A DNA stretch of 62,892 nt from an uncultured Clostridia bacterium (GTDB taxonomy: Bacteria; Bacillota; Clostridia; UMGS1883): assembly GCA_947626145.1 (NCBI GenBank), contig CANQRB010000011.1, positions 1 through 62,892 of the forward strand, in the 5' to 3' direction. The notes below the pieces were generated by a model, which saw nothing but the letters and a program-made list of their open reading frames with translations, was not told the DNA's origin and made no database searches. The position numbers were made by a program, and so were the translations under genes. Shown in pieces: positions 1-62,892 of the stretch (position 1 is the stretch's first letter; the number at the start of each line of letters is the position of its first letter).

Positions 1-1382
1 AAATCCATCTCGTCCATGGTGAGTTCAACTTCGATATGCTGCTTGACATTGAGTTTGGACAATAAGCATACCGTCTCCACGTGCGCGGTATGCGGGAACT
101 GGTCGAAGGGCACAGCCTCGGCAAGCCCATACCCCAGCTCACGCAAAACGGCGCAGTCTCGCGCCATGGTGGATGGATTACATGAAACGTAAACTATCCG
201 TCGGGGCTCCAGAGCGGCGGCGGCCCGAAGCAGCGCCGGCTCACAGCCCTTCCGGGGCGGGTCAAGGACAACCACGTCGGCCCGACGGCCCTCGGCGGCC
301 ATCTTGGGGCACAGCTCCTCGGCTTTGCCGCAGAAAAATTCGGCGTTGGTTATGCCGTTGAGGGCGGCGTTCTCCCGGGCGTTGTCCACGGCCTCGGGAA
401 CCACCTCCACCCCGACGACGGAAGCGGCGCCGGAGGCCAGATACAGACCGATAGTTCCGGCCCCGCAGTACAGGTCAAAAACAGTCTCCCCGCCGGTGAG
501 GGCGCAGGCCTCCCGCACCTTGTCATAGAGCCGCTTTGTGGTGTATGGGTTCACCTGATAGAAGCTGCGGTAGTTCACCTTATATTTGATATCGCCAATG
601 GTGTCCAGAATATAGTCCCGACCACGAATTATCTCCTGCTTATCACCCAAAATGGTGTTGGTTTTTTTATCATTCAGGTTCAGCACCAGCCCCGCCATGG
701 CGGGAAAGGCCGCCCAAAGCTTGTCCGCCAGAAGCTCCAGGCCCTTCGGACGGAAGGCCGCGACTATGGCGGCGATCATCTCCGTCTTTCCCCGGCGGAC
801 ATAGATGTGCCTAAGGCAGCCCCTGCCGCTGGCCTCGTCATAGGCGGAGACGCCGTTTTCTCTGGCCCAGGCGGAAATTTCGGCTGCCGCCCGGTTCAGC
901 TCCGGATCCTGAAGCCTGCACTCGCCCCAAGGCACCACCCGGTGGCTGCGCGGAGCGTAAAAACCAAAGCTTAGATCCGGAGCGACGGGATATTGGGCCT
1001 TGTTCCGGTAGCCGAGGCAGGGCTCGCTGGGGACGCAGGGAGCCGTAAGGCCGCCGTCGAAGCCGCCGATGCGCCGGAGGGCGTCAGCCACGGCCCGCCT
1101 TTTCAGCTCCAGCTGAAAGCCGTAATCGGCAGAAAGCAGACTGCACCCGCCGCACTGGCCGAAAACGGCGCAGACCGGCTCCACCCGATGGGGCGAGGGC
1201 TCGAGTACGTGCAGGAGCTTGCCGTAACCGTAGCTCTTGTTTTCCTTCAATACAAGAATTTCGGCCCGGTCGCCGGGGAGGGCGCCGGGCACAAAGTAGG
1301 TGTAACCGTCGGAGCGGCGGGCGATTCCCTCGCCCTCGCTGCCCACGGCGGTCACGTTCACGGTCAAAATATCGTTTTTCAT
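1..1382 (-). CDS. rlmD: 23S rRNA (uracil-5-)-methyltransferase RlmD/RumA, 3' end outside window
   Basis: SAM-dependent m5U methyltransferase of 23S rRNA, the TrmA/RumA fold. The translated frame starts MKNDILTVNV and opens with a short TRAM-like domain. It then shows the iron-sulfur cluster cysteines C-x-F-G-x-C-G-G-C, the SAM motif FDLYCGAGTIGLYLA, LDPPRKG, and the catalytic cysteine in SCNPSTMARD. The last visible residues (IEVELTMDEMDL) run past the usual enzyme end HVETVCLLSK. As far as I recall, clostridial RumA proteins often carry such a C-terminal extension, but the window edge hides the rest. The ATG at 1382 lies one base after the stop of the GH13 gene, so the two are probably one transcript. 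Confidence 0.93.
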   Translation of the reverse strand, partial: MKNDILTVNVTAVGSEGEGIARRSDGYTYFVPGALPGDRAEILVLKENKSYGYGKLLHVLEPSPHRVEPVCAVFGQCGGCSLLSADYGFQLELKRRAVADALRRIGGFDGGLTAPCVPSEPCLGYRNKAQYPVAPDLSFGFYAPRSHRVVPWGECRLQDPELNRAAAEISAWARENGVSAYDEASGRGCLRHIYVRRGKTEMIAAIVAAFRPKGLELLADKLWAAFPAMAGLVLNLNDKKTNTILGDKQEIIRGRDYILDTIGDIKYKVNYRSFYQVNPYTTKRLYDKVREACALTGGETVFDLYCGAGTIGLYLASGAASVVGVEVVPEAVDNARENAALNGITNAEFFCGKAEELCPKMAAEGRRADVVVLDPPRKGCEPALLRAAAALEPRRIVYVSCNPSTMARDCAVLRELGYGLAEAVPFDQFPHTAHVETVCLLSKLNVKQHIEVELTMDEMD

Positions 1383-1383
1383 A

Positions 1384-3321
1384 TCAGTCAAAATCGGTGG
1401 GGTCGTTAAGACCCAGCTTTATTTTTATCAGGCGGAAGCTCATGGGCTCCACGTCCAGATCCAGCTTGGTGTCCACAAGGGGCAGGCCGTCGCCCTCGAT
1501 AATGTCGGCAGCGTCATAGGCCCCGAAGCGGCCCAGCCCAACGGTCAGGCGAACGGAGCGGCTGCCGGCGTTGACGGCCACAACTATGCCTTCGCTCTCG
1601 CCCTTACGGCCGAACACGTCCTTGCCGCAGCGGAGGCTGCGCAGGTAAACAGTGGTGTCCTCGTAGGTCATGAGGGGCTCGAAATAGCCGGTGCGGAGGG
1701 TAAGTTCGCTGTTGTAGAGAGCGGTCATTTTTTTATGGAAATCCAGCAGCCCCAAATTTTCGCGGCCCCAGGGGTAGCAGCCCCGATTGAAGGGGTCGGT
1801 GTAGCCCTCGGCCCCGACCTCGTCGCCGTAGTAGATGCAGGGCGCGCCGGGGATAGTCATTTGCAGCACAACGGCCAGAGCCATGCGCCGCATGGCCAGC
1901 TCCCTGTCCTCGGGAGAAATGACCCAGGTGGCCTGACGCTCGCGGCTCATGCCGTCCACCGGCGGAGCCCCGCTGAGGACGGTCAGCGCCCGGGGCACAT
2001 CGTGGCTGGAGATAAGGTTAAGGCTGGTGTACAGGGCAGGCTTGGGATAATTTTCCACCATTGAGCTGATGCGGCGCACAAAACGGTGGGCGTTGCCGTA
2101 GACCAGAAAATCCAGCACGGCGCCGCGGGTGACGTAGTTCATCACCGCGTCAAGGCTCTTGCCCCAGAAAAACTGGCGCTGACAGCCGTAGCTCACCTTG
2201 TGGCTGGCGTCCTCCCAGACCTCGCCGATGACGGCGGCCTCGGGATCCTGCTCCTTCACGGCGGCACGCAGCTCCTTGATGAACTCGTCGGGCAGCTCGT
2301 CGGCCACGTCCAGACGCCAGCCGGAGGCTCCGGCCTTCAGCCAGCGGCGGATGATGGAGTTGTCGTCCTTTATCACGTAATTCAGATAGTCGGGGTGCAT
2401 CTCGTGGGTGTTGGGCAGGGTCGTGAAGCCCCACCAGGACTCGTAATCGTCGGGCCAGCTGCGGAAGGCGTACCAGTTGTAATAGGGGCTGTCCTTGCTC
2501 TGATAGGCCCCCACGCTGTCATAGCTGCCCCACTTGTTGAAGTAGCGGCTGTCGTCGCCGGTGTGGCTAAACACTCCGTCCAGAATGAGGCGGATGCCGT
2601 TTTCCTTAAATTCCTTCGCCAAAGCCTCAAAGTCCTCGTTGGTGCCCAGAAGGGGATCAACGGTCTCATAGTCGCCGGTGTTGTAGCGGTGGTTGGACTG
2701 GGACTTGAAAATGGGGTTCAGGTACACGGCCCCCACGCCAAGCTCCTTCAGGTAGGGCAGCTTCTGCCTTATTCCCTCCAGATTGCCGCCGAAGAAGTCG
2801 TCGGCGGTGTACTCCCCGCCGAACTGCTCGGCCTTGTAGAAGGGCTGCTCGCCCCACTCACGTTTAATTCCGTGGAAGGGAGTGTCTCCCGCCCGATTGA
2901 AGCGGTCGGGAAAAATCTGGTATACCACGGCGTCCCACAGCCACTCGGGGGTGTGGAATTCCCTGTCAAAGACCGTTATCTGGAAGAGCACCGGCGGCTT
3001 TTCGGGGTACATCTGGCCCCGTCCGCCCAGGAACTCGCTGTTGTTGCCGTAATAGGCCATCTCGCCGTCGGCCTCGGCCCGAAAGCAGTACCACACAAGG
3101 CCCTCGGTCTCGGGGACGTTGAAGCGGCACTCGTAGAGGCGGTTGTGGTTCACCTCGGAGACGTAATACATAGGTATGGCCCGGTTGTCCACTATGCACT
3201 CCACCTTGGAGGGAATAGCGTAGCTCTCCACCGCCAGCCTCATGCGTATGGCGGTGCCGCAGGGAACCGCGCCGAATGGGCGGCGGTAAAAGGTCTTTCT
3301 GGAATGATGCTCTAAATTCAC
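1384..3321 (-). CDS. GH13 alpha-glycosidase, neopullulanase/cyclomaltodextrinase-like
   Basis: Enzyme of 645 residues that probably hydrolyses alpha-1,4/1,6 glucans or maltodextrins in the cytoplasm, since no signal peptide is seen. The N-terminal ~125 residues look like the CBM34-type domain of neopullulanases. The TIM barrel starts at WLWDAVVYQIFPDRF and carries the GH13 regions: DGVFSHTG, the nucleophile Asp in GWRLDVADE, the acid/base Glu in GEVWEDA, and the third Asp in ISSHDVPR. A beta-sandwich C domain ends the protein. The GTG start at 3321 is set by GGGAGG eight bases upstream. The gene heads a transcript with rlmD; the exact substrate cannot be read from sequence. Confidence 0.93.
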   Translation of the reverse strand: MNLEHHSRKTFYRRPFGAVPCGTAIRMRLAVESYAIPSKVECIVDNRAIPMYYVSEVNHNRLYECRFNVPETEGLVWYCFRAEADGEMAYYGNNSEFLGGRGQMYPEKPPVLFQITVFDREFHTPEWLWDAVVYQIFPDRFNRAGDTPFHGIKREWGEQPFYKAEQFGGEYTADDFFGGNLEGIRQKLPYLKELGVGAVYLNPIFKSQSNHRYNTGDYETVDPLLGTNEDFEALAKEFKENGIRLILDGVFSHTGDDSRYFNKWGSYDSVGAYQSKDSPYYNWYAFRSWPDDYESWWGFTTLPNTHEMHPDYLNYVIKDDNSIIRRWLKAGASGWRLDVADELPDEFIKELRAAVKEQDPEAAVIGEVWEDASHKVSYGCQRQFFWGKSLDAVMNYVTRGAVLDFLVYGNAHRFVRRISSMVENYPKPALYTSLNLISSHDVPRALTVLSGAPPVDGMSRERQATWVISPEDRELAMRRMALAVVLQMTIPGAPCIYYGDEVGAEGYTDPFNRGCYPWGRENLGLLDFHKKMTALYNSELTLRTGYFEPLMTYEDTTVYLRSLRCGKDVFGRKGESEGIVVAVNAGSRSVRLTVGLGRFGAYDAADIIEGDGLPLVDTKLDLDVEPMSFRLIKIKLGLNDPTDFD

Positions 3322-3377
3322 GCTGATTTCCTCCCAACGCGGCCGCCTTTGGCCGCTGACTTATAACTGTTACCTAT

Positions 3378-3406
3378 ATTTTAATGCATTTCTCAAAGAA
3401 TGTCAA
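3378..3406 (-). promoter_or_regulatory. Promoter of the GH13-rlmD transcript
   Basis: Read on the minus strand: TTGACA, 17-nt spacer, TAAAAT, ending about 57 bases before the GTG start. Consensus sigma-A type. Confidence 0.75.
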
Positions 3407-3468
3407 CAGTTTTTTGCGTGCCTGTTGAAAAATGGACGGGCCGGGGCGGAAAATTTTCGCGAAAGTTC

Positions 3469-3497
3469 TTTACATCCGCGGAAAAATGTGTTATACT
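3469..3497 (+). promoter_or_regulatory. Promoter of the first BspA-like LRR gene
   Basis: TTTACA (3469-3474), 17-nt spacer, TATACT (3492-3497). The spacer ends AATGTGT, and the same hexamers, spacing and spacer end occur upstream of the second LRR gene (minus strand, 16263-16291). Transcription would begin at the first arm of the structured leader. Confidence 0.8.
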
Positions 3498-3502
3498 GAT
3501 TT

Positions 3503-3674
3503 TGCGGGACAACTGAATATTTTGAGATTACTTTTGTAAGTATACGTTTGTAAAAAAGCGTATGCTTGGTTGTTCATTTCTTACAAAAGTAATTCAAAAG
3601 GAATGGTTGTCTCGCAGCATTAGACCGAAGCAGGCGTTTTTTTGTGCGCCGCCGGTCTGTGCGGCGCATTTTTT
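3503..3674 (+). ncRNA. Candidate structured leader RNA with intrinsic terminator (copy 1)
   Basis: Outer stem TGCGGGACAAC (3503-3513) pairs with GTTGTCTCGCA (3606-3616). A perfect 14-bp inner stem pairs ATTACTTTTGTAAG (3527-3540) with CTTACAAAAGTAAT (3580-3593) and encloses a small ATACG/CGTAT hairpin. Downstream, TGCGCCGC/GCGGCGCA (3645-3668) followed by six T is a terminator about 35 bases before the ORF. AGACCG (3622-3627) is complementary to CGGTCT in the terminator loop. The same architecture, with different stem sequences, precedes the other LRR gene at 16.1-16.3 kb. I could not match it to a known riboswitch class. Confidence 0.65.
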
Positions 3675-3708
3675 AATATTTTTTAATTTTTAAAGGGAGG
3701 AAGAACAA

Positions 3709-5097
3709 ATGAACAAAATCATGAAGTGTCTGGCTTTGCTGGTTTGCTTGGCCATGGCAATGGCGGCGGTGCCGGTTGTGGCGCTGGCGGAAACGACCGC
3801 CGATGGATTTGAGTATGAGGTGTATGACGATCATGTGAAACTTACCAATTACACGGGTAATGCGATTGAAGTCAGTATACCAGCCGAAATTGAAGGGCTT
3901 CCCGTTACTGAAATCGGTGGTAAAGTATTTGAGAACTGCGAAACCATAACGAGAGTAAATATTCCTAACAGTGTAACGGTAATCAATTCTCGGGCGTTTG
4001 CCGGCTGCATCGGTCTAACCGATGTGACCATACCTGACACTGTGGAGGTAATTTATCATGGTGCGTTTTACGGTTGCACTGGCCTTACCAGCATAAAAAT
4101 TCCTGATAGCGTTTCAATAATCGGCGAGGGTGTGTTTTATGACTGCACTGGCCTTACCAGCGTAACTATGTCAAAAAACACCTCCGAAATTAGCAAATCT
4201 ATGTTTTATAATTGCCCCAGTCTCATCAATTTAACTTTACCTGACGGTGTTACAAAGATTGGTGACTATGCGTTTTATGGTTGCACTGGTCTCACCAATT
4301 TAGTCATACCAGACGGTGTTACAGAAATTGGCAACTATGCGTTTCATGATTGCACTGGTCTCACCAATTTAGCCATACCCGACGGTGTTACAAAGATTGG
4401 CGACTGTGTGTTTGTTGGTTGTACTGGTCTCACTACTGTAAATCTTCCTATTAACGTCACTGCAACTGGTGCCGGTTTATTTGACAGCTGTACCAATCTC
4501 CGTAACGTAACAATTCCTGATAACATTACTTTTTTTAATGTGGCTATGTTTGCTCTCTGTACTAGTCTCACCAGCGTGACCATCCCTGACAGTGTTACAC
4601 TAATTGGCGGTGCAGTGTTTTACGGCTGCACTGGCCTCACTGACATATACTATGCCGGCAGCGTAGAAGATTGGGAGAATGTCATTATTGGCGTTGATAA
4701 TGAACCTCTTTTGAATGCCACGATCCACTTCAACAGCACAGGCCCGACCCCGGAAATAAAAGTCACGGTCAACGGCAACAAAATAGACTTTGACGTGCCT
4801 CCCATGGCAATAGACGGCACGACAATGTTGCCGGTGCGTTACGCCCTTGAGCCTTTGGGCGCGGAGTTCGTGTGGGACGGCGAAGCTCAGACTGTCACCG
4901 TAACCGCAAGGGACAAGACCATAGTTCTCACTATTGGCAGCGCCACGGCCCTCGTGGACGGCGTTGAAAAGACCATGGCACAGCCCGCAATGGCCATCGA
5001 CGGCCGGACGCTGATACCCATTCGCTTTGTTTCGGAGGAGCTCGGCTATAATGTTGATTGGGACGGCGAGACAAGCACGGTAATTATAAACGGCTAA
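3709..5097 (+). CDS. Secreted BspA-like leucine-rich repeat protein with C-terminal stalk domain
   Basis: Protein of 462 residues. Signal peptide ~1-27 ends VVALA. Residues ~30-340 are LRR_5/BspA repeats of about 23 residues, with units such as IPDGVTKIGDYAFYGCTGL repeated a dozen times. Residues ~350-462 form a copper-amine-oxidase N-terminal-like 'stalk' domain with the paired motifs MAIDGTTMLPVR and MAIDGRTLIPIR. BspA-type LRR proteins are surface proteins involved in adhesion; the role here is inferred. The ATG has GGGAGGAAGAAC directly upstream. Expression probably depends on read-through of the terminator in the leader. Confidence 0.9.
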   Translation: MNKIMKCLALLVCLAMAMAAVPVVALAETTADGFEYEVYDDHVKLTNYTGNAIEVSIPAEIEGLPVTEIGGKVFENCETITRVNIPNSVTVINSRAFAGCIGLTDVTIPDTVEVIYHGAFYGCTGLTSIKIPDSVSIIGEGVFYDCTGLTSVTMSKNTSEISKSMFYNCPSLINLTLPDGVTKIGDYAFYGCTGLTNLVIPDGVTEIGNYAFHDCTGLTNLAIPDGVTKIGDCVFVGCTGLTTVNLPINVTATGAGLFDSCTNLRNVTIPDNITFFNVAMFALCTSLTSVTIPDSVTLIGGAVFYGCTGLTDIYYAGSVEDWENVIIGVDNEPLLNATIHFNSTGPTPEIKVTVNGNKIDFDVPPMAIDGTTMLPVRYALEPLGAEFVWDGEAQTVTVTARDKTIVLTIGSATALVDGVEKTMAQPAMAIDGRTLIPIRFVSEELGYNVDWDGETSTVIING

Positions 5098-5111
5098 ATA
5101 CATATACAAAT

Positions 5112-5150
5112 AACGGCTCAAGAGAGTGTTCTCTTGGGCTGTTGTTTGTA
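5112..5150 (+). terminator. Terminator after the first LRR gene
   Basis: 14-bp stem with two G-U pairs, centred on CAAGAGAgtgtTCTCTTG, followed by a T-rich stretch; 15 bases after the stop codon. Confidence 0.6.
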
Positions 5151-5151
5151 T

Positions 5152-5605
5152 AATTAGGAATTAGGAGTGAGGAATGAGGAATTAGGAATGAGGAATACTG
5201 ACGGTACAGCCGCGGCGTTTTTTTGTGTGTACCGTTAATGTAACCTTGTTTGGCGTGACTGTACCGCAAATGGGACCTGCACTCCGTAGGGGAGCGCATA
5301 GCGCTCCCACCATCAAACGTTTACGGCGGCAACGATAAACGAAATTACAAATCAAAACTCCCTGTACCGTCTTACGGTAACAATGGCAAAACACCCGTAG
5401 GGCGCGACGACCCCGGCACGCCGCATTGCGGCATTATTTTGCCTTACCTTTGCCGTAACCTTGGTATCGTAGGGGCGGCCATCGGCCGTCCGCCATCAAA
5501 CGTTTACGGCTGCGATTATGAACTTTATTACGAAAATATATCCGTAAAATCATATAATTGTTGCCGTGAATTTGTGTAAGCGGACGCGCAATGCGCGCCC
5601 CTACA
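5152..5605. repeat. Composite intergenic repeat: heptads plus modules A and B
   Basis: Fills most of the 626-bp gap. It starts with tandem GGAATGA/GGAATTA-type heptads (5152-5196), then AATACTGACGGTACAGC. Two copies of module A follow (GTAGGGG...CGTCCGCCATCAAACGTTTACGG-like) and one module B (GTAGGGCGCGACGACCCCGG, 5397-5416). No gene is visible here. The right-hand heptad end seen in other copies is missing. Confidence 0.75.
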
Positions 5606-5618
5606 AAATCCGGACAAA

Positions 5619-5657
5619 CAAACCGCCTTTTTACGGGAAAAAGGCGGTTTGTTTTTT
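5619..5657. terminator. Bidirectional terminator between convergent transcripts
   Basis: Perfect stem CAAACCGCCTTTTT / GAAAAAGGCGGTTTG with loop ACGG and a T run on the plus strand. It lies about 70 bases beyond the stop of the minus-strand deacetylase. Confidence 0.8.
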
Positions 5658-5723
5658 AGTTTATATCCTTGAGCTGTCTTGGGAACGGCGCTTTTTTATC
5701 GACCGCTCCCCGCGATTTTGCAC

Positions 5724-7307
5724 TCACACAAGGCAGTGCGTCTCATAATACTGGCGGAACAGCTCATATGTGGTGCTGCGGCCCACATATATACGGCCTA
5801 TATGATACCAGTCGTCGGCGTCATAGGCGCTGTAGGACGCGTCGGAGAACACAAACTTATAGTAGTTCTCGGCCACCTTTGCCACTGCGCCGTCAAAGCT
5901 GGAATTGGGATAGGACAGGCTGTCCACGGTCTTGCCGGTGATGCCCTCGATGAGCTGCTTGCTCACGCCAAGCTCATAGGTGGCCTCCTCGATCTCCATA
6001 AGGTTTTCGGCCAAAGGCTCGTGGGTCATGGTGTGGGACTGGATGCTCACAAGGCCGCTGTCGGACATCTCCTTCAGCTGCTCGGGGGTCAGATAGCCGG
6101 GCTTGCCTATCATTTCGCCCACAACAAAGAGGGTGGCCTTGATGCCGTACTTCTTCAGCAGAGGGAACACGGTGGTGTAGTTGTCGTCGTAGCCGTCGTC
6201 TATGGTCAGGGCAAAATAGGTGTTCATATTGAAGTTAAGCGAGTCAAACTCGGAGGTGAACACGCCGATGCTGTTGCCGCTTGCCAGAAGCTGGAGCTGC
6301 TTTTCAAACTCCTCGGGCTGGACGCAGATGTCGGGGCTGGTGGGGAAGGGATCCCGACGGACGCTGTGGTACACGAACACCGCCATTTTGTTGTGGTACT
6401 TGGGTGGATTATAGCTCCAGTTGTCGGCCAGATAGGCGTCCACCTCATCGCCGGAAACATAGATGCTGCGGCTGTTGCTGGAATAGAGGCGCACCGGAGG
6501 CTGCCTGAACCAGCCAAGGGCCTTGTACTTTTCCACCTCGTCGCCGGAGAACAGCATACTGCGGCCGTCGGCGGAATAGAGAGTCACAGTCGGGGCGGTG
6601 TACCAGCCCAGATTTTTGTAAAGGTCGATCTCGTCGCCGGACACGACGCAGGTTCGGCCGTCGGCGGAGTACATGGTAACGGGCTTGGCCGAATACCAGC
6701 CCAGACCCTTATAGGTCTCCACCTGATCCTGCGGCACCATCATGGAGCGGCCGTCGGCGGCGAATATTTCCACCGGCTTTTCCGTCAGCCAGCCCACGCT
6801 CTTATAAAGGTCGATCTCGTCGCCGGAAACGTACATACTCCGGCCGTCCAGAGAAAACATTACCACCGGCGGGGCGGGGAACCAGTCGATCTTGCGGTAA
6901 TCCCATATCTTGTCGGAGGAAACCGTTATCGTCCGGCCGTCGGCGGAGTACATGGTAACGGGCGTGCCGGTAAACCAGCCCAGATTTTCATAGACTCCCA
7001 CTTCATCAGAGGAAACGGTGATTGTGCGGCCGTCGGCGGAATACATTGTGATGGGTGCGCCGACAAACCAGCCCACCTTTTTGTACTCCTCCACCTCGTC
7101 GGCGCGAACCCTGGTGGTCCGGCCGTCAACGGTAAACATGGCCACCGGAGGTTCGGTGCTCCAGCCGGAATTGCAGTACATGGCCACCAGACCCTCGGCC
7201 ACCTCCCGGGTGCTCCCGTCCACGGAGTATATCGTAACCGTTTTTGCCGCCGCCGCGGTGACGCTCAGGGTCAGCAGCGCCGTCAAAATCAAAATAAATT
7301 TTTTCAC
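5724..7307 (-). CDS. Secreted polysaccharide deacetylase (NodB) with about nine N-terminal YSADGR repeats
   Basis: Protein of 527 residues. The GTG at 7307 is chosen because AGGAGG lies seven bases upstream and a signal peptide (KKFILILTALLTLSVTAAAA) follows at once; the reading frame extends further upstream without a ribosome site. Residues ~25-300 are about nine repeats of ~31 residues, each with a core like TMYSADGRTITVSSDEV followed by LGWF. Residues ~305-527 are a NodB domain: TIDDGYDD (metal Asp), SHTMTH (metal His pair) and SYPNSSF. It likely removes N-acetyl groups from peptidoglycan or another surface glycan. The repeats may bind cell wall; this is inference. Confidence 0.9.
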   Translation of the reverse strand: MKKFILILTALLTLSVTAAAAKTVTIYSVDGSTREVAEGLVAMYCNSGWSTEPPVAMFTVDGRTTRVRADEVEEYKKVGWFVGAPITMYSADGRTITVSSDEVGVYENLGWFTGTPVTMYSADGRTITVSSDKIWDYRKIDWFPAPPVVMFSLDGRSMYVSGDEIDLYKSVGWLTEKPVEIFAADGRSMMVPQDQVETYKGLGWYSAKPVTMYSADGRTCVVSGDEIDLYKNLGWYTAPTVTLYSADGRSMLFSGDEVEKYKALGWFRQPPVRLYSSNSRSIYVSGDEVDAYLADNWSYNPPKYHNKMAVFVYHSVRRDPFPTSPDICVQPEEFEKQLQLLASGNSIGVFTSEFDSLNFNMNTYFALTIDDGYDDNYTTVFPLLKKYGIKATLFVVGEMIGKPGYLTPEQLKEMSDSGLVSIQSHTMTHEPLAENLMEIEEATYELGVSKQLIEGITGKTVDSLSYPNSSFDGAVAKVAENYYKFVFSDASYSAYDADDWYHIGRIYVGRSTTYELFRQYYETHCLV

Positions 7308-7520
7308 TGTTGTGCCTCCTTGGGTATAATCACAAATTCCTGTATTATATATAATACCCCAAATCCCGCCGTTTGTCAAGGAAAATTTTTATGCCAATCC
7401 CTTCCCGTTCCCTGCCCCTCGGGAGAAAAAATAATAATTTGTTCAAAATCTTGCGACAGAATTGAAACATTGACCTGCTATGATAGCATTATCAAAGATA
7501 AATGTAAGGATGTGACCTGT

Positions 7521-9722
7521 GTGAAAAAGATCACGGCAAGGGCCCTGGCCGCTTCGGCGGCCGCTATACTGGCTCTGGGGACGGCCTGCCTCCCCGGGAG
7601 GGCCAGCGAAAGGGAAATAACGGTGACCCTCAACGGCGCCGTTCTGGAATTTTCTCAGCCGCCGACGGCGGTGGACGGTACCACTATGGTGCCGATGAGA
7701 ACCATATTTGAGGCTCTGGGCACAGATGTGTCCTGGAACGGGGGCGACAGCTCCGTAACCGCCGTCAAAAACGGCAGGAGCGCCTTTGTCACCGTGGGCT
7801 CGACCTCCGCCCGAATCAACGGCGAGGCCGTGGAGCTGGATCAGGCTCCGATCATAAAGAACGGAACCACCCTCGTTCCCCTGCGGGTCGTAAGCGAGGC
7901 CATGGGGGTGGACGTGGCCTGGGATCAGGAAAACTACACCGTGGTGATGACCGATGAGGACGAACCGGCGGACGAAACGTGGAAGAGCGTCACCGGCAGC
8001 ATCGACCTGAGCGCCATGACCGTTGAGGGCCCCGGCCTGTCTGTTGACGGCAAGACCGTCTGGGTAACCGGCGGCGGGGACTTCACCGTCACCGGAACCA
8101 ACGGGGACGCCATGATAAGGGTCAATACCGACAGCCGTGTCAAGCTCAGGCTGGCGGGAGTTGATCTGACTAACACCGACGGCCCGGCTATATTCTTCGA
8201 GAACTGCGATAAGGGCTTTATCACCCTGTCTAAGGGCACCGAGAACCGCCTTGCCGACGGCGGAGCCTACGGCGTGGACGCCAAGGGTACCCTGTTCAGC
8301 AATGACGACCTTGAGATAAAGGGCGGCGGCAGTCTGACGGTGGTCTCCTCCGTCAACCACGCCATAGCCTGCGACGACAAGCTCACTATAGAGGAGGGCG
8401 CCCTCAGCCTGACCGCTGTGGGCGACGGCCTCCACGCCAACGACGGCATTGAGATAAAGGGCGGCGACATAAGTGTCACCGCCGAGGGCGACGGTATCCA
8501 GTCCGAGGGCTATGTGGACATATCCGGCGGCAATATCAGCGTCACCACCACCGGCGAGGTGGCGGAAAGCTCCGGCGACCGGTTCGGCTTTGGCGGCCGG
8601 GGCATGGGCGGCGGACGACGTGACTGGGGCGGCCAGCCCTTCGACGGTGGTCAGCCCCCGCAGATGGCCGACGGGCAGCAGCCTCCGGAGCTCCCCGAGG
8701 GACAGCGGCCCATGGACGGTCAGCCGCCCGAGGAGTTTGTTCCACAGGCCGCCGAAGCTCAGGAAACCATGGACTATCCCTCCACCAAGGGCATCAAGGC
8801 GGAAACGAACCTTCTGATTCGGGGCGGGAATATAACCGTAAATTCCGCCGACCACTGTCTGCACAGCGAGGATATTATATATATAAATGAAGGTACGCTG
8901 AGCCTCACCTCCCAGAAGGGTAAGGGCATCAGCGCCCATCAGGGCCTGAGCATCGACGGCGGCAGCATAAATGTGCTGAAGTCCACCGAGGGGATTGAAA
9001 GTAAGGGCAATTTCGCCATAAACGGCGGCAGCATCTCCGTGACGGCCAGCGACGACGGTCTCAACGCCGGCGGCACCGACGGTCGGGACGCGGGCGCCAA
9101 CGGCCACGCCCTGTACCTCAACGGCGGCACGGTCTATGTGGACGCGGCGGGGGACGGCCTTGACGCCAACGGCTTCCTTTATGTAAACGGCGGCAGCATC
9201 GTTGTCAACGGCCCCACCAACAGCGGCAACGGCGCCCTTGACAGCGGCGGCAGCGTGGTTATGACGGGCGGTTTTCTGGCGGCCTCCGGCGCCAGCGGCA
9301 TGGCCGAGTATCCCCGTGGGGATCAGTGCGCCCAGCCCACCCTTGTGTACAATCTGCCCCGAACCGTGGAGGCCGGCGAGCTGGTACGGATCGAGGACGC
9401 CCAGGGCGCCGAGGTGCTGACCTATGAGTCCTCCAAGCCCTATCAGAATCTGGTGTTCTCTTCCGACGCTTTGAAGCAGGGAGAGGAGTACAAAATATAT
9501 CTGGGCGGCAGCTATGTGGGCGGCGCCGAGATCAACGGCTGTCACACCGGCGGCGCGTACACCGGCGGCGAAGAGACCGAGACTGTGACCCTGACCGAAA
9601 TGACCACCGTGCTGGGCCAGGGCGGCGGATGGGGCGGCTTCGGCGGCGGCCGCGGCGGCCGTGGAATGAGACCTCAGGATCAACAGGGACAGCAGATCCC
9701 GCAGGAACAGCAAACTTTATAA
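7521..9722 (+). CDS. Secreted stalk-domain plus beta-helix carbohydrate-binding protein (Cthe_2159-like)
   Basis: Protein of 733 residues. The GTG at 7521 follows AAGGA by ten bases and is followed by a signal peptide; an in-frame upstream extension has no ribosome site and is rejected. Residues ~32-145 are a stalk domain (TAVDGTTMVPMR, IIKNGTTLVPLR). Residues ~155-620 are right-handed beta-helix-like repeats with units such as DLEIKGGGSLTV and GDGLHANDGIEIKGGDI, resembling the Cthe_2159 family (calcium- and polygalacturonate-binding). A Gly/Gln/Pro-rich insert interrupts the helix at ~355-406, and the tail is Gly/Arg then Gln-rich. Probably a wall-associated glycan-binding protein, divergent from the deacetylase gene. 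Confidence 0.85.
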   Translation: MKKITARALAASAAAILALGTACLPGRASEREITVTLNGAVLEFSQPPTAVDGTTMVPMRTIFEALGTDVSWNGGDSSVTAVKNGRSAFVTVGSTSARINGEAVELDQAPIIKNGTTLVPLRVVSEAMGVDVAWDQENYTVVMTDEDEPADETWKSVTGSIDLSAMTVEGPGLSVDGKTVWVTGGGDFTVTGTNGDAMIRVNTDSRVKLRLAGVDLTNTDGPAIFFENCDKGFITLSKGTENRLADGGAYGVDAKGTLFSNDDLEIKGGGSLTVVSSVNHAIACDDKLTIEEGALSLTAVGDGLHANDGIEIKGGDISVTAEGDGIQSEGYVDISGGNISVTTTGEVAESSGDRFGFGGRGMGGGRRDWGGQPFDGGQPPQMADGQQPPELPEGQRPMDGQPPEEFVPQAAEAQETMDYPSTKGIKAETNLLIRGGNITVNSADHCLHSEDIIYINEGTLSLTSQKGKGISAHQGLSIDGGSINVLKSTEGIESKGNFAINGGSISVTASDDGLNAGGTDGRDAGANGHALYLNGGTVYVDAAGDGLDANGFLYVNGGSIVVNGPTNSGNGALDSGGSVVMTGGFLAASGASGMAEYPRGDQCAQPTLVYNLPRTVEAGELVRIEDAQGAEVLTYESSKPYQNLVFSSDALKQGEEYKIYLGGSYVGGAEINGCHTGGAYTGGEETETVTLTEMTTVLGQGGGWGGFGGGRGGRGMRPQDQQGQQIPQEQQTL

Positions 9723-9809
9723 CGGATAATCTGATGAAACAGCGGGGTTATAAAAACTCGCTCTGTAATTTAAAGGCATGGGGCCGGTCGAAAAAATCGT
9801 GCAGAACGG

Positions 9810-9912
9810 ACGAAAATCAGCTCTCGCAGGCGGCTCACGCCGCCGAGAAAGCCCTCCCGACGGCGTACATAGGTACGCCGAGGGTGATTTTCGTTCGTAG
9901 TTCAAGGGCATA
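9810..9912 (+). other. Three-way-junction-like inverted repeat element
   Basis: Outer stem ACGAAAATCA (9810-9819) / TGATTTTCGT (9885-9894) encloses two hairpins: GGCGGC tcac GCCGCC (9829-9844) and CGGCGTAC atag GTACGCCG (9861-9880). The following GTTCAAGGGCATA (9900-9912) recurs inverted at 10027-10039, next to a diverged inverted copy of GGGGCCG...GCAGA (9779-9804 versus 10042-10065). This could be a small RNA, a REP-like element or MITE debris. It and the terminator account for most of the 456-bp gap. Confidence 0.5.
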
Positions 9913-9922
9913 AGATAAAAAG

Positions 9923-9954
9923 AAAAACCGCCGGTTCAAAAAACGGCGGTTTTT
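9923..9954 (+). terminator. Intrinsic terminator
   Basis: AAAAACCGCCG / CGGCGGTTTTT with a ten-base loop, about 200 bases after the stop of the beta-helix protein gene. Confidence 0.8.
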
Positions 9955-10101
9955 CTACATTAGTTATGGCTATATAACTTTTTAAATTTGACGTTCCAAT
10001 ACTTAAGCTTGTTTTAAATTAATTCCTATGCCCTTGAACGGTCTGCGCCATTTTTTTACGGCCCCAAAATTATAAATTTTGTGAATTTTATAATTTCCGT
10101 A

Positions 10102-10130
10102 TTGACGAACGGGGTTTTATGTTGTATAAT
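10102..10130 (+). promoter_or_regulatory. Promoter of the zinc-ribbon/LTA-synthase pair
   Basis: TTGACG, 17-nt spacer, TATAAT, about 48 bases before the ATG of the zinc-ribbon gene. Confidence 0.75.
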
Positions 10131-10178
10131 AACACAGTGGACTTTGAGCCCGATATACTATATATTGGAGGTGACTCA

Positions 10179-10424
10179 ATGTTTTGCCCTAAATGTGGAA
10201 AAATGAATCCTGACGACAGGGAAAAGTGCAGCGGCTGCGGAGCCGTTCTCCACGAGGAGGAACCCCGTAACGCAAAAAAGAAGAAGAGCCCTGTCGGCAA
10301 AATAATCGCGATCATTGCCGCTCTGGCGGTTGCGGCGGGCGGTACGGCGGTGGCCGTGACGAGCTGCGACGGTCAGGCTGAGGCCGCAGTCTTTGCCGAG
10401 GCCTGTTATATTCTCGTTAAATAA
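10179..10424 (+). CDS. Small zinc-ribbon membrane protein
   Basis: Protein of 81 residues. The ATG at 10179 follows GGAGGTGACTCA. The N-terminus is a zinc ribbon with two CxxC knuckles (FCPKCGK and CSGCGA). Next come a lysine-rich linker (KKKKSPVGK) and one transmembrane helix (IIAIIAALAVAAGGTAVAV). This pattern suggests an N-in membrane protein with a cytosolic zinc ribbon. It precedes the LTA-synthase-like gene by 23 bases and shares its promoter, but the function is unknown. Confidence 0.75.
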   Translation: MFCPKCGKMNPDDREKCSGCGAVLHEEEPRNAKKKKSPVGKIIAIIAALAVAAGGTAVAVTSCDGQAEAAVFAEACYILVK

Positions 10425-10447
10425 GTGAAAAGGAGGGTGAGGCCATT

Positions 10448-12622
10448 TTGAAAAGCTTCCTGAAAGCTGCCTGGAAGGGCATACGCGCCTTCTTTTCGGG
10501 ACTGTCTCGCTTTATTGAACGTCATACCATCATATTCTGCGCCATTCTCAGTCTGCTCGAGAATTTTATTATAGAGGCCCTCAGCCGCCGCGGAATTGGC
10601 GCCGCGGTGAAATACCTCATCGAAAATCCGGTTGTTTTTTTGTACAACGCGCTGATAATCATGCTCTGCCTTTCCCTGTCGCTGCTGTTCCGGCGGCGGG
10701 TGTTCGGCATTGTGCTGTTTTCCCTGCCGTGGCTGCTGTGCGGCCTGATAAACAACGCGGTTCTCAACTACCGCGTGACGCCGCTGGCGGCCATTGACTT
10801 TCAGATAGTCAAGATGAGCCTGATCCTCGTCTATCTCAACAAGGCCCAGCGTATCATGCTTTACGTGGGGGCGGCTCTGGCGGTCATCGCCGTGGTTGTC
10901 CTGTGGGTAGTGGGGCCGAAGGTCAGCGGAAAAATACACTTCGGCCGCAACGTGGCCACCATTGTGGGCCTGCTGGCGGCGGTGGTAATATCCACCAATA
11001 TCGGCCTGAATTTCCAGGCCCTCGGCAACCGCTTCGGCGACCTGGTGGGGGCATATAACAATTACGGCTTTGTGTACTGCTTCAGCTCCAGTGTGCTGGA
11101 CACCGGCATAGACAAGCCCGCCGGCTACAGCGAGGAAATGGTAAAATCCGTCACCGACAGCCTGCCCGAGGTTTCGGTTTCCCGTGAGGACGCCGACCGG
11201 CCCGACGTCATTATGGTGCAGCTGGAGTCCTTCCTCGACCCCAATCTGATAAAGGGCGCAAAGTTCAGCACAAACCCCGCGCCCATCTTCACCTGGCTCA
11301 AGGAAAATTACACCTGCGGGGCCCTGCATATGCCCTCCTACGGCGGCGGCACGGCCAACTCCGAGTTCGAGGTGCTTACCGGCATGACCATGGAGGCCTT
11401 CGGCGCGGGAGAATACCCGTACAAGACCATCATGCTCAAGGTTCCCTGCGAAAGTCTGGCCTACAACCTTAAGGATCTGGGCTACGGAACCCATGCCATC
11501 CACGACCACACCGGCAACTTCTACGACCGGGACAAGGTCTATCCCCATCTTGGCTTTGACAGCTTCCAGTCCATCGAATACATGAACAACATCGAGCGCA
11601 CGGCCTACGGCTGGTGCAAGGACAAAATACTCACCAACGAGATCCTCACAGCCATCGACACCGATCAGGATCACGAGCACAAGTTCGTCTGGGCCGTTTC
11701 GGTACAGGGCCACGGCAAGTACCCCTCCGAGCCAATCGAGGATCTCGACTTGGCGGTGACCATGGAGCGGGGCACCTTCTCCGACGAGCGCACCTCCATG
11801 ATAGAATATTATTCCAACATGGTCTATGAAATGGACGCCTTCGTCGGCGACCTTATCTCCAAGCTGGAGGAGCGGGGCCGTCCCACGGTGCTCGTCCTCT
11901 ACGGCGACCACCTGCCCAGTCTGGACTTCACCGCCGACGAGCTGGAGCTTGGGGACGTTTACACCACCGAATACGTGATATGGGACAATATCGGCCTCCA
12001 GCGCCAGCCCTACACAAAGATGGAGTCCAACTTCCTCAGCAGCTATGTGACCTCCATTCTGGGCTACCAGATAGGCACCATTAACCGCTTTAATCAAAGC
12101 TGCGGCAACGATCCGGAGTACCAGTCGAAGCTGGAGCTGCTGCAATACGACTCCCTTTACGGCGAGCACTACGGCTGGCCCACGCCGGACTATTACCAGC
12201 CCACGGATATGCGCATGGGCACCGTGCCGGTAACGCTGGACTATGTGACCCTCATCGGACAGAACCTCTATGTCCACGGCAGCGGCTTCACGGACAAGAG
12301 TATAATCTATATCAACGGCGAAAAGATGAGCCGCACCAGCCGGCTTAGCTCCTCCTGCCTGACGCTTGCGGGGGTAGAGCTGACCCGGGGCGACTCCATA
12401 CGGGTGGGACAGCCCTCCAGTAAGCGAGAGGTGCTGAGCTACACCGACGAGGTAATTTACGGGGCTCAGGTGACGATGCCCCAGACCGACGCTGACGCCG
12501 ACACCGCCACCGACTCTGCAAACGAGACCCCTCCCGAGGATGGAGCGGACGCGGACGACGGGCAGCTTCCCGCTGACAACGCCGCCGAACCTGCCGAAAC
12601 CGCAAACTCCGTCGCGGCATGA
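10448..12622 (+). CDS. LTA synthase family phosphoglycerol transferase (sulfatase fold)
   Basis: Membrane enzyme of 724 residues. Five N-terminal transmembrane helices (~20-195) are followed by an extracellular sulfatase-type domain from about residue 250. Visible motifs are VIMVQLESF (metal Glu), GGGTANSEFEVLTG (position of the catalytic Thr) and LYGDHLPSL (metal Asp/His). It probably transfers glycerol-phosphate to a surface glycolipid or glycan. Beyond the catalytic domain sits a small beta-rich region (LIGQNLYVHGSGFTDK) and a long acidic Ala/Asp/Glu tail, which is unusual. The start is TTG at 10448, with GGAGG 11 bases upstream. The only other nearby start, GTG at 10438, meets a stop at once. 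Confidence 0.85.
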   Translation: MKSFLKAAWKGIRAFFSGLSRFIERHTIIFCAILSLLENFIIEALSRRGIGAAVKYLIENPVVFLYNALIIMLCLSLSLLFRRRVFGIVLFSLPWLLCGLINNAVLNYRVTPLAAIDFQIVKMSLILVYLNKAQRIMLYVGAALAVIAVVVLWVVGPKVSGKIHFGRNVATIVGLLAAVVISTNIGLNFQALGNRFGDLVGAYNNYGFVYCFSSSVLDTGIDKPAGYSEEMVKSVTDSLPEVSVSREDADRPDVIMVQLESFLDPNLIKGAKFSTNPAPIFTWLKENYTCGALHMPSYGGGTANSEFEVLTGMTMEAFGAGEYPYKTIMLKVPCESLAYNLKDLGYGTHAIHDHTGNFYDRDKVYPHLGFDSFQSIEYMNNIERTAYGWCKDKILTNEILTAIDTDQDHEHKFVWAVSVQGHGKYPSEPIEDLDLAVTMERGTFSDERTSMIEYYSNMVYEMDAFVGDLISKLEERGRPTVLVLYGDHLPSLDFTADELELGDVYTTEYVIWDNIGLQRQPYTKMESNFLSSYVTSILGYQIGTINRFNQSCGNDPEYQSKLELLQYDSLYGEHYGWPTPDYYQPTDMRMGTVPVTLDYVTLIGQNLYVHGSGFTDKSIIYINGEKMSRTSRLSSSCLTLAGVELTRGDSIRVGQPSSKREVLSYTDEVIYGAQVTMPQTDADADTATDSANETPPEDGADADDGQLPADNAAEPAETANSVAA

Positions 12623-12630
12623 ATAAAAAA

Positions 12631-12667
12631 CGGGCTTTCCCAACAGATGTTGGGAGCCCGCTTTTTT
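12631..12667 (+). terminator. Terminator after the LTA-synthase-like gene
   Basis: CGGGCTttCCCAACA / TGTTGGGaGCCCG stem followed by six T. Confidence 0.85.
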
Positions 12668-12861
12668 AATGAGGAATGAGGAATTAGGAATGAGGAATAT
12701 TATTATGCACATTTATTTTATTTGTCATTGCTAACGTAACCTTGACGCCGCAGGGGCGCCCATCGGGTGTCCGCAATCAAGGATTAGTATTACACCGCCA
12801 ACGAAAAATAAAGTAGCTGTCCCGTCAGTATTCCTAATTCCTCACTCCTCATTCCTGATTT
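12668..12861. repeat. Composite intergenic repeat with both heptad ends
   Basis: Left heptads (GAGGAATGAGGAATTAGG, from 12670), a diverged module A (GGGGCGCCCATCGGGTGTCC), and right inverted heptads beginning CCGTCAGTATTCCTAATTCC (12822-12841). It separates convergent genes; no gene is seen in the 308-bp gap. Confidence 0.75.
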
Positions 12862-12891
12862 TAAATTACTGCAAACCGCAGGCACAACACA

Positions 12892-12915
12892 AGGGCCGCT
12901 CTTCGGAGCGGCCCT
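12892..12915 (-). terminator. Terminator of the second LRR gene
   Basis: AGGGCCGCT / AGCGGCCCT hairpin 16 bases past the stop on the minus strand, followed there by a T/G-rich run. Confidence 0.65.
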
Positions 12916-12930
12916 CTTGCATATATACAT

Positions 12931-15900
12931 TTACAATTTCAGCGGTTTAGTCAAAGGCCACATAGTGTCGTCCCAAAGGAAAATCTTATAATTCCAAGGC
13001 TCTTCTTCCGTACAGTCAAAGGTGAACACGGCCTTATCAAGGTTTTCTATACTCCCGCACTCCTTGCGTTCGGCCCTTATCAGATTGCCGCGCCGGTCGT
13101 AATGTGCCATATACAGCACACCGTCGGTGAACACTGCCCCGCTGTCGTTGACCACCGAAACGGAGACTATGCCGTTGTCGTCCCGGCTGTACTTGCCGAA
13201 GATGACGCCGCGGTTGGCCTCGCCGCTGTTCATGAAGAAGCAGTCCACGCTGTGCTGATTCATCATATTCCTGAGCTGTTGGGCGCAGGGAGCGTCGGCG
13301 TCTGCATAGACCGTCAGACCGCTGTTGTTGAAGGCGTTGGTGTATATCTTCTCAACTCCGCTGATATAGAGCCTGTCCAGCTTCGCCGAGTCAAAGGCGT
13401 ATTCGCCTATGTAAACCACGTCGTCGGGAACGGTGAACTCCTCCGCGGCAAGACCGGCGGGATAGACGGAAAGTCCGCCCCGGGAGTTGTACAGCACTCC
13501 GTCCACCGTCCGGAGACCGGTATCGTCCGGAGCCGCCTCAACCGAGGTCAGAGAGGTACAGCCGGCAAAAACGCCCATGGGCGACAAATACATTTCGGCG
13601 GGCAGAGCGACGGTTATCAGCGAGGTGCAGTTCCGGAAAGCGAAATCTCCAAGATAGCCCAAACCGGAGGGAAGGTCGATCTCCTTCAGAGAAGTACAGT
13701 CCATAAAGGCTTCATTGTCTATCCTGCTGAGGGTCTTGGGCAGCTCTACGTGCTCCAGAGCGGCGCAGCCCTTCAGGGCCGCCTCGTCTATGGTTTGGAG
13801 CGCCGGAGACAGGGTCAGGCTTTTCAGCGATGAGCATCCGGCCAGCGCGCGCCCGTTCAGCCAGGCTATACCGTCGGGCAGAACGAACTCCTTAATGCCG
13901 GTACAGTCCGCAAAGGCTTCGTTCCCGATGAATTCCAGACCGTCGGGCAGGTCAAAGCCGCTCACCGAGGCGCAGCCCCGGAAGGCGCCGCTGCCTATGT
14001 TCTTGACCGTAAAGGGTATTTCTACGGACGTCAGGGAGGCGCAGCCGTCGAAGGCGTAGTCGGGCACATACGTCATACCGCGGGCCAGCTTTACCGGTCC
14101 GGTGATGGAGCTGCAGCCGGAAAAGGCGTAGCCCCCCAGCTCAACGATGGTGTCGGGCAGGTTTATGTCGGAGAGGGCCGAACAGTCACTGAAAGCGCTG
14201 TTGCCAAAAAAGCGGATATTTTCGGGGAGAACCACACGGCGCAGATTTTCGCAGTCGCTGAAAGCTTTGTCGCCGATGGAGTCCATACGCCGGGGCAGGA
14301 CGATCTCCTCGATGGCTGAGCCCATAAACATCCCTTCCGGCACCTCGGTAATATGGGTAAGGTCTGGGAAGGTCTTAAGATTTCTGCAGTAGTAGAAGGC
14401 ATATTTGCCCACGGCGGTGATCTCGCCGCTGATACTCAGTTCCTTCAGGGACGAACAAAGATTAAAGGCGCTCTCGCCGATGGAGGTTATATTGCCGTCG
14501 ATAACGATCCTCTCCGCGTTGGAGGAATAAAAGGCTCCGGCGGGCAGCTCGGTGAGTGTGGTGCGCATTTCCACCGATTTCAAAGAGTCGCAGCCGTCAA
14601 AGGCGCCGGACTCGATGGATGTAACATCGCCGGTTATTTTCAGCTCCTTCAGAACCTGCATATCGGAGAAGTCGTTTTTGCGCAGCTCCATAGAGCCGCG
14701 AAGCTCCATCTTTTCGACAATATAATTGTAGCTGGAGGGAACAAAGCTTATGCCCGCGCCAAACACTGTCTCGCGGCCCAGAATGATGCCATAGACGCTT
14801 GTCATAAGGTCGCCGATCACCGTCCGTTCACAGGTTGAGTTTTGGAACGTATAGGATCCCAGCACACCGTCGCCGCAGAGAAGGGTCACGCTGTCAAAGC
14901 TGTCGTCGCGGAACGCGTTGTCCACGCGTTCCAAAGACTCGCCGAGGGTCAGCTCCTTCAAATTCCGGCAGTTCGAAAAGGCGTCGCTGCCAACGGAAAC
15001 GGCGGAGTCCAGGCTTTGGGAGCCGATATCGGAGCCCTTAAAGGCATCATAGTCAATCGTCTTAACTCGGGAAAGATCAAAATTTTCAAGGCCGGTACAG
15101 GCGCAAAAGGCGCGTTGGCCCACGTACTCCAGGCTTTCGGGGCACGCCGCGCCGGCCAGATCCATCTTTACGAAGGCGTTGGCCCCGACCCGGCGGAGGG
15201 CGGAGGGCAGGTTTTCAACGGTCAGGCCGGTAAAGGCGTCGTCGCCAATGACCTCAACGGTGTCGGGAATGGCGATGGTTCCCAGACCGGTTCCGGCCAG
15301 AGCCTCATTGCCGATATAAGTGACAGGGCCAAGCAGCTTCAGCTCACGCAGATTTTCGCGTCTGTTCAAGAACCTGTCGGGAATCGAGGTCACGCTCCGG
15401 CCCAGTGTGACGCTCTCTATGCCGAGATTCGTAACTATGCCGCCGATGTCGGCGAGGCCGTCGCCCACCACAAGGGTTTTGAGCCCAATCAACTGGTCGA
15501 TGCACCTGTTTCCCAGCTCGGTGACGGTGTCGGGCAGGACGAGGGTCTCCAGAGAATCACAGTCATTAAAGGCTTCGGCGCCGATTTTTTCCACCTTGCC
15601 CAGGTCGATGCTCACAAGGGCGCGGCAGCTGTCGAAGGCCTCGTCGCCAATGGTCTTGACCCCTTCGGGGATCTTGAGCTCGGTCAAATGGGAGCAGTTG
15701 ACAAAGGCGCTTTCCTCTATGGAGCGCAAAGTTTCGGGCAGAACGAGGGATTGGACCTTTATACCGTTGTAAAAACAGCCGCGCCCGATGACGGTCACCG
15801 GACAGCCGCCCATCTCGTCGGGCACTGCCACATCGAGCATTTCTTCGATGTTATGGCAGTCGAAATCGGTGAGAATGGTCTCGCCGTTTTCCTGATAGTA

Positions 15901-16020
15901 GGTGTACAGTCCCTCCTTGAAGGGGCCATCGCGTTCGGCCGACGCACAAAGGCACAGCGCCGTCAGCATCAGAGCGGCGGCGGTCGGGACAATGACCGCA
16001 AGTTTTTGGAGCTTTTTCAT
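12931..16020 (-). CDS. Large secreted BspA-like leucine-rich repeat protein
   Basis: Protein of 1029 residues. Signal peptide ~1-28 ends CLCASA. From ~60 to ~890 it consists of LRR_5/BspA repeats such as LKIPEGVKTIGDEAFDSC, interrupted by less regular segments. The last ~110 residues are a non-repeat C-terminal domain ending NYKIFLWDDTMWPLTKPLKL. No LPXTG, SLH or stalk anchor is visible, so it may be released or bound non-covalently. Likely role: adhesion or host/microbe contact, by family analogy. AGGAGG precedes the ATG. It shares its promoter design and leader RNA with the LRR gene at 3.7 kb. Confidence 0.9.
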   Translation of the reverse strand: MKKLQKLAVIVPTAAALMLTALCLCASAERDGPFKEGLYTYYQENGETILTDFDCHNIEEMLDVAVPDEMGGCPVTVIGRGCFYNGIKVQSLVLPETLRSIEESAFVNCSHLTELKIPEGVKTIGDEAFDSCRALVSIDLGKVEKIGAEAFNDCDSLETLVLPDTVTELGNRCIDQLIGLKTLVVGDGLADIGGIVTNLGIESVTLGRSVTSIPDRFLNRRENLRELKLLGPVTYIGNEALAGTGLGTIAIPDTVEVIGDDAFTGLTVENLPSALRRVGANAFVKMDLAGAACPESLEYVGQRAFCACTGLENFDLSRVKTIDYDAFKGSDIGSQSLDSAVSVGSDAFSNCRNLKELTLGESLERVDNAFRDDSFDSVTLLCGDGVLGSYTFQNSTCERTVIGDLMTSVYGIILGRETVFGAGISFVPSSYNYIVEKMELRGSMELRKNDFSDMQVLKELKITGDVTSIESGAFDGCDSLKSVEMRTTLTELPAGAFYSSNAERIVIDGNITSIGESAFNLCSSLKELSISGEITAVGKYAFYYCRNLKTFPDLTHITEVPEGMFMGSAIEEIVLPRRMDSIGDKAFSDCENLRRVVLPENIRFFGNSAFSDCSALSDINLPDTIVELGGYAFSGCSSITGPVKLARGMTYVPDYAFDGCASLTSVEIPFTVKNIGSGAFRGCASVSGFDLPDGLEFIGNEAFADCTGIKEFVLPDGIAWLNGRALAGCSSLKSLTLSPALQTIDEAALKGCAALEHVELPKTLSRIDNEAFMDCTSLKEIDLPSGLGYLGDFAFRNCTSLITVALPAEMYLSPMGVFAGCTSLTSVEAAPDDTGLRTVDGVLYNSRGGLSVYPAGLAAEEFTVPDDVVYIGEYAFDSAKLDRLYISGVEKIYTNAFNNSGLTVYADADAPCAQQLRNMMNQHSVDCFFMNSGEANRGVIFGKYSRDDNGIVSVSVVNDSGAVFTDGVLYMAHYDRRGNLIRAERKECGSIENLDKAVFTFDCTEEEPWNYKIFLWDDTMWPLTKPLKL

Positions 16021-16080
16021 ATTTTTTCCTCCTTGAAAATGCTGTTAAATTTTCCTTATCCTTTGTGATTGCGGCAATAC

Positions 16081-16255
16081 AAAAAATGCGCCGCTTTTGA
16101 CCAAAGCGGCGCACAAAAAAACGCATGCCTCAGTCTATTGCTACGACACAATTTCATTTCCGTTTATACGCTAATTTGCTAAGAAATGACAAACTCAGCA
16201 TACGTTTTTTTCGTACGTACACTTAGCAATCAGCGCTCATTATGAAATTGTGTCG
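16081..16255 (-). ncRNA. Candidate structured leader RNA with intrinsic terminator (copy 2)
   Basis: Minus-strand counterpart of the leader at 3.5 kb. Outer 14-bp stem pairs 16242-16255 with 16144-16157 (CGACACAATTTCAT). Inner stem TTGCTAAG/CTTAGCAA pairs 16222-16229 with 16176-16183. A perfect 11-bp terminator TGCGCCGCTTT/AAAGCGGCGCA (16087-16113) has a five-base loop and T run. Stem sequences differ from copy 1 while pairing is kept. Single-stranded stretches such as GCGTTTTTTTGTGCGCCGC are identical. Confidence 0.65.
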
Positions 16256-16262
16256 CATAGTC

Positions 16263-16291
16263 AGTATAACACATTTTTTTCCGGTTGTAAA
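16263..16291 (-). promoter_or_regulatory. Promoter of the second BspA-like LRR gene
   Basis: Read on the minus strand: TTTACA, 17-nt spacer ending AATGTGT, TATACT. Both hexamers, spacing and spacer end match the promoter of the first LRR gene. Confidence 0.8.
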
Positions 16292-16310
16292 GAGTTTTTT
16301 TGAAAAATTA

Positions 16311-16582
16311 CGAATGAGGAGTTAGGAATATTTGGAAATGAGGAATGAGGAGTGAGGAATTAGGAATATTGGCAGGGCAGATACGGCGTTTGTGTGACTG
16401 TACCGTAAACGTAACAATGATACCGTAGGGGCGCCTATCGGGCGTCCGCCATCAAACGTTTACAGCGACAATAGCAAACGAAATTACAAATCAAATATTT
16501 ATGTTCCGTCTTACGGTAAACACGACAAATAAATTTGTCGTACAATTTATTCCTCATTCCTCATTCCTAATTCCTAATTTTC
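16311..16582. repeat. Composite intergenic repeat between the LRR promoter and the FNT gene
   Basis: Left heptads (GAATGAGGAGTTAGGAAT and more, 16312-16370), AATATTGGCAGGGCAG, module A with CCGCCATCAAACGTTTAC, then right inverted heptads (16548-16580). With the leader it fills the 567-bp gap. Confidence 0.75.
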
Positions 16583-16587
16583 AACCT

Positions 16588-17199
16588 CTACTCCTGCCGC
16601 CCAAACTTATTGAGGCTGTGCAGGAATACGGAGCCGACGCCGTTGAATACGGAAACGACAACCACGAAAAGGAGCATCCGCGCGCCCTCGGCCGGGCCGG
16701 AAACCGCCAGCGCCGCATAACCGATGTCGGCGATGCTGTGCTCGAAGCCCGAAAGTATGAAGGTGGAAATGCACAGTAGGATGCCCGCCACCTTGCCGGC
16801 GCCGCTGGGGTTGGAGGCGTAGTTTTCCACGGCAAGATACATGAGCAGGCCGCAGAAAAAGCCCAGTATGGCCACCGAGGGCCAGCTCAGCCGGAGCTTG
16901 GCGGCCATGAGCTCCGCCGCCGCCTCGGACAGCTGGGGCCTGGCCAGCCGGAGCAGGGCCGCTCCGCCGGCGCAGCCCACAAAATTCCCCAGCCAGATTA
17001 TCAGGCAGTTGGGGTCGTTGCGGTTTTGTAATATGTAGCCGATCTTTCCGGTGAAAAGGTTCATTTTAAAGGAGCATATGCAGAACAGCGCCACGGAGAA
17101 CAGCAGACTCCCGGCGATTTTGTTGGGGCAGGACAGGTACACCGCCACGCCCAGATCGATCATAAGGCCCGCGGCCACCGCTTTTGTGAAGGTTTTCAT
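16588..17199 (-). CDS. Formate/nitrite transporter (FNT) family channel
   Basis: Protein of 203 residues with about six hydrophobic segments. It carries FNT hallmarks: SFKMNLFTGKIGY and SGFEHSIADIGYAAL with the central pore His. Family members conduct small monovalent acids such as formate, nitrite, hydrosulfide or lactate; the substrate cannot be decided here. The ATG at 17199 (MKTFTKAV) is preferred over upstream in-frame codons because AAAGGA lies eight to ten bases before it. At about 200 residues it is shorter than typical FocA (~280). Composite repeats sit immediately on both sides of the gene. Confidence 0.88.
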   Translation of the reverse strand: MKTFTKAVAAGLMIDLGVAVYLSCPNKIAGSLLFSVALFCICSFKMNLFTGKIGYILQNRNDPNCLIIWLGNFVGCAGGAALLRLARPQLSEAAAELMAAKLRLSWPSVAILGFFCGLLMYLAVENYASNPSGAGKVAGILLCISTFILSGFEHSIADIGYAALAVSGPAEGARMLLFVVVVSVFNGVGSVFLHSLNKFGRQE

Positions 17200-17263
17200 A
17201 GCAATCATCCTTTCCGATGACATTATACCGCAAAATCCGCCCCGCGTCAATAGTTTTGTTAAA

Positions 17264-17550
17264 ATGAGGAACAGTTGGAAATGAGGAATAGTTGGAAATT
17301 AGGAATGAGGAATAAATTATATGATAAATTTATTTGTCGTGTTCACCGTAAGAAGGTACAGAAAAATTTGATTTATAATTTCGTTTATCTTTGCCGCCGT
17401 AAACGTTTGATGGCGGACGCCCGGTGGGCGCCCCTACGGTATCAAGGCTACGTTTCGATACACACAAACGCCATAGTTTCTCCGTCAGTATTCCTCATTC
17501 CTCATTTTTAAATATTCCTCATTCCTAATTCCTCATTTCAAAATATTCCC
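17264..17550. repeat. Composite intergenic repeat between the FNT and DUF421 genes
   Basis: Left heptads interrupted by AGTTGGAAAT spacers (17264-17315), an inverted module A (CCGTAAACGTTTGATGGCGG), then CCGTCAGTATTCCTCATTCC and more inverted heptads to 17541. No gene is seen in the 356-bp gap. Confidence 0.75.
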
Positions 17551-17555
17551 CATTT

Positions 17556-18230
17556 TTATTCGTCTTTTTTCTGCAAAAACACCTTATCCCCGCCGGTGAC
17601 GTTCATATAAAACACCTCCTTCGGCGAGGACACGCCGTGCCGCTTAAGCAGCTTCATGAGCTGCTCCCGGCTGAGGCCGGCCTCCCGAAGGCCGCTCTCC
17701 CGCACGGCCCCGTCGGCGATAAGGGTGTGGGGCAGGTAGGTCTGTGAAGGATTCAGTCCCATATCCTCACAGGTCAGGGGACGGCTCTTTTCCTTTGGTA
17801 TCACGGAGATCTGACCGTTTGTCTCCAGCATGGCGGAGTCCACCTCCGTTATCTGACTGTAGCCCTTGAGCCGCAGCTGCTCCAGCAGATCGTCCAGGCT
17901 CAGCCTCAGCCGCCGCAGGGTTTTCAGCTTTATCCGGCCCTTTTCGATGACCACGGTGGGCCGCCCCGTAATGATGCGGCGGCAGAAGTCGCTCTTTATG
18001 ACCAGCGTGGAAAGAATGAATTCCGCCGCCACAAGGGTCAGTATGGGGATTATTCCGTCCCAGATGGGCTGGCGTCCGTCCTCGATGGGTATGGCCGCCA
18101 GATCGCTTATCATGATGGCCACCACCAGCTCCGAGGGCTGGAGCTCCCCAAGCTGGCGCTTGCCCATGACACGCAGCGCCGCTATGACCAGCAGGTATAA
18201 AATCAGTGTCCGAAAAAATAAAGTCCACAT
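17556..18230 (-). CDS. DUF421/YetF-type membrane protein
   Basis: Protein of 224 residues with three N-terminal transmembrane helices, starting LFFRTLILYLLVIAALRVMG. The family signature GKRQLGELQPSELVVAIMIS is followed by a soluble domain with GRPTVVIEKGRI and DLLEQLRLKGYSQI. YetF-like proteins are widespread in Firmicutes and B. subtilis members are linked to spore germination or membrane functions; the biochemistry is unclear. The ATG at 18230 has AAGGG eight to nine bases upstream. Divergent from ygiQ. Confidence 0.88.
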   Translation of the reverse strand: MWTLFFRTLILYLLVIAALRVMGKRQLGELQPSELVVAIMISDLAAIPIEDGRQPIWDGIIPILTLVAAEFILSTLVIKSDFCRRIITGRPTVVIEKGRIKLKTLRRLRLSLDDLLEQLRLKGYSQITEVDSAMLETNGQISVIPKEKSRPLTCEDMGLNPSQTYLPHTLIADGAVRESGLREAGLSREQLMKLLKRHGVSSPKEVFYMNVTGGDKVFLQKKDE

Positions 18231-18258
18231 TACTATCGCCCTTTCATCAGGTTTGCTA

Positions 18259-18287
18259 TTGACATTTGCGTTGATTTTGTATACAAT
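18259..18287 (+). promoter_or_regulatory. Promoter of ygiQ-folD
   Basis: TTGACA (18259-18264), 17-nt spacer, TACAAT (18282-18287); ATG 58 bases downstream. Confidence 0.8.
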
Positions 18288-18345
18288 TATAATATAACCG
18301 ATTTTGGCAAATTTACAACGAATTTACAGCGAAGGGGGCGGCACA

Positions 18346-20250
18346 ATGGCCTTTTTGCCTATGACTAAGGCCGAAATGGAGGAGCGGGGCTGGGATTGGT
18401 ACGATTTTCTGTTTATTTCCGCCGACGCTTACGTCGATCACCCCTCCTTTGGCACGGCCATCCTCAGCCGTCTGCTGGAGGCGGAGGGCTATCGGGTGGC
18501 CGTCTGCGCCCAGCCCGACGTGAGCACTCCCGACTCCCTGACGGCCTACGGACGGCCCCGGCTGGGCGTGCTGGTTTCCGGCGGGGTCATAGACTCGATG
18601 GTGAACCACTACACCGCGGCGAAAAAGCGCCGCAGCGAGGACGTTTATTCCCCCGGCGGGAGGGCTGGGCTCCGGCCCGACAGGGCGACGATAGTCTACG
18701 GCAACCTTGTGCGCCGGGCCTTCGGCAAAATTCCCCTGATAATCGGGGGCACCGAGGCCAGCCTCCGCCGCTTCGCCCACTACGATTACTGGGGCGACAA
18801 CGTGCGTCGGAGCATAATTTTCGACAGCCGGGCGGATCTGATCTCCTTCGGCATGGGAGAAAAGAGCATAGTGGAAATTGCCCGCGCCCTGGCCGAGGGC
18901 ACGCCGGCGAACCTGCTCACGGGCATTCGGGGTACCTGCTATATCGCCGATAATCCGCCCAAAAACGCCGTAATCCTCCCAAGCTTCGAGGAGGTTAAGG
19001 CCGATAAGGAAAAATACGCTCTGGCCGCCAACATACAGTACGAGGAGCAGGATCCAATAAGGGGGGCGATTCTGGCTCAGAAGCACGGGGACAAGTACCT
19101 CGTCCAAAATCCCATGAGCCCGCCCCTGACCCAAAGCGAGATGGACCGCATCTACGCCCTGCCCTACGAGCGGGCCTGGCCTCCCGTCTACGACTCGCTG
19201 GGCGGCATACCGGCCTACAGCGAGGTGAAGTTTTCCCTCACCAGCAGCCGGGGCTGCTTCGGCAGCTGCTCCTTCTGCGCCATAACCTTCCATCAGGGGC
19301 GGATAATCCAGTCCCGCTCCCATCAAAGCATCATAAACGAGGCCCAAAATTTCCTCTGGGACAAGGATTTCAAGGGCTACATCCACGACGTGGGCGGCCC
19401 CACCGCCAACTTCCGTGCCCCCGCCTGTGAAAAGCAGCTCAAGAGCGGGGCCTGCAAACACCGTCAGTGTCTGTACCCCGACATATGCCCCAACGCCAGG
19501 GTGGATCACGGCGACTATGTGGCCCTGCTGCGGGAGCTGAGGGCCATTCCGGGGATAAAAAAGGTCTTTGTCCGCAGCGGCATCCGCTACGACTACTGCA
19601 TAGCCGACAGGGACGACACCTTTTTCCGGGAGCTGTGCCAATACCACGTCAGCGGCCAGCTCAAGGTGGCCCCCGAGCACATCAGCGACAACGTCCTGCG
19701 CTATATGGGCAAGCCCGGCGTGGAGGTCTATAACAAATTCAAGGACAAATATTACGGCATATGCCGTGAGATAGGCAAGGAGCAGTACCTTGTGCCCTAT
19801 CTGATGAGCAGCCACCCCGGCAGCACGGTGAACGACGCCATAGAGCTGGCGCTCTATCTCAAGAAAAATCACATCCACCCCGAACAGGTGCAGGACTTTT
19901 ATCCCACTCCCGGCACCCTTAGCACGGCCATGTTCCACACGGGTCTTGATCCCCGCACCATGAAGCGGGTCTACGTCCCCCGCAACCCCCATGAGAAGGC
20001 CATGCAGCGGGCCCTGCTCCAGTGGTCAAGGCCCGAAAATTACGATCTGGTTCGGGAGGCCCTGATAAAGGCCAACCGCCGGGAGCTGATAGGCTATGGA
20101 GAAAATTGCCTGATAAGGCCGAAAATAAACAGAGAAAGCGAAAGGAGAAACAAAAATGGCAGCACAGATCTTGGACGGAAAGGCTCTGTCCGCAAAAATA
20201 AAGGAGGGCCTCAAGGCCGAGGCCGAGGCTCTGGCCGCAAAGGGTGTTAA
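18346..20250 (+). CDS. YgiQ family radical SAM protein (UPF0313)
   Basis: Protein of 634 residues; ATG at 18346 behind GAAGGGGGCGGCACA. The N-terminal half has UPF0313 features: [32 protein letters not shown] and [13 protein letters not shown]. The radical SAM CxxxCxxC motif is in [14 protein letters not shown], and [14 protein letters not shown] is near the end. It presumably acts on an unidentified substrate through a 5'-deoxyadenosyl radical. The reading frame continues 95 bases into folD; the last ~31 residues are basic and encoded inside folD, so the natural C-terminus has probably been extended by loss of an earlier stop. Confidence 0.9.
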
Positions 20251-21013
20251 GCCCGGTCTGGCCGTGGTGATAGTGGGGGACGACCCCGCCAGCCGCGTCT
20301 ACGTCAACAACAAGAAAAAGGCCTGCGAGGCCTGCTCCATCATGAGCGAGGAATACGCTCTCCCCGCCGATACCGCCGAGGAGGAGCTGCTGGCCCTTGT
20401 CGACACCCTGAACAAGCGGGATGATATTCACGGCATTTTGGTACAGCTGCCCCTGCCAAAGCACATCGACAGCCAAAAGGTGCTGCTGGCCATCGACTAC
20501 CGCAAGGACGTGGACGCCTTCCATCCGGTAAACGTGGGCAAGATAATGATCGGGAATTTCGACTTCCTGCCCTGCACTCCGGCGGGGGTCATGGAGCTGA
20601 TCCGCCTTACCGGCATTGAGGTGGCGGGTAAAGAGTGCGTGGTGGTGGGCCGCAGCAACATCGTGGGTAAGCCTCAGGCCATGCTTCTGCTCCACCAGAA
20701 CGGCACCGTAACCATCTGTCACAGCAAGACAAAAAATCTGGCGGAGGTTTGCCGTCGGGCGGACATCCTCGTCGCGGCCGTGGGCAAGGCCAATTTCATC
20801 ACAGCCGATATGGTCAGGCCCGGCGCCATCGTCATCGACGTTGGCATGAACCGGGTGGACGGCAAGCTCTGCGGCGACGTCAAGTTCGACGAGGTCAGCC
20901 AAATCGCCTCGGCCATAACTCCCGTGCCCGGCGGCGTGGGCCCCATGACCATCGCCATGCTGATGAAGAACACCGTCAAGGCCGCGAGCCTGAAGCTGGA
21001 TACACTGCAATAA
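20156..21013 (+). CDS. folD: Bifunctional methylenetetrahydrofolate dehydrogenase/cyclohydrolase FolD
   Basis: Cytosolic enzyme of 285 residues that interconverts 5,10-methylene-, 5,10-methenyl- and 10-formyl-tetrahydrofolate. It shows the family motifs [13 protein letters not shown] (catalytic Tyr and Lys), [34 protein letters not shown] and [18 protein letters not shown] lies eight bases before the ATG, inside the 3' end of ygiQ. A broken NlpC/P60 gene follows 31 bases downstream. Folate genes folT-folC occur separately at 47.6-49.4 kb. Confidence 0.96.
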
Positions 21014-21044
21014 ATATTACGACGATAAATTACGGAGGAGAATT

Positions 21045-21888
21045 ATGAAAAAACGAATTTTTGCACTGGCCCTTTCCCTTGCGCTGTTCGCTGGGGCTAT
21101 GCCCGCCTGGGCGGAGCAAATTCCCGCGCCCGTGCCCGGCGAGCGGACGATTTTTAACCTGCTTGCCACGGCCCTCGCCCCTGTGGGCGGCACCCTTTAC
21201 GTCTGGGGCGGCGGATGGAACGAGGCGGACGACGGCGCCGGAGTCGAGGCCATTTCCATCGGCATATCCGAGGAATGGCGGGAATTTTACGACAGCCATG
21301 GCTCCGACTATGACTTCGACGAATACCGCTACCTCATCCACAGCGGTCTGGACTGCTCCGGCTATGTGGGCTGGGCCGTATATAACACCTTCAACACTCA
21401 GAGCGGCGGAGAGGGCTACGTCATGCCGTCCACCCTCATGGCCTCGGATTTTGCCGGACGCGGCTGGGGGACATACACACCTCGGGGCGAGGTGGAGGAG
21501 CTGCGGGCCGGGGACATCATGAGCACCAACGGCCACGACAGGCGGCTGCCGGTATCCGGCCATGTTTTACCGTGACATAGTGTACTGTCCTCTGACCGCA
21601 GCCGACTGCGGCTTTCTGGGCCTGAGCCTTGAGGGAACTAACGGGAATTTCGTTCTTTCCCGCGCGCAAAGCGCCGGCGTCTATGCTCCTGAGCCCGGCC
21701 CGGCGGTTGAGGCGGCGGGGTTCCCCGTGGCTGGACTTAGCTTTGACGGCGGGCTTTTGACCGACGGCGCTTATCCGGCGGTGAGCCGGGACGGCGTCGT
21801 TTATCTGCCCCTGACTTGGAACGCCGTCACCGCCCTTGGGTGGAGCATGACCTTTGATTCGGATGGGCTGAGCGTCGTCACTGAATAG
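21045..21888 (+). pseudogene. Broken NlpC/P60 hydrolase - stalk domain gene (frameshift/internal deletion)
   Basis: The 5' frame (21045-21575) gives a signal peptide (~1-23) and an NlpC/P60-like N-half with GTLYVWGGGW and the catalytic Cys in LDCSGYVGWA. It then reaches GDIMSTNGH and degrades into DRRLPVSGHVLP-stop. The +1 frame continues (RYPAMFYRDIVYCPLTAAD ... VYLPLTWNAVTALGW) as most of a stalk domain to 21888. The piece between, which should hold the catalytic His and the start of the stalk domain, is missing. This fits an internal deletion with frameshift, though an assembly error is possible. A good ribosome site (GGAGGAGAATT) remains. Confidence 0.8.
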
Positions 21889-21914
21889 GGTACGAACAGC
21901 GACAATGATAAACG

Positions 21915-21948
21915 AAAAAGGCTTCCCTTCAAATGGAAAGCCTTTTTA
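21915..21948. terminator. Bidirectional terminator
   Basis: AAAAAGGCTT...AAAGCCTTTTT hairpin between the broken NlpC/P60 gene and the convergent stalk protein gene. Confidence 0.75.
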
Positions 21949-21951
21949 TCA

Positions 21952-23076
21952 TTACTGCCTTAGCTTGTCCGGCTCAGGCGAATCATACGTCAAAGGAATA
22001 TTATACATTTCACGCACCTCGTCGGTAACATCTGATCTCGGTATCTCATCGCCCAAACCGTCGATAAACGTCCATCCGTCGTTCAGCCGGTCAAATTGTG
22101 TTCGGCGCGGAGGATAACTGTACAACAGCGTGACCTCCTGAATTTTGGAGTAAAAGGCGTTCGAGGAGGTGTTGACCTCAATATATGGGCTATACGGGCC
22201 AAAACTTAATGAAATTTTTACCGAAGCTATGACCGGCCCCGACAACACTCTCTTAAGCGCGTCATACGCATCCTTTTCGGAGCGAATAAACTCTGTGACG
22301 CTTCGGTCTGTATTTCCGTTGAAGTTTTCCCCGGCGTTATTGACAAACCATTCGTTCAGTGACGCGCCGTATCCGGTATTGGTGTCGGCCCACGCCCTTA
22401 CCTCGTCATTTTCCATCCAAAACTCGAACATTCCGGGGTCAAACCTCCACTCGTTGAAAAAGAAGTTTGTCAGGAATTTCAAATCGTTTTTATTTTCCTC
22501 GTAAAGCTTGTACGCCAGCTCATACTTGTGGTCGTGATTTGCATGGCTGCTGCCGGAGGTATGGCCGCTCAAAAAGTTGGACCGATATTCTTCCTCCGTG
22601 AGGGTGCGCGCCGCGGTGTAATCCTTAAATTCATAAAATTCGACCCTGGAAAAATCCTCGCTTACTCTCGCTTTTATCCCGAAGGCCTTTTCGAGGGCCG
22701 AAAGTGGGAAATATGCCGAGCCGTCAAGGGCGCGGCCCTTTATATAACCGCTTTTTTGGCCGTCCAGATACAGGCCGACGCTTCCGCCGGAAGAGGTGAG
22801 CGGCACGGCGCCGTCATATTTGGGGAGGGCGTACTTTTCGCTGTCCAGCGTTACCGAATTTTCCCCCTGGTTCCAACCGACTTTTATCCCCAGAGCCTCG
22901 GCTACGGGCCTTATGGGGAGGTATATCTCGCCGTTTTCCTCAAAGTACGGCTCGTTTTGGCAGCGTAACTTCTCCGACTTGTAAAACAGCGCCTTTTCCC
23001 CGGCGGCGCCGGATATAAGCGCGAACAGAAAAAGCATGGCGGTTGTGATGAGCAGGGCCCTTCCGGCAATTTTCAT
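21952..23076 (-). CDS. Secreted protein with N-terminal stalk domain, unknown C-terminal region
   Basis: Protein of 374 residues. The ATG at 23076 (MKIAGRALLITT) has GGAGG six bases upstream, and upstream in-frame codons run into tRNA-Leu. A signal peptide (~1-26) is followed by a stalk domain (~27-140) with GEIYLPIRPVAEALGIKVGW and a second half YFPLSALEKAFGIKA. The remaining ~235 residues are charged and mostly helical (for example FFFNEWRFDPGMFEFW); I do not recognise them. The codons are more AT-rich than those of neighbouring genes. The gene lies 33 bases downstream of tRNA-Leu on the same strand. Confidence 0.7.
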   Translation of the reverse strand: MKIAGRALLITTAMLFLFALISGAAGEKALFYKSEKLRCQNEPYFEENGEIYLPIRPVAEALGIKVGWNQGENSVTLDSEKYALPKYDGAVPLTSSGGSVGLYLDGQKSGYIKGRALDGSAYFPLSALEKAFGIKARVSEDFSRVEFYEFKDYTAARTLTEEEYRSNFLSGHTSGSSHANHDHKYELAYKLYEENKNDLKFLTNFFFNEWRFDPGMFEFWMENDEVRAWADTNTGYGASLNEWFVNNAGENFNGNTDRSVTEFIRSEKDAYDALKRVLSGPVIASVKISLSFGPYSPYIEVNTSSNAFYSKIQEVTLLYSYPPRRTQFDRLNDGWTFIDGLGDEIPRSDVTDEVREMYNIPLTYDSPEPDKLRQ

Positions 23077-23109
23077 CGAACTCCTCCGTTTCTCAAAAAA
23101 ATATGCGTT

Positions 23110-23193
23110 TGGTGCGGATGACAGGGCTCGAACCTGCACGTCAAAGACACAAGAACCTAAATCTTGCATGTCTGCCAATTTCATCACATCCGC
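23110..23193 (-). tRNA. tRNA-Leu (anticodon UAG)
   Basis: Acceptor GCGGATG/CATCCGC, anticodon stem CAAGA/TCTTG with loop TTTAGGT (anticodon TAG), T-arm GGTTCGAGCCC, a long variable arm typical of leucine tRNA, and an encoded CCA 3' end. Confidence 0.95.
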
Positions 23194-23231
23194 GTTTATA
23201 CATCTATTATATCACCGCCGCCGCCGTTTGT

Positions 23232-23273
23232 CAAGCACAAAACCGTCCCCATGTAAGGACGGTTTTGTGCTTG
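23232..23273 (-). terminator. Terminator after the aminopeptidase P gene
   Basis: Perfect 17-bp stem (CAAGCACAAAACCGTCC and its complement) with an eight-base loop, 23 bases past the stop on the minus strand and just upstream of tRNA-Leu. Confidence 0.7.
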
Positions 23274-23295
23274 ATCGCAGGGGAAATTTTTCACT

Positions 23296-24543
23296 CTATT
23301 TCCCCATCACGGCCTCGATATCATCCATGGAGCGCGGCGTCACAACGGACAGGTTCTCACAGCCGTTTTCGGTGACAAGGCAGTTGTCCTCCAGCCGGAA
23401 GCCTATGCCCCACTCCTCGCAGTAGATGCCCACGTCCACGCAGAACACCATGTTGGGGGCGATGGGCATATCCGCCGGGCAGTACACCACGTCGTGGGTG
23501 TCGTAGCCCACATGATGGGCCCCGCCGTGCCATATGTATTTGCCCACGTCCTCAAGCCGGTCGCAGAGCCCCAGCTCCTTCAGCTGGCCGAAGTTGTATT
23601 TGCGGACGGTGGCGTCCACCTCGCCCATGAGCATACCGGGCTTGATGATGCTGAACATATAGTTCGAGGTGTTATACGCGCACTGATAGAGCAGCCGCTG
23701 TTTTTCGCTGTATTTGCCGTTCACCGGCCACCCGCGGGAAACGTCGGTGCCCACATTGTCCCACACGGCGCCCACGTCGTTGAGAACCATGTCCCCGTCA
23801 TGGGCCTGACCGCGGTAGTCGTAGTAGTGGATGCAGAAATTGTTCTTTCCGGCGCAGATTATGGAGGGGAACATGGGGCTTAAAACTCCGTGCTGGGCCA
23901 GAGTGTAGTCCCAGACGGCCTTGTACTGGTACTCGTACATTCCGGGCCTGGAGGCCTTCATCATGGCGGTTATGCCCTCGGCGGTGATGGCCTCGGCCTT
24001 GCGCATGGCCTCGATCTCGCAGGGCTTTTTTATGGTGCGCAGCACCCGAATGTGGTGGTTGAGGTTCCCTATTTTAAGGAAGGGATACAGGCGGGCGGCC
24101 TCCCGGGCCAGCGCGTAGGCGGGGCTTGGGGCCTCGTCGGGGGTGAGCTTGTGCAGGTCGAGATAAAGGTTCTCATAGCTTCCGCTTTCGGCCAGACGCT
24201 TCAGCTCGGCGGGAAAGTCCGCCACATAGCGGCAGTCGCCGATGCCGGACTTCTCCAGCACCTCGTCCGCCTTGATGCGGACGCCCGTCCAGCGCTCGGC
24301 TATCAGGTCGGGGGGCAGTATAAAGAGCGTCTCGGTGACGCCGCCCTCGTCTATGCGGGCCAGCAGTATGAGCTCCTGCTTTTCGATTCCGGTGAAATAT
24401 ACAAAGCTCCTGTCGGCAAAAAACGGGTAATACTCGTCGGCTGTCTTGCGGGGCGGCCGCCCGCTGAAAAGCACGGCGAGGCTGCCCTTGGGGAGCCTGG
24501 CGTAAAGGCTCCTGCGGTTTTCAATGTGAAAGGTTCTGTCCAT
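23296..24543 (-). CDS. Aminopeptidase P (Xaa-Pro aminopeptidase), M24 family
   Basis: Protein of 415 residues that removes N-terminal residues next to proline in the cytosol. An AMP_N-type N-terminal domain (~1-135, with YYPFFADRSFVYFTG) precedes the pita-bread domain. Metal ligands are visible: Asp in VLNDVGAVWDNVGTDVSRGW, His in HGGAHHVGYDTHD, and Glu in FRLEDNCLVTENGCENLS. GGAGG lies eight bases before the ATG. It is a single-gene unit with its own promoter. A second, shorter M24 protein is encoded at 44.6-45.7 kb. Confidence 0.93.
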   Translation of the reverse strand: MDRTFHIENRRSLYARLPKGSLAVLFSGRPPRKTADEYYPFFADRSFVYFTGIEKQELILLARIDEGGVTETLFILPPDLIAERWTGVRIKADEVLEKSGIGDCRYVADFPAELKRLAESGSYENLYLDLHKLTPDEAPSPAYALAREAARLYPFLKIGNLNHHIRVLRTIKKPCEIEAMRKAEAITAEGITAMMKASRPGMYEYQYKAVWDYTLAQHGVLSPMFPSIICAGKNNFCIHYYDYRGQAHDGDMVLNDVGAVWDNVGTDVSRGWPVNGKYSEKQRLLYQCAYNTSNYMFSIIKPGMLMGEVDATVRKYNFGQLKELGLCDRLEDVGKYIWHGGAHHVGYDTHDVVYCPADMPIAPNMVFCVDVGIYCEEWGIGFRLEDNCLVTENGCENLSVVTPRSMDDIEAVMGK

Positions 24544-24572
24544 AAATCATTCCTCCAATTCGGTTTGTTTCC

Positions 24573-24601
24573 ATTATACAGCAGTTTTTGCGATTTGTAA
24601 A
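24573..24601 (-). promoter_or_regulatory. Promoter of the aminopeptidase P gene
   Basis: Minus strand TTTACA, 17-nt spacer, TATAAT, 30 bases before the start codon. Confidence 0.75.
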
Positions 24602-24681
24602 GGGGGATGGCGCAATTTTGGCAAGAGTTTGCGGCCGTCAAAACTTGCAACTAATTTGTACATTTTATACTAATATCTACA

Positions 24682-24710
24682 TTGATTTTTTGAAAAAACT
24701 GTGCTAAAAT
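24682..24710 (+). promoter_or_regulatory. Promoter of the GH43 multidomain gene
   Basis: TTGATT, 17-nt spacer, TAAAAT; ATG 38 bases downstream. Confidence 0.7.
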
Positions 24711-24748
24711 GATAATGTCCCAAAAAATTTTTGAAAGGAAATGATGAG

Positions 24749-27700
24749 ATGAAAAAAGTAATTTCTCTTGTCGTCGCGCTGGCAATGATTATCGCAGTCA
24801 TGCCCGCGGCGATAGCGGAGGGGGAAACCGACAGCTCCCTCATAGTCTACGCCAGCTTTGACGAGACTGTTACCGCCGAGACCGGTAAAATTACCGTGAA
24901 CGGCAGCGGCATCGAGGTGACCGACGGCATCCGCGGCAAGGCCGTACATATCCCCTCGGGCACCGGCAATTATCTGACCGTCACCGACGCCGACGGCGGC
25001 AATAATCTGCTTGTCGGGAAGGAAGCCGTGACAATCGCCTTCTTTGAAAACAGAGAAGACGGCCGCTGGCCCCTGTTTGCGGCTCCGAACAACACCGCGC
25101 AGGTTTACAATTCCGAGAACTATTTCGGTCTCTATGACAATGACGCTTTCCGCGTTGAACGCTATGTTGGCGGCCGCGGAAACGGTAACTCTTCTCAGGT
25201 GGTAGGCAAATTGCTTTCAGGCTGGAAGCACATCGCCATAGTCCTCACCGACACTTACACCGAGCTCTTTGTGGACGGCGTCAGCGTCGGTAAGACCGAT
25301 AGCAAATCCAAAATATCCGACCTGTTCTCCACGACGTCCTACGTTCAGCTGGGCCGTGGCAACTGGACCGATAACGGCGAGGACTTTAAGGGCTATATCG
25401 ACGAGCTGCGCGTTTATGACAGGGCCCTGACCGCCGACGAGATACTTCGCCTTTCCAAGTACGCCACACCTATCGATGAGATAAAGGCCGCCATAGCCAT
25501 TGCCGATCCCGACAATGTCACCGGCGATCTTGACCTTATCACCGCGTATAAGGGCGCGACCATCAAGTGGAAGTCCTCCGACACGTCCGTTATCACCGAC
25601 GACGGCAAGGTGACCCGTCCCGCAGAGGACACGGTCGTTACCCTGACCGCCTCCATAACCAACGACGTTGGCGATGAAGGAACTTACGAGGTGAAGGTAA
25701 CCGTGCTGAGCCAGCTCCAGAAAATACTGGAAACCATCAAGATTAACGACACTGACAACATTCTTGACTCCGTCACCCTTGTGAAAGAGGCCGAGGGAGT
25801 GGAAATAACATGGACATCCTCTAATCCCGACGTGGTGACCGACACGGATACCAGGAACGGGGACTATACCATACCCGCCGGTTACGTGACCCGCGGTGCC
25901 GAGGACGTCAAGGTCACTCTTACCGCCACCTTCCCCTACGGCGGACAGACCCACACCGAGACCTACAACCTCACTGTTAAGGCCCAAAAGCCCGAGGACG
26001 AAAAGGTCGCTTATCTGTATGCCTACTTCCGCGGCAACGTCAACGGTGAGGACGAGCGTCTTTCCATCCACTTTGCCACCAGTGAGGACGGCTATAACTG
26101 GACCGACCTCAACGGCAACTTCCCCGTTATCGAGTCCACAATGGGCACAAAGTCCCTCCGTGACCCCTACATAATCCGCAGCCGCTACGGCGACAAGTTC
26201 TATCTGGTCGCCACCGACCTGAACACTCAGGACGGTCAGGGCTGGGGCCCCTGGAGCCTTGCGGGCAGCAAGTACCTGATGGTATGGGCCTCCGAGGATC
26301 TTGTAAACTGGGGCGAGCAGCGCATGGTCAAGTTCGCCAACGACGATATCGGCTGCGCCTGGGCTCCCGAGTCCGTATATGACGTGGACACCGGCGAGTA
26401 TCTGGTTTACGCCGCCGGTAAGGACCTCACCCTTGGCGACGCTGCCATCGACACCGTTTATGTGACCCGCACCCGGGACTTCTATTCCTTCAGTGAGCCT
26501 GAGTATTTCGTTCGTCCCTACAACGAAAAGGGTGAGCGTGTAGCCGCCATAGACTCCACAATAATCCGTGCCGATGACGGCAAGTATTATCAGTTCTACA
26601 AAAAATACAACTCTGAAGTTTGGATGATGGTCAGCGACCATGCCGCCGGCCCCTATGAGGAGGTTACCTCCTTTAAGCCCATCGGCGGCGAGGGCCCCGC
26701 TATCTATAAGGTGAACGGCAGCACCCAGTATGCCCTGTGCATTGACAACTACAGCAAGTATATTCCCTACCTGACCGACAACATCGCCAGCGGCATCTTC
26801 ACCCAGGCCACCGCCGAGGTCACCATGCCCACCGGCTCCAAGCACGGCGGCATGATCCCCATCACTCAGGCGGAATATGACGCCCTTCTGGAGGCCTACG
26901 GCCCCGAGACTCCCGCCGCTGACGGCAGCGAACCCGCTCTTGAGTACGATTTCGAGTCCTCCACCGAGGGTCTTGTGGGCGGCGCCGCTCTGGGTCCCGA
27001 TGAAGACAACCCCGAGAACAACGTCCTCACCCTTGACGGAACCGAAGGCTCTTACTTCCAGTTCCCCGAAGGCACATTTGACCGTCAGGATACCTTTACC
27101 CTGCTCATGGACGTTAAGAGCGACATGGCCGACGGCGACAACTTCTTCACCTTCGCTCTGGGTCAGGGCGACAACACCGACCATTACCTGTTCTTCCGCG
27201 GACGCCACGGCCAGCTCCGCATAGCGGAAACCGTTTACGGCTGGCAGAACGAGCGTGCCGCCGTTGTGACAGATAACGGCATCGCTGGAGAGTGGGCAAG
27301 GATAGCCCTCGTTGTTAAGCCCGGTTATCTGGCCATCTACAAGGACGGTCAGCTCATCGCCGAGAACAACAACGCTCTCGTGGCCGACGGCTGCGGCAAG
27401 TTCACAACCTCTCACCTTGGTGTGGACGGCCTTGTGGCCTATCTGGGCAAGTCCTTCTTCCCCAATGACAAGTATATGAAGGGCAGCTTCGACGACGTGA
27501 AGCTCTACTACCGTGCCCTCTCTCCCGCCGAGATAGCTCAGGATTACGATCCCAACGTTTCGATCGATGATATGCTCAAGGCCGACGCGGACGCTGTCAA
27601 GCTCCCCGCCGAAACCAGAGAGGACATCACCCTTCCCGCCGAGGGCGCCATGGGCAGCAAAATAACCTGGACCAGCAGCGATCCCGCCATCACGGCCGAG

Positions 27701-28987
27701 GGCAAGGTTACCCGTCCTGGCCTTAACGAGGAGGACAAGACCGTCACCCTCACCGGTGAGTTTGCCCTTGCCGGTAAGACCCAGACTAAGGAATATACGG
27801 TAGTCGTAAAGGCCGGCGGCCCTCTGTGGACCTCCACCGCAGACTGGACCCAGCACGAGTTCACCCCCGTGGACGGCGACCTTATGCTGGCCATGGAATT
27901 TATACCCTATACCCTCGCCGACTCCACCGTGGCTATCGGCCCCGAAAATCTCACCCTTGACAACTGGGGCAAATACAACATCGGCTTCCACACCACCCCC
28001 GAGGGCAAGTTTGAGGCGTATGACGGTACGGAGGGCGAAATGGGGTTCAAGGCCGAAAACGATTTCACCGTCGAGGTGGGCAAGACCTACATTGTGGAGA
28101 TCTTCGCCAACACCGATGCAAAGACATTCGATATGTATGTTTGCGACGCCGCCAGTTCTACTGATGAGAACAAATGGACGATGATAGCCGATACCTATTT
28201 CTTCCGCGACAGAACCGAGGGCGCCCTCTCCCGTATCAATGTCCGGGGCGGCGACAAAGTGGCCGCGGGCCTGTTCGCCGTGGATAATTTCCGGCCCTAC
28301 AAGTTAAGATTTTCCTCCGGTCTCCGCATCAATGACGGAGAGGACAAGGCCTCCTTCGGTATAGCTTACGACATCGAAATAGTGGCCGAGGATGACGCGA
28401 TCTCGGGTGTGCAATTCACTTACGGCGCGGCTCTGGCCGACAGCGACGGAAATTACACCGACTTCGAGTCCGAAGCGTTCTATGAAAAATCAAAGTCAAC
28501 CCCCGTTATGCCCGTTTCGGAGGACGGAAAATACCGCCTGACCATAAATGGCATTTCCAACAACAATTCCGCCCGTACTTATATTGCATTTTTGAATTTT
28601 GGGACTCCGTTCGGAGTATCCAGCATCGGCGACATAGACTCCCTTTACGGCGTGCTGACTGAAAGTATAATGAACGCCGAGGGCACAAAGATACCCGAGG
28701 CCCGCCTCAAGGCCGCCAACGAGATAATCAGCTTCGTGGCCGCCAACAGCAATGATAAATCCAACGACAAGTTCCCCTTGCTCGGCGAGGCCAAGGCCAC
28801 GCTCTACAAGGCGGACGGCTCCCTTCAGGATAAGGCCGCGAGCCTGGGCATAAACGACAAGGCGACGGTTCAGCTGGCCGATACCCTGGCCCTTGAGTCC
28901 GTGGATATTGAGTTTGTGGAGACGGATCTGGCCGACGGCGGCAGCGGCGACATCACCGCCGAGGCGGACTTCATTCCCGAGCTTTGA
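24749..28987 (+). CDS. Giant secreted LamG - Ig-like - GH43 - LamG glycosidase
   Basis: Protein of 1412 residues; ATG at 24749 behind AAAGGAAATGATGAG. Signal peptide ~1-26. Approximate domain order: LamG-like concanavalin fold (27-235, GYIDELRVYDRALTADEI), two 'atrophied' bacterial Ig domains (240-415, WKSSDTSVITDDGKVTRP), a five-bladed GH43-type propeller (418-720), a second LamG (735-930, GSFDDVKLYYRALSPAEI), a third Ig domain (935-1025), and ~390 C-terminal residues that I do not recognise. Plausible GH43 catalytic positions are RDPYIIRS, AIDSTIIRADDGKYY and GGEGPAIYK. Likely substrates are arabinose- or xylose-containing plant glycans. No wall anchor is seen. The 51-residue peptide gene follows 14 bases after the stop. 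Confidence 0.87.
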   Translation: MKKVISLVVALAMIIAVMPAAIAEGETDSSLIVYASFDETVTAETGKITVNGSGIEVTDGIRGKAVHIPSGTGNYLTVTDADGGNNLLVGKEAVTIAFFENREDGRWPLFAAPNNTAQVYNSENYFGLYDNDAFRVERYVGGRGNGNSSQVVGKLLSGWKHIAIVLTDTYTELFVDGVSVGKTDSKSKISDLFSTTSYVQLGRGNWTDNGEDFKGYIDELRVYDRALTADEILRLSKYATPIDEIKAAIAIADPDNVTGDLDLITAYKGATIKWKSSDTSVITDDGKVTRPAEDTVVTLTASITNDVGDEGTYEVKVTVLSQLQKILETIKINDTDNILDSVTLVKEAEGVEITWTSSNPDVVTDTDTRNGDYTIPAGYVTRGAEDVKVTLTATFPYGGQTHTETYNLTVKAQKPEDEKVAYLYAYFRGNVNGEDERLSIHFATSEDGYNWTDLNGNFPVIESTMGTKSLRDPYIIRSRYGDKFYLVATDLNTQDGQGWGPWSLAGSKYLMVWASEDLVNWGEQRMVKFANDDIGCAWAPESVYDVDTGEYLVYAAGKDLTLGDAAIDTVYVTRTRDFYSFSEPEYFVRPYNEKGERVAAIDSTIIRADDGKYYQFYKKYNSEVWMMVSDHAAGPYEEVTSFKPIGGEGPAIYKVNGSTQYALCIDNYSKYIPYLTDNIASGIFTQATAEVTMPTGSKHGGMIPITQAEYDALLEAYGPETPAADGSEPALEYDFESSTEGLVGGAALGPDEDNPENNVLTLDGTEGSYFQFPEGTFDRQDTFTLLMDVKSDMADGDNFFTFALGQGDNTDHYLFFRGRHGQLRIAETVYGWQNERAAVVTDNGIAGEWARIALVVKPGYLAIYKDGQLIAENNNALVADGCGKFTTSHLGVDGLVAYLGKSFFPNDKYMKGSFDDVKLYYRALSPAEIAQDYDPNVSIDDMLKADADAVKLPAETREDITLPAEGAMGSKITWTSSDPAITAEGKVTRPGLNEEDKTVTLTGEFALAGKTQTKEYTVVVKAGGPLWTSTADWTQHEFTPVDGDLMLAMEFIPYTLADSTVAIGPENLTLDNWGKYNIGFHTTPEGKFEAYDGTEGEMGFKAENDFTVEVGKTYIVEIFANTDAKTFDMYVCDAASSTDENKWTMIADTYFFRDRTEGALSRINVRGGDKVAAGLFAVDNFRPYKLRFSSGLRINDGEDKASFGIAYDIEIVAEDDAISGVQFTYGAALADSDGNYTDFESEAFYEKSKSTPVMPVSEDGKYRLTINGISNNNSARTYIAFLNFGTPFGVSSIGDIDSLYGVLTESIMNAEGTKIPEARLKAANEIISFVAANSNDKSNDKFPLLGEAKATLYKADGSLQDKAASLGINDKATVQLADTLALESVDIEFVETDLADGGSGDITAEADFIPEL

Positions 28988-29001
28988 TTGAGGAGGAATT
29001 A

Positions 29002-29157
29002 ATGATGAAAGAATTTGTTTATCCCGAAATAGAGCTTCGCGACCTTTCGCCGGTGAGGAATGTCATGGACGACATCACCTTCAGCGGCGAGATCACAAGC
29101 CCCGATAACGAGCAGACCGTGACCGACCCCGCCGCAGGCGACGAGGCCACATGGTAA
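29002..29157 (+). CDS. Small acidic 51-residue protein of unknown function
   Basis: The ATG at 29002 (or 29005) has AGGAGG five to eight bases upstream, and a strong terminator follows. The sequence begins MMKEFVYPEIELRDLS, has a middle VMDDITFSGEIT and ends DPAAGDEATW. It has no signal peptide and no cysteine. It resembles, from memory, short gut-Firmicutes proteins of the pattern Y-x-P-E-I-E...D-I-(T/I)-x-S-G. Their function is unknown; a secreted or leader-peptide precursor is one possibility. The distance to the GH43 gene suggests co-transcription. The coding call rests on the ribosome site, codon use and terminator position. Confidence 0.7.
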   Translation: MMKEFVYPEIELRDLSPVRNVMDDITFSGEITSPDNEQTVTDPAAGDEATW

Positions 29158-29171
29158 AATTGTAAGCAGTA

Positions 29172-29203
29172 TCCCCGCCATCGTATGATGGCGGGGATTT
29201 TTT
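29172..29203 (+). terminator. Terminator after the small acidic protein gene
   Basis: TCCCCGCCATC / GATGGCGGGGA with loop GTAT and a seven-T run, 14 bases past the stop. Confidence 0.9.
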
Positions 29204-29220
29204 ACAGCCCGTTTATAATT

Positions 29221-29580
29221 ATAATTAGGAATGAGGAATTAGGAATGAGGAATATCATGCGCATTGACTTTATTTGTCATTGATAACGCGATTTTGACAC
29301 CGTAGGGGCGACCATCGGTCGTCCGCCATCAAACGTTTACGGCGACCATGATAAACGAAATTGTCAATCAAATTTCACTGTGCCATCTTACGGTAAAATC
29401 ATAAAATATTCGGTAGGGCGCGACGACCCCGGCGCGCCGCCGCGTTGATTTAAGGTAAATATGACATATTGTGTTAAGGCCTCCCCCTCGGAGGGGAAGC
29501 TGTCGGCGTGAGCCGGCTGATGAGGTGCAGCCGCTGTGCGGCGTTCCCCCACCAATATTCCTCATTCCTAATTCCTAAGT
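29221..29580. repeat. Composite intergenic repeat, complete with modules A, B and a C fragment
   Basis: Left heptads (29224-29253), module A (CGTCCGCCATCAAACGTTTA, 29320-29339), module B (GGTAGGGCGCGACGACCCCG, 29411-29430), an inverted fragment of module C (CCCTCGGAGGGGAAGCTGTC, 29485-29504), then right inverted heptads from 29557. Together with the adjoining hairpin it fills the 474-bp gap; no gene is seen. Confidence 0.78.
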
Positions 29581-29617
29581 TAAAAAGGCTTCCCCGCGAG
29601 AGGGAAGCCTTTTTAAC
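29581..29617 (-). terminator. Terminator of pnp
   Basis: TTAAAAAGGCTTCCC / GGGAAGCCTTTTTAA, 15 bases beyond the pnp stop on the minus strand. Confidence 0.8.
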
Positions 29618-29631
29618 TTACTTCGTTGCCC

Positions 29632-31713
29632 TTACTGCGGCAGGGCGTCCTTGCGCGAGAAGTTGTACCGTCCCATGCGATCCACCTCGATGAGCTTGAC
29701 CGCTATCTGGTCGCCCACCGAAACCACGTCGCTGACCTTCTCGACCCGCTTCTTATCCAGCTTGGAGATATGCACAAGACCCTCCTTGCCGGGCAGGTAC
29801 TCCACAAAGCAGCCGAAGTCCATAAGACGGGTCACCGTGGCCTCGAACACGTCGCCGATGTTCACGTCTCCGGCTATGCCGCGGACGATTTTGACCGCCT
29901 TGGCGGCGGCTTCGGCGTCGTTGGTGGCGAAGTATACCGTGCCGTCGTCCTCGATGTCTATCTTTACGCCGGTCTCGGCGGTGATGCGCTGAATTATCTT
30001 GCCGCCCTTGCCAATGACCTCGCTTATCTTCTCGGGGTCGATAACGGTGGAAACGATCTTGGGCGCGTACTTGCTTATCTCGGGCCGGGGCTCGGAAATG
30101 CAGGGCAGCAGGCACTCGTCAAGTATCTTGAACCGGGCGGCCCGCGTCTTCATAAGGGCCTCGTGTATTATCTCGGGGGTGAGGCCGTCGATCTTGATGT
30201 CCACCTGAATGGCGGTGACGCCCTCCTTTGTTCCGGCTACCTTGAAGTCCATGTCGCCGAAGAAGTCCTCAAGCCCCTGAATGTCAACCATGGTTATATA
30301 CCGGTCGCCCTCGGTCACAAGGCCGCAGGATATACCGGCCACGGGGGCCTTGATGGGTACGCCAGCGTCCATAAGGGCGAGGGTGCTGCCGCAGATGCTA
30401 CCCTGAGAGGTGGAGCCGTTGGAGGAAAGCACCTCCGAAACCACGCGAATTGTGTAGGGGAACTCCTCGTTGTCGGGAATAACGGGCACAAGAGCCTTCT
30501 CGGCCAGAGCGCCGTGACCTATCTCCCGGCGGCCGGGGCCGCGGCTGGGACGGGTCTCGCCCACGGAGTAGGAGGGGAAGTTGTACTGATGGATATAACG
30601 CTTGGACTCCTCCTCGTCGATGCCGTCAAGGAGCTGTTCCTCGCTTATCATGCCCAGAGTAACGGTGGTGAGCACCTGGGTCTGGCCACGGGTGAACAGG
30701 CCGCTGCCGTGGGTGCGGGGCAGGATGCCAACCTCGGCGGCGAGGGGACGAATGTCCTCAAGGCCGCGTCCGTCCACGCGCTTGCCGTCGTCCAGAATCC
30801 AGCGGCGGACAACATACTTCTGGAGCTTGTATATGGCCTCGTCCAGCACGGCCTCCTGCTCGGGATATTTCTCGCCCAAGGTCTCGTAAACATGGGCGTA
30901 AACACCCTTCAGGTTCTCCTCGCGGACGTTTTTGTCGTCGGTGTCCAGGGCCTCGCGCACCATGTCGATGGCGATTTCCTTCACGTCCTCGTACATCTCC
31001 TCGGGAACCACCACGGACTCGTACTCGAACTTTGGCTTGCCGATTTCGGCCTGTATTTCCTTGATGAATTTACAGATTTTCTGAATTTCCTTGTGGGCGG
31101 CCATTATGCCCTCAAAGACCTTCTCCTCGGGCACCTGATTGGCGCCGGCCTCGATCATGTTCACCTTTTCCTCGGTGCCGGCTATGGTCAGGAACATATC
31201 GCTGTGATGGCGCTGCTCCTGAGAGGGGTTGACCACGATCTCGCCGTCCACAAGGCCCACGGTGGCTCCGGCGATGGGGCCGGCAAAGGGAATGTTGGAG
31301 ATTGATATGGCGATGGAAGCGCCGATCATGCCGGTGATAACGGGGTCGTTGTCCTGATCCACGCTCATTACGGTGGCGACGACGCTCACGTCGTTGCGCA
31401 GATCCTTGGGGAACAGGGGACGGATGGGGCGGTCGATGCAGCGGGAGGCCAGAATGGCCTTCTCGGAGGGACGGCCCTCACGCTTGAGATAGCTGCCGGG
31501 GATTTTTCCCACGGAATAGAGCTTTTCCTCGAAATCCACGGACAGGGGGAAGAAGTCGATGCCGTCCCGGGGCTTGGCCGAGGCGGTGGCGGTGGCGTGC
31601 ACCACGGTGTCGCCGTAGCGCACAAGGCAGGCGCCGCCGGCCAGCTGGGCCATTTTTCCGGTCTCGACGGTCAGCGGACGGCCACAGAATTCGGTTTCAA
31701 ATACCTTGAACAT
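29632..31713 (-). CDS. pnp: Polyribonucleotide nucleotidyltransferase (PNPase)
   Basis: 3'-5' phosphorolytic exoribonuclease of 693 residues and a component of RNA degradation complexes. Two RNase PH domains (about 1-230 and 310-550) flank a helical region. The second holds GRGPGRREIGHGALAEKAL and the DMDFKVAGTKEGVTA active-site segment. A KH domain with VIGKGGKIIQRI (~555-615) and an S1 domain with GCFVEYLPGKEGLVHIS (~620-690) complete the standard architecture. The gene follows rpsO on the same strand, the usual order. A long hairpin between the two genes suggests processing-linked control. Confidence 0.97.
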   Translation of the reverse strand: MFKVFETEFCGRPLTVETGKMAQLAGGACLVRYGDTVVHATATASAKPRDGIDFFPLSVDFEEKLYSVGKIPGSYLKREGRPSEKAILASRCIDRPIRPLFPKDLRNDVSVVATVMSVDQDNDPVITGMIGASIAISISNIPFAGPIAGATVGLVDGEIVVNPSQEQRHHSDMFLTIAGTEEKVNMIEAGANQVPEEKVFEGIMAAHKEIQKICKFIKEIQAEIGKPKFEYESVVVPEEMYEDVKEIAIDMVREALDTDDKNVREENLKGVYAHVYETLGEKYPEQEAVLDEAIYKLQKYVVRRWILDDGKRVDGRGLEDIRPLAAEVGILPRTHGSGLFTRGQTQVLTTVTLGMISEEQLLDGIDEEESKRYIHQYNFPSYSVGETRPSRGPGRREIGHGALAEKALVPVIPDNEEFPYTIRVVSEVLSSNGSTSQGSICGSTLALMDAGVPIKAPVAGISCGLVTEGDRYITMVDIQGLEDFFGDMDFKVAGTKEGVTAIQVDIKIDGLTPEIIHEALMKTRAARFKILDECLLPCISEPRPEISKYAPKIVSTVIDPEKISEVIGKGGKIIQRITAETGVKIDIEDDGTVYFATNDAEAAAKAVKIVRGIAGDVNIGDVFEATVTRLMDFGCFVEYLPGKEGLVHISKLDKKRVEKVSDVVSVGDQIAVKLIEVDRMGRYNFSRKDALPQ

Positions 31714-31756
31714 TAAAAATACCTCCGTTTAATATTTTTGGGAGGGGACAGGGCTT

Positions 31757-31799
31757 CACTTAGAAAAGGACGGAAGGACGTTCCGTCCTTTTCTAAGTG
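31757..31799 (-). promoter_or_regulatory. Perfect 19-bp hairpin between rpsO and pnp
   Basis: CACTTAGAAAAGGACGGAA (31757-31775) is perfectly complementary to 31781-31799 across a five-base loop. No T run follows on the minus strand, so it looks like a double-strand RNA processing site rather than a terminator. E. coli has an RNase III site in the equivalent place. Confidence 0.7.
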
Positions 31800-31867
31800 G
31801 CAGCTCGGCCCCTCGTGACAAGCGAATTTTGCGGGGACAGCCCGGAGGCCGCCCCCGCACATTTCTC

Positions 31868-32131
31868 TTACTTTCTCAGGCCAAGCTTTTCAACAATGGC
31901 GCGGTAGCGCTCAATGTCAACCTTAGTGAGATAGTTGAGAAGGCCCCTTCTCTGGCCGACCATCTTAAGAAGACCCCGGCGGGAGTGGTGATCCTTCTTG
32001 TACACCTTAAGGTGTTCGTTGAGGTGGTTGATCCTCTCGGTGAGAATGGCGATCTGCACCTCGGGAGAGCCCGTGTCGCCCTCGTGAAGCTTGTAGGCGT
32101 CGATAATGGCCTGCTTCTGTTCCTTCTGCAT
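31868..32131 (-). CDS. rpsO: 30S ribosomal protein S15
   Basis: Protein of 87 residues that binds the central domain of 16S rRNA. It shows the hallmarks [35 protein letters not shown] and [10 protein letters not shown]. Full length for the family. AGGAGG lies before the ATG. It forms the rpsO-pnp unit. Confidence 0.98.
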
Positions 32132-32241
32132 AAAAAATGCCTCCTGATAAATATTAGCACAGTCTCCGCGCGACTGCGGACGGGGTTGGAGCCGCCCCGC
32201 TCATAGCCGCGGGACAGGCGCGTAACGCCTGTATGCCACAA
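32132..32241 (-). promoter_or_regulatory. GC-rich structured leader of rpsO
   Basis: Contains consecutive hairpins on the minus strand: ACAGGCG/CGCCTGT, CCGC/GCGG, GGGG/CCCC and CAGTC/GACTG, all between about 32165 and 32235. S15 leaders are commonly autoregulatory structures; assignment to a specific S15 leader class is not possible by eye. Confidence 0.45.
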
Positions 32242-32336
32242 AAGAGTATATCATTAAAAACCCTGCTTGTCAAGAGGGAAAAGGGGAAAATTTTTCATTA
32301 TAATAAATCATCGGTCAAATATTTTTCAAAAAACTA

Positions 32337-32365
32337 TGGACATTTTCAAAAAAAAGTGCTACAAT
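32337..32365 (+). promoter_or_regulatory. Promoter of the helical acidic protein gene
   Basis: TGGACA, 17-nt spacer, TACAAT; ATG 36 bases downstream. Confidence 0.7.
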
Positions 32366-32400
32366 ATATATTAAACAATAAAAAAAGGAGGTTATTTATT

Positions 32401-32835
32401 ATGGTAGAATTTGACGAACTGATGAAAAAAGCCGGCGAACGCATGAACGAGGCCCGTGACGCTGTCATGGATCTTGCCGACAAGGCCGGTAAAAAGGCCA
32501 CCGAGCTCTATGGGGACGCGAAGGTGCGCCTGAAGATTTCCGATATCCAGAAGGATATCAACAAGCTTTACCGCGAGGTGGGCAAGTCCGCCTATACGGC
32601 CAACCGCTCCGGCGAGGACGTTTCCGCCGTGATCAATGAGAAGTGCGACGAGATCCAGCGCCTTTTCGGCGAGATGGAGGAGCTCTCCAAGTCCCTCAGC
32701 AAGGAGAAGGAGAATGAGGAGGCCGAGGCCGCCGCCGACGAGCCTATCGAAACCGAGGCCGTGGAGTCTGACGAGCCGGCCGAGCCCGAGGCTCCCGCCG
32801 AGCCTGAGCCCGCCGACGCCCCCGAGGAGGAGTAA
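32401..32835 (+). CDS. Helical protein with acidic C-terminal tail, unknown function
   Basis: Protein of 144 residues. The ATG at 32401 follows AAAGGAGGTTATTTATT. Residues 1-105 are predicted almost entirely helical and coiled-coil-like, rich in Lys/Glu/Ala (ARDAVMDLADKAGKKATEL, IQKDINKLYREVGKSAY). The last ~40 residues are a low-complexity Glu/Ala/Pro tail. No signal peptide, transmembrane helix or zinc-ribbon cysteine pair is present, so it is probably cytosolic. Similar small helical proteins are common in Clostridia, but I know of no assigned function. Confidence 0.7.
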   Translation: MVEFDELMKKAGERMNEARDAVMDLADKAGKKATELYGDAKVRLKISDIQKDINKLYREVGKSAYTANRSGEDVSAVINEKCDEIQRLFGEMEELSKSLSKEKENEEAEAAADEPIETEAVESDEPAEPEAPAEPEPADAPEEE

Positions 32836-32837
32836 TT

Positions 32838-33318
32838 TTTAAAATTAGGAATTAGGAATGAGGAATGAGGAATACTGGCGGTACATTTACAGCGTTTGTG
32901 TGCCGGTAATGTAGCCATTCCTCCGTAGGGCGCGACGACCCCGGCGCGCCGCAGTACCGCCTTACGTTACCAATGACAAACCACAGTTGAAGCCTTCCCC
33001 TCGAGGGGAAGGTGGCCCGAAGGGCCGGATGAGGTGTAGGACGCATAGCGTCCGTTAAAATAAAAAAACGAAATGTTAAAACTAACGCCGCCCGGCGGCT
33101 ACACCTCATCAGTCGGCTGACGCCGACAGCTTCCCCTCGGAGGGGAAGCCTTGGAGCAACTTGTCATATTTGCCGTAAATTTGCATAGCGGCGCGCCGGG
33201 GTCGTCGCGCCCTACCGGTTATTTCTCATTTATACCTGTTTCGCCGCCCCACATTCCCAACGACAAATAAATTTGATGCCCGCATTATTCCTAATTCCTC
33301 ACTCCTCATTCCTCATTG
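32838..33318. repeat. Composite intergenic repeat with modules B, C and inverted B
   Basis: Left heptads (32845-32872) with AATACTGGCGGTACA. Module B (TAGGGCGCGACGACCCCGGC, 32926-32945). A full module C (32999-33155) bounded by CCTTCCCCTCGAGGGGAAGG and CTTCCCCTCGGAGGGGAAGC and containing GCCGCCCGGCGGC. Then an inverted module B (33189-33216) and right inverted heptads to 33317. No gene is seen in the part of the 717-bp gap before the dockerin promoter. Confidence 0.8.
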
Positions 33319-33412
33319 AATTATCGCATGGGTAAAATTTAATAAATTTGTCACAAACATTTTGTACAACCTGACGAAAATAAAAAAAATCAGCAAGAAT
33401 TGAAAAAAACCC

Positions 33413-33440
33413 TTGCAAAATTTCAAAGTTATGGTATACT
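33413..33440 (+). promoter_or_regulatory. Promoter of the dockerin/cohesin pair
   Basis: TTGCAA, 16-nt spacer, TATACT, followed by a folded leader. Confidence 0.7.
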
Positions 33441-33446
33441 TATAGT

Positions 33447-33526
33447 ATGTAATGGTTGAGTGGAAAATCTGCGCCTTTGAGGGGCGGCGCGGGTTTCCGC
33501 TTGACGAACATCGCAAAAAATTACAT
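33447..33526 (+). ncRNA. Candidate structured leader of the dockerin gene
   Basis: Closing stem ATGTAAT (33447-33453) / ATTACAT (33520-33526). Inner stem AGTGGAAA (33459-33466) / TTTCCGCT (33494-33501), with a GCGCC/GGCGC hairpin inside. It lies between the promoter and a GAAAGGAG ribosome site, with no terminator. The class is not recognised and the fold is by eye only. Confidence 0.45.
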
Positions 33527-33552
33527 ATCTTTCTATGAAAGGAGTTTTCTAA

Positions 33553-34368
33553 ATGAAAAATTTGTTCGGCAAAGTCCTTGTCGGAGCAGCCGGCCTGGTT
33601 ATGGCTCTCGGTATCAACGCTTTTGCGGCCAGTGAGATCGCCATCACCACCGTTACCCCTGATAAGGAAACCGGTAAGGTTACCATTTCCGGTACCATTA
33701 CCGCTGATGCCGCATCTCCGGAATCAACGATCCTTGTAGTTCCCGAAGGTACTTCCCTTGCGACCCTTGAGGATGCTCAGATCAGGTACATTGATCAGGA
33801 GACAGCCGCTTCCGGCGCGTTCTCCTATGAATTTGTTCTTGAGACGGGTAAAAAGTACACCGTATGGTGCGGTGGTACTGACGTCGCTGCCCCCGATGAT
33901 GACGTCATTGACCTCGTCGCTGGTGAAGTTACCGGCAACTTTAAGATCGTTGGTAAGGTAACTCTCGTTGAAGGCGCCGACGCCAGGAAGGTTACCGCAG
34001 CTATTGGCGATAACAAGGTTAACGCCGATGAAACAGGTACATACACCCTTGAGGTTGCTCCCGGCACCTATGAGGTTGTAGTTGGCCGCGCCGGTTATCT
34101 GTACAGAACCTTTAAGGACGTACAGGTTACTGACAAGGACGTTGAGCTTGCTGAGACCGCTCTGCTTGCCGGTGATTTGGTTGAGAGTGATCCGGCGTAC
34201 GTCAATCTTAGCGACCTTCAGGCTTTGTTGAATGCCTACGGAATATCGGCATCCGAAGATGGATTCAATGCTATTGCCGATCTGAACGATGATGGGTTGG
34301 TTTCCCTTCCTGACCTTCAGATATTGCTCAACGACTATGGCATAGCCGCTGCTGATTACGAAGACTAA
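33553..34368 (+). CDS. Secreted protein with C-terminal dockerin
   Basis: Protein of 271 residues. Signal peptide ~1-25 ends INAFA. Residues ~26-125 form a beta-rich domain of unknown family. Residues ~130-200 look like a PEGA/carboxypeptidase-regulatory beta-sandwich (APGTYEVVVGRAGYLYRTF). Residues ~205-265 are a type I-like dockerin. Its second repeat has the full calcium loop ADLNDDGLVSLPDLQILL; the first, DLVESDPAYVNLSDLQALL, is degenerate. No catalytic domain is seen. It probably docks to a cohesin, and the adjacent gene encodes a cohesin-like protein. A strong ribosome site (GAAAGGAG) precedes the ATG. Confidence 0.82.
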   Translation: MKNLFGKVLVGAAGLVMALGINAFAASEIAITTVTPDKETGKVTISGTITADAASPESTILVVPEGTSLATLEDAQIRYIDQETAASGAFSYEFVLETGKKYTVWCGGTDVAAPDDDVIDLVAGEVTGNFKIVGKVTLVEGADARKVTAAIGDNKVNADETGTYTLEVAPGTYEVVVGRAGYLYRTFKDVQVTDKDVELAETALLAGDLVESDPAYVNLSDLQALLNAYGISASEDGFNAIADLNDDGLVSLPDLQILLNDYGIAAADYED

Positions 34369-34417
34369 TATAAAAGCAAATATAATATTTGCATAAATGA
34401 AAGCGAGGTTATTTAAC

Positions 34418-36511
34418 ATGAAAAAGTTTGTTTCTCTTCTCCTTGCGCTTTCGATGGTGTTCGCCCTTTGCGGCGTGACGGCTTTGGCCGCCGAGCCCGG
34501 GTCTGCCACCGCCACAGCTGTGGTAAACGCTAACCCCACAGCTGAAGGCGCCGTCAGTGATCCCCAGAACATCCAGAAAGACGATATATTTGAAGTTGTT
34601 GTAAAGCTTAACAAGCTTGACCCCCAGCAGATCATTTCCTGCGAGCTTATACTTGGATGGAATCCCGAAGTTGTTCAGCTTGTAAACGTTAATGGTCTTG
34701 CAGATAACAATGGCAAGCCTTGGCCTGCAAAGCAGCTTGTTACAGGTCTTCTCCCCACGGAAGACAGTGATGGATATGAGGCTTTTCAGGCTGTAGTTAC
34801 TGTTAAAGATAACTATCTTGACGGCTCGTATTATTTGAGCACCGATTCTCAATATGCCGGCATTGGCTATCCCCTTGAGAGTGATAGCGTTGATGTTTAC
34901 GTAGTAAGATTCAAGGCTATTGGCACCGGTGACACCGGCATAAAGGTTCTTGAAAAAGCTCCCAATGCTATACCCACCGGCGCGTTTATCGGCGACAAGA
35001 ATGTTACGGCTGCTATTAGCGTTGAAGCCGTTGACATCGTTGTTAAGGGCGACGAGCCCGGCCCCGTTGTTGACAAGATAACCGCTATCGAGGCCCCCGT
35101 TGTTTCCACCGAGGCAACCGTAGGCGATGAAGTTAAGCTTCCCGCTACAGTAAATGCTACCGTTGAGGGTAAGACCGAGGCTGTAGAGCTTCCCATCACT
35201 TGGACTCCCGCTTCCGTAGACACCTCCAAGGCCGGCGAGGTTGCCGTTAAGGGCGTTGTTGATACTACCGGCTACGAGGTAGACGCTAACGTAAAGACCG
35301 AGTTCGAGTTCACCGTAACCGTTAAGGATAAGGAACCCGAGCCTCCCGTTGAGAAGACCATAACCGCTATCGAAGCCCCCGTTATTGAGACAGAGGTTTA
35401 TGAGGACACTATGGTTGAGCTTCCCTCTCAGGTAAATGCTACCGTTGACGGTGAGACCGAGCCCTTACCGCTTGATCTTACCTGGGAGCCCGCTGTCGTA
35501 GATACCACCGCTGTCGGTGAGACTACCGTTAAGGCTACCGCTGCTATCCCCGAGGGCTATGTTGTAGCCGAGGGCGTAGAGACCGAGTTCAACTTCACCG
35601 TAACCGTTAAGGAGAAGGAGCCCGAGCCTGTTGAGAAGACCATAACCGCTATTGAGAAGCCTGTTGTTCCCACAACGGTTGATCAGTACAGCACTGTTGA
35701 GCTTCCCGCTACCGTAGTTGCCACCGTTGACGGCGCTGAAGAAGAGCTTGAGATCGTTTGGGATCCCGCCGAGGTAGACACCTCTGCGGCCGGCAATGTT
35801 AAGGTTACCGGTACCGTTACAATTCCCGACGGCTACAAGTTAAGGAACAGCAGAATTGACACTACCTTCAGCTTCACCATAAAGGTTAACAAGGTTGAAA
35901 AGCCCGAGGTTGTTGCTCCTGCCGATGAGATTCCCATTGTGGTTGAAACCAGGGATGAGCTTCCCACCGAGGTTGAGGTTAAGCTTGCCGACGGCAGCAC
36001 CGTAACCTTCCCCGTAACCTGGTCCGAGCCCGACGAGTTTGGCGTAGTTACCGGTACGATTCAGGTTGACACTGATAAATACGCTTTGGCTCCCGACTTC
36101 AAGCTTGAGATGAAGGCTACCGTAGTTGACGTTGCCAACACTCCCGCCGTTATCAAGGTTAACTCCGTAACCAAGGCTGCGAACGGTGGTCTTGATGTAG
36201 ACGTTGAGGTTCTGTATGTTGAGGACTACACCGGTACCATCGAGATCGACGAGACCAAGCCCGTATACCTTGTATACAGCGTATGGAACGGCAACACCCC
36301 CGTTGTTCACGGTGTAGCTCAGGGCGGCACAAGCATTTCCGACATCAAGAACGCCGCTGCGAACAAGTTCCAGATCACTGGTGTTGAGGGCGACAACGTA
36401 AGATTCTCCCTTGTACAGGATATTGACTGGAATAAGCTGTTCACCGAAGGTGCCGGCGATGACGTTGGTACTCCTGTAGCTCAGGGACGCCTTGCCGAAG
36501 TTACCGAGTAA
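34418..36511 (+). CDS. Secreted cohesin-like scaffold with four bacterial Ig-like repeats
   Basis: Protein of 697 residues. The ATG at 34418 is preferred because a signal peptide (MKKFVSLLLALSMVF...ALAA) starts there. Residues ~28-210 resemble a cohesin: a DDIFEVVVKLNKLD opening, SCELILGWNPEVVQLVNV, and a closing AAISVEAVDIVVKG. Next come three clear ~95-residue Ig-like (Big_4-type) repeats, each starting KTITAIE or DKITAIE and containing ITWTPASVDTSKAGEV-like cores, and a fourth divergent one. The last ~130 residues are unrecognised, with no LPXTG, SLH or stalk anchor. Codon choice (GTT, CTT, GTA) differs from the neighbouring genes and suggests high expression. Confidence 0.78.
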   Translation: MKKFVSLLLALSMVFALCGVTALAAEPGSATATAVVNANPTAEGAVSDPQNIQKDDIFEVVVKLNKLDPQQIISCELILGWNPEVVQLVNVNGLADNNGKPWPAKQLVTGLLPTEDSDGYEAFQAVVTVKDNYLDGSYYLSTDSQYAGIGYPLESDSVDVYVVRFKAIGTGDTGIKVLEKAPNAIPTGAFIGDKNVTAAISVEAVDIVVKGDEPGPVVDKITAIEAPVVSTEATVGDEVKLPATVNATVEGKTEAVELPITWTPASVDTSKAGEVAVKGVVDTTGYEVDANVKTEFEFTVTVKDKEPEPPVEKTITAIEAPVIETEVYEDTMVELPSQVNATVDGETEPLPLDLTWEPAVVDTTAVGETTVKATAAIPEGYVVAEGVETEFNFTVTVKEKEPEPVEKTITAIEKPVVPTTVDQYSTVELPATVVATVDGAEEELEIVWDPAEVDTSAAGNVKVTGTVTIPDGYKLRNSRIDTTFSFTIKVNKVEKPEVVAPADEIPIVVETRDELPTEVEVKLADGSTVTFPVTWSEPDEFGVVTGTIQVDTDKYALAPDFKLEMKATVVDVANTPAVIKVNSVTKAANGGLDVDVEVLYVEDYTGTIEIDETKPVYLVYSVWNGNTPVVHGVAQGGTSISDIKNAAANKFQITGVEGDNVRFSLVQDIDWNKLFTEGAGDDVGTPVAQGRLAEVTE

Positions 36512-36550
36512 TCGGAAAAACCAAAATTGAACATTAGTGTTTAGCTAATC

Positions 36551-36588
36551 AAATACGGACGGTTGGAAACTCCTTCCGTCCGTATTTT
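36551..36588 (+). terminator. Terminator after the cohesin-like gene
   Basis: AAATACGGACGG / CCGTCCGTATTT hairpin about 40 bases past the stop. Confidence 0.8.
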
Positions 36589-36646
36589 GAATAGTGCGCC
36601 CGTCCCCCGGAGCGGGGCGAAAAATAAAAGAAAGAGGTAGATTAAA

Positions 36647-37663
36647 ATGAAGAAGTTCAAAAAGCTTCTGGTTTCGGCTCTGGCTCTCAGCCTTACCGTT
36701 ACCGCCATGGCCGGCTGCCAGAAGAAGGAAGCCGAAGTTGAGCCCCAGCAACAGCAGCAGCAGACTCCCGAGGAAAAAGTCGTTTACAACATTGGCCTTG
36801 TACAGCTCGTACAGCACGAGGCTCTTGACGCCGCCACCAACGGCTTCCGCGACGCCCTTACCGAAAAGCTGGGCGAAGATGGCGTAAGCTTCAATTTCCA
36901 GAACGCCGCCGGCGACCCCAACACCTGCACCACCATTGTTAACCAGTTCGTTTCCTCCGACGTTGACCTGATCTTTGCCAACGCTACCCCCGCCCTTCAG
37001 GCCGCGGTAAGCGCCACCGATCAGATTCCCATCGTCGGCACCTCCATCACCAGCTACGAGGTAGCTCTTGAGGAGCCCGACTGGGCTAACCGCGTAACCG
37101 GCCGGAACGTAACCGGTACCGCCGACCTGGCTCCCCTTGCCGAGCAGGCCGCCATGTTCAAGGAGCTCCTGCCCGACGCCAAGACCATAGGTCTGCTCTA
37201 TTGCTCCGGCGAGGCTAACTCCCAGTATCAGGTGGATGTAGTGGCCGATGAGCTCACCAAGCTGGGCTACACTCCCGTTAAGTACGCTTTCGCTGACTCC
37301 AACGACGTTGCCGCCGTTACCACCAGCGCCTGCGCCGCCAGCGACGCTCTCTACATCCCCACTGACAACACCGTTGCCTCCAATGCCGAGATCGTCAACA
37401 ACATTGCCATCCCCGCCAACATTCCCGTTATCGCCGGCGAGGAGGGCATCTGCAAGGGCTGCGGCATCGCTACCCTGTCCATTTCCTACTATGACATCGG
37501 TCACGTTGCCGGTGACATGGCTTATGACATTCTCGTGAACGGCGCCGATCCCTCCACCATGGAAATCGGCTACGCCGACAGCCTTACCAAGGAGTATGTT
37601 CCCTCCCGTATGGAGCAGTTCGGCATCACTCCTCCCGAGGGCTATGTCGCCATCGAGGAATAA
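36647..37663 (+). CDS. ABC transporter substrate-binding lipoprotein, TrpX-like
   Basis: Protein of 338 residues with a lipobox (TAMAGC, Cys at ~24) followed by a Gln-rich linker and an ABC_sub_bind domain. Family features include NIGLVQLVQHEALDAATNGF, DLIFANATPALQAA, DALYIPTDNTVASN and GYVAIEE at the end. Streptococcal TrpX proteins of this family serve tryptophan uptake. The convergent DAHP synthase gene supports an aromatic substrate, but this is inference. It is followed by permease and ATPase genes. A 12-bp hairpin without a T run separates it from the permease gene, which may keep the binding protein in excess. Confidence 0.88.
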   Translation: MKKFKKLLVSALALSLTVTAMAGCQKKEAEVEPQQQQQQTPEEKVVYNIGLVQLVQHEALDAATNGFRDALTEKLGEDGVSFNFQNAAGDPNTCTTIVNQFVSSDVDLIFANATPALQAAVSATDQIPIVGTSITSYEVALEEPDWANRVTGRNVTGTADLAPLAEQAAMFKELLPDAKTIGLLYCSGEANSQYQVDVVADELTKLGYTPVKYAFADSNDVAAVTTSACAASDALYIPTDNTVASNAEIVNNIAIPANIPVIAGEEGICKGCGIATLSISYYDIGHVAGDMAYDILVNGADPSTMEIGYADSLTKEYVPSRMEQFGITPPEGYVAIEE

Positions 37664-37708
37664 TCCCGCGGGATAAGCTTTTCCGATAGTTTTATACGCA
37701 AATGCAAT

Positions 37709-37737
37709 GGGGCTGCGAGGGTAGACCTCGTGGCCCC
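37709..37737 (+). promoter_or_regulatory. Intra-operon hairpin between binding protein and permease genes
   Basis: GGGGCTGCGAGG / CCTCGTGGCCCC with two G-U pairs and a five-base loop. No T run follows, so it may act as an mRNA stabiliser of the upstream part. Confidence 0.55.
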
Positions 37738-37771
37738 ACTGTGATATTCCACCACTAAAGGGGAAATTTTT

Positions 37772-38677
37772 ATGCTGACATTTATCAGCTCGTTGCCGGG
37801 CCCCATAGCCCAAGGCATAATCTGGGGCATAATGGCGATGGGCGTTTACATTACATTCCGTATATTGGACATCGCCGACCTGACCGTGGACGGAACCATG
37901 GGCACCGGCGGCGTGACGCTGGTGGTGCTGGTTGCCGGCGGCATGAATGTGGGCCTCGCCATGCTTATCGCCTTTTTGGCGGGCTGCGCCGCGGGCCTTG
38001 TGACCGGCCTTTTCCACACAAAATTCGGTATACCCGCCATTCTGGCCGGAATTTTGACCCAGCTCATACTCTATTCGGTCAACCTGCGCATCACCGGCCA
38101 GCGCTCCAACGTGCCCCTGTCGGTGGACAGATATAACCTCATCCTGTCCCTGCGCAATCTGGGCCGGGCCATTCTGGTGGGGGCGATCTTTGCCGCCGCC
38201 ATTATAGCGGTAATGTACTGGTTCTTCGGCACCGAGCTGGGCCACTCCCTGAGGGCCACCGGCTGCAATATGAACATGGCCCGGGCCAACGGCATCAACA
38301 CCGACACCAACAAAATAATCGGCCTCGTGCTGTCCAACGGCCTTGTGGCTCTGTCCGGCGCTCTGCTGGCCCAGTATCAGGGCTTCGCCGACATCAACAT
38401 GGGCCGCGGCGCCATCGTTATCGGCCTTGCCGCCGTTATCATCGGCGAGGTGCTGCTGGGCAAGGTGTTCAAGAATTTCGCCCTCAAGCTGCTGGCCGCG
38501 GTTTTCGGCGGAATTATCTACTATATCGTTATCACTCTGGTTCTTCAGATGGGCCTCAACGCCAACGACCTGAAGATGCTCTCCGCTCTGGTGGTGGCCG
38601 TGTTCCTTGGCATACCCTATTGGCAGAAGAAACTTCGGGAGCGCAAGTCGAACAGGGAGGTGAAGGCCGATGCTTAA
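37772..38677 (+). CDS. ABC transporter permease, TrpY-like
   Basis: Protein of 301 residues of the branched-chain-amino-acid-type permease superfamily, with about eight hydrophobic helices. It has the conserved loop LRATGCNMNMARANGINTD and GLSNGLVALSGALLAQYQGF-like text in SNGLVALSGALLAQY. The ribosome site is AAAGGGG. Its stop overlaps the ATPase start by eight bases, a sign of translational coupling. Confidence 0.88.
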   Translation: MLTFISSLPGPIAQGIIWGIMAMGVYITFRILDIADLTVDGTMGTGGVTLVVLVAGGMNVGLAMLIAFLAGCAAGLVTGLFHTKFGIPAILAGILTQLILYSVNLRITGQRSNVPLSVDRYNLILSLRNLGRAILVGAIFAAAIIAVMYWFFGTELGHSLRATGCNMNMARANGINTDTNKIIGLVLSNGLVALSGALLAQYQGFADINMGRGAIVIGLAAVIIGEVLLGKVFKNFALKLLAAVFGGIIYYIVITLVLQMGLNANDLKMLSALVVAVFLGIPYWQKKLRERKSNREVKADA

Positions 38678-39467
38678 GGTCACCAACGTCTATAAGACCT
38701 TCAACAAGGGCACCGTCAATGAGAAAAAGGCCCTCAACGGCATAAATCTGGAGCTGAAATCCGGCGACTTTGTCACCATAATCGGCGGCAACGGCGCGGG
38801 CAAGTCCACCCTTCTCAACAGCATTTGCGGAGTGTTCCCCGTGGACACCGGCACTATCGTAATTGACGGCGAGGACGTGACGCGGCTGCCGGAACACAAG
38901 CGGGCCAAATATCTGGGGCGGGTGTTCCAGGACCCCATGATGGGTACCGCCGCCGATATGTGGATCGAGGAGAATATGTCCCTGGCCCTCCGTCGGGGCA
39001 AGTCCCGGGGGCTCAAATGGGCCATCACCAACAAGGAGCGTTCCCAGTACCGCATCATGCTGTCCCAGCTGGGACTTGGACTGGAAGATCGGCTCTCCAG
39101 TAAGGTGGGCCTCCTTTCCGGCGGCCAGCGTCAGGCTCTGACCCTGCTCATGGCCGTTATGCAGCAGCCGAAGCTGCTGCTGCTGGACGAGCACACCGCC
39201 GCTCTTGACCCCAAGACCGCCGAGACCGTGCTCAACCTCTCCGAGAAGTTCATCAACGAGAGCAAGCTCACCGCCATGATGATTACCCACAACATGAGGG
39301 ACGCCATCCACCACGGCAACCGCCTCATCATGATGGACAACGGCCGCATAATTTACGACGTCAGCGGCGAGGAGAAGAAGAACCTCACCGTGGACGACCT
39401 GCTTAAGAAGTTCGCCGACCTCAGCGGCAGCGCCCTTGACAACGACCGTATGCTCTTGTCCAAGTAA
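38670..39467 (+). CDS. ABC transporter ATP-binding protein, TrpZ-like
   Basis: ATPase of 265 residues with Walker A GGNGAGKST, Q-loop in VFQDPMMG, signature LSGGQRQAL, Walker B LLLLDEHTAALDP and switch His in MMITHNM. GLU in the usual Walker B position is present (DEH). It completes the three-gene importer with the lipoprotein and permease. AGGGAGG lies in the end of the permease gene. Confidence 0.92.
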   Translation: MLKVTNVYKTFNKGTVNEKKALNGINLELKSGDFVTIIGGNGAGKSTLLNSICGVFPVDTGTIVIDGEDVTRLPEHKRAKYLGRVFQDPMMGTAADMWIEENMSLALRRGKSRGLKWAITNKERSQYRIMLSQLGLGLEDRLSSKVGLLSGGQRQALTLLMAVMQQPKLLLLDEHTAALDPKTAETVLNLSEKFINESKLTAMMITHNMRDAIHHGNRLIMMDNGRIIYDVSGEEKKNLTVDDLLKKFADLSGSALDNDRMLLSK

Positions 39468-39482
39468 TTTTGTTATAAAAAT

Positions 39483-39517
39483 AACTGCCCGCCTTTTGTA
39501 AAGGGGGCAGTTGTTTT
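39483..39517. terminator. Bidirectional terminator
   Basis: AACTGCCCgCCTTT / AAAGGggGGCAGTT followed by GTTTTTAT; it serves the ABC operon and the convergent DAHP synthase gene. Confidence 0.8.
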
Positions 39518-39533
39518 TATGTTATTTTGTTTC

Positions 39534-40562
39534 TTACAGGCTGTCGGCGATGTCCAGCACAAGGCGCTCGCTCTTCTCCCAGCCAAGGCAGGGATCGGTG
39601 ATGGAGCGGCCGTAAACGCCCTCCTCCACCTTTTGGCAGCCGTCCTCGATATAGCTCTCGATCATGAGGCCCTTGATGAAGCCCGTCAGCTCCGGATTGT
39701 ACCGGCGGCTGTGCATGATCTCCTTGCTGATGCGTATCTGTTCCAGATACTTCTTGTCGGAGTTGGCGTGGTTCACGTCCACGACAAGAGCCATATTTTG
39801 GAGATTTTTCTTTTCGTACATCTCCTTCAGGCGGACCATGTCCTCATAGTGGTAGTTTGGTATGGACTGGCCGTGCTTGTTGCTGCTGCCCCGAAGGATG
39901 GCGTGGGACAGGGGATTGCCGTGGGAATAGCACTCCCACCCGCGGTACAGGAAGGTGTGGCAGCTCTGGGCGGCCACAATGGCGTTGAGCATTACGGAAA
40001 AGTCGCCGCCGGTGGGGTTCTTCATGCCAACGGGAATGGTCAGGCCGCTGGATGTCAGCCGATGCTGCTGGTTTTCCACGCTGCGGGCGCCCACGGCTAC
40101 ATAGGACAGCAGGTCGGAGAGGTAGCGGTGGTTTTCGGGATAGAGCATTTCGTCGGCGCAGGTGAGGCCCGTCTCCTGAATGGCCCGGGTGTGGAGCCGG
40201 CGGACGGCGATTATGCCCTCCAGCATATCGGGCTTCTGGGAGGGGTCGGGCTGGTGTATCATGCCCTTGTAGCCCTGACCGGTGGTGCGGGGCTTGTTGG
40301 TGTAGATGCGGGGGATGATGATAATTTTATCCTTCACCCTCTCCTGAAGGCCCGCAAGGCGGTTGGTATAGTCCAGCACGGCGTCCTCGCGGTCAGCGGA
40401 GCAGGGGCCTATTATGAGCAGGAACTTGTCGCTCTCGCCGGTAAAGACCCTGGCTATTTCGGCGTCCCGCTTTTCCTTCAGCAGGCGAAGCTCCTCGCTT
40501 ATGGGAAACTGCTCCTTTATTTCAGCCGGTATTGGCAGCTTTCTCAAGAAATCCATGTTCAC
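39534..40562 (-). CDS. 3-deoxy-7-phosphoheptulonate synthase (DAHP synthase, class I)
   Basis: First enzyme of the shikimate pathway; it condenses phosphoenolpyruvate and erythrose 4-phosphate. The 342-residue protein carries LLIIGPCSADREDAV, PRIYTNKPRTTGQGYKG, VGMKNPTGGDF and the C-terminal GLMIESYIEDGCQ, typical of the AroF/G/H type. The start is probably GTG at 40562, ten bases after AAGGAG. The internal ATG at 40556 would be 16 bases from it. A consensus promoter lies directly upstream. aroQ of the same pathway is at 45.7-46.1 kb. Confidence 0.95.
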   Translation of the reverse strand: MNMDFLRKLPIPAEIKEQFPISEELRLLKEKRDAEIARVFTGESDKFLLIIGPCSADREDAVLDYTNRLAGLQERVKDKIIIIPRIYTNKPRTTGQGYKGMIHQPDPSQKPDMLEGIIAVRRLHTRAIQETGLTCADEMLYPENHRYLSDLLSYVAVGARSVENQQHRLTSSGLTIPVGMKNPTGGDFSVMLNAIVAAQSCHTFLYRGWECYSHGNPLSHAILRGSSNKHGQSIPNYHYEDMVRLKEMYEKKNLQNMALVVDVNHANSDKKYLEQIRISKEIMHSRRYNPELTGFIKGLMIESYIEDGCQKVEEGVYGRSITDPCLGWEKSERLVLDIADSL

Positions 40563-40590
40563 GGAAAAATCACTCCTTCGTATTAAATAT

Positions 40591-40619
40591 AGGATAACAT
40601 AAAATGAAAAAAATGTCAA
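40591..40619 (-). promoter_or_regulatory. Promoter of the DAHP synthase gene
   Basis: Minus strand TTGACA, 17-nt spacer, TATCCT. Its -35 box ends nine bases from the -35 box of the divergent promoter at 40628. Confidence 0.75.
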
Positions 40620-40627
40620 CATTTAAT

Positions 40628-40656
40628 TTGACAATATTCTCGCGGTATGGTAAAAT
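40628..40656 (+). promoter_or_regulatory. Promoter of the TOTE-like gene
   Basis: TTGACA, 17-nt spacer, TAAAAT. The ribosome site follows within 15 bases, so the mRNA leader is very short. Confidence 0.75.
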
Positions 40657-40683
40657 TAATTGTGTAAAAAGGAGGGATTTGAC

Positions 40684-42132
40684 GTGACGCCTGATGAGGT
40701 TTTTGCTCTGTTCCGCCGGGTGTTCGGCGGACGGGACGACGCCTGCGCCGTACACTTCCGCTCGCCCGACGGGGAGCGGGGCCATCGGCGGCTCTGTTCC
40801 GCTGTTTCCCGGAGCTGTCTTGAAAACCTGTTCCCCGACTGCGGCGGCTGCCGTTCCTCCGCGCCCGTTCCCCTGTCGCCGGAGCTTCTTGCCGCCCACC
40901 TCGATGGCCGTCTGCCTCTGGGTATATATCCCGCCGACAAAAAGGGCCTGTGCCGTTTTTCGGTCATAGAAGCGGAGGGCCCCGACCGCCGCCGCACTCT
41001 GGGGCTCCTTTCCGCCCTGTGCGGGACCTTCGGCCTGACCTGCCTGCGGGAGCTGGGGCCCGAACTGGCCCGGCTGTGGGTGTTTTACGGCGAGCCCGTT
41101 CCCGTTCGGCTCGCCGCCGAAAACGCCGCCCTTCTCATGAGCGGAGCCGCCGTGGCCGCCGGGGGCCTGCCCTCGGACATTATAGGCCGTCCCCTGCCTG
41201 TGGCGGGCTCGGGCTTCGGCAGGCCGGTTATGCTGCCGCTTTTCGGCGGCGGCTCCGCCTTTGTGGACGAGGATTTCATGCCGCTGGACGGCCTCACCGC
41301 CCTTGAGAGCCTTGACCCAGGCCCATTCACGGTCGCGGAGCTGCCCGTCCGACCGCCCAAAAGCCTTGAGGCCGAGCTCTGCGGCGAGGTGTACATAAAG
41401 ACCGCCGGTCTGTCCGCTTCGGAGCTGGCCGCCCTCTGCCGTCCGGCGCGGATATCCGAGCCTCGGCTGTCGCCGGAGTCCGGGCCGGAGCTTTCCGCCT
41501 TTATCTGGTGCTTCGGCTGCTCCAACGGCCTGCTCCGTCTGCCCGGAGGCTTGGTCGGCAGTCTGCGCGCCCTCGTGCCGGAGCTGAAGCTCACCGACAG
41601 CCGCCCCCGACCTGAGCCGCTGGCTCTGCCGCCCGCCGGTTCACTTGACGGCCGCATAAAGGCGGCGGCGGGGGCCTTGCTGGGGCTGGATCGGGCGATA
41701 ATCTGCGCGCCGGTGGGCGCCGGCAAGACCGGGCTCATGTTCGGAGTCATGGATCGGCTCCGGTGTTCCACCCTGATACTGGCCACGGAACGGGGCTCCG
41801 CCCTCCGGTGGCACCGGCGGCTGATTGAATTTTTCGGTCTGGACGCCGGAGCGGCCGCTCTCATTGTTGACGGGAGCGGCCGGCCCAACGGCGGGCTGGA
41901 CGTGGCGCTGTTGGGAGAGCAAACCGAGCTTTGGCTGGCGGAGTATCTGTCTCGGTACGGGCTGGTGATATTGGCGGACGTGGATCGGCTCCGCTGCGGG
42001 CCGGAGGTTTTTCGTTCCGTTATGGAGAGCGTTTGTGCCCGGCACGTCTATGCCGTTTCCACACGGGACATAAATTCCACCCGCTGGGGAGAGCTTGTTA
42101 AGCTGTACTGCGGCGAGCCGCTGAGGATGTGA
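40684..42132 (+). CDS. Degenerate TOTE-type primase (AEP) fused to the first half of an SF2 helicase
   Basis: Protein of 482 residues; the GTG at 40684 follows GGAGG by eight bases. Residues ~1-215 follow the layout of the TOTE-conflict-system archaeo-eukaryotic primase domain: EVFALFRRVFGGRDD, a CxxC pair in FPDCGGCRSS, LLAAHLDGRLPLGIYP, FYGEPVPVRLAAENA and GFGRPVMLPLFGGGSAFVD. The expected catalytic DFD is replaced by VIEAEG, and the SRSGNGxHxW segment by ELGPELARLW. Residues ~330-482 match a helicase RecA1 domain with Walker A APVGAGKT, but the DExH box reads LADVD. The protein stops about where RecA2 would begin (TRDINSTRWGELVKLYCGEP). Probably a decayed or repurposed remnant. Confidence 0.7.
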   Translation: MTPDEVFALFRRVFGGRDDACAVHFRSPDGERGHRRLCSAVSRSCLENLFPDCGGCRSSAPVPLSPELLAAHLDGRLPLGIYPADKKGLCRFSVIEAEGPDRRRTLGLLSALCGTFGLTCLRELGPELARLWVFYGEPVPVRLAAENAALLMSGAAVAAGGLPSDIIGRPLPVAGSGFGRPVMLPLFGGGSAFVDEDFMPLDGLTALESLDPGPFTVAELPVRPPKSLEAELCGEVYIKTAGLSASELAALCRPARISEPRLSPESGPELSAFIWCFGCSNGLLRLPGGLVGSLRALVPELKLTDSRPRPEPLALPPAGSLDGRIKAAAGALLGLDRAIICAPVGAGKTGLMFGVMDRLRCSTLILATERGSALRWHRRLIEFFGLDAGAAALIVDGSGRPNGGLDVALLGEQTELWLAEYLSRYGLVILADVDRLRCGPEVFRSVMESVCARHVYAVSTRDINSTRWGELVKLYCGEPLRM

Positions 42133-42138
42133 GGGGTG

Positions 42139-42300
42139 TGGAATTAGGAATGCTGGAAAATTAGGAATTAGGAATACTGGCGGGGCAGTTACGGCATTTT
42201 GTGTGTGCCGATAATTTTCTCATTTATCATCATCATGCCAATTACATCGGCAACGACAAATAAAGTAACTGCCGCATAATATTCCTCATTCCTCATTCAC
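42139..42300. repeat. Short composite repeat (heptad ends only)
   Basis: Left heptads with AATACTGGCGGGGCAGTTAC and right inverted heptads ATATTCCTCATTCCTCATTC enclose ~90 bases without modules. It separates convergent genes. Confidence 0.7.
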
Positions 42301-42301
42301 A

Positions 42302-43255
42302 TTACATTCTCACCGACACTTCTCCGGCGGTGACAGTCTCGCGGACGCCATCGTCCCTAAGCACCTCAAGGCCGCCGTTCTGGTCTATATCCAGAGCCGT
42401 GGCGACAAAGGTTTTGCCGCCGCGGACATACTCCACCCGACGACCCAAAACTATGCTATGGCGCCGGTACTCGTCCATGAACTCACGGCCTTTGAGCTGC
42501 TCCGCCCGGATCAGAAGGTTGGAGGCGATTTTCGCTATGAGGCCGACCCGCCGAACCTCTCCCTCGCCGGGCTCGAACAGAAAGCCCGCCTTCTCCCTCA
42601 GCTCCCGCGGAAAGTCGGCGGCTACCCCCCGAAAGTTGACGCCTATGCCCACCGCCACGGAGCTTATGTCTCCGCTCTCAAGGTCAGTGGCCGCCTCGGT
42701 GAGGATGCCGCAGACCTTTTTTCCGTTATAATACAGGTCGTTAACCCACTTTATGCCGCAGTCCCTGCCGCATACCTCAAGAATGGCGTCCCTTACGGCC
42801 ACGGCCGCCGCCGTGGTTATCAGCGCCGCGTCCGCGCCCTCCGTTTTGGGCCGCAGCACCACGGTCATATATATACCCAGTCCGCCGCTTACAAAGCTCC
42901 GGCCCCGTCTTCCCCGGCCAGAGCTCTGGGTATTGGCGACGATCACCGTGCCGTGGGGGGCGCCTCCGGCCGCCCGCTCCCGGGCGACGATGTTCGTTGA
43001 GGGCAGGGTTTCAAAAACCTCCGTCGGCAGACCGCAGGCTCCGGTGATCAGGGCGGCGTCCAGCTCGTCCGCTCCCCACAGCAGCCGGTAGCCCCTGTTG
43101 GACACTCCCTCTATGCTGCAGCCCTGGGCCTTCAGGCTCCGGACGGCCTTCCATATGGCCGCGCGGCTGACGCCAAGCTTTCGGGCCAGAACCTCGCCGC
43201 TCATTCCCTCCGGAGCGGCGGTCAGCAGCTCCAGCACTTTTTCCTTTGTGGACAT
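42302..43255 (-). CDS. birA: Bifunctional biotin-protein ligase / biotin operon repressor BirA
   Basis: Protein of 317 residues. The N-terminal winged helix (~1-60, LARKLGVSRAAIWKAVRSL) binds DNA. The ligase domain has SGRGRRGRSF (biotinyl-AMP loop) and the active-site stretch CGIKWVNDLYYNGKKVCGIL. An SH3-like C-terminal domain follows. It biotinylates carboxylases and represses biotin genes. The ATG at 43255 follows GGAGG by nine bases; a frame extension upstream lacks a ribosome site. Confidence 0.95.
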   Translation of the reverse strand: MSTKEKVLELLTAAPEGMSGEVLARKLGVSRAAIWKAVRSLKAQGCSIEGVSNRGYRLLWGADELDAALITGACGLPTEVFETLPSTNIVARERAAGGAPHGTVIVANTQSSGRGRRGRSFVSGGLGIYMTVVLRPKTEGADAALITTAAAVAVRDAILEVCGRDCGIKWVNDLYYNGKKVCGILTEAATDLESGDISSVAVGIGVNFRGVAADFPRELREKAGFLFEPGEGEVRRVGLIAKIASNLLIRAEQLKGREFMDEYRRHSIVLGRRVEYVRGGKTFVATALDIDQNGGLEVLRDDGVRETVTAGEVSVRM

Positions 43256-43283
43256 GACGGTACACCTCCGCTTGTTTTTCTGT

Positions 43284-43312
43284 ATTATAACATTTTTAAT
43301 TTGAATTGTCAA
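43284..43312 (-). promoter_or_regulatory. Promoter of birA
   Basis: Minus strand TTGACA, 17-nt spacer, TATAAT, 28 bases before the ATG. Confidence 0.8.
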
Positions 43313-43354
43313 CCTATGTGCGCTGAAAAAAGTTTACAATTTTGATAAGACCGC

Positions 43355-43380
43355 AAAAAAGGAAGCCGAAGCTTCCTTTT
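43355..43380 (-). terminator. Terminator of the aroQ-efp-CD1247 block
   Basis: GGAAGC cgaa GCTTCC hairpin with a T run on the minus strand (AAAAAA on the plus strand). Confidence 0.85.
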
Positions 43381-43398
43381 GATGGATAACGTTTTTAA

Positions 43399-43839
43399 TT
43401 ATTCGTGTTCGCCGTCACAGTCGCACTCGTCGTCCGTGAACTCGATCTCGATCTCTTCCTTGCAGTTCGGGCAGGTGATGGAATTTTCCCTGTTTTCCAA
43501 AAGCGACGCGTCGAGGTAAATCGTGTCGCCGCAGTGGGGGCACTCGACAGTCAGCTCGTCATCCTCGTCAAAATCCCAGTCGTCGTCATCGTCGTCACAC
43601 TCGTCGCAGTCACACTCGCCGTACATATCTTCCTCAACGTCCTCGAGAGCCTCGTCTATTTCGTCCACCAGATCCTGAAGCTCCTCCACGGTGTCGGACA
43701 GGGCCTCGATCTCGTCGGACATATCGCCCACAAGCTCAATCACCGCCTTGAGGATCTTGCCTTCCTTTGTGCTGAGGTCAAGCTCCGCGCCCTCCATAAG
43801 GCCCCTGAGGTATGACGCTCTTTCGGTTAAATAACTCAT
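43399..43839 (-). CDS. CD1247-type zinc-ribbon protein
   Basis: Protein of 146 residues. The N-terminal helical region (YLTERASYLRGLMEGAELDL) is typical of the clostridial CD1247 N-terminal domain. It is followed by an Asp/Cys-rich linker (GECDCDECDDDDDDWDFDE) and a zinc ribbon (ECPHCGDTIYLD...TCPNCKEEIEI). It is very acidic and cytosolic. It occurs downstream of efp here, separated by 33 bases; the role is unknown. Confidence 0.85.
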   Translation of the reverse strand: MSYLTERASYLRGLMEGAELDLSTKEGKILKAVIELVGDMSDEIEALSDTVEELQDLVDEIDEALEDVEEDMYGECDCDECDDDDDDWDFDEDDELTVECPHCGDTIYLDASLLENRENSITCPNCKEEIEIEFTDDECDCDGEHE

Positions 43840-43872
43840 GCTGCCGCCTCCTTAAAAATATTGATTGAAAAT

Positions 43873-44430
43873 TTACGCTCTGGACATATACTCGCCAGTG
43901 CGGGTGTCGATACGGATAGTCTCGCCCTGATTGATGAACAGCGGCACCTGTACCTGTGCGCCCGTTTCCAGTGTGGCGGGCTTTGTAGCGCCCTGAGCGG
44001 TGTTGCCGGCAAAACCGGGCTCGGTATCGGTGACCACAAGCTCCACAAAGTTGGGGGGCTCAACGCCGAAGATGTTGCCCTTGAAGGACAGTATCTTGAC
44101 CTGCATATTCTCCTTCACAAACTTAAGTGCGTCGCCCAGCTTGTCGCTGCCGATAGGTATCTGCTCGTAGGTTTCGGGATCCATGAAGTAGTAGAGATCC
44201 CCGTCGTTGTAGAGGTATTCCATATCCTTGCGCTCGATATGCGCCTTGGGCATCTTGTCAGTGGGGCTGAAGGTGCGCTCGACCACGCCGCCGGAGATAA
44301 CGTTCCTGATCTTCGTCCGCACAAAAGCCGCGCCCTTGCCGGGCTTAACGTGCTGGAACTCTATAACCTGATAAACGTTGCCGTCAAGTTCAAAGGTCAC
44401 ACCGTTTCTAAATTCGCCTGCGGAAATCAT
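43873..44430 (-). CDS. efp: Elongation factor P
   Basis: Translation factor of 185 residues that relieves ribosome stalling at polyproline stretches. Three beta-barrel domains are expected. The modifiable lysine is Lys32 in VKPGKGAAF, and the C-terminal signature is [21 protein letters not shown] promoter at 44474-44502 provides separate expression besides any read-through from the peptidase gene. A good AAGGAAG ribosome site precedes the ATG. Confidence 0.97.
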
Positions 44431-44473
44431 TTCATATCTTCCTTTCGTGTTTTAATAAAAAGCAGTCACCATT

Positions 44474-44502
44474 ATAATACTACAAAAGAGGAAAATAATC
44501 AA
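44474..44502 (-). promoter_or_regulatory. Promoter of efp
   Basis: Minus strand TTGATT, 17-nt spacer, TATTAT, 43 bases before the ATG. Confidence 0.65.
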
Positions 44503-44563
44503 GCCTTTTTTCAAAATAGTTGGAAAAAATTTACCGGAGGCCGCCGGGCACGTATCAAAAGTT

Positions 44564-44611
44564 GGCGCCGGACTGCGGCGGGACATTCGGCAGCATTCTT
44601 CGTCCGGCGCC
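44564..44611 (-). terminator. Hairpin/terminator after the aminopeptidase gene
   Basis: GGCGCCGGAC / GTCCGGCGCC stem with a structured loop, six bases past the stop on the minus strand; the T run is weak. Confidence 0.55.
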
Positions 44612-44616
44612 CCAAA

Positions 44617-45687
44617 TTACATAACTTTTAATTCGTCCGGCGTCTTTGTCAGGCAGACCGCGCCGTCGGGAGTGACGACCGCCGTATCGGTGATCCTTAT
44701 CCCGCCGTAGCCCCCCTTGTAGGCTCCGACGCCTGCGCTGACCGTCATATTGGTACAGAGGGTATCGGAGCTTTGCAGGCTGATGATCGGCAGCTCTCTG
44801 TTGGAAAGTCCCACTCCGTGGCCAACGCAGTGGAGATAGCCGTCGCCGTAGCCCCGCTCGTTTAGAACCGCTCTGGCCTTTGCGTCCACGTTTCGGCAGG
44901 GGTTGCCCGTCCTCGCCTCGGCCAGTACCTCGCTTCGGGCGGCCAGCACCGCCCCGTACATATTCCTTGCGCCCTCATCGGCGCTGCCCATGAAGTAGGT
45001 TCGGCTGCAATCGGTGCAGTAGCCCTTATATATTATGCCCATATTTACCACGACTATGTCGCCGAAAGCGACCTCCTTCGGCGCGGGATTGGCGGAGGGC
45101 ATGGCCGTCCGCACACCCGACACTATCACCGGCGGGAAAGCAAAGCCCTCGGCATCCAGGGATCTGAGGTGCATTTCGGCCTTAAGTGCCAGCTCCTTTT
45201 CGGTCACGCCCACCCTGAGCAGCTGTTCCACCCGGGCCATGCCTTCGTCGGTTATCCGCGCTGCCTCGGTGAGGGCCGATATTTCGGAAGAGTCCTTCAC
45301 CGCCCTGAGCCTGAGCATAACGTCTCCGGCGGGAATGAGCTCCTCATAGCGCAGCCGCTTTTCCAGGGAGCGGAACTGGTTCACGGTGAAATAGCGGTCC
45401 TCGTAGATTATCCTCTTGACCCCGTCGTTGATGATGGTGTCGTTGATGCTGTTGTAAAGCCCGCCGGTGGTGCTGACTATGTTGAAATCTCTGGTCTCCA
45501 TGGCGGCCTGAAGGGCATAGCGCGGCTCCACAAAGAGGGTGCGGCCCTTTTCGGTGATGAGGATGGCTCCGGTGTCACCGGTGAAGCCGCTCAAAAAGAT
45601 GCGGTTTTCCCGCGACGCTATCAGTACGGCATCCGCTCCGCGGGCATTCATCGCGGCCAGCAGCCGCTCCACTCTTTCCTCATACAT
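44617..45687 (-). CDS. M24 family Xaa-Pro peptidase
   Basis: Protein of 356 residues. N-terminal creatinase-like domain (ASRENRIFLSGFTGDTGAIL), then the pita-bread fold with metal sites: VNMGIIYKGYCTDCSRTYF, HCVGHGVGLSNRELP and the C-terminal GGIRITDTAVVTPDG. In this order a canonical first metal Asp is replaced by Asn in IVVNMG, and the second Asp and the GHGVG His are present. The canonical Glu of RIED reads RITD, so metal binding may be altered. The ATG at 45687 follows GGAGG by nine bases and overlaps the aroQ stop by eight bases. Confidence 0.85.
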   Translation of the reverse strand: MYEERVERLLAAMNARGADAVLIASRENRIFLSGFTGDTGAILITEKGRTLFVEPRYALQAAMETRDFNIVSTTGGLYNSINDTIINDGVKRIIYEDRYFTVNQFRSLEKRLRYEELIPAGDVMLRLRAVKDSSEISALTEAARITDEGMARVEQLLRVGVTEKELALKAEMHLRSLDAEGFAFPPVIVSGVRTAMPSANPAPKEVAFGDIVVVNMGIIYKGYCTDCSRTYFMGSADEGARNMYGAVLAARSEVLAEARTGNPCRNVDAKARAVLNERGYGDGYLHCVGHGVGLSNRELPIISLQSSDTLCTNMTVSAGVGAYKGGYGGIRITDTAVVTPDGAVCLTKTPDELKVM

Positions 45688-46132
45688 GGCTTTTCCCCTC
45701 CAGATAGTCAACTAATCTTTCCACTCCCACGGCGTAGCTCTCTTTGCCCAGGCCCGCCACCTGACCGATGCAGTAGGGCAGGATAACGCTGTTGTGGCGG
45801 AAGCTCTCCCTGCTGTGGATGTCGGACATATGGATCTCGATGGTGGGAATGGCCACGGCGCTGACGGCATCGGCCACGGCATAGCTGTAATGGGTGAAGG
45901 CGGCGGGGTTCATGACGATGCCGTCCACCTTGCCGTAGGCCTGATGTATTTTTTCCACAATGGCCCCCTCGTAGTTGGACTGGAAGCACTCGCACTCGTA
46001 GCCCAGCTCACGGGCACGTTCCACGGTCAGGCTTTCCACGGTCTCAAGGGTGTCTCTGCCGTAAATCTCCGGCTGGCGTATGCCCAGCATATTCATGTTG
46101 GGCCCGTTTATCAAAAGCAGCTTTTTGCGCAT
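45680..46132 (-). CDS. aroQ: Type II 3-dehydroquinate dehydratase
   Basis: Third enzyme of the shikimate pathway, 150 residues. Motifs are LLINGPNMNMLGIRQPEIYG (catalytic Tyr), MNPAAFTHYSYAV and PTIEIHMSDIHSRE (catalytic His). Full length for the family. The stop overlaps the start of the peptidase gene, so the two are translationally coupled. Confidence 0.96.
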   Translation of the reverse strand: MRKKLLLINGPNMNMLGIRQPEIYGRDTLETVESLTVERARELGYECECFQSNYEGAIVEKIHQAYGKVDGIVMNPAAFTHYSYAVADAVSAVAIPTIEIHMSDIHSRESFRHNSVILPYCIGQVAGLGKESYAVGVERLVDYLEGKSHV

Positions 46133-46273
46133 GGGTATCAGTCCTTTTTTGTTTGATTTCTATATCATATTTTACACTGTATTGTATACAATTCTAAAAC
46201 AAATTTGTAAATTATTTATTAATATTTACCTTTTCTTCGTTTTTCTTCACTTTTTCGACAGACAATATTTCTG

Positions 46274-46302
46274 TTGACATTTTTATATTTTAGTGGTATA
46301 CT
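46274..46302 (+). promoter_or_regulatory. Promoter of Rpn paralogue 1
   Basis: TTGACA (46274-46279), 17-nt spacer, TATACT (46297-46302). The hexamers and CTGAATAT after -10 recur at the second paralogue. Confidence 0.85.
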
Positions 46303-46325
46303 GAATATGGAGGGGAAGTGATACT

Positions 46326-47219
46326 ATGGCTAAGAGTACGCTTGTGAAGCGCAACGTAAAGGACAGCGTGTTCACCAATCTGTTTCAGCATCCAAAGTAT
46401 GTGGCTCAGCTCTATGAGGCTCTGCACCCGGAGGTGGGAGACGTCTCCGAGGACAGAATAGAGATAGTCACATTAAAAAATATCCTCACGGACAGCATTT
46501 ATAACGATCTTGGCTTCACCGTGGACGGCAGACTGGTGGTTCTTGTTGAAGCGCAGAGCACATGGACGGTAAACATAATCATTCGCGGCCTCATGTATCT
46601 TGTCCAGACTTATCAGGACTATATCGAGAAGGAACAGCTTAACGTCTACGGAAGTTCAAAGCTGGCTCTTCCCAAGCCGGAATTGTATGTTATTTACACC
46701 GGCGAGAAGAAAGTGGAGGAAGGGTATATAACCCTTTCGGAAGAGTTTTTCGGCGGTGAACAGTCGGCACTTGAAGTCAGAGTCGGGGTAATAACCGACG
46801 GCGAACGAGGGGATATTATCAATCAATATGTGACATTTACTAAAATCTATACGGAACAGCTTAAGAAGCATGGCCGCACCCGTGAGGCCATCGAGGAAAC
46901 CATAAATATTTGTAAAGACGAAGATGTGTTAAAGGAATATTTGTCAAGCCATGAAGGAGAGGTGCATGATATTATGTTCTCACTGTTTGACGATGAGCAA
47001 ATTTTAAACGCCACGCTAAGAGACTATGAGAAAAAGGGCATGGAAAAGGGCATTGGTATAGGAGTTAAGAAAGGTCGCGCCGAGGGCATATTTGAAAACA
47101 CAAAAAAGCTTGTATTCCGCCTTCTCGGAAAGAACAAATCCGACGAGGATATAATGGACACGCTGGACATTTCCCGCGAGACCCTAATGCAGCTCAAGGC
47201 CGAATACGCCAAAGCGTGA
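46326..47219 (+). CDS. Rpn family PD-(D/E)XK nuclease, paralogue 1
   Basis: Protein of 297 residues of the Rpn/transposase_31-like PD-(D/E)XK class. It shows NDLGFTVDGRLVVLVEAQST (Asp and E-A-Q active-site residues), YGSSKLALPKPELYVIYTGE and a Lys/Glu-rich region GMEKGIGIGVKKGRAEGI before a short tail. Rpn proteins are DNA endonucleases linked to recombination and phage defence. The second copy at 61.9 kb is nearly identical up to residue ~240, but its tail differs completely. An in-frame ATG at 46974 (residue 217), preceded by AAGGAGAGG, could start a separate ~81-residue protein. The ribosome site for the full gene is GGAGGGG. Confidence 0.88.
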   Translation: MAKSTLVKRNVKDSVFTNLFQHPKYVAQLYEALHPEVGDVSEDRIEIVTLKNILTDSIYNDLGFTVDGRLVVLVEAQSTWTVNIIIRGLMYLVQTYQDYIEKEQLNVYGSSKLALPKPELYVIYTGEKKVEEGYITLSEEFFGGEQSALEVRVGVITDGERGDIINQYVTFTKIYTEQLKKHGRTREAIEETINICKDEDVLKEYLSSHEGEVHDIMFSLFDDEQILNATLRDYEKKGMEKGIGIGVKKGRAEGIFENTKKLVFRLLGKNKSDEDIMDTLDISRETLMQLKAEYAKA

Positions 47220-47228
47220 GCGCGGGAT

Positions 47229-47265
47229 AAAAAGCTCTTGGAAGCACCGCTTCCGAGAGCTTTTT
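47229..47265 (+). terminator. Terminator after Rpn paralogue 1
   Basis: AAAAGCTCTtgGAAGC / GCTTCcgAGAGCTTTTT, nine bases past the stop. Confidence 0.85.
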
Positions 47266-47333
47266 CCTTTGCCTCGGTACTCAGGAAAAACGAACGGCGC
47301 CGTTTTCCGGTGAGGCATTTTTTAAATATCCCC

Positions 47334-47362
47334 TTGACAAAAGCTGAAAAATGTGCTATTCT
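47334..47362 (+). promoter_or_regulatory. Promoter of folT-folC
   Basis: TTGACA, 17-nt spacer, TATTCT, ending eight bases before the riboswitch. Confidence 0.8.
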
Positions 47363-47369
47363 TTTCTAT

Positions 47370-47472
47370 GCAAAGTAGGACCGTGCGCGTAAAGTGAGAG
47401 AGGAACGGGAAGTTGTCCTTTCTACGAAGAGAGCCAGCGAGCTTTCGCGGTGCGCGGCCCGCATTCCGTTGC
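47370..47472 (+). promoter_or_regulatory. Tetrahydrofolate (THF-I) riboswitch
   Basis: About 103 nt in the order expected for the THF aptamer: closing stem GCAA/TTGC, AGTAG, CGCGTAAAGTG (47386-47396), a GGGA junction, CTACGAA, the stem GCGAGC/GCGGTGCGCGG and a final CGCATTCCG. The gene that follows encodes a folate transporter component, which matches the known regulon of this class. Identified by eye; not scored against a covariance model. Confidence 0.8.
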
Positions 47473-47551
47473 TACGAAAAGAATAAGAGGGGGCATGGCC
47501 GCAGAGCCCCGCTTCGGGAAGCTTCCTTTGCGGAGCCGTCCCCTGTGCCGG

Positions 47552-47591
47552 ACATCCTTTTTGTAGTAATAATTACAGAAAGGATGTTTTT
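47552..47591 (+). promoter_or_regulatory. Expression platform hairpin of folT containing the ribosome site
   Basis: ACATCCTTTttgta (47552-47565) pairs with tacagAAAGGATGT (47574-47587). The right arm contains the AAAGGA ribosome site of folT and is followed by TTTTTG. It can therefore act as a terminator, as a ribosome-site lock, or both. A long GC-rich stem (about 47490-47545) lies between it and the aptamer. Confidence 0.65.
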
Positions 47592-47595
47592 GTTT

Positions 47596-48129
47596 ATGAA
47601 AAAAACCGTCGCACTGAAAAAGCTGGTGATAACCGCCATGCTGGTGGCCATGAACATTGTGCTGGTGCGGTATTTGGGCGTTACCACCGATCTTATCAAA
47701 TTTAATTTCGGATTTCTGCCTCTGACCGCCGCCGCCATACTTTACGGGCCCGTCTGGGGAGGCTGTACCTTCGCCGTGGCCGACGTGGTGGGTATGCTCA
47801 TCGCCGGAGGGGGCAAGACCTACTTCCCCCTGTTCACGGTCAGCGAATTTCTCTACGGAGTGGCTTACGGCCTTATTCTCCACAAAAAAGAAAAAACTCT
47901 CGCCAGAGTCTCCTTCGCCGTGGCGCTGACCACCGTGGTGATAAACCTGATGATAACCCCCGTGTGGAATATGCTGTACATGAAGCTCATCATGGGCCAG
48001 ACTTTGACCTACTGGACAGTGGTGGCAACGAAGCTGGTTCCGGCGGCCATACTCGTGCCCGTAAAAATAATCTCGATTTATATGCTCTGGCGCTACGGCG
48101 GCAGGAGCATGGAAAAATACGCAAACTGA
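47596..48129 (+). CDS. folT: Folate-specific ECF transporter S component FolT
   Basis: Membrane protein of 177 residues with about six hydrophobic helices. ECF S-component features are KKLVITAMLVAMNIVLVRYL, FGFLPLTAAAILYGPVWGG and SEFLYGVAYGLIL. It binds folate and works with an ECF energizing module encoded elsewhere. The substrate call rests on the THF riboswitch upstream and the folC gene downstream. The ATG at 47596 is preferred over an in-frame GC-rich extension that covers the riboswitch. Confidence 0.9.
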   Translation: MKKTVALKKLVITAMLVAMNIVLVRYLGVTTDLIKFNFGFLPLTAAAILYGPVWGGCTFAVADVVGMLIAGGGKTYFPLFTVSEFLYGVAYGLILHKKEKTLARVSFAVALTTVVINLMITPVWNMLYMKLIMGQTLTYWTVVATKLVPAAILVPVKIISIYMLWRYGGRSMEKYAN

Positions 48130-48153
48130 ACCGAAAAGGAACGTGAGACCCCT

Positions 48154-49404
48154 ATGGGAGATTTCAAAGCCTACGCCAACAGCTTTCAGACAGTGATCAA
48201 CCTCAGCCTGGGGAGAATATCGGCTCTGCTCGATATGTCCGGCAACCCCCAGAACGGCTGTCGCTGCGTACACGTGGGCGGCACCAACGGCAAGGGCTCC
48301 GTCTGCGCCTTTCTGGAGGCCATGCTCATGGCTGCCGGACTGCGGGTGGGGAAGTACACCTCCCCCAATCTGGTTCGGGTCAACGAGCGCATAGCCGTGG
48401 ATGGCGTCCCCATATCCGACGCCGATCTGACCCCCCTTCTGGATGAGGTGGGCCGGCGCTGCGTCCGGGTGGAGGAAAAGCTGGGCGAGATGCCCTCCCA
48501 GTTTGAGGTGTGGACCGCCGCCGCCTTTGAGTATTTTGCGGCCCAACGCTGCGACATAGTGCTGCTGGAGGTGGGCATGGGCGGCGAGTTCGACGCCACC
48601 AACGTTATAAGTTCCAACGCCGCCGCCGTGCTGGCGCGGATAGATCTGGATCACTGCGCCTATCTGGGCAATACCGTGGAGGAGATAGCCCGCACCAAGT
48701 GCGGCATTATCAAGTCCGGCTGCCCCGTTGTGACAGTGGAGCAGTTCCCCGGGGTCAACGCCGTCATCGCGGAAAAGGCCGCCGAAAAGAGCTGTCCCCT
48801 CACCGTGGCAAAGGCCCCCGCCCCCGTGGGCTTTGAGGGCATGAACGAGTTCATTGAGTATAAGGGCCGCAGACTCCGCTGCGGGCTGGGCGGCCCTCAC
48901 CAGCTGGAGAACGCGGCTCTGGCCATAGCCGCGGCCGAGGTTCTGGGCCTTGACGCCGAAAGTATATGCTCCGGCGTTGAAAACGCCCGTCACCCCGCCC
49001 GGCTGGAGCCTCTCGCCCCCGGCCTTATTTTTGACGGGGCCCACAACCCCAACGGAGTGGCGGCCCTTGAGGCCGCACTGGAGCGGTATTTCCCCGGAGA
49101 GGAGCGGACGGTGATTTTCGCCTGCATGGGGGATAAGGAGGTGCTGCCGTCGCTGAAAATGCTGGACGGCCCGGGCCGGAGCTTCATCTTTACCGAGGTG
49201 GCCGGCAATCCCCGATCCATGAAGGCTCACGCCCTGCGGGAGCTGGCGGCCTCCGTCGGTATCCTCGGCGATGAGGCTCCCGACCTGGTGACTGCGGTAA
49301 AAATGGCCTCGGAAATGGGCCGCCCTGCCGTAATCTGCGGGTCGCTGTACCTCTATGAGACTGTCGAAAGCGCCGTGAGGGAGTGGAATAAAGCGCGTTT
49401 TTGA
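48154..49404 (+). CDS. folC: Folylpolyglutamate synthase / dihydrofolate synthase
   Basis: Mur-ligase-type enzyme of 416 residues that adds glutamate to folates and retains imported folate in the cell. Motifs are VHVGGTNGKGS (P-loop), YTSPNLVRVNERI, VLLEVGMGGEFDATNV, DLDHCAYLGNT and FDGAHNPNG. It is placed 24 bases after folT and is probably under the same riboswitch. Confidence 0.95.
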   Translation: MGDFKAYANSFQTVINLSLGRISALLDMSGNPQNGCRCVHVGGTNGKGSVCAFLEAMLMAAGLRVGKYTSPNLVRVNERIAVDGVPISDADLTPLLDEVGRRCVRVEEKLGEMPSQFEVWTAAAFEYFAAQRCDIVLLEVGMGGEFDATNVISSNAAAVLARIDLDHCAYLGNTVEEIARTKCGIIKSGCPVVTVEQFPGVNAVIAEKAAEKSCPLTVAKAPAPVGFEGMNEFIEYKGRRLRCGLGGPHQLENAALAIAAAEVLGLDAESICSGVENARHPARLEPLAPGLIFDGAHNPNGVAALEAALERYFPGEERTVIFACMGDKEVLPSLKMLDGPGRSFIFTEVAGNPRSMKAHALRELAASVGILGDEAPDLVTAVKMASEMGRPAVICGSLYLYETVESAVREWNKARF

Positions 49405-49565
49405 GCAGAAAACTTTATATTTTTCATTGTTACGGCAATGACAGCGATACAATATTTATAAAAAAATTTAAAAAATTTTTTCAAAACACGGAACTTTTTT
49501 CTTTCCAATTCCGTCTATTACTATAAAGGCACCAAAGTGCCGCAAATAGAAAGGAACTGAAAATA

Positions 49566-50573
49566 ATGAAAAAACTGTTTACCGTTATGTTGTTTGTGCT
49601 TCTGCTTGGATGCTGCCAAACCGGCTTGGCCAGCGAGGTTTCCGTTGAGCTGAGCCCGATAGAGGTTCAAGTAAATTATTATAATTTAACGTCCGCGATG
49701 GAGTGGCCGCCGATCATTTACAATAACATTGTTTATTTGCCGTTGGATCAGTCGGTACTTAATATTTTATCCTTTGAGCGTGATGCTGACGACAGCGGAG
49801 CCCTCTACATCTATAAAAGGGAAAACCCGCTTGAATATGCTAAATGTGCGTATTTATGGACAAGGGAGATTCCGGAAAAAGTCAGCTATACGATGGGCTC
49901 GGGGCCGCAGCCCAACCCCGACTACATTCCACCCGAGGAACTGCCCGACCTTTCCTCCGACAAAGCCTATGTATATGAGGGCTCGGTTTACATAAACGGC
50001 ATTTTGTCGGAAAGCGAGGAATACCCGTTCCTCGTATATGCCGAGATGCTTTATATGCCTTTGGATTGGACGCGTATCGAGCAGCTTGGCGTAAAATTCA
50101 GCTATGACCCGGAAAGCGGCATTAAGGTGCGCTGCGACAGCAGATTCTATTCTCTTGTAAAAGATCCCGGCAAAGTTTCAACTGAAGAGATTGTGTCAGG
50201 TGATATACAAATTACTACTTTCATCCTCGATGCATATCGGTGGGTTCAACCTATAATGGAGCCGTATGCAAACTGCCTTTTTATACAAAAAGGAGAAGCC
50301 GAGGCGGAAAAACCGGCTATTGACAGCGGCGACAAATGGTACTTTGGCTATAAAATGGCCGCAAGTGAAGCCGATGAAATAAGCGAACCCTGCGTCGAGG
50401 AAAATCTTCCGGGGCGCTACATCAAGTGCCGCGAATACATATATTCCCCCGAGATAGAAATTGATAATGGGTACCTCTATATCAACGCCTGCAGAAACGG
50501 CTGGCAGAATTGCAGATGTAAAGTCAATCTGGACACCCTTGAGCTTGAGTATTGGCCAAAACAGGACGGTTGA
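49566..50573 (+). CDS. Secreted lipoprotein-like stalk-domain protein, unknown function
   Basis: Protein of 335 residues. The signal peptide includes the lipobox-like LLLGC (Cys ~16), so it may be a lipoprotein. Two stalk half-domains are visible: NNIVYLPLDQSVLNIL (~50-75) and EMLYMPLDWTRIEQLGVKFSY (~160-180). The C-terminal half, ending LDTLELEYWPKQDG, is not recognised. The sequence is AT-richer than its neighbours. A leader hairpin (GGCAC caaa GTGCC, 49529-49542) lies just upstream of the AAAGGA ribosome site. Confidence 0.65.
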   Translation: MKKLFTVMLFVLLLGCCQTGLASEVSVELSPIEVQVNYYNLTSAMEWPPIIYNNIVYLPLDQSVLNILSFERDADDSGALYIYKRENPLEYAKCAYLWTREIPEKVSYTMGSGPQPNPDYIPPEELPDLSSDKAYVYEGSVYINGILSESEEYPFLVYAEMLYMPLDWTRIEQLGVKFSYDPESGIKVRCDSRFYSLVKDPGKVSTEEIVSGDIQITTFILDAYRWVQPIMEPYANCLFIQKGEAEAEKPAIDSGDKWYFGYKMAASEADEISEPCVEENLPGRYIKCREYIYSPEIEIDNGYLYINACRNGWQNCRCKVNLDTLELEYWPKQDG

Positions 50574-50629
50574 GCAGGGCGGGCCGAAAATCAAAAACGA
50601 AATCGAGGCTGCTTCATCGCTACAGAAAC

Positions 50630-50682
50630 GACAAATAAAGTATCTGCCCCTCCAGTATTCCTCATTCCTAACTCCTCATTAA
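50630..50682. repeat. Solo right end of a composite repeat
   Basis: AAATAAAGTATCTGCCCCTC then CAGTATTCCTCATTCCTAAC, the right terminal part only; no left end is found upstream. Confidence 0.6.
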
Positions 50683-50719
50683 GATTACGCCGCCCCAAAA
50701 AATTAATTCGCAAAAAATC

Positions 50720-50748
50720 TTGACAAATCCAAAATTTAGGTGTATAAT
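50720..50748 (+). promoter_or_regulatory. Promoter of rpsF-ssb-rpsR
   Basis: TTGACA, 17-nt spacer, TATAAT: perfect consensus. Confidence 0.92.
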
Positions 50749-50754
50749 ACACGA

Positions 50755-50806
50755 GTATCCTTGCTTCAGGCTTGACCTGAGGCCAAAAGACCAGAAGGAG
50801 GTGTAA
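50755..50806 (+). promoter_or_regulatory. Leader of rpsF, possible S6:S18 autoregulatory site
   Basis: Contains the hairpin CTTCAGG cttga CCTGAGG (50764-50782), then the AGAAGGAGGTG ribosome site. rpsF leaders that bind the S6:S18 complex are known. The resemblance is in position only. Confidence 0.4.
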
Positions 50807-50808
50807 AA

Positions 50809-51114
50809 ATGGCTGAAATTATCAATAAGTATGAAACCATTTTTGTTCTTGACGCCGCTCTCGACGAGGAGAGAATAACCGCGCTTTCTGACAGATTTCA
50901 GAAGCTTATCGCCGACAACGGCACGGTTGAGAGTGTGGATGTATGGGGCAAGAGAAGACTTGCCTACCCCATCAACTACAAGACAGAAGGTTACTACGTA
51001 CTCGTAAACTTCAGCTCCAATCCGGAATTTCCGAAGGAGCTCGAACGTGTTTACGGCATCACAGACGGCGTTCTTCGGACGCTGACCGTCCGCAAGGACG
51101 AAAAACAGGCGTAA
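50809..51114 (+). CDS. rpsF: 30S ribosomal protein S6
   Basis: Protein of 101 residues with the S6 features YETIFVLDAALDEE, VDVWGKRRLAYPI and YYVLVNFSSNPEFPKELER. It binds S18 on the 30S platform. First gene of the conserved rpsF-ssb-rpsR operon. Confidence 0.98.
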   Translation: MAEIINKYETIFVLDAALDEERITALSDRFQKLIADNGTVESVDVWGKRRLAYPINYKTEGYYVLVNFSSNPEFPKELERVYGITDGVLRTLTVRKDEKQA

Positions 51115-51126
51115 GGGGGAGTAAAT

Positions 51127-51663
51127 ATGCTTAACACCGTCAATCTGATCGGCAGATTTACCCGCGACCCCGAGCTTCGCACCACCCCCAGCGGGGTGAG
51201 CACCTGCTCCTTTACCATAGCCGTTGACCGCAACTTCGTCCGTCAGGGCGAGGAGCGCAAGGCGGACTTCATCGGCTGTGTGGCGTGGAGACAGACGGCG
51301 GAGCTTATATCCAGATACTTCAAAAAGGGGAACCTTATCGCTTTGGAAGGCAGCATCCAGACCCGTACCTGGGATGACAATGAGGGTAAAAGACATTACG
51401 CCACCGACGTCGTTGTGGACCGCGTCCACTTTATCGAGAGCCGCAGCGCCCGCGAGGCCCGCGGCGGCGACTATGACGGCGGCTACGGCGGCTCATACAA
51501 TCAGTCCCAGCCCCAGCAGCCTTACGGCCAGCAGGGCGGCGGCTACGGCGGCGGCTACAATCAGGCGCCTCCCGCCCAGGGCCCGTCCTACGACAGCGGC
51601 AGCTTCGGCGGACTGGGCGACCCCATTTCACCCATCGGTACCGAGGACGACCTGCCGTTCTGA
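51127..51663 (+). CDS. ssb: Single-stranded DNA-binding protein
   Basis: Protein of 178 residues. OB-fold with MLNTVNLIGRFTRDPELR, FTIAVDRNF and GNLIALEGSIQTRTW. A Gly/Gln/Tyr-rich linker (~115-160) leads to the acidic tip EDDLPF that recruits repair and replication partners. Between rpsF and rpsR as in most Firmicutes. Confidence 0.97.
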   Translation: MLNTVNLIGRFTRDPELRTTPSGVSTCSFTIAVDRNFVRQGEERKADFIGCVAWRQTAELISRYFKKGNLIALEGSIQTRTWDDNEGKRHYATDVVVDRVHFIESRSAREARGGDYDGGYGGSYNQSQPQQPYGQQGGGYGGGYNQAPPAQGPSYDSGSFGGLGDPISPIGTEDDLPF

Positions 51664-51704
51664 TTAGCTTCCCGAGCCTATTTTAAAAGAAGGGAGTTTT
51701 AGCC

Positions 51705-51956
51705 ATGATGGAGAGAGAAAAGACCGAACGGCCTTACAGAAGCCGCAAATCCAAGAAAAAGGTTTGCCAGTTCTGTGTTGATAAAATTCAGGAGATCGAC
51801 TATAAGGACGTGGCCAAGCTTCGCCGCTATGTTTCCGAGCGGGCCAAGATCCTCCCCAGGAGAATCACCGGCACCTGCGCCAAGCATCAGCGTCAGCTCA
51901 CCGTTGCCATAAAGAGAGCGAGACACATCGCCCTCCTGCCGTTCTCCGCGGAGTAA
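51705..51956 (+). CDS. rpsR: 30S ribosomal protein S18
   Basis: Protein of 83 residues with [18 protein letters not shown] (CxxC, a zinc-binding-type remnant), [16 protein letters not shown] and [15 protein letters not shown] is the ribosome site. Confidence 0.98.
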
Positions 51957-51968
51957 TAATAATTTGCG

Positions 51969-51997
51969 CCTCTCCGGAATATATATTTCCGGGGAGG
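51969..51997 (+). terminator. Hairpin after rpsR overlapping the ribosome site of the next gene
   Basis: CCTCTCCGGAA / TTCCGGGGAGG, 11 bp with one G-U pair. The right arm supplies the GGGGAGG ribosome site of the DUF4830 gene. It may attenuate transcription or limit translation. Confidence 0.6.
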
Positions 51998-52006
51998 TGT
52001 TTTCGT

Positions 52007-52405
52007 ATGTTCAGGGGCTTTGTTCTGGCGGTGGCCTTCGCCCTGATTTTCCCCGGCAAATTCGGGGACTGGAGCTTTGTGCTGCGGAACATGGGCTTTG
52101 AGCCCGGCGGCGGCGAGCTCGAGCGGGTGCGGGTGGCCATACCGGAGGAGTGGGACGGGGTCTATGAAACATATAACGCCCTTCAGCGGGAGGGCGGCTT
52201 TGACCTGCGGCCCTACAAGGGCAGGATATGCACCCGCCACACCTACCTTTTGCCGGAGCAGGGCGGCCGGGGCAACGTGCTGGTGTATAACGGCGCCGTC
52301 ATCGGCGGCGACATCTGCTCCGTGGCGCTGGACGGCTTTATGCTTCCGTTGGAGCGGGATAAGGTGTGGAAGTTTGGGAATGAGAAATTAGGAATTAGGA
52401 ATTAG
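52007..52405 (+). CDS. DUF4830-like protein ending inside a repeat element
   Basis: Protein of 132 residues. One hydrophobic segment or signal (~1-18) precedes a DUF4830-like domain (~40-118): RVAIPEEWDGVYETYNALQ, GGFDLRPYKGR and VYNGAVIGGDICSVALDGF. The last ~10 residues (FGNEKLGIRN) and the stop codon are encoded by the GGAATTA heptads of an adjoining composite repeat. The native C-terminus was therefore replaced or read through. The function of the family is unknown. Confidence 0.75.
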   Translation: MFRGFVLAVAFALIFPGKFGDWSFVLRNMGFEPGGGELERVRVAIPEEWDGVYETYNALQREGGFDLRPYKGRICTRHTYLLPEQGGRGNVLVYNGAVIGGDICSVALDGFMLPLERDKVWKFGNEKLGIRN

Positions 52406-52803
52406 GAATGAGGAATGAGGAATACTGACGGGGCAGCTGCGGCGTTTGCTTGTGTGTACCGATAAATTAAAAATGACAAAACAACCGGTAGGGCGCGACG
52501 ACCCCGGCGCGCCGCAGCACTGCCTTACTTTATCAATGATAGGGACAAAGCCTTCCCCTTTGAGGGGAAGGTGGCCCGCAGGGCCGGATGAGGTGTAGGA
52601 TGCGAAGCGTCCGTTATAATACACATACGGTAAAACTAACGCCGCCCGGCGGCTACACCTCATCAGTCAGCTGACGCTGACAGCTTCCCCTCGAGGGGAA
52701 GCCTTGGCACTGTTTGTCAATTCAATAATACAGCGGCGTTCCCTACTCATCACTAAACACTATCCACTAATTACTATTTATTCCTCATTCCTAACTCCTA
52801 ATT
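52378..52803. repeat. Composite intergenic repeat with modules B and C
   Basis: Left heptads (52379-52421) with AATACTGACGGGGCAGCTGC, module B (GTAGGGCGCGACGACCCCGG, 52488-52507), full module C (52549-52709), then right inverted heptads (52780-52803) reaching the ribosome site of the next gene. No other gene in the gap. Confidence 0.8.
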
Positions 52804-52820
52804 AAAAAAGGGGTGGTACA

Positions 52821-53519
52821 GTGAGATTTGACAAATACGTGTCCGACGCCCTCGGCGTCACCCGCAGCGAGGCCCGTGAGCTGATAAAGCGCGGGGGCTT
52901 CACCGTTGACGGCCGGCCCCTGACCGCTCCCGCCGCCCATGTGGACTGCGAGGAGGTTCGCTATAACGGTGAGGTCATCGCCCCCGTCGGCATGGTCTAT
53001 ATAATGATGAACAAGCCCGCCGGCGTCCTCAGCGCCACCGAGGACAAAAACCAAAAGACCGTGCTTGATCTGCTGCCCGAGCGGTACGGTAGGTACGGAC
53101 TTTTCCCCGTGGGGCGGCTGGACAAGGACACCGAGGGCTTTCTCCTGCTGACCAACGACGGGGCTCTGGCCCACGGCGTGCTCTCGCCCAAAAACAAGGT
53201 TGGCAAGACCTACGTCGCCCGTTTGAGCCGGGAGCTGCCGCCGGAAAAAATATATATTTTAGAGAAGGGTGTGGACATCGGCGGCTATGTCACCCGCCCC
53301 TGCAAGGTGGAATTGCTGGACCCCCAAACCGCCAGAATCACAATTACCGAGGGCAAGTTTCACCAGGTAAAAAGGATGTTTCTGGCGGTGGACAACCATG
53401 TTGAGGCCCTTAAGCGCGTATCCTTCGCCGGACTGGAGCTCGACGGGGCTTTGGGCCCCGGTGAATATAGAGAACTTTGCACAAAAGAGAGAGAAAAGAT
53501 TTTACGCACTATACAATAG
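52821..53519 (+). CDS. 16S rRNA pseudouridine synthase, RsuA type
   Basis: Protein of 232 residues. An S4-like RNA-binding domain (~1-50, MRFDKYVSDALGVTRSEA) precedes the synthase core with MMNKPAGVLSATED and the catalytic Asp101 in VGRLDKDTEGFLLLT. It ends with ITEGKFHQVKRMFLAV. It probably modifies 16S U516. The start is GTG at 52821 after AAGGGGTGG, itself only a few bases after the end of a composite repeat. Confidence 0.93.
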   Translation: MRFDKYVSDALGVTRSEARELIKRGGFTVDGRPLTAPAAHVDCEEVRYNGEVIAPVGMVYIMMNKPAGVLSATEDKNQKTVLDLLPERYGRYGLFPVGRLDKDTEGFLLLTNDGALAHGVLSPKNKVGKTYVARLSRELPPEKIYILEKGVDIGGYVTRPCKVELLDPQTARITITEGKFHQVKRMFLAVDNHVEALKRVSFAGLELDGALGPGEYRELCTKEREKILRTIQ

Positions 53520-53558
53520 TCACAAATAAATTTGCTTATATTTGTACAATAAGCGAAT

Positions 53559-53598
53559 TTGCAATTATTAAAATTTATGTTATTATAATAGTAACATA
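53559..53598 (+). promoter_or_regulatory. Promoter with operator-like palindrome upstream of ugpC
   Basis: TTGCAA (53559-53564) and TATTAT/TATAAT (53581-53589), with inverted repeat TATGTTA (53576-53582) / TAACATA (53592-53598) enclosing the -10 region. This is the layout of a repressor operator. Confidence 0.5.
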
Positions 53599-53644
53599 AT
53601 TTTAGAATGTTATGTATTTATTGTTAATTAGGAGGGTTTAACCA

Positions 53645-54754
53645 ATGGCAAGTTTAAGCTTACAGCACATTTACAAAAGGTATCCCGGCGGTGTTACCGC
53701 GGTAACGGACTTCAACCTTGAGATAAAGGATAAGGAGTTCATCATCTTCGTAGGCCCTTCCGGCTGCGGAAAGTCCACGACTCTTCGTATGATCGCCGGC
53801 CTTGAGGAGATTTCCGAAGGTTCTCTTTACATAGGCGACCGTCTTGTTAACGACGTTGCCCCCAAGGACAGAGATATCGCGATGGTTTTCCAGAACTACG
53901 CTCTGTATCCCCATATGTCCGTGTTCGAGAACATGGCCTTCGGCCTTAAGCTCCGCAAGACTCCCAAGGATGAGATAAAGAAGAGGGTACATGAGGCAGC
54001 CCGTATTCTTGACATTGAGCACCTTCTTGAAAGAAAGCCCAAGGCTCTTTCCGGCGGTCAGCGTCAGCGTGTGGCTTTGGGTCGTGCCATCGTTCGTGAG
54101 CCCAAGGTATTCCTTATGGACGAACCTCTGTCCAACCTGGATGCCAAGCTCCGTGTTCAGATGAGAACCGAGATCACCAAGCTCCATCAGCGTCTTCAGA
54201 CCACCTTCATCTACGTAACCCATGACCAGACCGAGGCTTTGACGATGGGTACCCGTATCGTTGTTATGAAGGACGGTATCGTTCAGCAGGTTGATGCTCC
54301 TCAGGTACTTTACAACTATCCCTGCAACGTATTCGTTGCCGGCTTCATCGGATCTCCCCAGATGAACTTCTGCACCGCCAAGCTGGCCAAGAACGGCAGC
54401 GACACCTATGTTGAGTTCGGCGAGGGCAAGAAGGTTAAGCTCACCGCCAAGAAGGCCGACGCCTGCAAGGATTACATCGGCAAGGAAGTTATCATGGGCA
54501 TCCGTCCCGAGGATATGTACGATGACGAGCTGTCCCTGAGCCAGTTCAAGGACACCACCTTCACCGCTTCCGTTGAGGTTACCGAGCACATGGGCGCCGA
54601 GACTTATCTGTATCTCAGCGTTGACAGCACTCCCTTCACCGCCCGCGTTAAGCCCACCAGCACCGCGGAGAGAGGTATGGAGATCAAGGTTTGCCTTGAC
54701 CCCGAGAAGATCCATATCTTCGACAAGGCTACCGAGCGCGTTATCACCAACTAA
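53645..54754 (+). CDS. ugpC: Orphan sugar ABC transporter ATPase, UgpC/MsmK type
   Basis: Protein of 369 residues. The nucleotide-binding domain has Walker A GPSGCGKST, signature ALSGGQRQRV, Walker B VFLMDEPLSNLDAK and YVTHDQTEA. The C-terminal OB-type regulatory domain (~240-369, MGIRPEDMYDDE) marks the CUT1/MsmX-MsmK family. No permease or binding protein gene is nearby. Stand-alone MsmX/MsmK ATPases are known to energise several sugar importers, so this one probably does the same. Codon choice (GTT, CTT, CGT) suggests strong expression. Confidence 0.93.
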   Translation: MASLSLQHIYKRYPGGVTAVTDFNLEIKDKEFIIFVGPSGCGKSTTLRMIAGLEEISEGSLYIGDRLVNDVAPKDRDIAMVFQNYALYPHMSVFENMAFGLKLRKTPKDEIKKRVHEAARILDIEHLLERKPKALSGGQRQRVALGRAIVREPKVFLMDEPLSNLDAKLRVQMRTEITKLHQRLQTTFIYVTHDQTEALTMGTRIVVMKDGIVQQVDAPQVLYNYPCNVFVAGFIGSPQMNFCTAKLAKNGSDTYVEFGEGKKVKLTAKKADACKDYIGKEVIMGIRPEDMYDDELSLSQFKDTTFTASVEVTEHMGAETYLYLSVDSTPFTARVKPTSTAERGMEIKVCLDPEKIHIFDKATERVITN

Positions 54755-54773
54755 TCGAAAAAACAAAAAATTC

Positions 54774-54800
54774 AGGGGCCGTTTTTACGGCCCCTTTTGT
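54774..54800 (+). terminator. Terminator of ugpC
   Basis: AGGGGCCG / CGGCCCCT followed by TTTTG, 20 bases past the stop. Confidence 0.85.
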
Positions 54801-54825
54801 TGTGCTGAAAATTACAAAATTACCG

Positions 54826-55117
54826 GTAGGGCGCGACGCCGCCGAGACAGGTCTCCCCGGCGCGCCGCTGTACAAATTTACAGTAACAATGACAAACAAT
54901 AAGCCTTCCCCTTTGAGGGGGAAGGGGGACCGCTTGCGGTGGATGAGGTGTAGGATGCGAAGCATCCGTTAAAAAAACAAAACAAATTAACGCCGCCCGG
55001 CGGCTACACCTCATCAGTCAGCTATCGCTGACAGCTTCCCCTCGGAGGGGAAGCCTTTTTAATCTGTCATTGTTACCATAATAAACTCGTATAATTATGA
55101 TTTTAATTTGGGATTAG
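54826..55117. repeat. Repeat: variant module B plus long module C (direct-repeat copy 1)
   Basis: Module B with a small insertion (54826-54866), then module C extended on its right side (54899-55117): CCTTCCCCTTTGAGGGGGAA ... CTTCCCCTCGGAGGGGAAGC, followed by TTTAATCTGTCATTGTTACC and ending TTTAATTTGGGATTAG. The extended part is a near copy of 58877-59092, in the same orientation. It fills the 373-bp gap with the terminator. Confidence 0.8.
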
Positions 55118-55127
55118 TTTTGTGCGC

Positions 55128-55838
55128 CTATTGCTCCAGCTCGGAGAAAACCTTCCCGAGGCTGTCATTGATGAGCAGGTCGGCGGAGCGGTCGTAATCC
55201 GTGGCCGACTTGTTGATGAGCACCAGCTTGTCGCCGTTGAAGTAGCGTATCAGGCCCGACGCGGGGTACACCGTCAGGGAGGTGCCGCCCACTATCAGCA
55301 CGTCCGCCGCCGATATGGCCCTCACCGCGCCGTCCACGCAGTCCCCGTCCAGCGGCTCCTCGTACAGCACCACGTCCGGCTTAATCACTCCGCCGCACTC
55401 GCAGCGGGGGACGCCGGCGGAGTTCACTATGGCCTCCACCCCATGGAATTTGCCGCACTTGACACAGTAATTCCGGTGTACGCTGCCGTGGAGCTCGTAT
55501 ACCCGCTTGCTGCCGGCCATCTGGTGCAGACCGTCGATGTTCTGGGTCACCACGGCCTGCAGCCTGCCCTCCTGCTCCAGACGGGCCAGGGCGGTGTGGG
55601 TCACGTTGGGCTTCGCGTCCAGACAGAGCATCTTGTCGCGGTAGAACCGGTAAAACTCCTCCGTGTGCTGCCGGAAAAAGCTGTGGGACAGTATGGTCTC
55701 CGGCGGGAAGTCGTACTTCTGGTTGTAGAGGCCGTCCACGCTGCGGAAGTCGGGGATCCCGCTCTCGGTGGACACTCCGGCTCCGCCGAAGAACACTATT
55801 CTGTTGTGATTTTTGATTATTTCGTTGAACTCTTTCAT
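55128..55838 (-). CDS. Sirtuin-type NAD-dependent protein deacylase
   Basis: Protein of 236 residues of the CobB/Sir2 class that removes acyl groups from lysine using NAD. Motifs are FFGGAGVSTESGIPDFRS, VVTQNIDGLH, the catalytic His in YELHGSVHR, zinc cysteines in YCVKCGKF and PRCECGG, and GGTSLTVYPASG. The ATG at 55838 follows GGGAGAG by eight bases. With the MmeI-like gene it lies between two direct repeats. Confidence 0.94.
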   Translation of the reverse strand: MKEFNEIIKNHNRIVFFGGAGVSTESGIPDFRSVDGLYNQKYDFPPETILSHSFFRQHTEEFYRFYRDKMLCLDAKPNVTHTALARLEQEGRLQAVVTQNIDGLHQMAGSKRVYELHGSVHRNYCVKCGKFHGVEAIVNSAGVPRCECGGVIKPDVVLYEEPLDGDCVDGAVRAISAADVLIVGGTSLTVYPASGLIRYFNGDKLVLINKSATDYDRSADLLINDSLGKVFSELEQ

Positions 55839-55895
55839 TGTTTTCACTCTCCCTTTGCCATAATTATACCCCAAAGGGATCGGTTAGTCAAGAAA

Positions 55896-55945
55896 AATCA
55901 GGAGTCAGGAATGAGGAATTAGGAATATTGGCGGGGCAGCTGCTG
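55896..55945. repeat. Solo left end of a composite repeat
   Basis: AGGAGTCAGGAATGAGGAAT then TAGGAATATTGGCGGGGCAG; no right end is found. Confidence 0.6.
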
Positions 55946-56002
55946 AGTATGTGATTATATAACACTCAAATTTGCCTTAAATTAAGCTGTTCAGTCCTTG
56001 AT

Positions 56003-58810
56003 TTAACCCTGATTGAGTTTTTGTACATACAGCTTCATCAGCTCGGCGACGCAGGCGCTCTCGGAGGTGCGGGCGGGATGCCCCTTCACAAAGCCGTAGG
56101 CGTCCATGACGGCCCGGTCGTTTTCGGTATGTGCCTGACGGAGCTCCGCCGGCATGGTGATTTCGTCGTAAAGGTCGGCAAGGGAGCTGTCCGGGTAAAG
56201 GGCCCGGGCGTCAAGTATGGCCTGAGCGGTCTTTTCGATTTTGGCCCTTTGGGCGTCGGTGGGCTCGGGCCAGGGGAAGTTGTTGTAGACGATTGTGTTG
56301 GAGTAGCTATAATCACTTTTCAGCCGTCCGCAAACGGCACGCATCCACGCCATATGAACATTTGACGTTAATATGCCGAAATGGTATGTTGTCGCATTTT
56401 GAATCATAAAGATTTTGTCTCCGGCAATTACGTTTGATGGTAAGTAGTCAATTGGTATATAGCGTCGATTTTCTGATGATACTTTTGGAATTGCAACATA
56501 GTCTGACAAGCACTCACGCACTTCGTCAAACAGCATTGGCGTATCAGCCTTTTTCCTTGTAGCAGGTTTCGGGCTTGCAAGTCGATACTCCCTTACCTGT
56601 TCAATTCTCTTCTTTACTCTTGGAGATTTGTTAATTTGACTTGGGTCGGCTCCAACCATCCACAAACAATACCTCGGTTTGCGTTCTATAAAATCTTTTC
56701 CCATCATAAAAGGTCTAATAAAAATTTCAGCTTGCGGTTCATAAGATAGAAGTTCATCCTTCTCTTCTTTTGTAAGAATTAAAAAACCACCCTCGGCAGG
56801 CTTTCCGCCGTTTTGAAGAATAGGTACGCCGCAAATAGGTTTATTCCTGCTCTCGATAAACACATTGTCCGCGTCAACAAGGTAGGGATTGATATTGTTT
56901 GCGATTTGGGGCTTCCCGGCCTCGTTATAAATAACGCGTGCCCCCGTGTCAGTCTCATGGCAAGCGGAAAATCCAACGATAACACAGTGTACATGAGCCT
57001 TTATACTGGCCTCGCTGTCCCAGCGGAAGGTTCGGTGGGCAAAATCAATTTGTATACCAAAGCGTTCAAACAGCGGTTTCCAAACTCCGGCTGTCTGTTC
57101 GCCCTGAGTGATAGAGTTTGTTGAAACAAAGGCGGCGTGAATGTTTGTGCCGAATACAAGTTCCGACGCTTTGAAGTACCAGCCGGAAACATAGTCGATT
57201 TTCCCCGCTGACTTGTAAGGCTTGCCTTTTTCGTCAACATATACAGAAAGAATATCTTCTTTCTGCTGCCTGCTCTGCAGGGAATAGCCCACAAACGGCG
57301 GGTTGCCCATGATATAATTCAGCTTTTCCCTCGGCGCCACGTCCGCCCAATCCATCCGCAGGGCGTTGCCCTCGGCGATGTTGGCATAGGACTTGAGGGG
57401 CAGAAAATCAAGGCTCATGTGGACGACCTTCTCCGTCTCCCTCAGCGTCTGGTTTTCGGCTATCCACAGGGCGGTCTTGGCCACGGTGACGGCAAAGTCG
57501 TTTATCTCGATGCCGTAAAACTGGCCGATGCTCACCTTTATGGGGCTGCCGAAGTCAAACACTATCTGCCCCTTGTACAGCAGGGACAGGGCCTCGTTTT
57601 CCAGCCGGCGCAGGGAAAGGTAGGTCTCGGTAAGAAAGTTGCCGCTGCCGCAGGCGGGGTCGAGAAAGGTCAGGGACGCCAGTTTGGTCTGAAAAGCCCT
57701 GAGGGCCTTTGTGCGGGCGGACGGGACGGGGTTGGCCTCTATTTCGTCCAGCTCGGCCCGCAGTCCGTCAAGGAAAAGGGGGTCAATGACCTTGTGTATG
57801 TTTTCGATGGAGGTATAGTGCATACCGCCGCTGCGGCGGGTCTCGGGGTTGAGGGTGCTCTCGAACACCGCGCCGAAAATCGTGGGGCTGATGGCCGCCC
57901 AGTTGAAGTCGGCGCTGGCGCGGTCGAGAAGGAGTTTCTTCAGCTCCTCGGTAAAGGGCGGCACCTCAACGCTTTCGTCGGCAAAGAGGCCGCCGTTCAC
58001 ATAGGGAAAGGCCGCCAGACGGGGATTGTCGTCGGCGAGGTACTTGTCCCGCTGTTCCGGCTTTTGGTCAAGCACTCTGAAAAGCTCCGTCAGGGCCCGG
58101 CGCATACCGTTGACGGGCACGTCGCGGAGGTAGTCGTGGAACATACCGTGGCCGCCGAAAATGCCGGCGTCCTCGGCGTAAAGACAGAACACCAGCCGGA
58201 CGCAGAGGGCGTTGAGGCTCCTGAGGGTGTCGGGACTTTCGGGGTCCTTATACTGTTTAAGCAGCTCGTCGTACAGCAGGCCCACTAACTCGCCGGCCTG
58301 CAAGGAGACCTCCATTTCCTTTCGGATATTTTCGTCGCCGGCGTCCACGAGAAAGCGCAGCCGGTAATAATCCTTCTCCAGATCGGCAAGGGCGATTATC
58401 TCAGGGTCGCCGTGGGGGCGCTCCATGTCGTAGACATAGAACTCCTTAAAGTTGCAGGTTACGATCCAGCGGGGGTGCTGTGACCGCGGCAGCTCGGTTA
58501 TATAACGCTTGGCCTGCTGAAAGGGATTGAGCAGGGTGCCGTCGGACTGCTTTATGGGCTTGTTCAGATCCTTGTCGATGCTTTTCTGTTCGATAAGCAC
58601 CTTGGTCTGGTCGATGTATCCGTCAATAAAGCTGGTGTGGTCAAGGTGAACCTGCTCCTCAAAGGAGATAAACTTATGGGGCTCCTCCACGCCCAGCACA
58701 TCACGGAGCAGCGAGAGCCAGAACACCTGACTTTCGCCCTTTTCGTAGCCCTTGTCCTTCCAGAATTCGGAAAATTTTTTCGCCGCGGCGCGGGTCTCGG
58801 CATCTGTCAT
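56003..58810 (-). CDS. MmeI-like single-chain restriction-modification enzyme (type IIL/IIG)
   Basis: Protein of 935 residues. The N-terminal nuclease region has a PD-(D/E)XK core (Asp67 and Glu74-Gln-Lys76 in IDQTKVLIEQKS). A helical connector follows. The N6-adenine methyltransferase core has FLDPACGSGNFLTETY (motif I, ~383) and NYIMGNPPFVGYS (motif IV, ~503). A target-recognition domain (~520-830) and a MmeI_C-like end complete it. One protein cuts and methylates, needing no partner; none is seen nearby. Codons for the recognition domain (about 56300-57290) are clearly AT-richer than both ends. The ATG at 58810 follows GGGAGG by about 11 bases. Confidence 0.88.
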   Translation of the reverse strand: MTDAETRAAAKKFSEFWKDKGYEKGESQVFWLSLLRDVLGVEEPHKFISFEEQVHLDHTSFIDGYIDQTKVLIEQKSIDKDLNKPIKQSDGTLLNPFQQAKRYITELPRSQHPRWIVTCNFKEFYVYDMERPHGDPEIIALADLEKDYYRLRFLVDAGDENIRKEMEVSLQAGELVGLLYDELLKQYKDPESPDTLRSLNALCVRLVFCLYAEDAGIFGGHGMFHDYLRDVPVNGMRRALTELFRVLDQKPEQRDKYLADDNPRLAAFPYVNGGLFADESVEVPPFTEELKKLLLDRASADFNWAAISPTIFGAVFESTLNPETRRSGGMHYTSIENIHKVIDPLFLDGLRAELDEIEANPVPSARTKALRAFQTKLASLTFLDPACGSGNFLTETYLSLRRLENEALSLLYKGQIVFDFGSPIKVSIGQFYGIEINDFAVTVAKTALWIAENQTLRETEKVVHMSLDFLPLKSYANIAEGNALRMDWADVAPREKLNYIMGNPPFVGYSLQSRQQKEDILSVYVDEKGKPYKSAGKIDYVSGWYFKASELVFGTNIHAAFVSTNSITQGEQTAGVWKPLFERFGIQIDFAHRTFRWDSEASIKAHVHCVIVGFSACHETDTGARVIYNEAGKPQIANNINPYLVDADNVFIESRNKPICGVPILQNGGKPAEGGFLILTKEEKDELLSYEPQAEIFIRPFMMGKDFIERKPRYCLWMVGADPSQINKSPRVKKRIEQVREYRLASPKPATRKKADTPMLFDEVRECLSDYVAIPKVSSENRRYIPIDYLPSNVIAGDKIFMIQNATTYHFGILTSNVHMAWMRAVCGRLKSDYSYSNTIVYNNFPWPEPTDAQRAKIEKTAQAILDARALYPDSSLADLYDEITMPAELRQAHTENDRAVMDAYGFVKGHPARTSESACVAELMKLYVQKLNQG

Positions 58811-58850
58811 TTTGTCACTTTCCTCCCTTAGCGTTATATATTGATTTAAT

Positions 58851-59093
58851 ACTAATCCCAATTAAAGGCGTCTAATAAAGCCTTCCCCTTTGAGGGGAAG
58901 GGGGACCGCTTGCGGTGGATGAGGTGTAGGATGCGAAGCATCCGTTATACGTTTACGGTAACATTAACGCCGCACAGCGGCTACACCTCATCAGTCAGCT
59001 TCGCCGACAGCTTCCCCTCGAGGGGAAGCCTTTTTAATCTGTCATTGTTACCGTAATAAACTCACATATTTATGATTTTAATTTGGGGTTAGT
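58851..59093. mobile_element. MITE-like element with terminal inverted repeats (module C, direct-repeat copy 2)
   Basis: Left end ACTAATCCCAATTAAA (58851-58866) and right end TTTAATTTGGGGTTAGT (59077-59093) are inverted repeats with one mismatch and one gap. Each CTAAT-type end is flanked by TA. The interior holds module C with CCTTCCCCTTTGAGGGGAAG, GCATCCGTT, CGGCTACACCTCATCAGTCA and CTTCCCCTCGAGGGGAAGCC. About 245 bp and no ORF. It lies 40 bases upstream of the MmeI-like gene start. Confidence 0.65.
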
Positions 59094-59190
59094 ATAATTA
59101 TACAATGTTTTAATTGACTTGTCAAGCCGGATATTTTGTATGTACCTTTTTTTGCAGGCTCGCGGCGGCGGGACAAAAGCATTTCCCTCA

Positions 59191-59223
59191 AAAAATCACG
59201 CCCCGAGCTTCGGGGCGTGATTT
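59191..59223. terminator. Hairpin downstream of tRNA-Arg
   Basis: AAATCACGCCCC / GGGGCGTGATTT. A partial direct repeat of AAAAATCACGCCCC lies at 59358-59372. Nothing else is recognised in 59094-59409. Confidence 0.6.
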
Positions 59224-59409
59224 GGGTGCAACGTCACATTGGGGCCCCCGCAAAGCCACCGGCTTTGTGGGAAAAGGAGGAATAGCGGCGCGAGCCTTTG
59301 TTCTGACGTGGTGCGTCCGGTATTACAAAACGTAAGCCGCCACGCGGGCGCAGACAAAAAAATCACGCCCCGGAGTTCGGAGCGCGAACAGAGTGCAGCG
59401 GCACGCTGC

Positions 59410-59486
59410 TGGTGCGACCGGGAGGATTCGAACCTCTGGCCTTTGGAGTCGGAGTCCAACGCTCTATCCAACTGAGCTACGATCGC
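59410..59486 (-). tRNA. tRNA-Arg (anticodon CCG)
   Basis: Acceptor GCGATCG/CGGTCGC, anticodon stem TTGGA/TCCAA with loop CTCCGAC (anticodon CCG), T-arm AGGTTCGAATCCT, encoded CCA end. Confidence 0.95.
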
Positions 59487-59705
59487 ATATCAGCATATTG
59501 TATTGTAACATATTTCCGCCGAAAAGTCAAGGCTTAGCGCGATTTTTCTTCCCCGTTTTTTCGATGGGAAAAGCCTTTTGGTAATATTGTATACAAATTG
59601 CACAAAAAATTGTGAAAAATTATGGGTATTCATAGGCAGAAATTTATAGTATAATAAATAAGTACAGGCGTATATAAAACCCCACTAATAAGGAGGAAAA
59701 GGAAA

Positions 59706-61784
59706 ATGAACATATTCAGTGCGGAGAATATCCGCAATATCTGCGTTATGGGCCACGGCGGCAGCGGTAAGACCAGCCTTGTGGAGGCTATTCTGAACAA
59801 GGCCGGCGTCAGCGACCGCTTCGGCAAGATCGCCGACGGCACCACCGTATCCGACTATGACCCCGAGGAAATTAAGAGAAAAATTTCCATCAACCTCACC
59901 GTTGAGCCCTACGAGTGGAAGACCCCCAAGATCGGCCTTACTAAGGTAAATCTGGTGGACACCCCCGGGTACTTCGACTTTGTGGGCGACGCGGCCTGCG
60001 GCGTCCGTGTCTGCGGCAGCGCCCTCATCGTTGTCAACGCCAAGAGCGGCGTTCAGGTGGGCACCGAGCAGGCTTTTGAAATGGCCACCCAAAAGGGCAT
60101 GGCCAAGATGTTCTTCGTCAGCAACATGGACGACGAATACGCCGATTTCGCCAAGGTCGTTGCCGAGCTGAAGGAAAAATTCGGCAAGAGCGTGGCCCCC
60201 TTCCGTATCCCCATCAAGGACGGCAAGAAGATAAAGGGCTATGTCAACGTGGTCAGCGGCCGGGCTTATACAATAAATAACGATGTGGAGACCGAGATCC
60301 CCATTCCCGACGACATGACCGACGAGTACAACGAGTACCACGAGTTCCTTGTGGAGGCCGTCGCCGAGAGCAGCGAGGAGCTTTTGGAGCGTTATCTGGA
60401 GGGCGACACCATCTCTGACGAGGAGATGCGCTCCGTACTGAAGGAGTCCGTCCGCAGCGGCGTGGTTTCTCCCGTTTACGGCGGCTTTTCCACCGGCACC
60501 ACCTTTGCCGTGCGTTCCCTTATGGACGCCATGCTCAAGTACCTGCCCACTCCCACCCAGTGCCCGCCCGAGCTGGCGGAAAAGGACGGGGAGCCCTGGG
60601 AGGTCAACAGCCTCAACACCGACCCCATGAGCGCCCTGGTATTTAAGACCGTGGCCGACCCCTATGTGGGTAAAATGTCAATTTTCCGTGTGTACAGCGG
60701 CGTTATCCGCCCCGATTCGGTTGTATATAACCCCATCCGCGACTGCAACGAGCGCATAGGCAAGCTCTATATGCTGCGGGGCAAGAAGCAGATCGAGGTC
60801 ACCGAGCTGCGGGCCGGCGACATCGGCGCCGTGACCAAGCTGGCCGAGACTCAGACCGGCGACACCCTCTGCACCACCAGCGCCAAGATTGTCCTCACCG
60901 GCATCACCCTGCCAAAGCCCAACCTTTCCATGGCCGTTGTGCCCAAGAGCAAGGGCGATGAGGAAAAGATCAACTCCGGTCTGGCCCGCCTCCGCGAGGA
61001 GGATCCCACCTTCAGCGTGGAGACCAACAACGAAACTAAGGAGACCATTATCAGCGGTTTGGGCGATATGCACCTCGAGGTCATATCCTCCAAGCTTCAG
61101 AATAAGTTCGGCGCGGGCATTACCCTTCAGTCGCCCACCATTCCTTACCGTGAGACCATCCGCAAGAGCGTGAAGGTTCAGGGTCGCCACAAGAAGCAGT
61201 CCGGCGGTCACGGTCAGTTCGGCGACGTGTGGATCGAGTTTTCGCCCCACGACGGCAACGACCTGATATTCGAGGAGAACGTGTTCGGCGGCGCCGTGCC
61301 CAAGAACTACTTCCCCGCCGTTGAAAAGGGCCTGCGCGAGTGTATCGCCAAGGGCGTGCTGGCCGGCTATCCCGTGGTCGGACTCAAGGCCGTGCTGGTG
61401 GACGGCAGCTATCACCCCGTGGATTCCAGCGAAATGGCCTTTAAGCTGGCGGCGGCGGCCGCCTATAAGGATGGCCTGCCAAAGGCCGGCCCCGTGCTTC
61501 TCGAGCCCGTGGGACGCCTTGAGGTGTCCGTGCCCGAGAATCAGATGGGCGACGTCACCGGCGACGTGAATAAGCGCCGGGGCCGTATTCTGGATATGTC
61601 CCCCGTGGGCGGCGGAAAGGGCAAGGTCGTGGCCGAGGTGCCTATGGCCGAGATGGATCGCTACGCCACGGATCTGCGCTCCATGACACAGGGACGGGGC
61701 AGCTTTACCTTCGAGTTCGTGCGCTATGAGGAGGCTCCCGCCAATATCGCTCAGAAGATAATCGCCGAGAGCGCTAATAAATAA
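59706..61784 (+). CDS. EF-G-like translational GTPase paralogue
   Basis: Protein of 692 residues with the five-domain EF-G layout: G domain (G1 MGHGGSGKTSL), then domains II-V (GLGDMHLEV, GRHKKQSGGHGQFGDVWIEF and MDMS-type MSPVGGGKGKVVAEV). The G domain is atypical. The DTPGH motif reads DTPGY (Tyr89), losing the His that activates GTP hydrolysis in canonical EF-G. The NKxD specificity motif reads SNMD (139-142). It belongs to the divergent EF-G paralogue group in Firmicutes rather than the main fusA; the function is not established. TATAAT at 59650-59655 is a likely -10 box, and AAGGAGG precedes the ATG. Confidence 0.88.
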   Translation: MNIFSAENIRNICVMGHGGSGKTSLVEAILNKAGVSDRFGKIADGTTVSDYDPEEIKRKISINLTVEPYEWKTPKIGLTKVNLVDTPGYFDFVGDAACGVRVCGSALIVVNAKSGVQVGTEQAFEMATQKGMAKMFFVSNMDDEYADFAKVVAELKEKFGKSVAPFRIPIKDGKKIKGYVNVVSGRAYTINNDVETEIPIPDDMTDEYNEYHEFLVEAVAESSEELLERYLEGDTISDEEMRSVLKESVRSGVVSPVYGGFSTGTTFAVRSLMDAMLKYLPTPTQCPPELAEKDGEPWEVNSLNTDPMSALVFKTVADPYVGKMSIFRVYSGVIRPDSVVYNPIRDCNERIGKLYMLRGKKQIEVTELRAGDIGAVTKLAETQTGDTLCTTSAKIVLTGITLPKPNLSMAVVPKSKGDEEKINSGLARLREEDPTFSVETNNETKETIISGLGDMHLEVISSKLQNKFGAGITLQSPTIPYRETIRKSVKVQGRHKKQSGGHGQFGDVWIEFSPHDGNDLIFEENVFGGAVPKNYFPAVEKGLRECIAKGVLAGYPVVGLKAVLVDGSYHPVDSSEMAFKLAAAAAYKDGLPKAGPVLLEPVGRLEVSVPENQMGDVTGDVNKRRGRILDMSPVGGGKGKVVAEVPMAEMDRYATDLRSMTQGRGSFTFEFVRYEEAPANIAQKIIAESANK

Positions 61785-61865
61785 AAATTGAGTAAATACT
61801 GTGAAGCGCGTGCCTGTGTGGCGCGCGCTTTGCGCTGACTGATTGCGTGCCGGACAATTTTTTTG

Positions 61866-61894
61866 TTGACATTTTTCCGCGTCGGTGGTATACT
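61866..61894 (+). promoter_or_regulatory. Promoter of Rpn paralogue 2
   Basis: TTGACA, 17-nt spacer, TATACT; same hexamers, spacing and downstream CTGAATAT as paralogue 1. Confidence 0.85.
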
Positions 61895-61917
61895 GAATAT
61901 AGAGGGGGCGTGACGCC

Positions 61918-62793
61918 ATGGCCAAGAGTACACTTGTAAAGCGCAACGTTAAGGACAGCGTGTTCACTAATCTGTTTCAGCATCCAAAGTATGTGGCTCA
62001 GCTTTATGAAGCCCTGCATCCGGAGGTGGGAGCTGTTCCCGAGGACAGAATAGAGATTGTAACCTTGAAAAACATCCTCACGGACAGTATTTATAACGAC
62101 CTTGGCTTTACCGTGGACGGCAGACTTGTTGTTCTTGTCGAGGCTCAGAGCACGTGGACTGTGAACATTATCATCCGTGGCCTCATGTATCTTGTGCAAA
62201 CTTATCAGGACTATATTGAGAAGGAGCAGCTTAACGTCTACGGAAGCTCAAAGCTGGCCCTTCCCAAGCCGGAGCTGTACGTTATCTACACCGGTGAGAA
62301 GAAGGTTGAGGAAGGATATATAACCCTTTCGGAGGAGTTTTTCGGCGGCGAGCAGTCGGCACTTGAGGTCAGGGTCGGAGTTATAACCGACGGCGAACAA
62401 GGAGATATTATCAATCAATATGTGACATTCACTAAAATCTATACCGAACAGCTTAAGAAGTATGGCCGCACCCGTGAGGCCATCGAGGAAACTATCAATA
62501 TTTGTAAAGACGAAGATGTGTTAAAGGAATATTTGTCAAGCCATGAAGGAGAGGTGCATGATATTATGTTCTCACTGTTTGACGATGAGCAGATTTTAAA
62601 CGCCACACTTAGAGACTATGAGAAAAAAGGCATGGAAAAGGGCGTAAAAAAAGGCCGCGAGGAGGGTATTCTTAAAACTATCAGGGCCATGATGAGCAGT
62701 CTGCACCTGACAGCCGAGCAGGCCATTAATGCGGCCAATGTGCCTGAAAACGAGCGCAAAGCATATATATCGAAGCTTCAGTCTGAAGCATAA
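61918..62793 (+). CDS. Rpn family PD-(D/E)XK nuclease, paralogue 2
   Basis: Protein of 291 residues. Residues 1-240 differ from paralogue 1 at only a handful of positions and keep the FTVDGRLVVLVEAQST active site. After GMEKG the tail is unrelated: KKGREEGILKTIRAMMSSLH and QAINAANVPENERKAYISKL, a helical tail as in many Rpn proteins. Upstream codons carry many synonymous differences from paralogue 1. A block of ~95 bases around 62495-62591 is identical, and it contains the AAGGAGAGG and in-frame ATG (62566) of a possible ~75-residue internal product. The ribosome site is GAGGGGG. Confidence 0.88.
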   Translation: MAKSTLVKRNVKDSVFTNLFQHPKYVAQLYEALHPEVGAVPEDRIEIVTLKNILTDSIYNDLGFTVDGRLVVLVEAQSTWTVNIIIRGLMYLVQTYQDYIEKEQLNVYGSSKLALPKPELYVIYTGEKKVEEGYITLSEEFFGGEQSALEVRVGVITDGEQGDIINQYVTFTKIYTEQLKKYGRTREAIEETINICKDEDVLKEYLSSHEGEVHDIMFSLFDDEQILNATLRDYEKKGMEKGVKKGREEGILKTIRAMMSSLHLTAEQAINAANVPENERKAYISKLQSEA

Positions 62794-62810
62794 CAAATTA
62801 TTTCTCCGGC

Positions 62811-62892
62811 AAAGGCGAAGATGTGTTAAAGGAATATTTGTCAAGCCATGAAGGAGAGGTGCATGATATTATGTTCTCACTGTTTGACGATG
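62811..62892 (+). pseudogene. Third, partial Rpn copy starting at the internal ribosome site, cut by window edge
   Basis: From 62817 the DNA repeats 62513-62588 (and 46919-46996) exactly, beginning GAAGATGTGTTAAAGGAATA and including AAGGAGAGG and the ATG at 62871 (MFSLFDD). No upstream start codon in this frame gives a full Rpn protein. It is either a pseudogene tail or a free-standing small ORF equal to the internal product; the 3' end lies beyond the window. Confidence 0.7.

Follow-up and report, generated by a model that had tools for sequence, protein, structure and literature searches.

When a long and strongly folded leader RNA separates a promoter from a gene, the question arises whether the leader decides the fate of the transcript and, if so, by which pairings and in answer to what. 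Such a leader, about 170 nt long, lies in front of an LRR gene in the window considered here, that is, the whole analysed stretch of 62,892 nucleotides from a contig of an uncultured Clostridia bacterium. Judging from comparative sequence analysis, we consider it very probable that this element belongs to a large class of cis-acting transcription attenuators of Clostridia that has so far gone unnamed, the likeliest reading being an orphan riboswitch or another leader that responds to a ligand or a factor. The class itself is real, widespread and, apparently, undescribed.

Two copies of the element in one window

The sequence and the predicted fold agree with the structured leader that the original prediction had placed between the promoter and the LRR gene (Table 1): the MFE of copy 1 is -71.6 kcal/mol, as compared to a mean of -41.9 kcal/mol for dinucleotide shuffles (z = -7.6; 0 of 200 shuffles as low). 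The 14-bp inner stem, the small hairpin and the terminator with six T residues were described correctly, whereas the outer stem comprises 12 bp and not 11. A further feature went unmentioned in that description, namely, that the strand preceding the terminator (3622-3642) can pair either with the 3' arm of P3 or with the 5' arm of the terminator. The duplexes in question are strong in copy 1 (b:S, -20.3 kcal/mol; S:T5, -20.2 kcal/mol).

The second copy that had been suspected at 16.1-16.3 kb is genuine. It lies on the minus strand, upstream of another LRR gene, is 74% identical to copy 1, folds with a z of -5.1 relative to shuffles, and can form the same two duplexes (b:S, -24.5 kcal/mol; S:T5, -17.2 kcal/mol). 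Upstream of its promoter, at 16300-16580 of the window, GAGGAATGAGGAGTGAGGAATTAGGA-type short repeats border a segment, with a reverse-complement set near 16545-16580; these repeats are, possibly, a small mobile or repeat element.

Table 1. Features of the two copies of the element and of the genes behind them (window coordinates)
Feature	Position	Strand	Details and basis
Copy 1: sigma-A-type promoter	3469..3497	+	-35 TTTACA 3469-3474, 17-nt spacer, extended -10 TGT-TATACT (box 3492-3497); read from sequence
Copy 1: predicted RNA 5' end	near 3503		At, or at most 1-2 nt from, the P1 5' strand
Copy 1: P1 5' strand UGCGGGACAACU	3503..3514	+	Fold; covariation of helices 1-2
Copy 1: P2 5' strand	3527..3540	+	Perfect 14 bp; fold; both-side changes in 12/12 modelled P2 pairs
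Copy 1: segment a	3540..3551	+	P3 5' arm GUAUACG and loop; fold; P3 covariation; a:b z -15.2
Copy 1: P3 hairpin	3540-3546/3559-3565		Arms; loop A-rich
Copy 1: segment b, AAAAAAGCGUAUGCUUGGUUG	3552..3572	+	A-run, P3 3' arm, start of 3' bulge; partner a (as P3) or S; long-range covariation 91-204, 99-198, 101-196; b:S z -14.4
Loop of the element, UUAAUAUU			
Copy 1: P2 3' strand	3580..3593	+	Fold and covariation
Copy 1: P1 3' strand GGUUGUCUCGCA	3605..3616	+	12 bp with 3503-3514; fold, covariation
Copy 1: alternative hairpin	3607..3619	+	P1 3' strand with next GCA(AU); excludes inner P1; weak here, clearer in most members
Copy 1: segment S, AGACCGAAGCAGGCGUUUUUU	3622..3642	+	Partner b (anti-antiterminator) or T5 (antiterminator); duplex energies, family tests
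Copy 1: segment T5	3644..3658	+	Terminator 5' arm and loop, alternative partner of S; S:T5 z -13.6; terminator helix 99.7% paired
Copy 1: terminator stem	3645-3652/3661-3668		Followed by TTTTTT 3669-3674
Copy 1: terminator 3' arm GCGGCGCA and U6 tract	3661..3674	+	Sequence; helix covariation
Copy 1: Shine-Dalgarno GGGAGG	3695..3700	+	Sequence
Copy 1: controlled gene	3709..5097	+	Exported LRR_5 (BspA-type) protein, 462 aa, Cu_amine_oxidN1 domain at C-terminus; ATG 3709; ORF, Pfam
Copy 2: promoter	16263..16291	-	-35 TTTACA 16286-16291, -10 TATACT 16263-16268
Copy 2: switch RNA	16081..16258	-	b 16190-16211, S 16115-16136, terminator 16081-16114
Copy 2: controlled gene	12931..16020	-	LRR_5 protein, 1029 aa; ORF, Pfam

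A numerous class without a known name

Is the element an instance of an RNA already on record? The original prediction could assign it to no known class, and the comparison with Rfam 15 leads to the same view, having yielded neither a match at gathering level nor a credible weak one. At gathering thresholds, the window contains only a THF riboswitch (RF01831; 47369-47473, plus strand, 79.7 bits) and two tRNAs, and among 20 member loci no family scored above its cut-off within the element. When the element and one typical relative were scanned with permissive settings, only scattered sub-threshold matches came back. No paper describing the class was found in the literature searched, which excluded the 2017 survey of 224 motifs; the available parts of large motif surveys that appeared after 2019 (PMC8632094, PMC11109978) mention nothing matching.

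The original prediction had made its case depend on homologues outside the source genome, and these proved to be abundant. When 147 related genomes were searched by BLAST, copies turned up in two further genomes of the same genus as well as in two other families. A covariance model built from nine sequences detected the element in 91 of the 391 genomes that were drawn from the same class, Clostridia. A second model, built from 100 members, gave no match in the other-class genomes of a 398-genome sample of the phylum, a result that doubles as a specificity control. When named genomes were scanned with a 20-base pattern (the P1 3' strand and the U-run), nearly all loci turned out to be full-length covariance-model matches, mainly from gut Clostridia (Oscillospiraceae, Ruminococcaceae, Monoglobus, Eubacterium, Lachnospiraceae MD329). 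A pattern match on a Sulfurimonas contig (L156) had no covariance-model hit and was discarded as a chance match. In one scan, seven viral contigs matched the pattern, with a single true member among them, located upstream of a lipoprotein-like gene on an IMG/VR viral-classed contig (L262:10053-10211, minus strand).

The copy number is high: 6-30 per genome in full-depth searches of 17 genomes picked for having hits, including tandem arrays of two to four copies. The source genome has about 11 copies (a twelfth match is the antisense of a long hairpin), some of them divergent and lacking a canonical promoter or outer stem. Two divergent, degenerate copies in this genome lie about 1 kb apart (G000:C3:24239-25584), each facing its own LRR_5 gene; most of the 5' half of the plus-strand copy is gone. 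Within the samples searched, a single Flexilinea MAG (Chloroflexota, goat gut; L201/G786) stands outside Clostridia, with seven copies on seven contigs. Since 40 other genomes of its family gave no matches, these copies are isolated there and could reflect a recent transfer, with expansion, or mis-binned contigs.

Covariation reveals competing pairings

In the alignment of 100 members, 96% of 3765 cells form standard pairs, and both-side changes are seen in 35 of the 40 pairs. Sliding the partners by 1-3 columns lowers the pairing to 26-51% and the covariation score from 0.618 to 0.06-0.13; the terminator helix is paired in 99.7% of cases. Because a covariance-model alignment is itself fitted to the structure, mutual information and duplex-energy tests carry added weight. 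Besides recovering P1, P2, P3 and the terminator, mutual information calculated over all column pairs yielded pairs outside the model, 91-204, 99-198 and 101-196, of which the first (G-C, A-U or U-A) borders an invariant A5:U5 block. It also uncovered a three-way relation of columns 16, 156 and 174. The columns of the alternative hairpin (158-169, 157-170, 156-174) are paired in 93-97% of members, with covariation at 156-174, and the pairing of the P1 3' strand with the next CAA/CAAU gave a z of -9.4.

Duplex energies of the segments were then compared with those of partner-shuffled controls. Across the 100 members, all three proposed duplexes stood out (a:b, z = -15.2; b:S, -14.4; S:T5, -13.6), whereas non-partner combinations remained flat (a:S, +0.8; b:T5, +0.9). 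The same pattern recurred in 66 members that were not part of the alignment and whose segments were delimited by sequence landmarks, without the model (b:S, -8.8; S:T5, -10.0; control b:T5, -1.5). Partner shuffles ignore phylogeny, so that the z values are inflated, but the flat non-partner controls share the same phylogeny. Thus, the attenuator-like layout suggested by the original prediction is upheld, with terminator, antiterminator and anti-antiterminator pairings all covarying. In the MFE structures of the 100 members, the terminator forms in 53 and its 5' arm has another partner in 43, and the competing helices, taken in isolation, have similar energies; together, these figures point to nearly balanced states, as for a switch.

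The sequence of the P1 helix (UGCGACA/UGUCGCA) is strictly conserved, and the A- and U-runs are invariant. Few unpaired positions are strictly conserved, so that a compact ligand pocket is not obvious.

A promoter-fused leader of genes for exported proteins

The element is tied to a promoter at one end and to a gene at the other. Of 181 elements, 144 have a -10 box that starts 11 nt upstream of P1; TG at -14/-13 is seen in 89% of the 181, and TTGACA stands at -34. The tandem copies examined each carry a promoter-like sequence, in nearly all cases at this same position. Accordingly, the unit is promoter plus switch plus terminator, and the arrays are stacks of such units. Downstream, a same-strand ORF with a Shine-Dalgarno sequence follows 168 of 182 distinct elements, the start codon falling 15-35 nt past the terminator in 89 of the 168; on the divergent side, no ORF starts within 50 nt. 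A gap of 15-35 nt has no space for another promoter, hence these genes depend on readthrough.

What are these genes? The original prediction had proposed to test whether hits sit upstream of LRR or surface genes. The products are mostly exported: a crude rule assigns a signal-peptide-like N-terminus to 81 of the 126 proteins encoded close downstream. LRR genes make up a minority only, with LRR_5 found by Pfam in 27 of 124 close downstream proteins, followed by Cu_amine_oxidN1 (9), SLH (5), CHAP (3), M23 (2), AbrB-like (2) and many singletons. In the source genome, with roughly 18 LRR_5 genes, 6 of about 11 elements precede such a gene. The class as a whole is not restricted to the control of LRR genes. 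With downstream functions so varied, a general signal seems likelier than the end product of a pathway, and this diversity points to no clear ligand.

Several downstream loci are worth recording on their own account. A Cys-rich protein of 60-85 aa (MIID.TGI.L.PGN.GKDC.GNG....CCCDEC.Y..CC) is encoded directly behind the element in several genomes (L057, L064, L071, L073, L080, L091, L102, L104, L014). Four tandem copies, each with a promoter-like sequence, precede a SLOG/DprA-like gene (MKVAIVGSRDYY...; L158:6628-7437, minus strand), and one element is followed by an RT-14 RNA (RF02921; L065:1923-2099, plus strand) and then a reverse-transcriptase-like ORF.

A possible switch mechanism

The following scheme can be envisaged. 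Segments a, b, S, T5 and T3 form a chain of pairings (a:b, b:S, S:T5 and T5:T3), each of which excludes the one next to it. In the ON state, P1, P2 and P3 (a:b) would form, leaving S free to pair with T5 as an antiterminator, so that the polymerase would read into the gene. In the OFF state, b would pair with S, the terminator T5:T3 would form, and transcription would stop. The b:S pairing is envisaged as an H-type pseudoknot on P2, with inner P1 swapped for the small hairpin of the P1 3' strand: P1 would have to open because a linker of ~5 nt cannot span intact P1 and P2 to reach b, and the covariation of column 156 both with 16 (P1) and with 174 (small hairpin) fits such an exchange. The pseudoknot and the P1 exchange are the least certain part of the model. 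Since b:S needs a pseudoknot or P1 opening (on average, -18.8 kcal/mol), the OFF state may be reached only co-transcriptionally. The balance between the two states would be shifted by a common cellular signal, as suggested by the 6-30 paralogous copies per genome that precede unrelated, mostly exported proteins.

Of the criteria by which riboswitches are recognized, the element displays a covarying structured RNA in the 5' leader and mutually exclusive conformations, the latter by covariation. Sensing of a small molecule by this candidate riboswitch is plausible, with the chances about even. We give the same even chance to the fuller picture: a new riboswitch class, absent from Rfam, through which one general signal (e.g. 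a second messenger or an envelope/stress metabolite) adjusts, in gut Clostridia, the expression of up to ~30 surface-protein genes as one regulon, by strand swapping between the apical arm of the aptamer (the pseudoknot) and the terminator, the class having spread as a stackable promoter-switch-terminator cassette. If all copies answer one signal, that signal would probably have a major part in regulating the surface of these largely uncultured gut bacteria, and the class would offer a marker and a handle for tracing it; the exported proteins encoded behind the element may come into contact with the host or the gut environment. In any case, the promoter-fused, stackable layout with two covarying folds makes a good natural system for the study of co-transcriptional RNA switching.

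Alternative explanations

The strongest competitor, in our judgement unlikely yet deserving serious attention, is an attenuator of which one state is stabilised by a protein, that is, an RNA-binding antiterminator or another global factor. The conserved P1 helix and the invariant A- and U-runs could serve as protein sites, and a regulon of such diverse genes suits a global factor. However, the 124 downstream proteins include no regulator that recurs alongside the element, and autoregulation by proteins so unrelated to each other is implausible.

It is improbable that the element is a stand-alone small RNA acting in trans, with each copy a complete transcription unit and the gene behind it incidental. 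A separate promoter-like sequence for every tandem copy examined, unlike tandem aptamers on one leader, would accord with such a role, as would the upstream array members and some single copies that have no close gene. Still, the clustering of same-strand start codons just behind the terminator, with none on the divergent side, calls for readthrough, and a free small RNA would have no use for an antiterminator covarying with the arm and loop of the terminator. A terminated by-product of the attenuator might have a second, trans role.

Similarly improbable is that the class has already been described, as the SLH motif or as another published orphan absent from Rfam. The available part of the report on the SLH motif (Stav et al. 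2019, PMC6429828) presents it as a riboswitch candidate with 80 examples, about 60% of them before S-layer-homology genes, found in a Synergistaceae genome and ranging over Synergistaceae, Clostridia and Negativicutes. Thus, both RNAs are riboswitch candidates before surface-protein genes, the SLH motif also being present in Clostridia, and SLH domains do occur behind our element. They do so in only 5 of the 124 close downstream proteins, whereas most members of the SLH motif precede SLH genes; moreover, the class described here is far more numerous, most commonly precedes LRR_5 genes and, with the exception of the Flexilinea MAG, is confined to Clostridia in the samples searched. This distinction is drawn from the gene association and the reported range of the SLH motif.

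That the element is a mobile or repeat element inserted by chance upstream of genes is very improbable: the many copies per genome, several of them near contig ends, and the seven copies in the Flexilinea MAG could be read in this way, but the copies diverge widely in sequence and yet retain the structure, keep a fixed orientation and spacing to the start codon, have no blastn match to plasmids or phages, and supplied just the one true viral-contig member in one pattern scan. Attenuation by ribosome stalling on a leader peptide has a negligible chance and is refuted as a class-wide mechanism by the lack of a conserved uORF, since, despite a short in-frame stretch that begins at an AUG near 3603 in copy 1, only 8 of 100 members contain, within the element, a Shine-Dalgarno sequence and a start codon opening a frame of 5 or more codons, and the lengths keep no frame.

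Comparison with known systems

The preferred reading, a cis-acting and probably ligand- or factor-responsive attenuator, places the element close to several established systems. With the ribosome-mediated attenuators of the trp-leader type it shares a chain of exclusive pairings that decides between terminator and antiterminator, while differing from them in having no conserved leader peptide. Like Clostridiales-1 RNA (RF01699; Weinberg et al. 2010, PMC2864571), which is listed there as probably not cis-regulatory, it is a structured RNA of gut Clostridiales; RF01699 was absent from the permissive Rfam matches of two members. Parallels are also found with transcription-terminating riboswitches, for example those of the purine, SAM-I and c-di-GMP types, which likewise combine a structured leader at the 5' end, antiterminator and terminator folds that exclude each other, action in cis before the start codon, a regulon and tandem copies. 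Unlike these, the element matches no riboswitch in Rfam, keeps its promoter at a constant spacing from P1, and has a switch strand that pairs with the arm of the apical hairpin; its tandem copies, moreover, are each equipped with a promoter and a terminator of their own.
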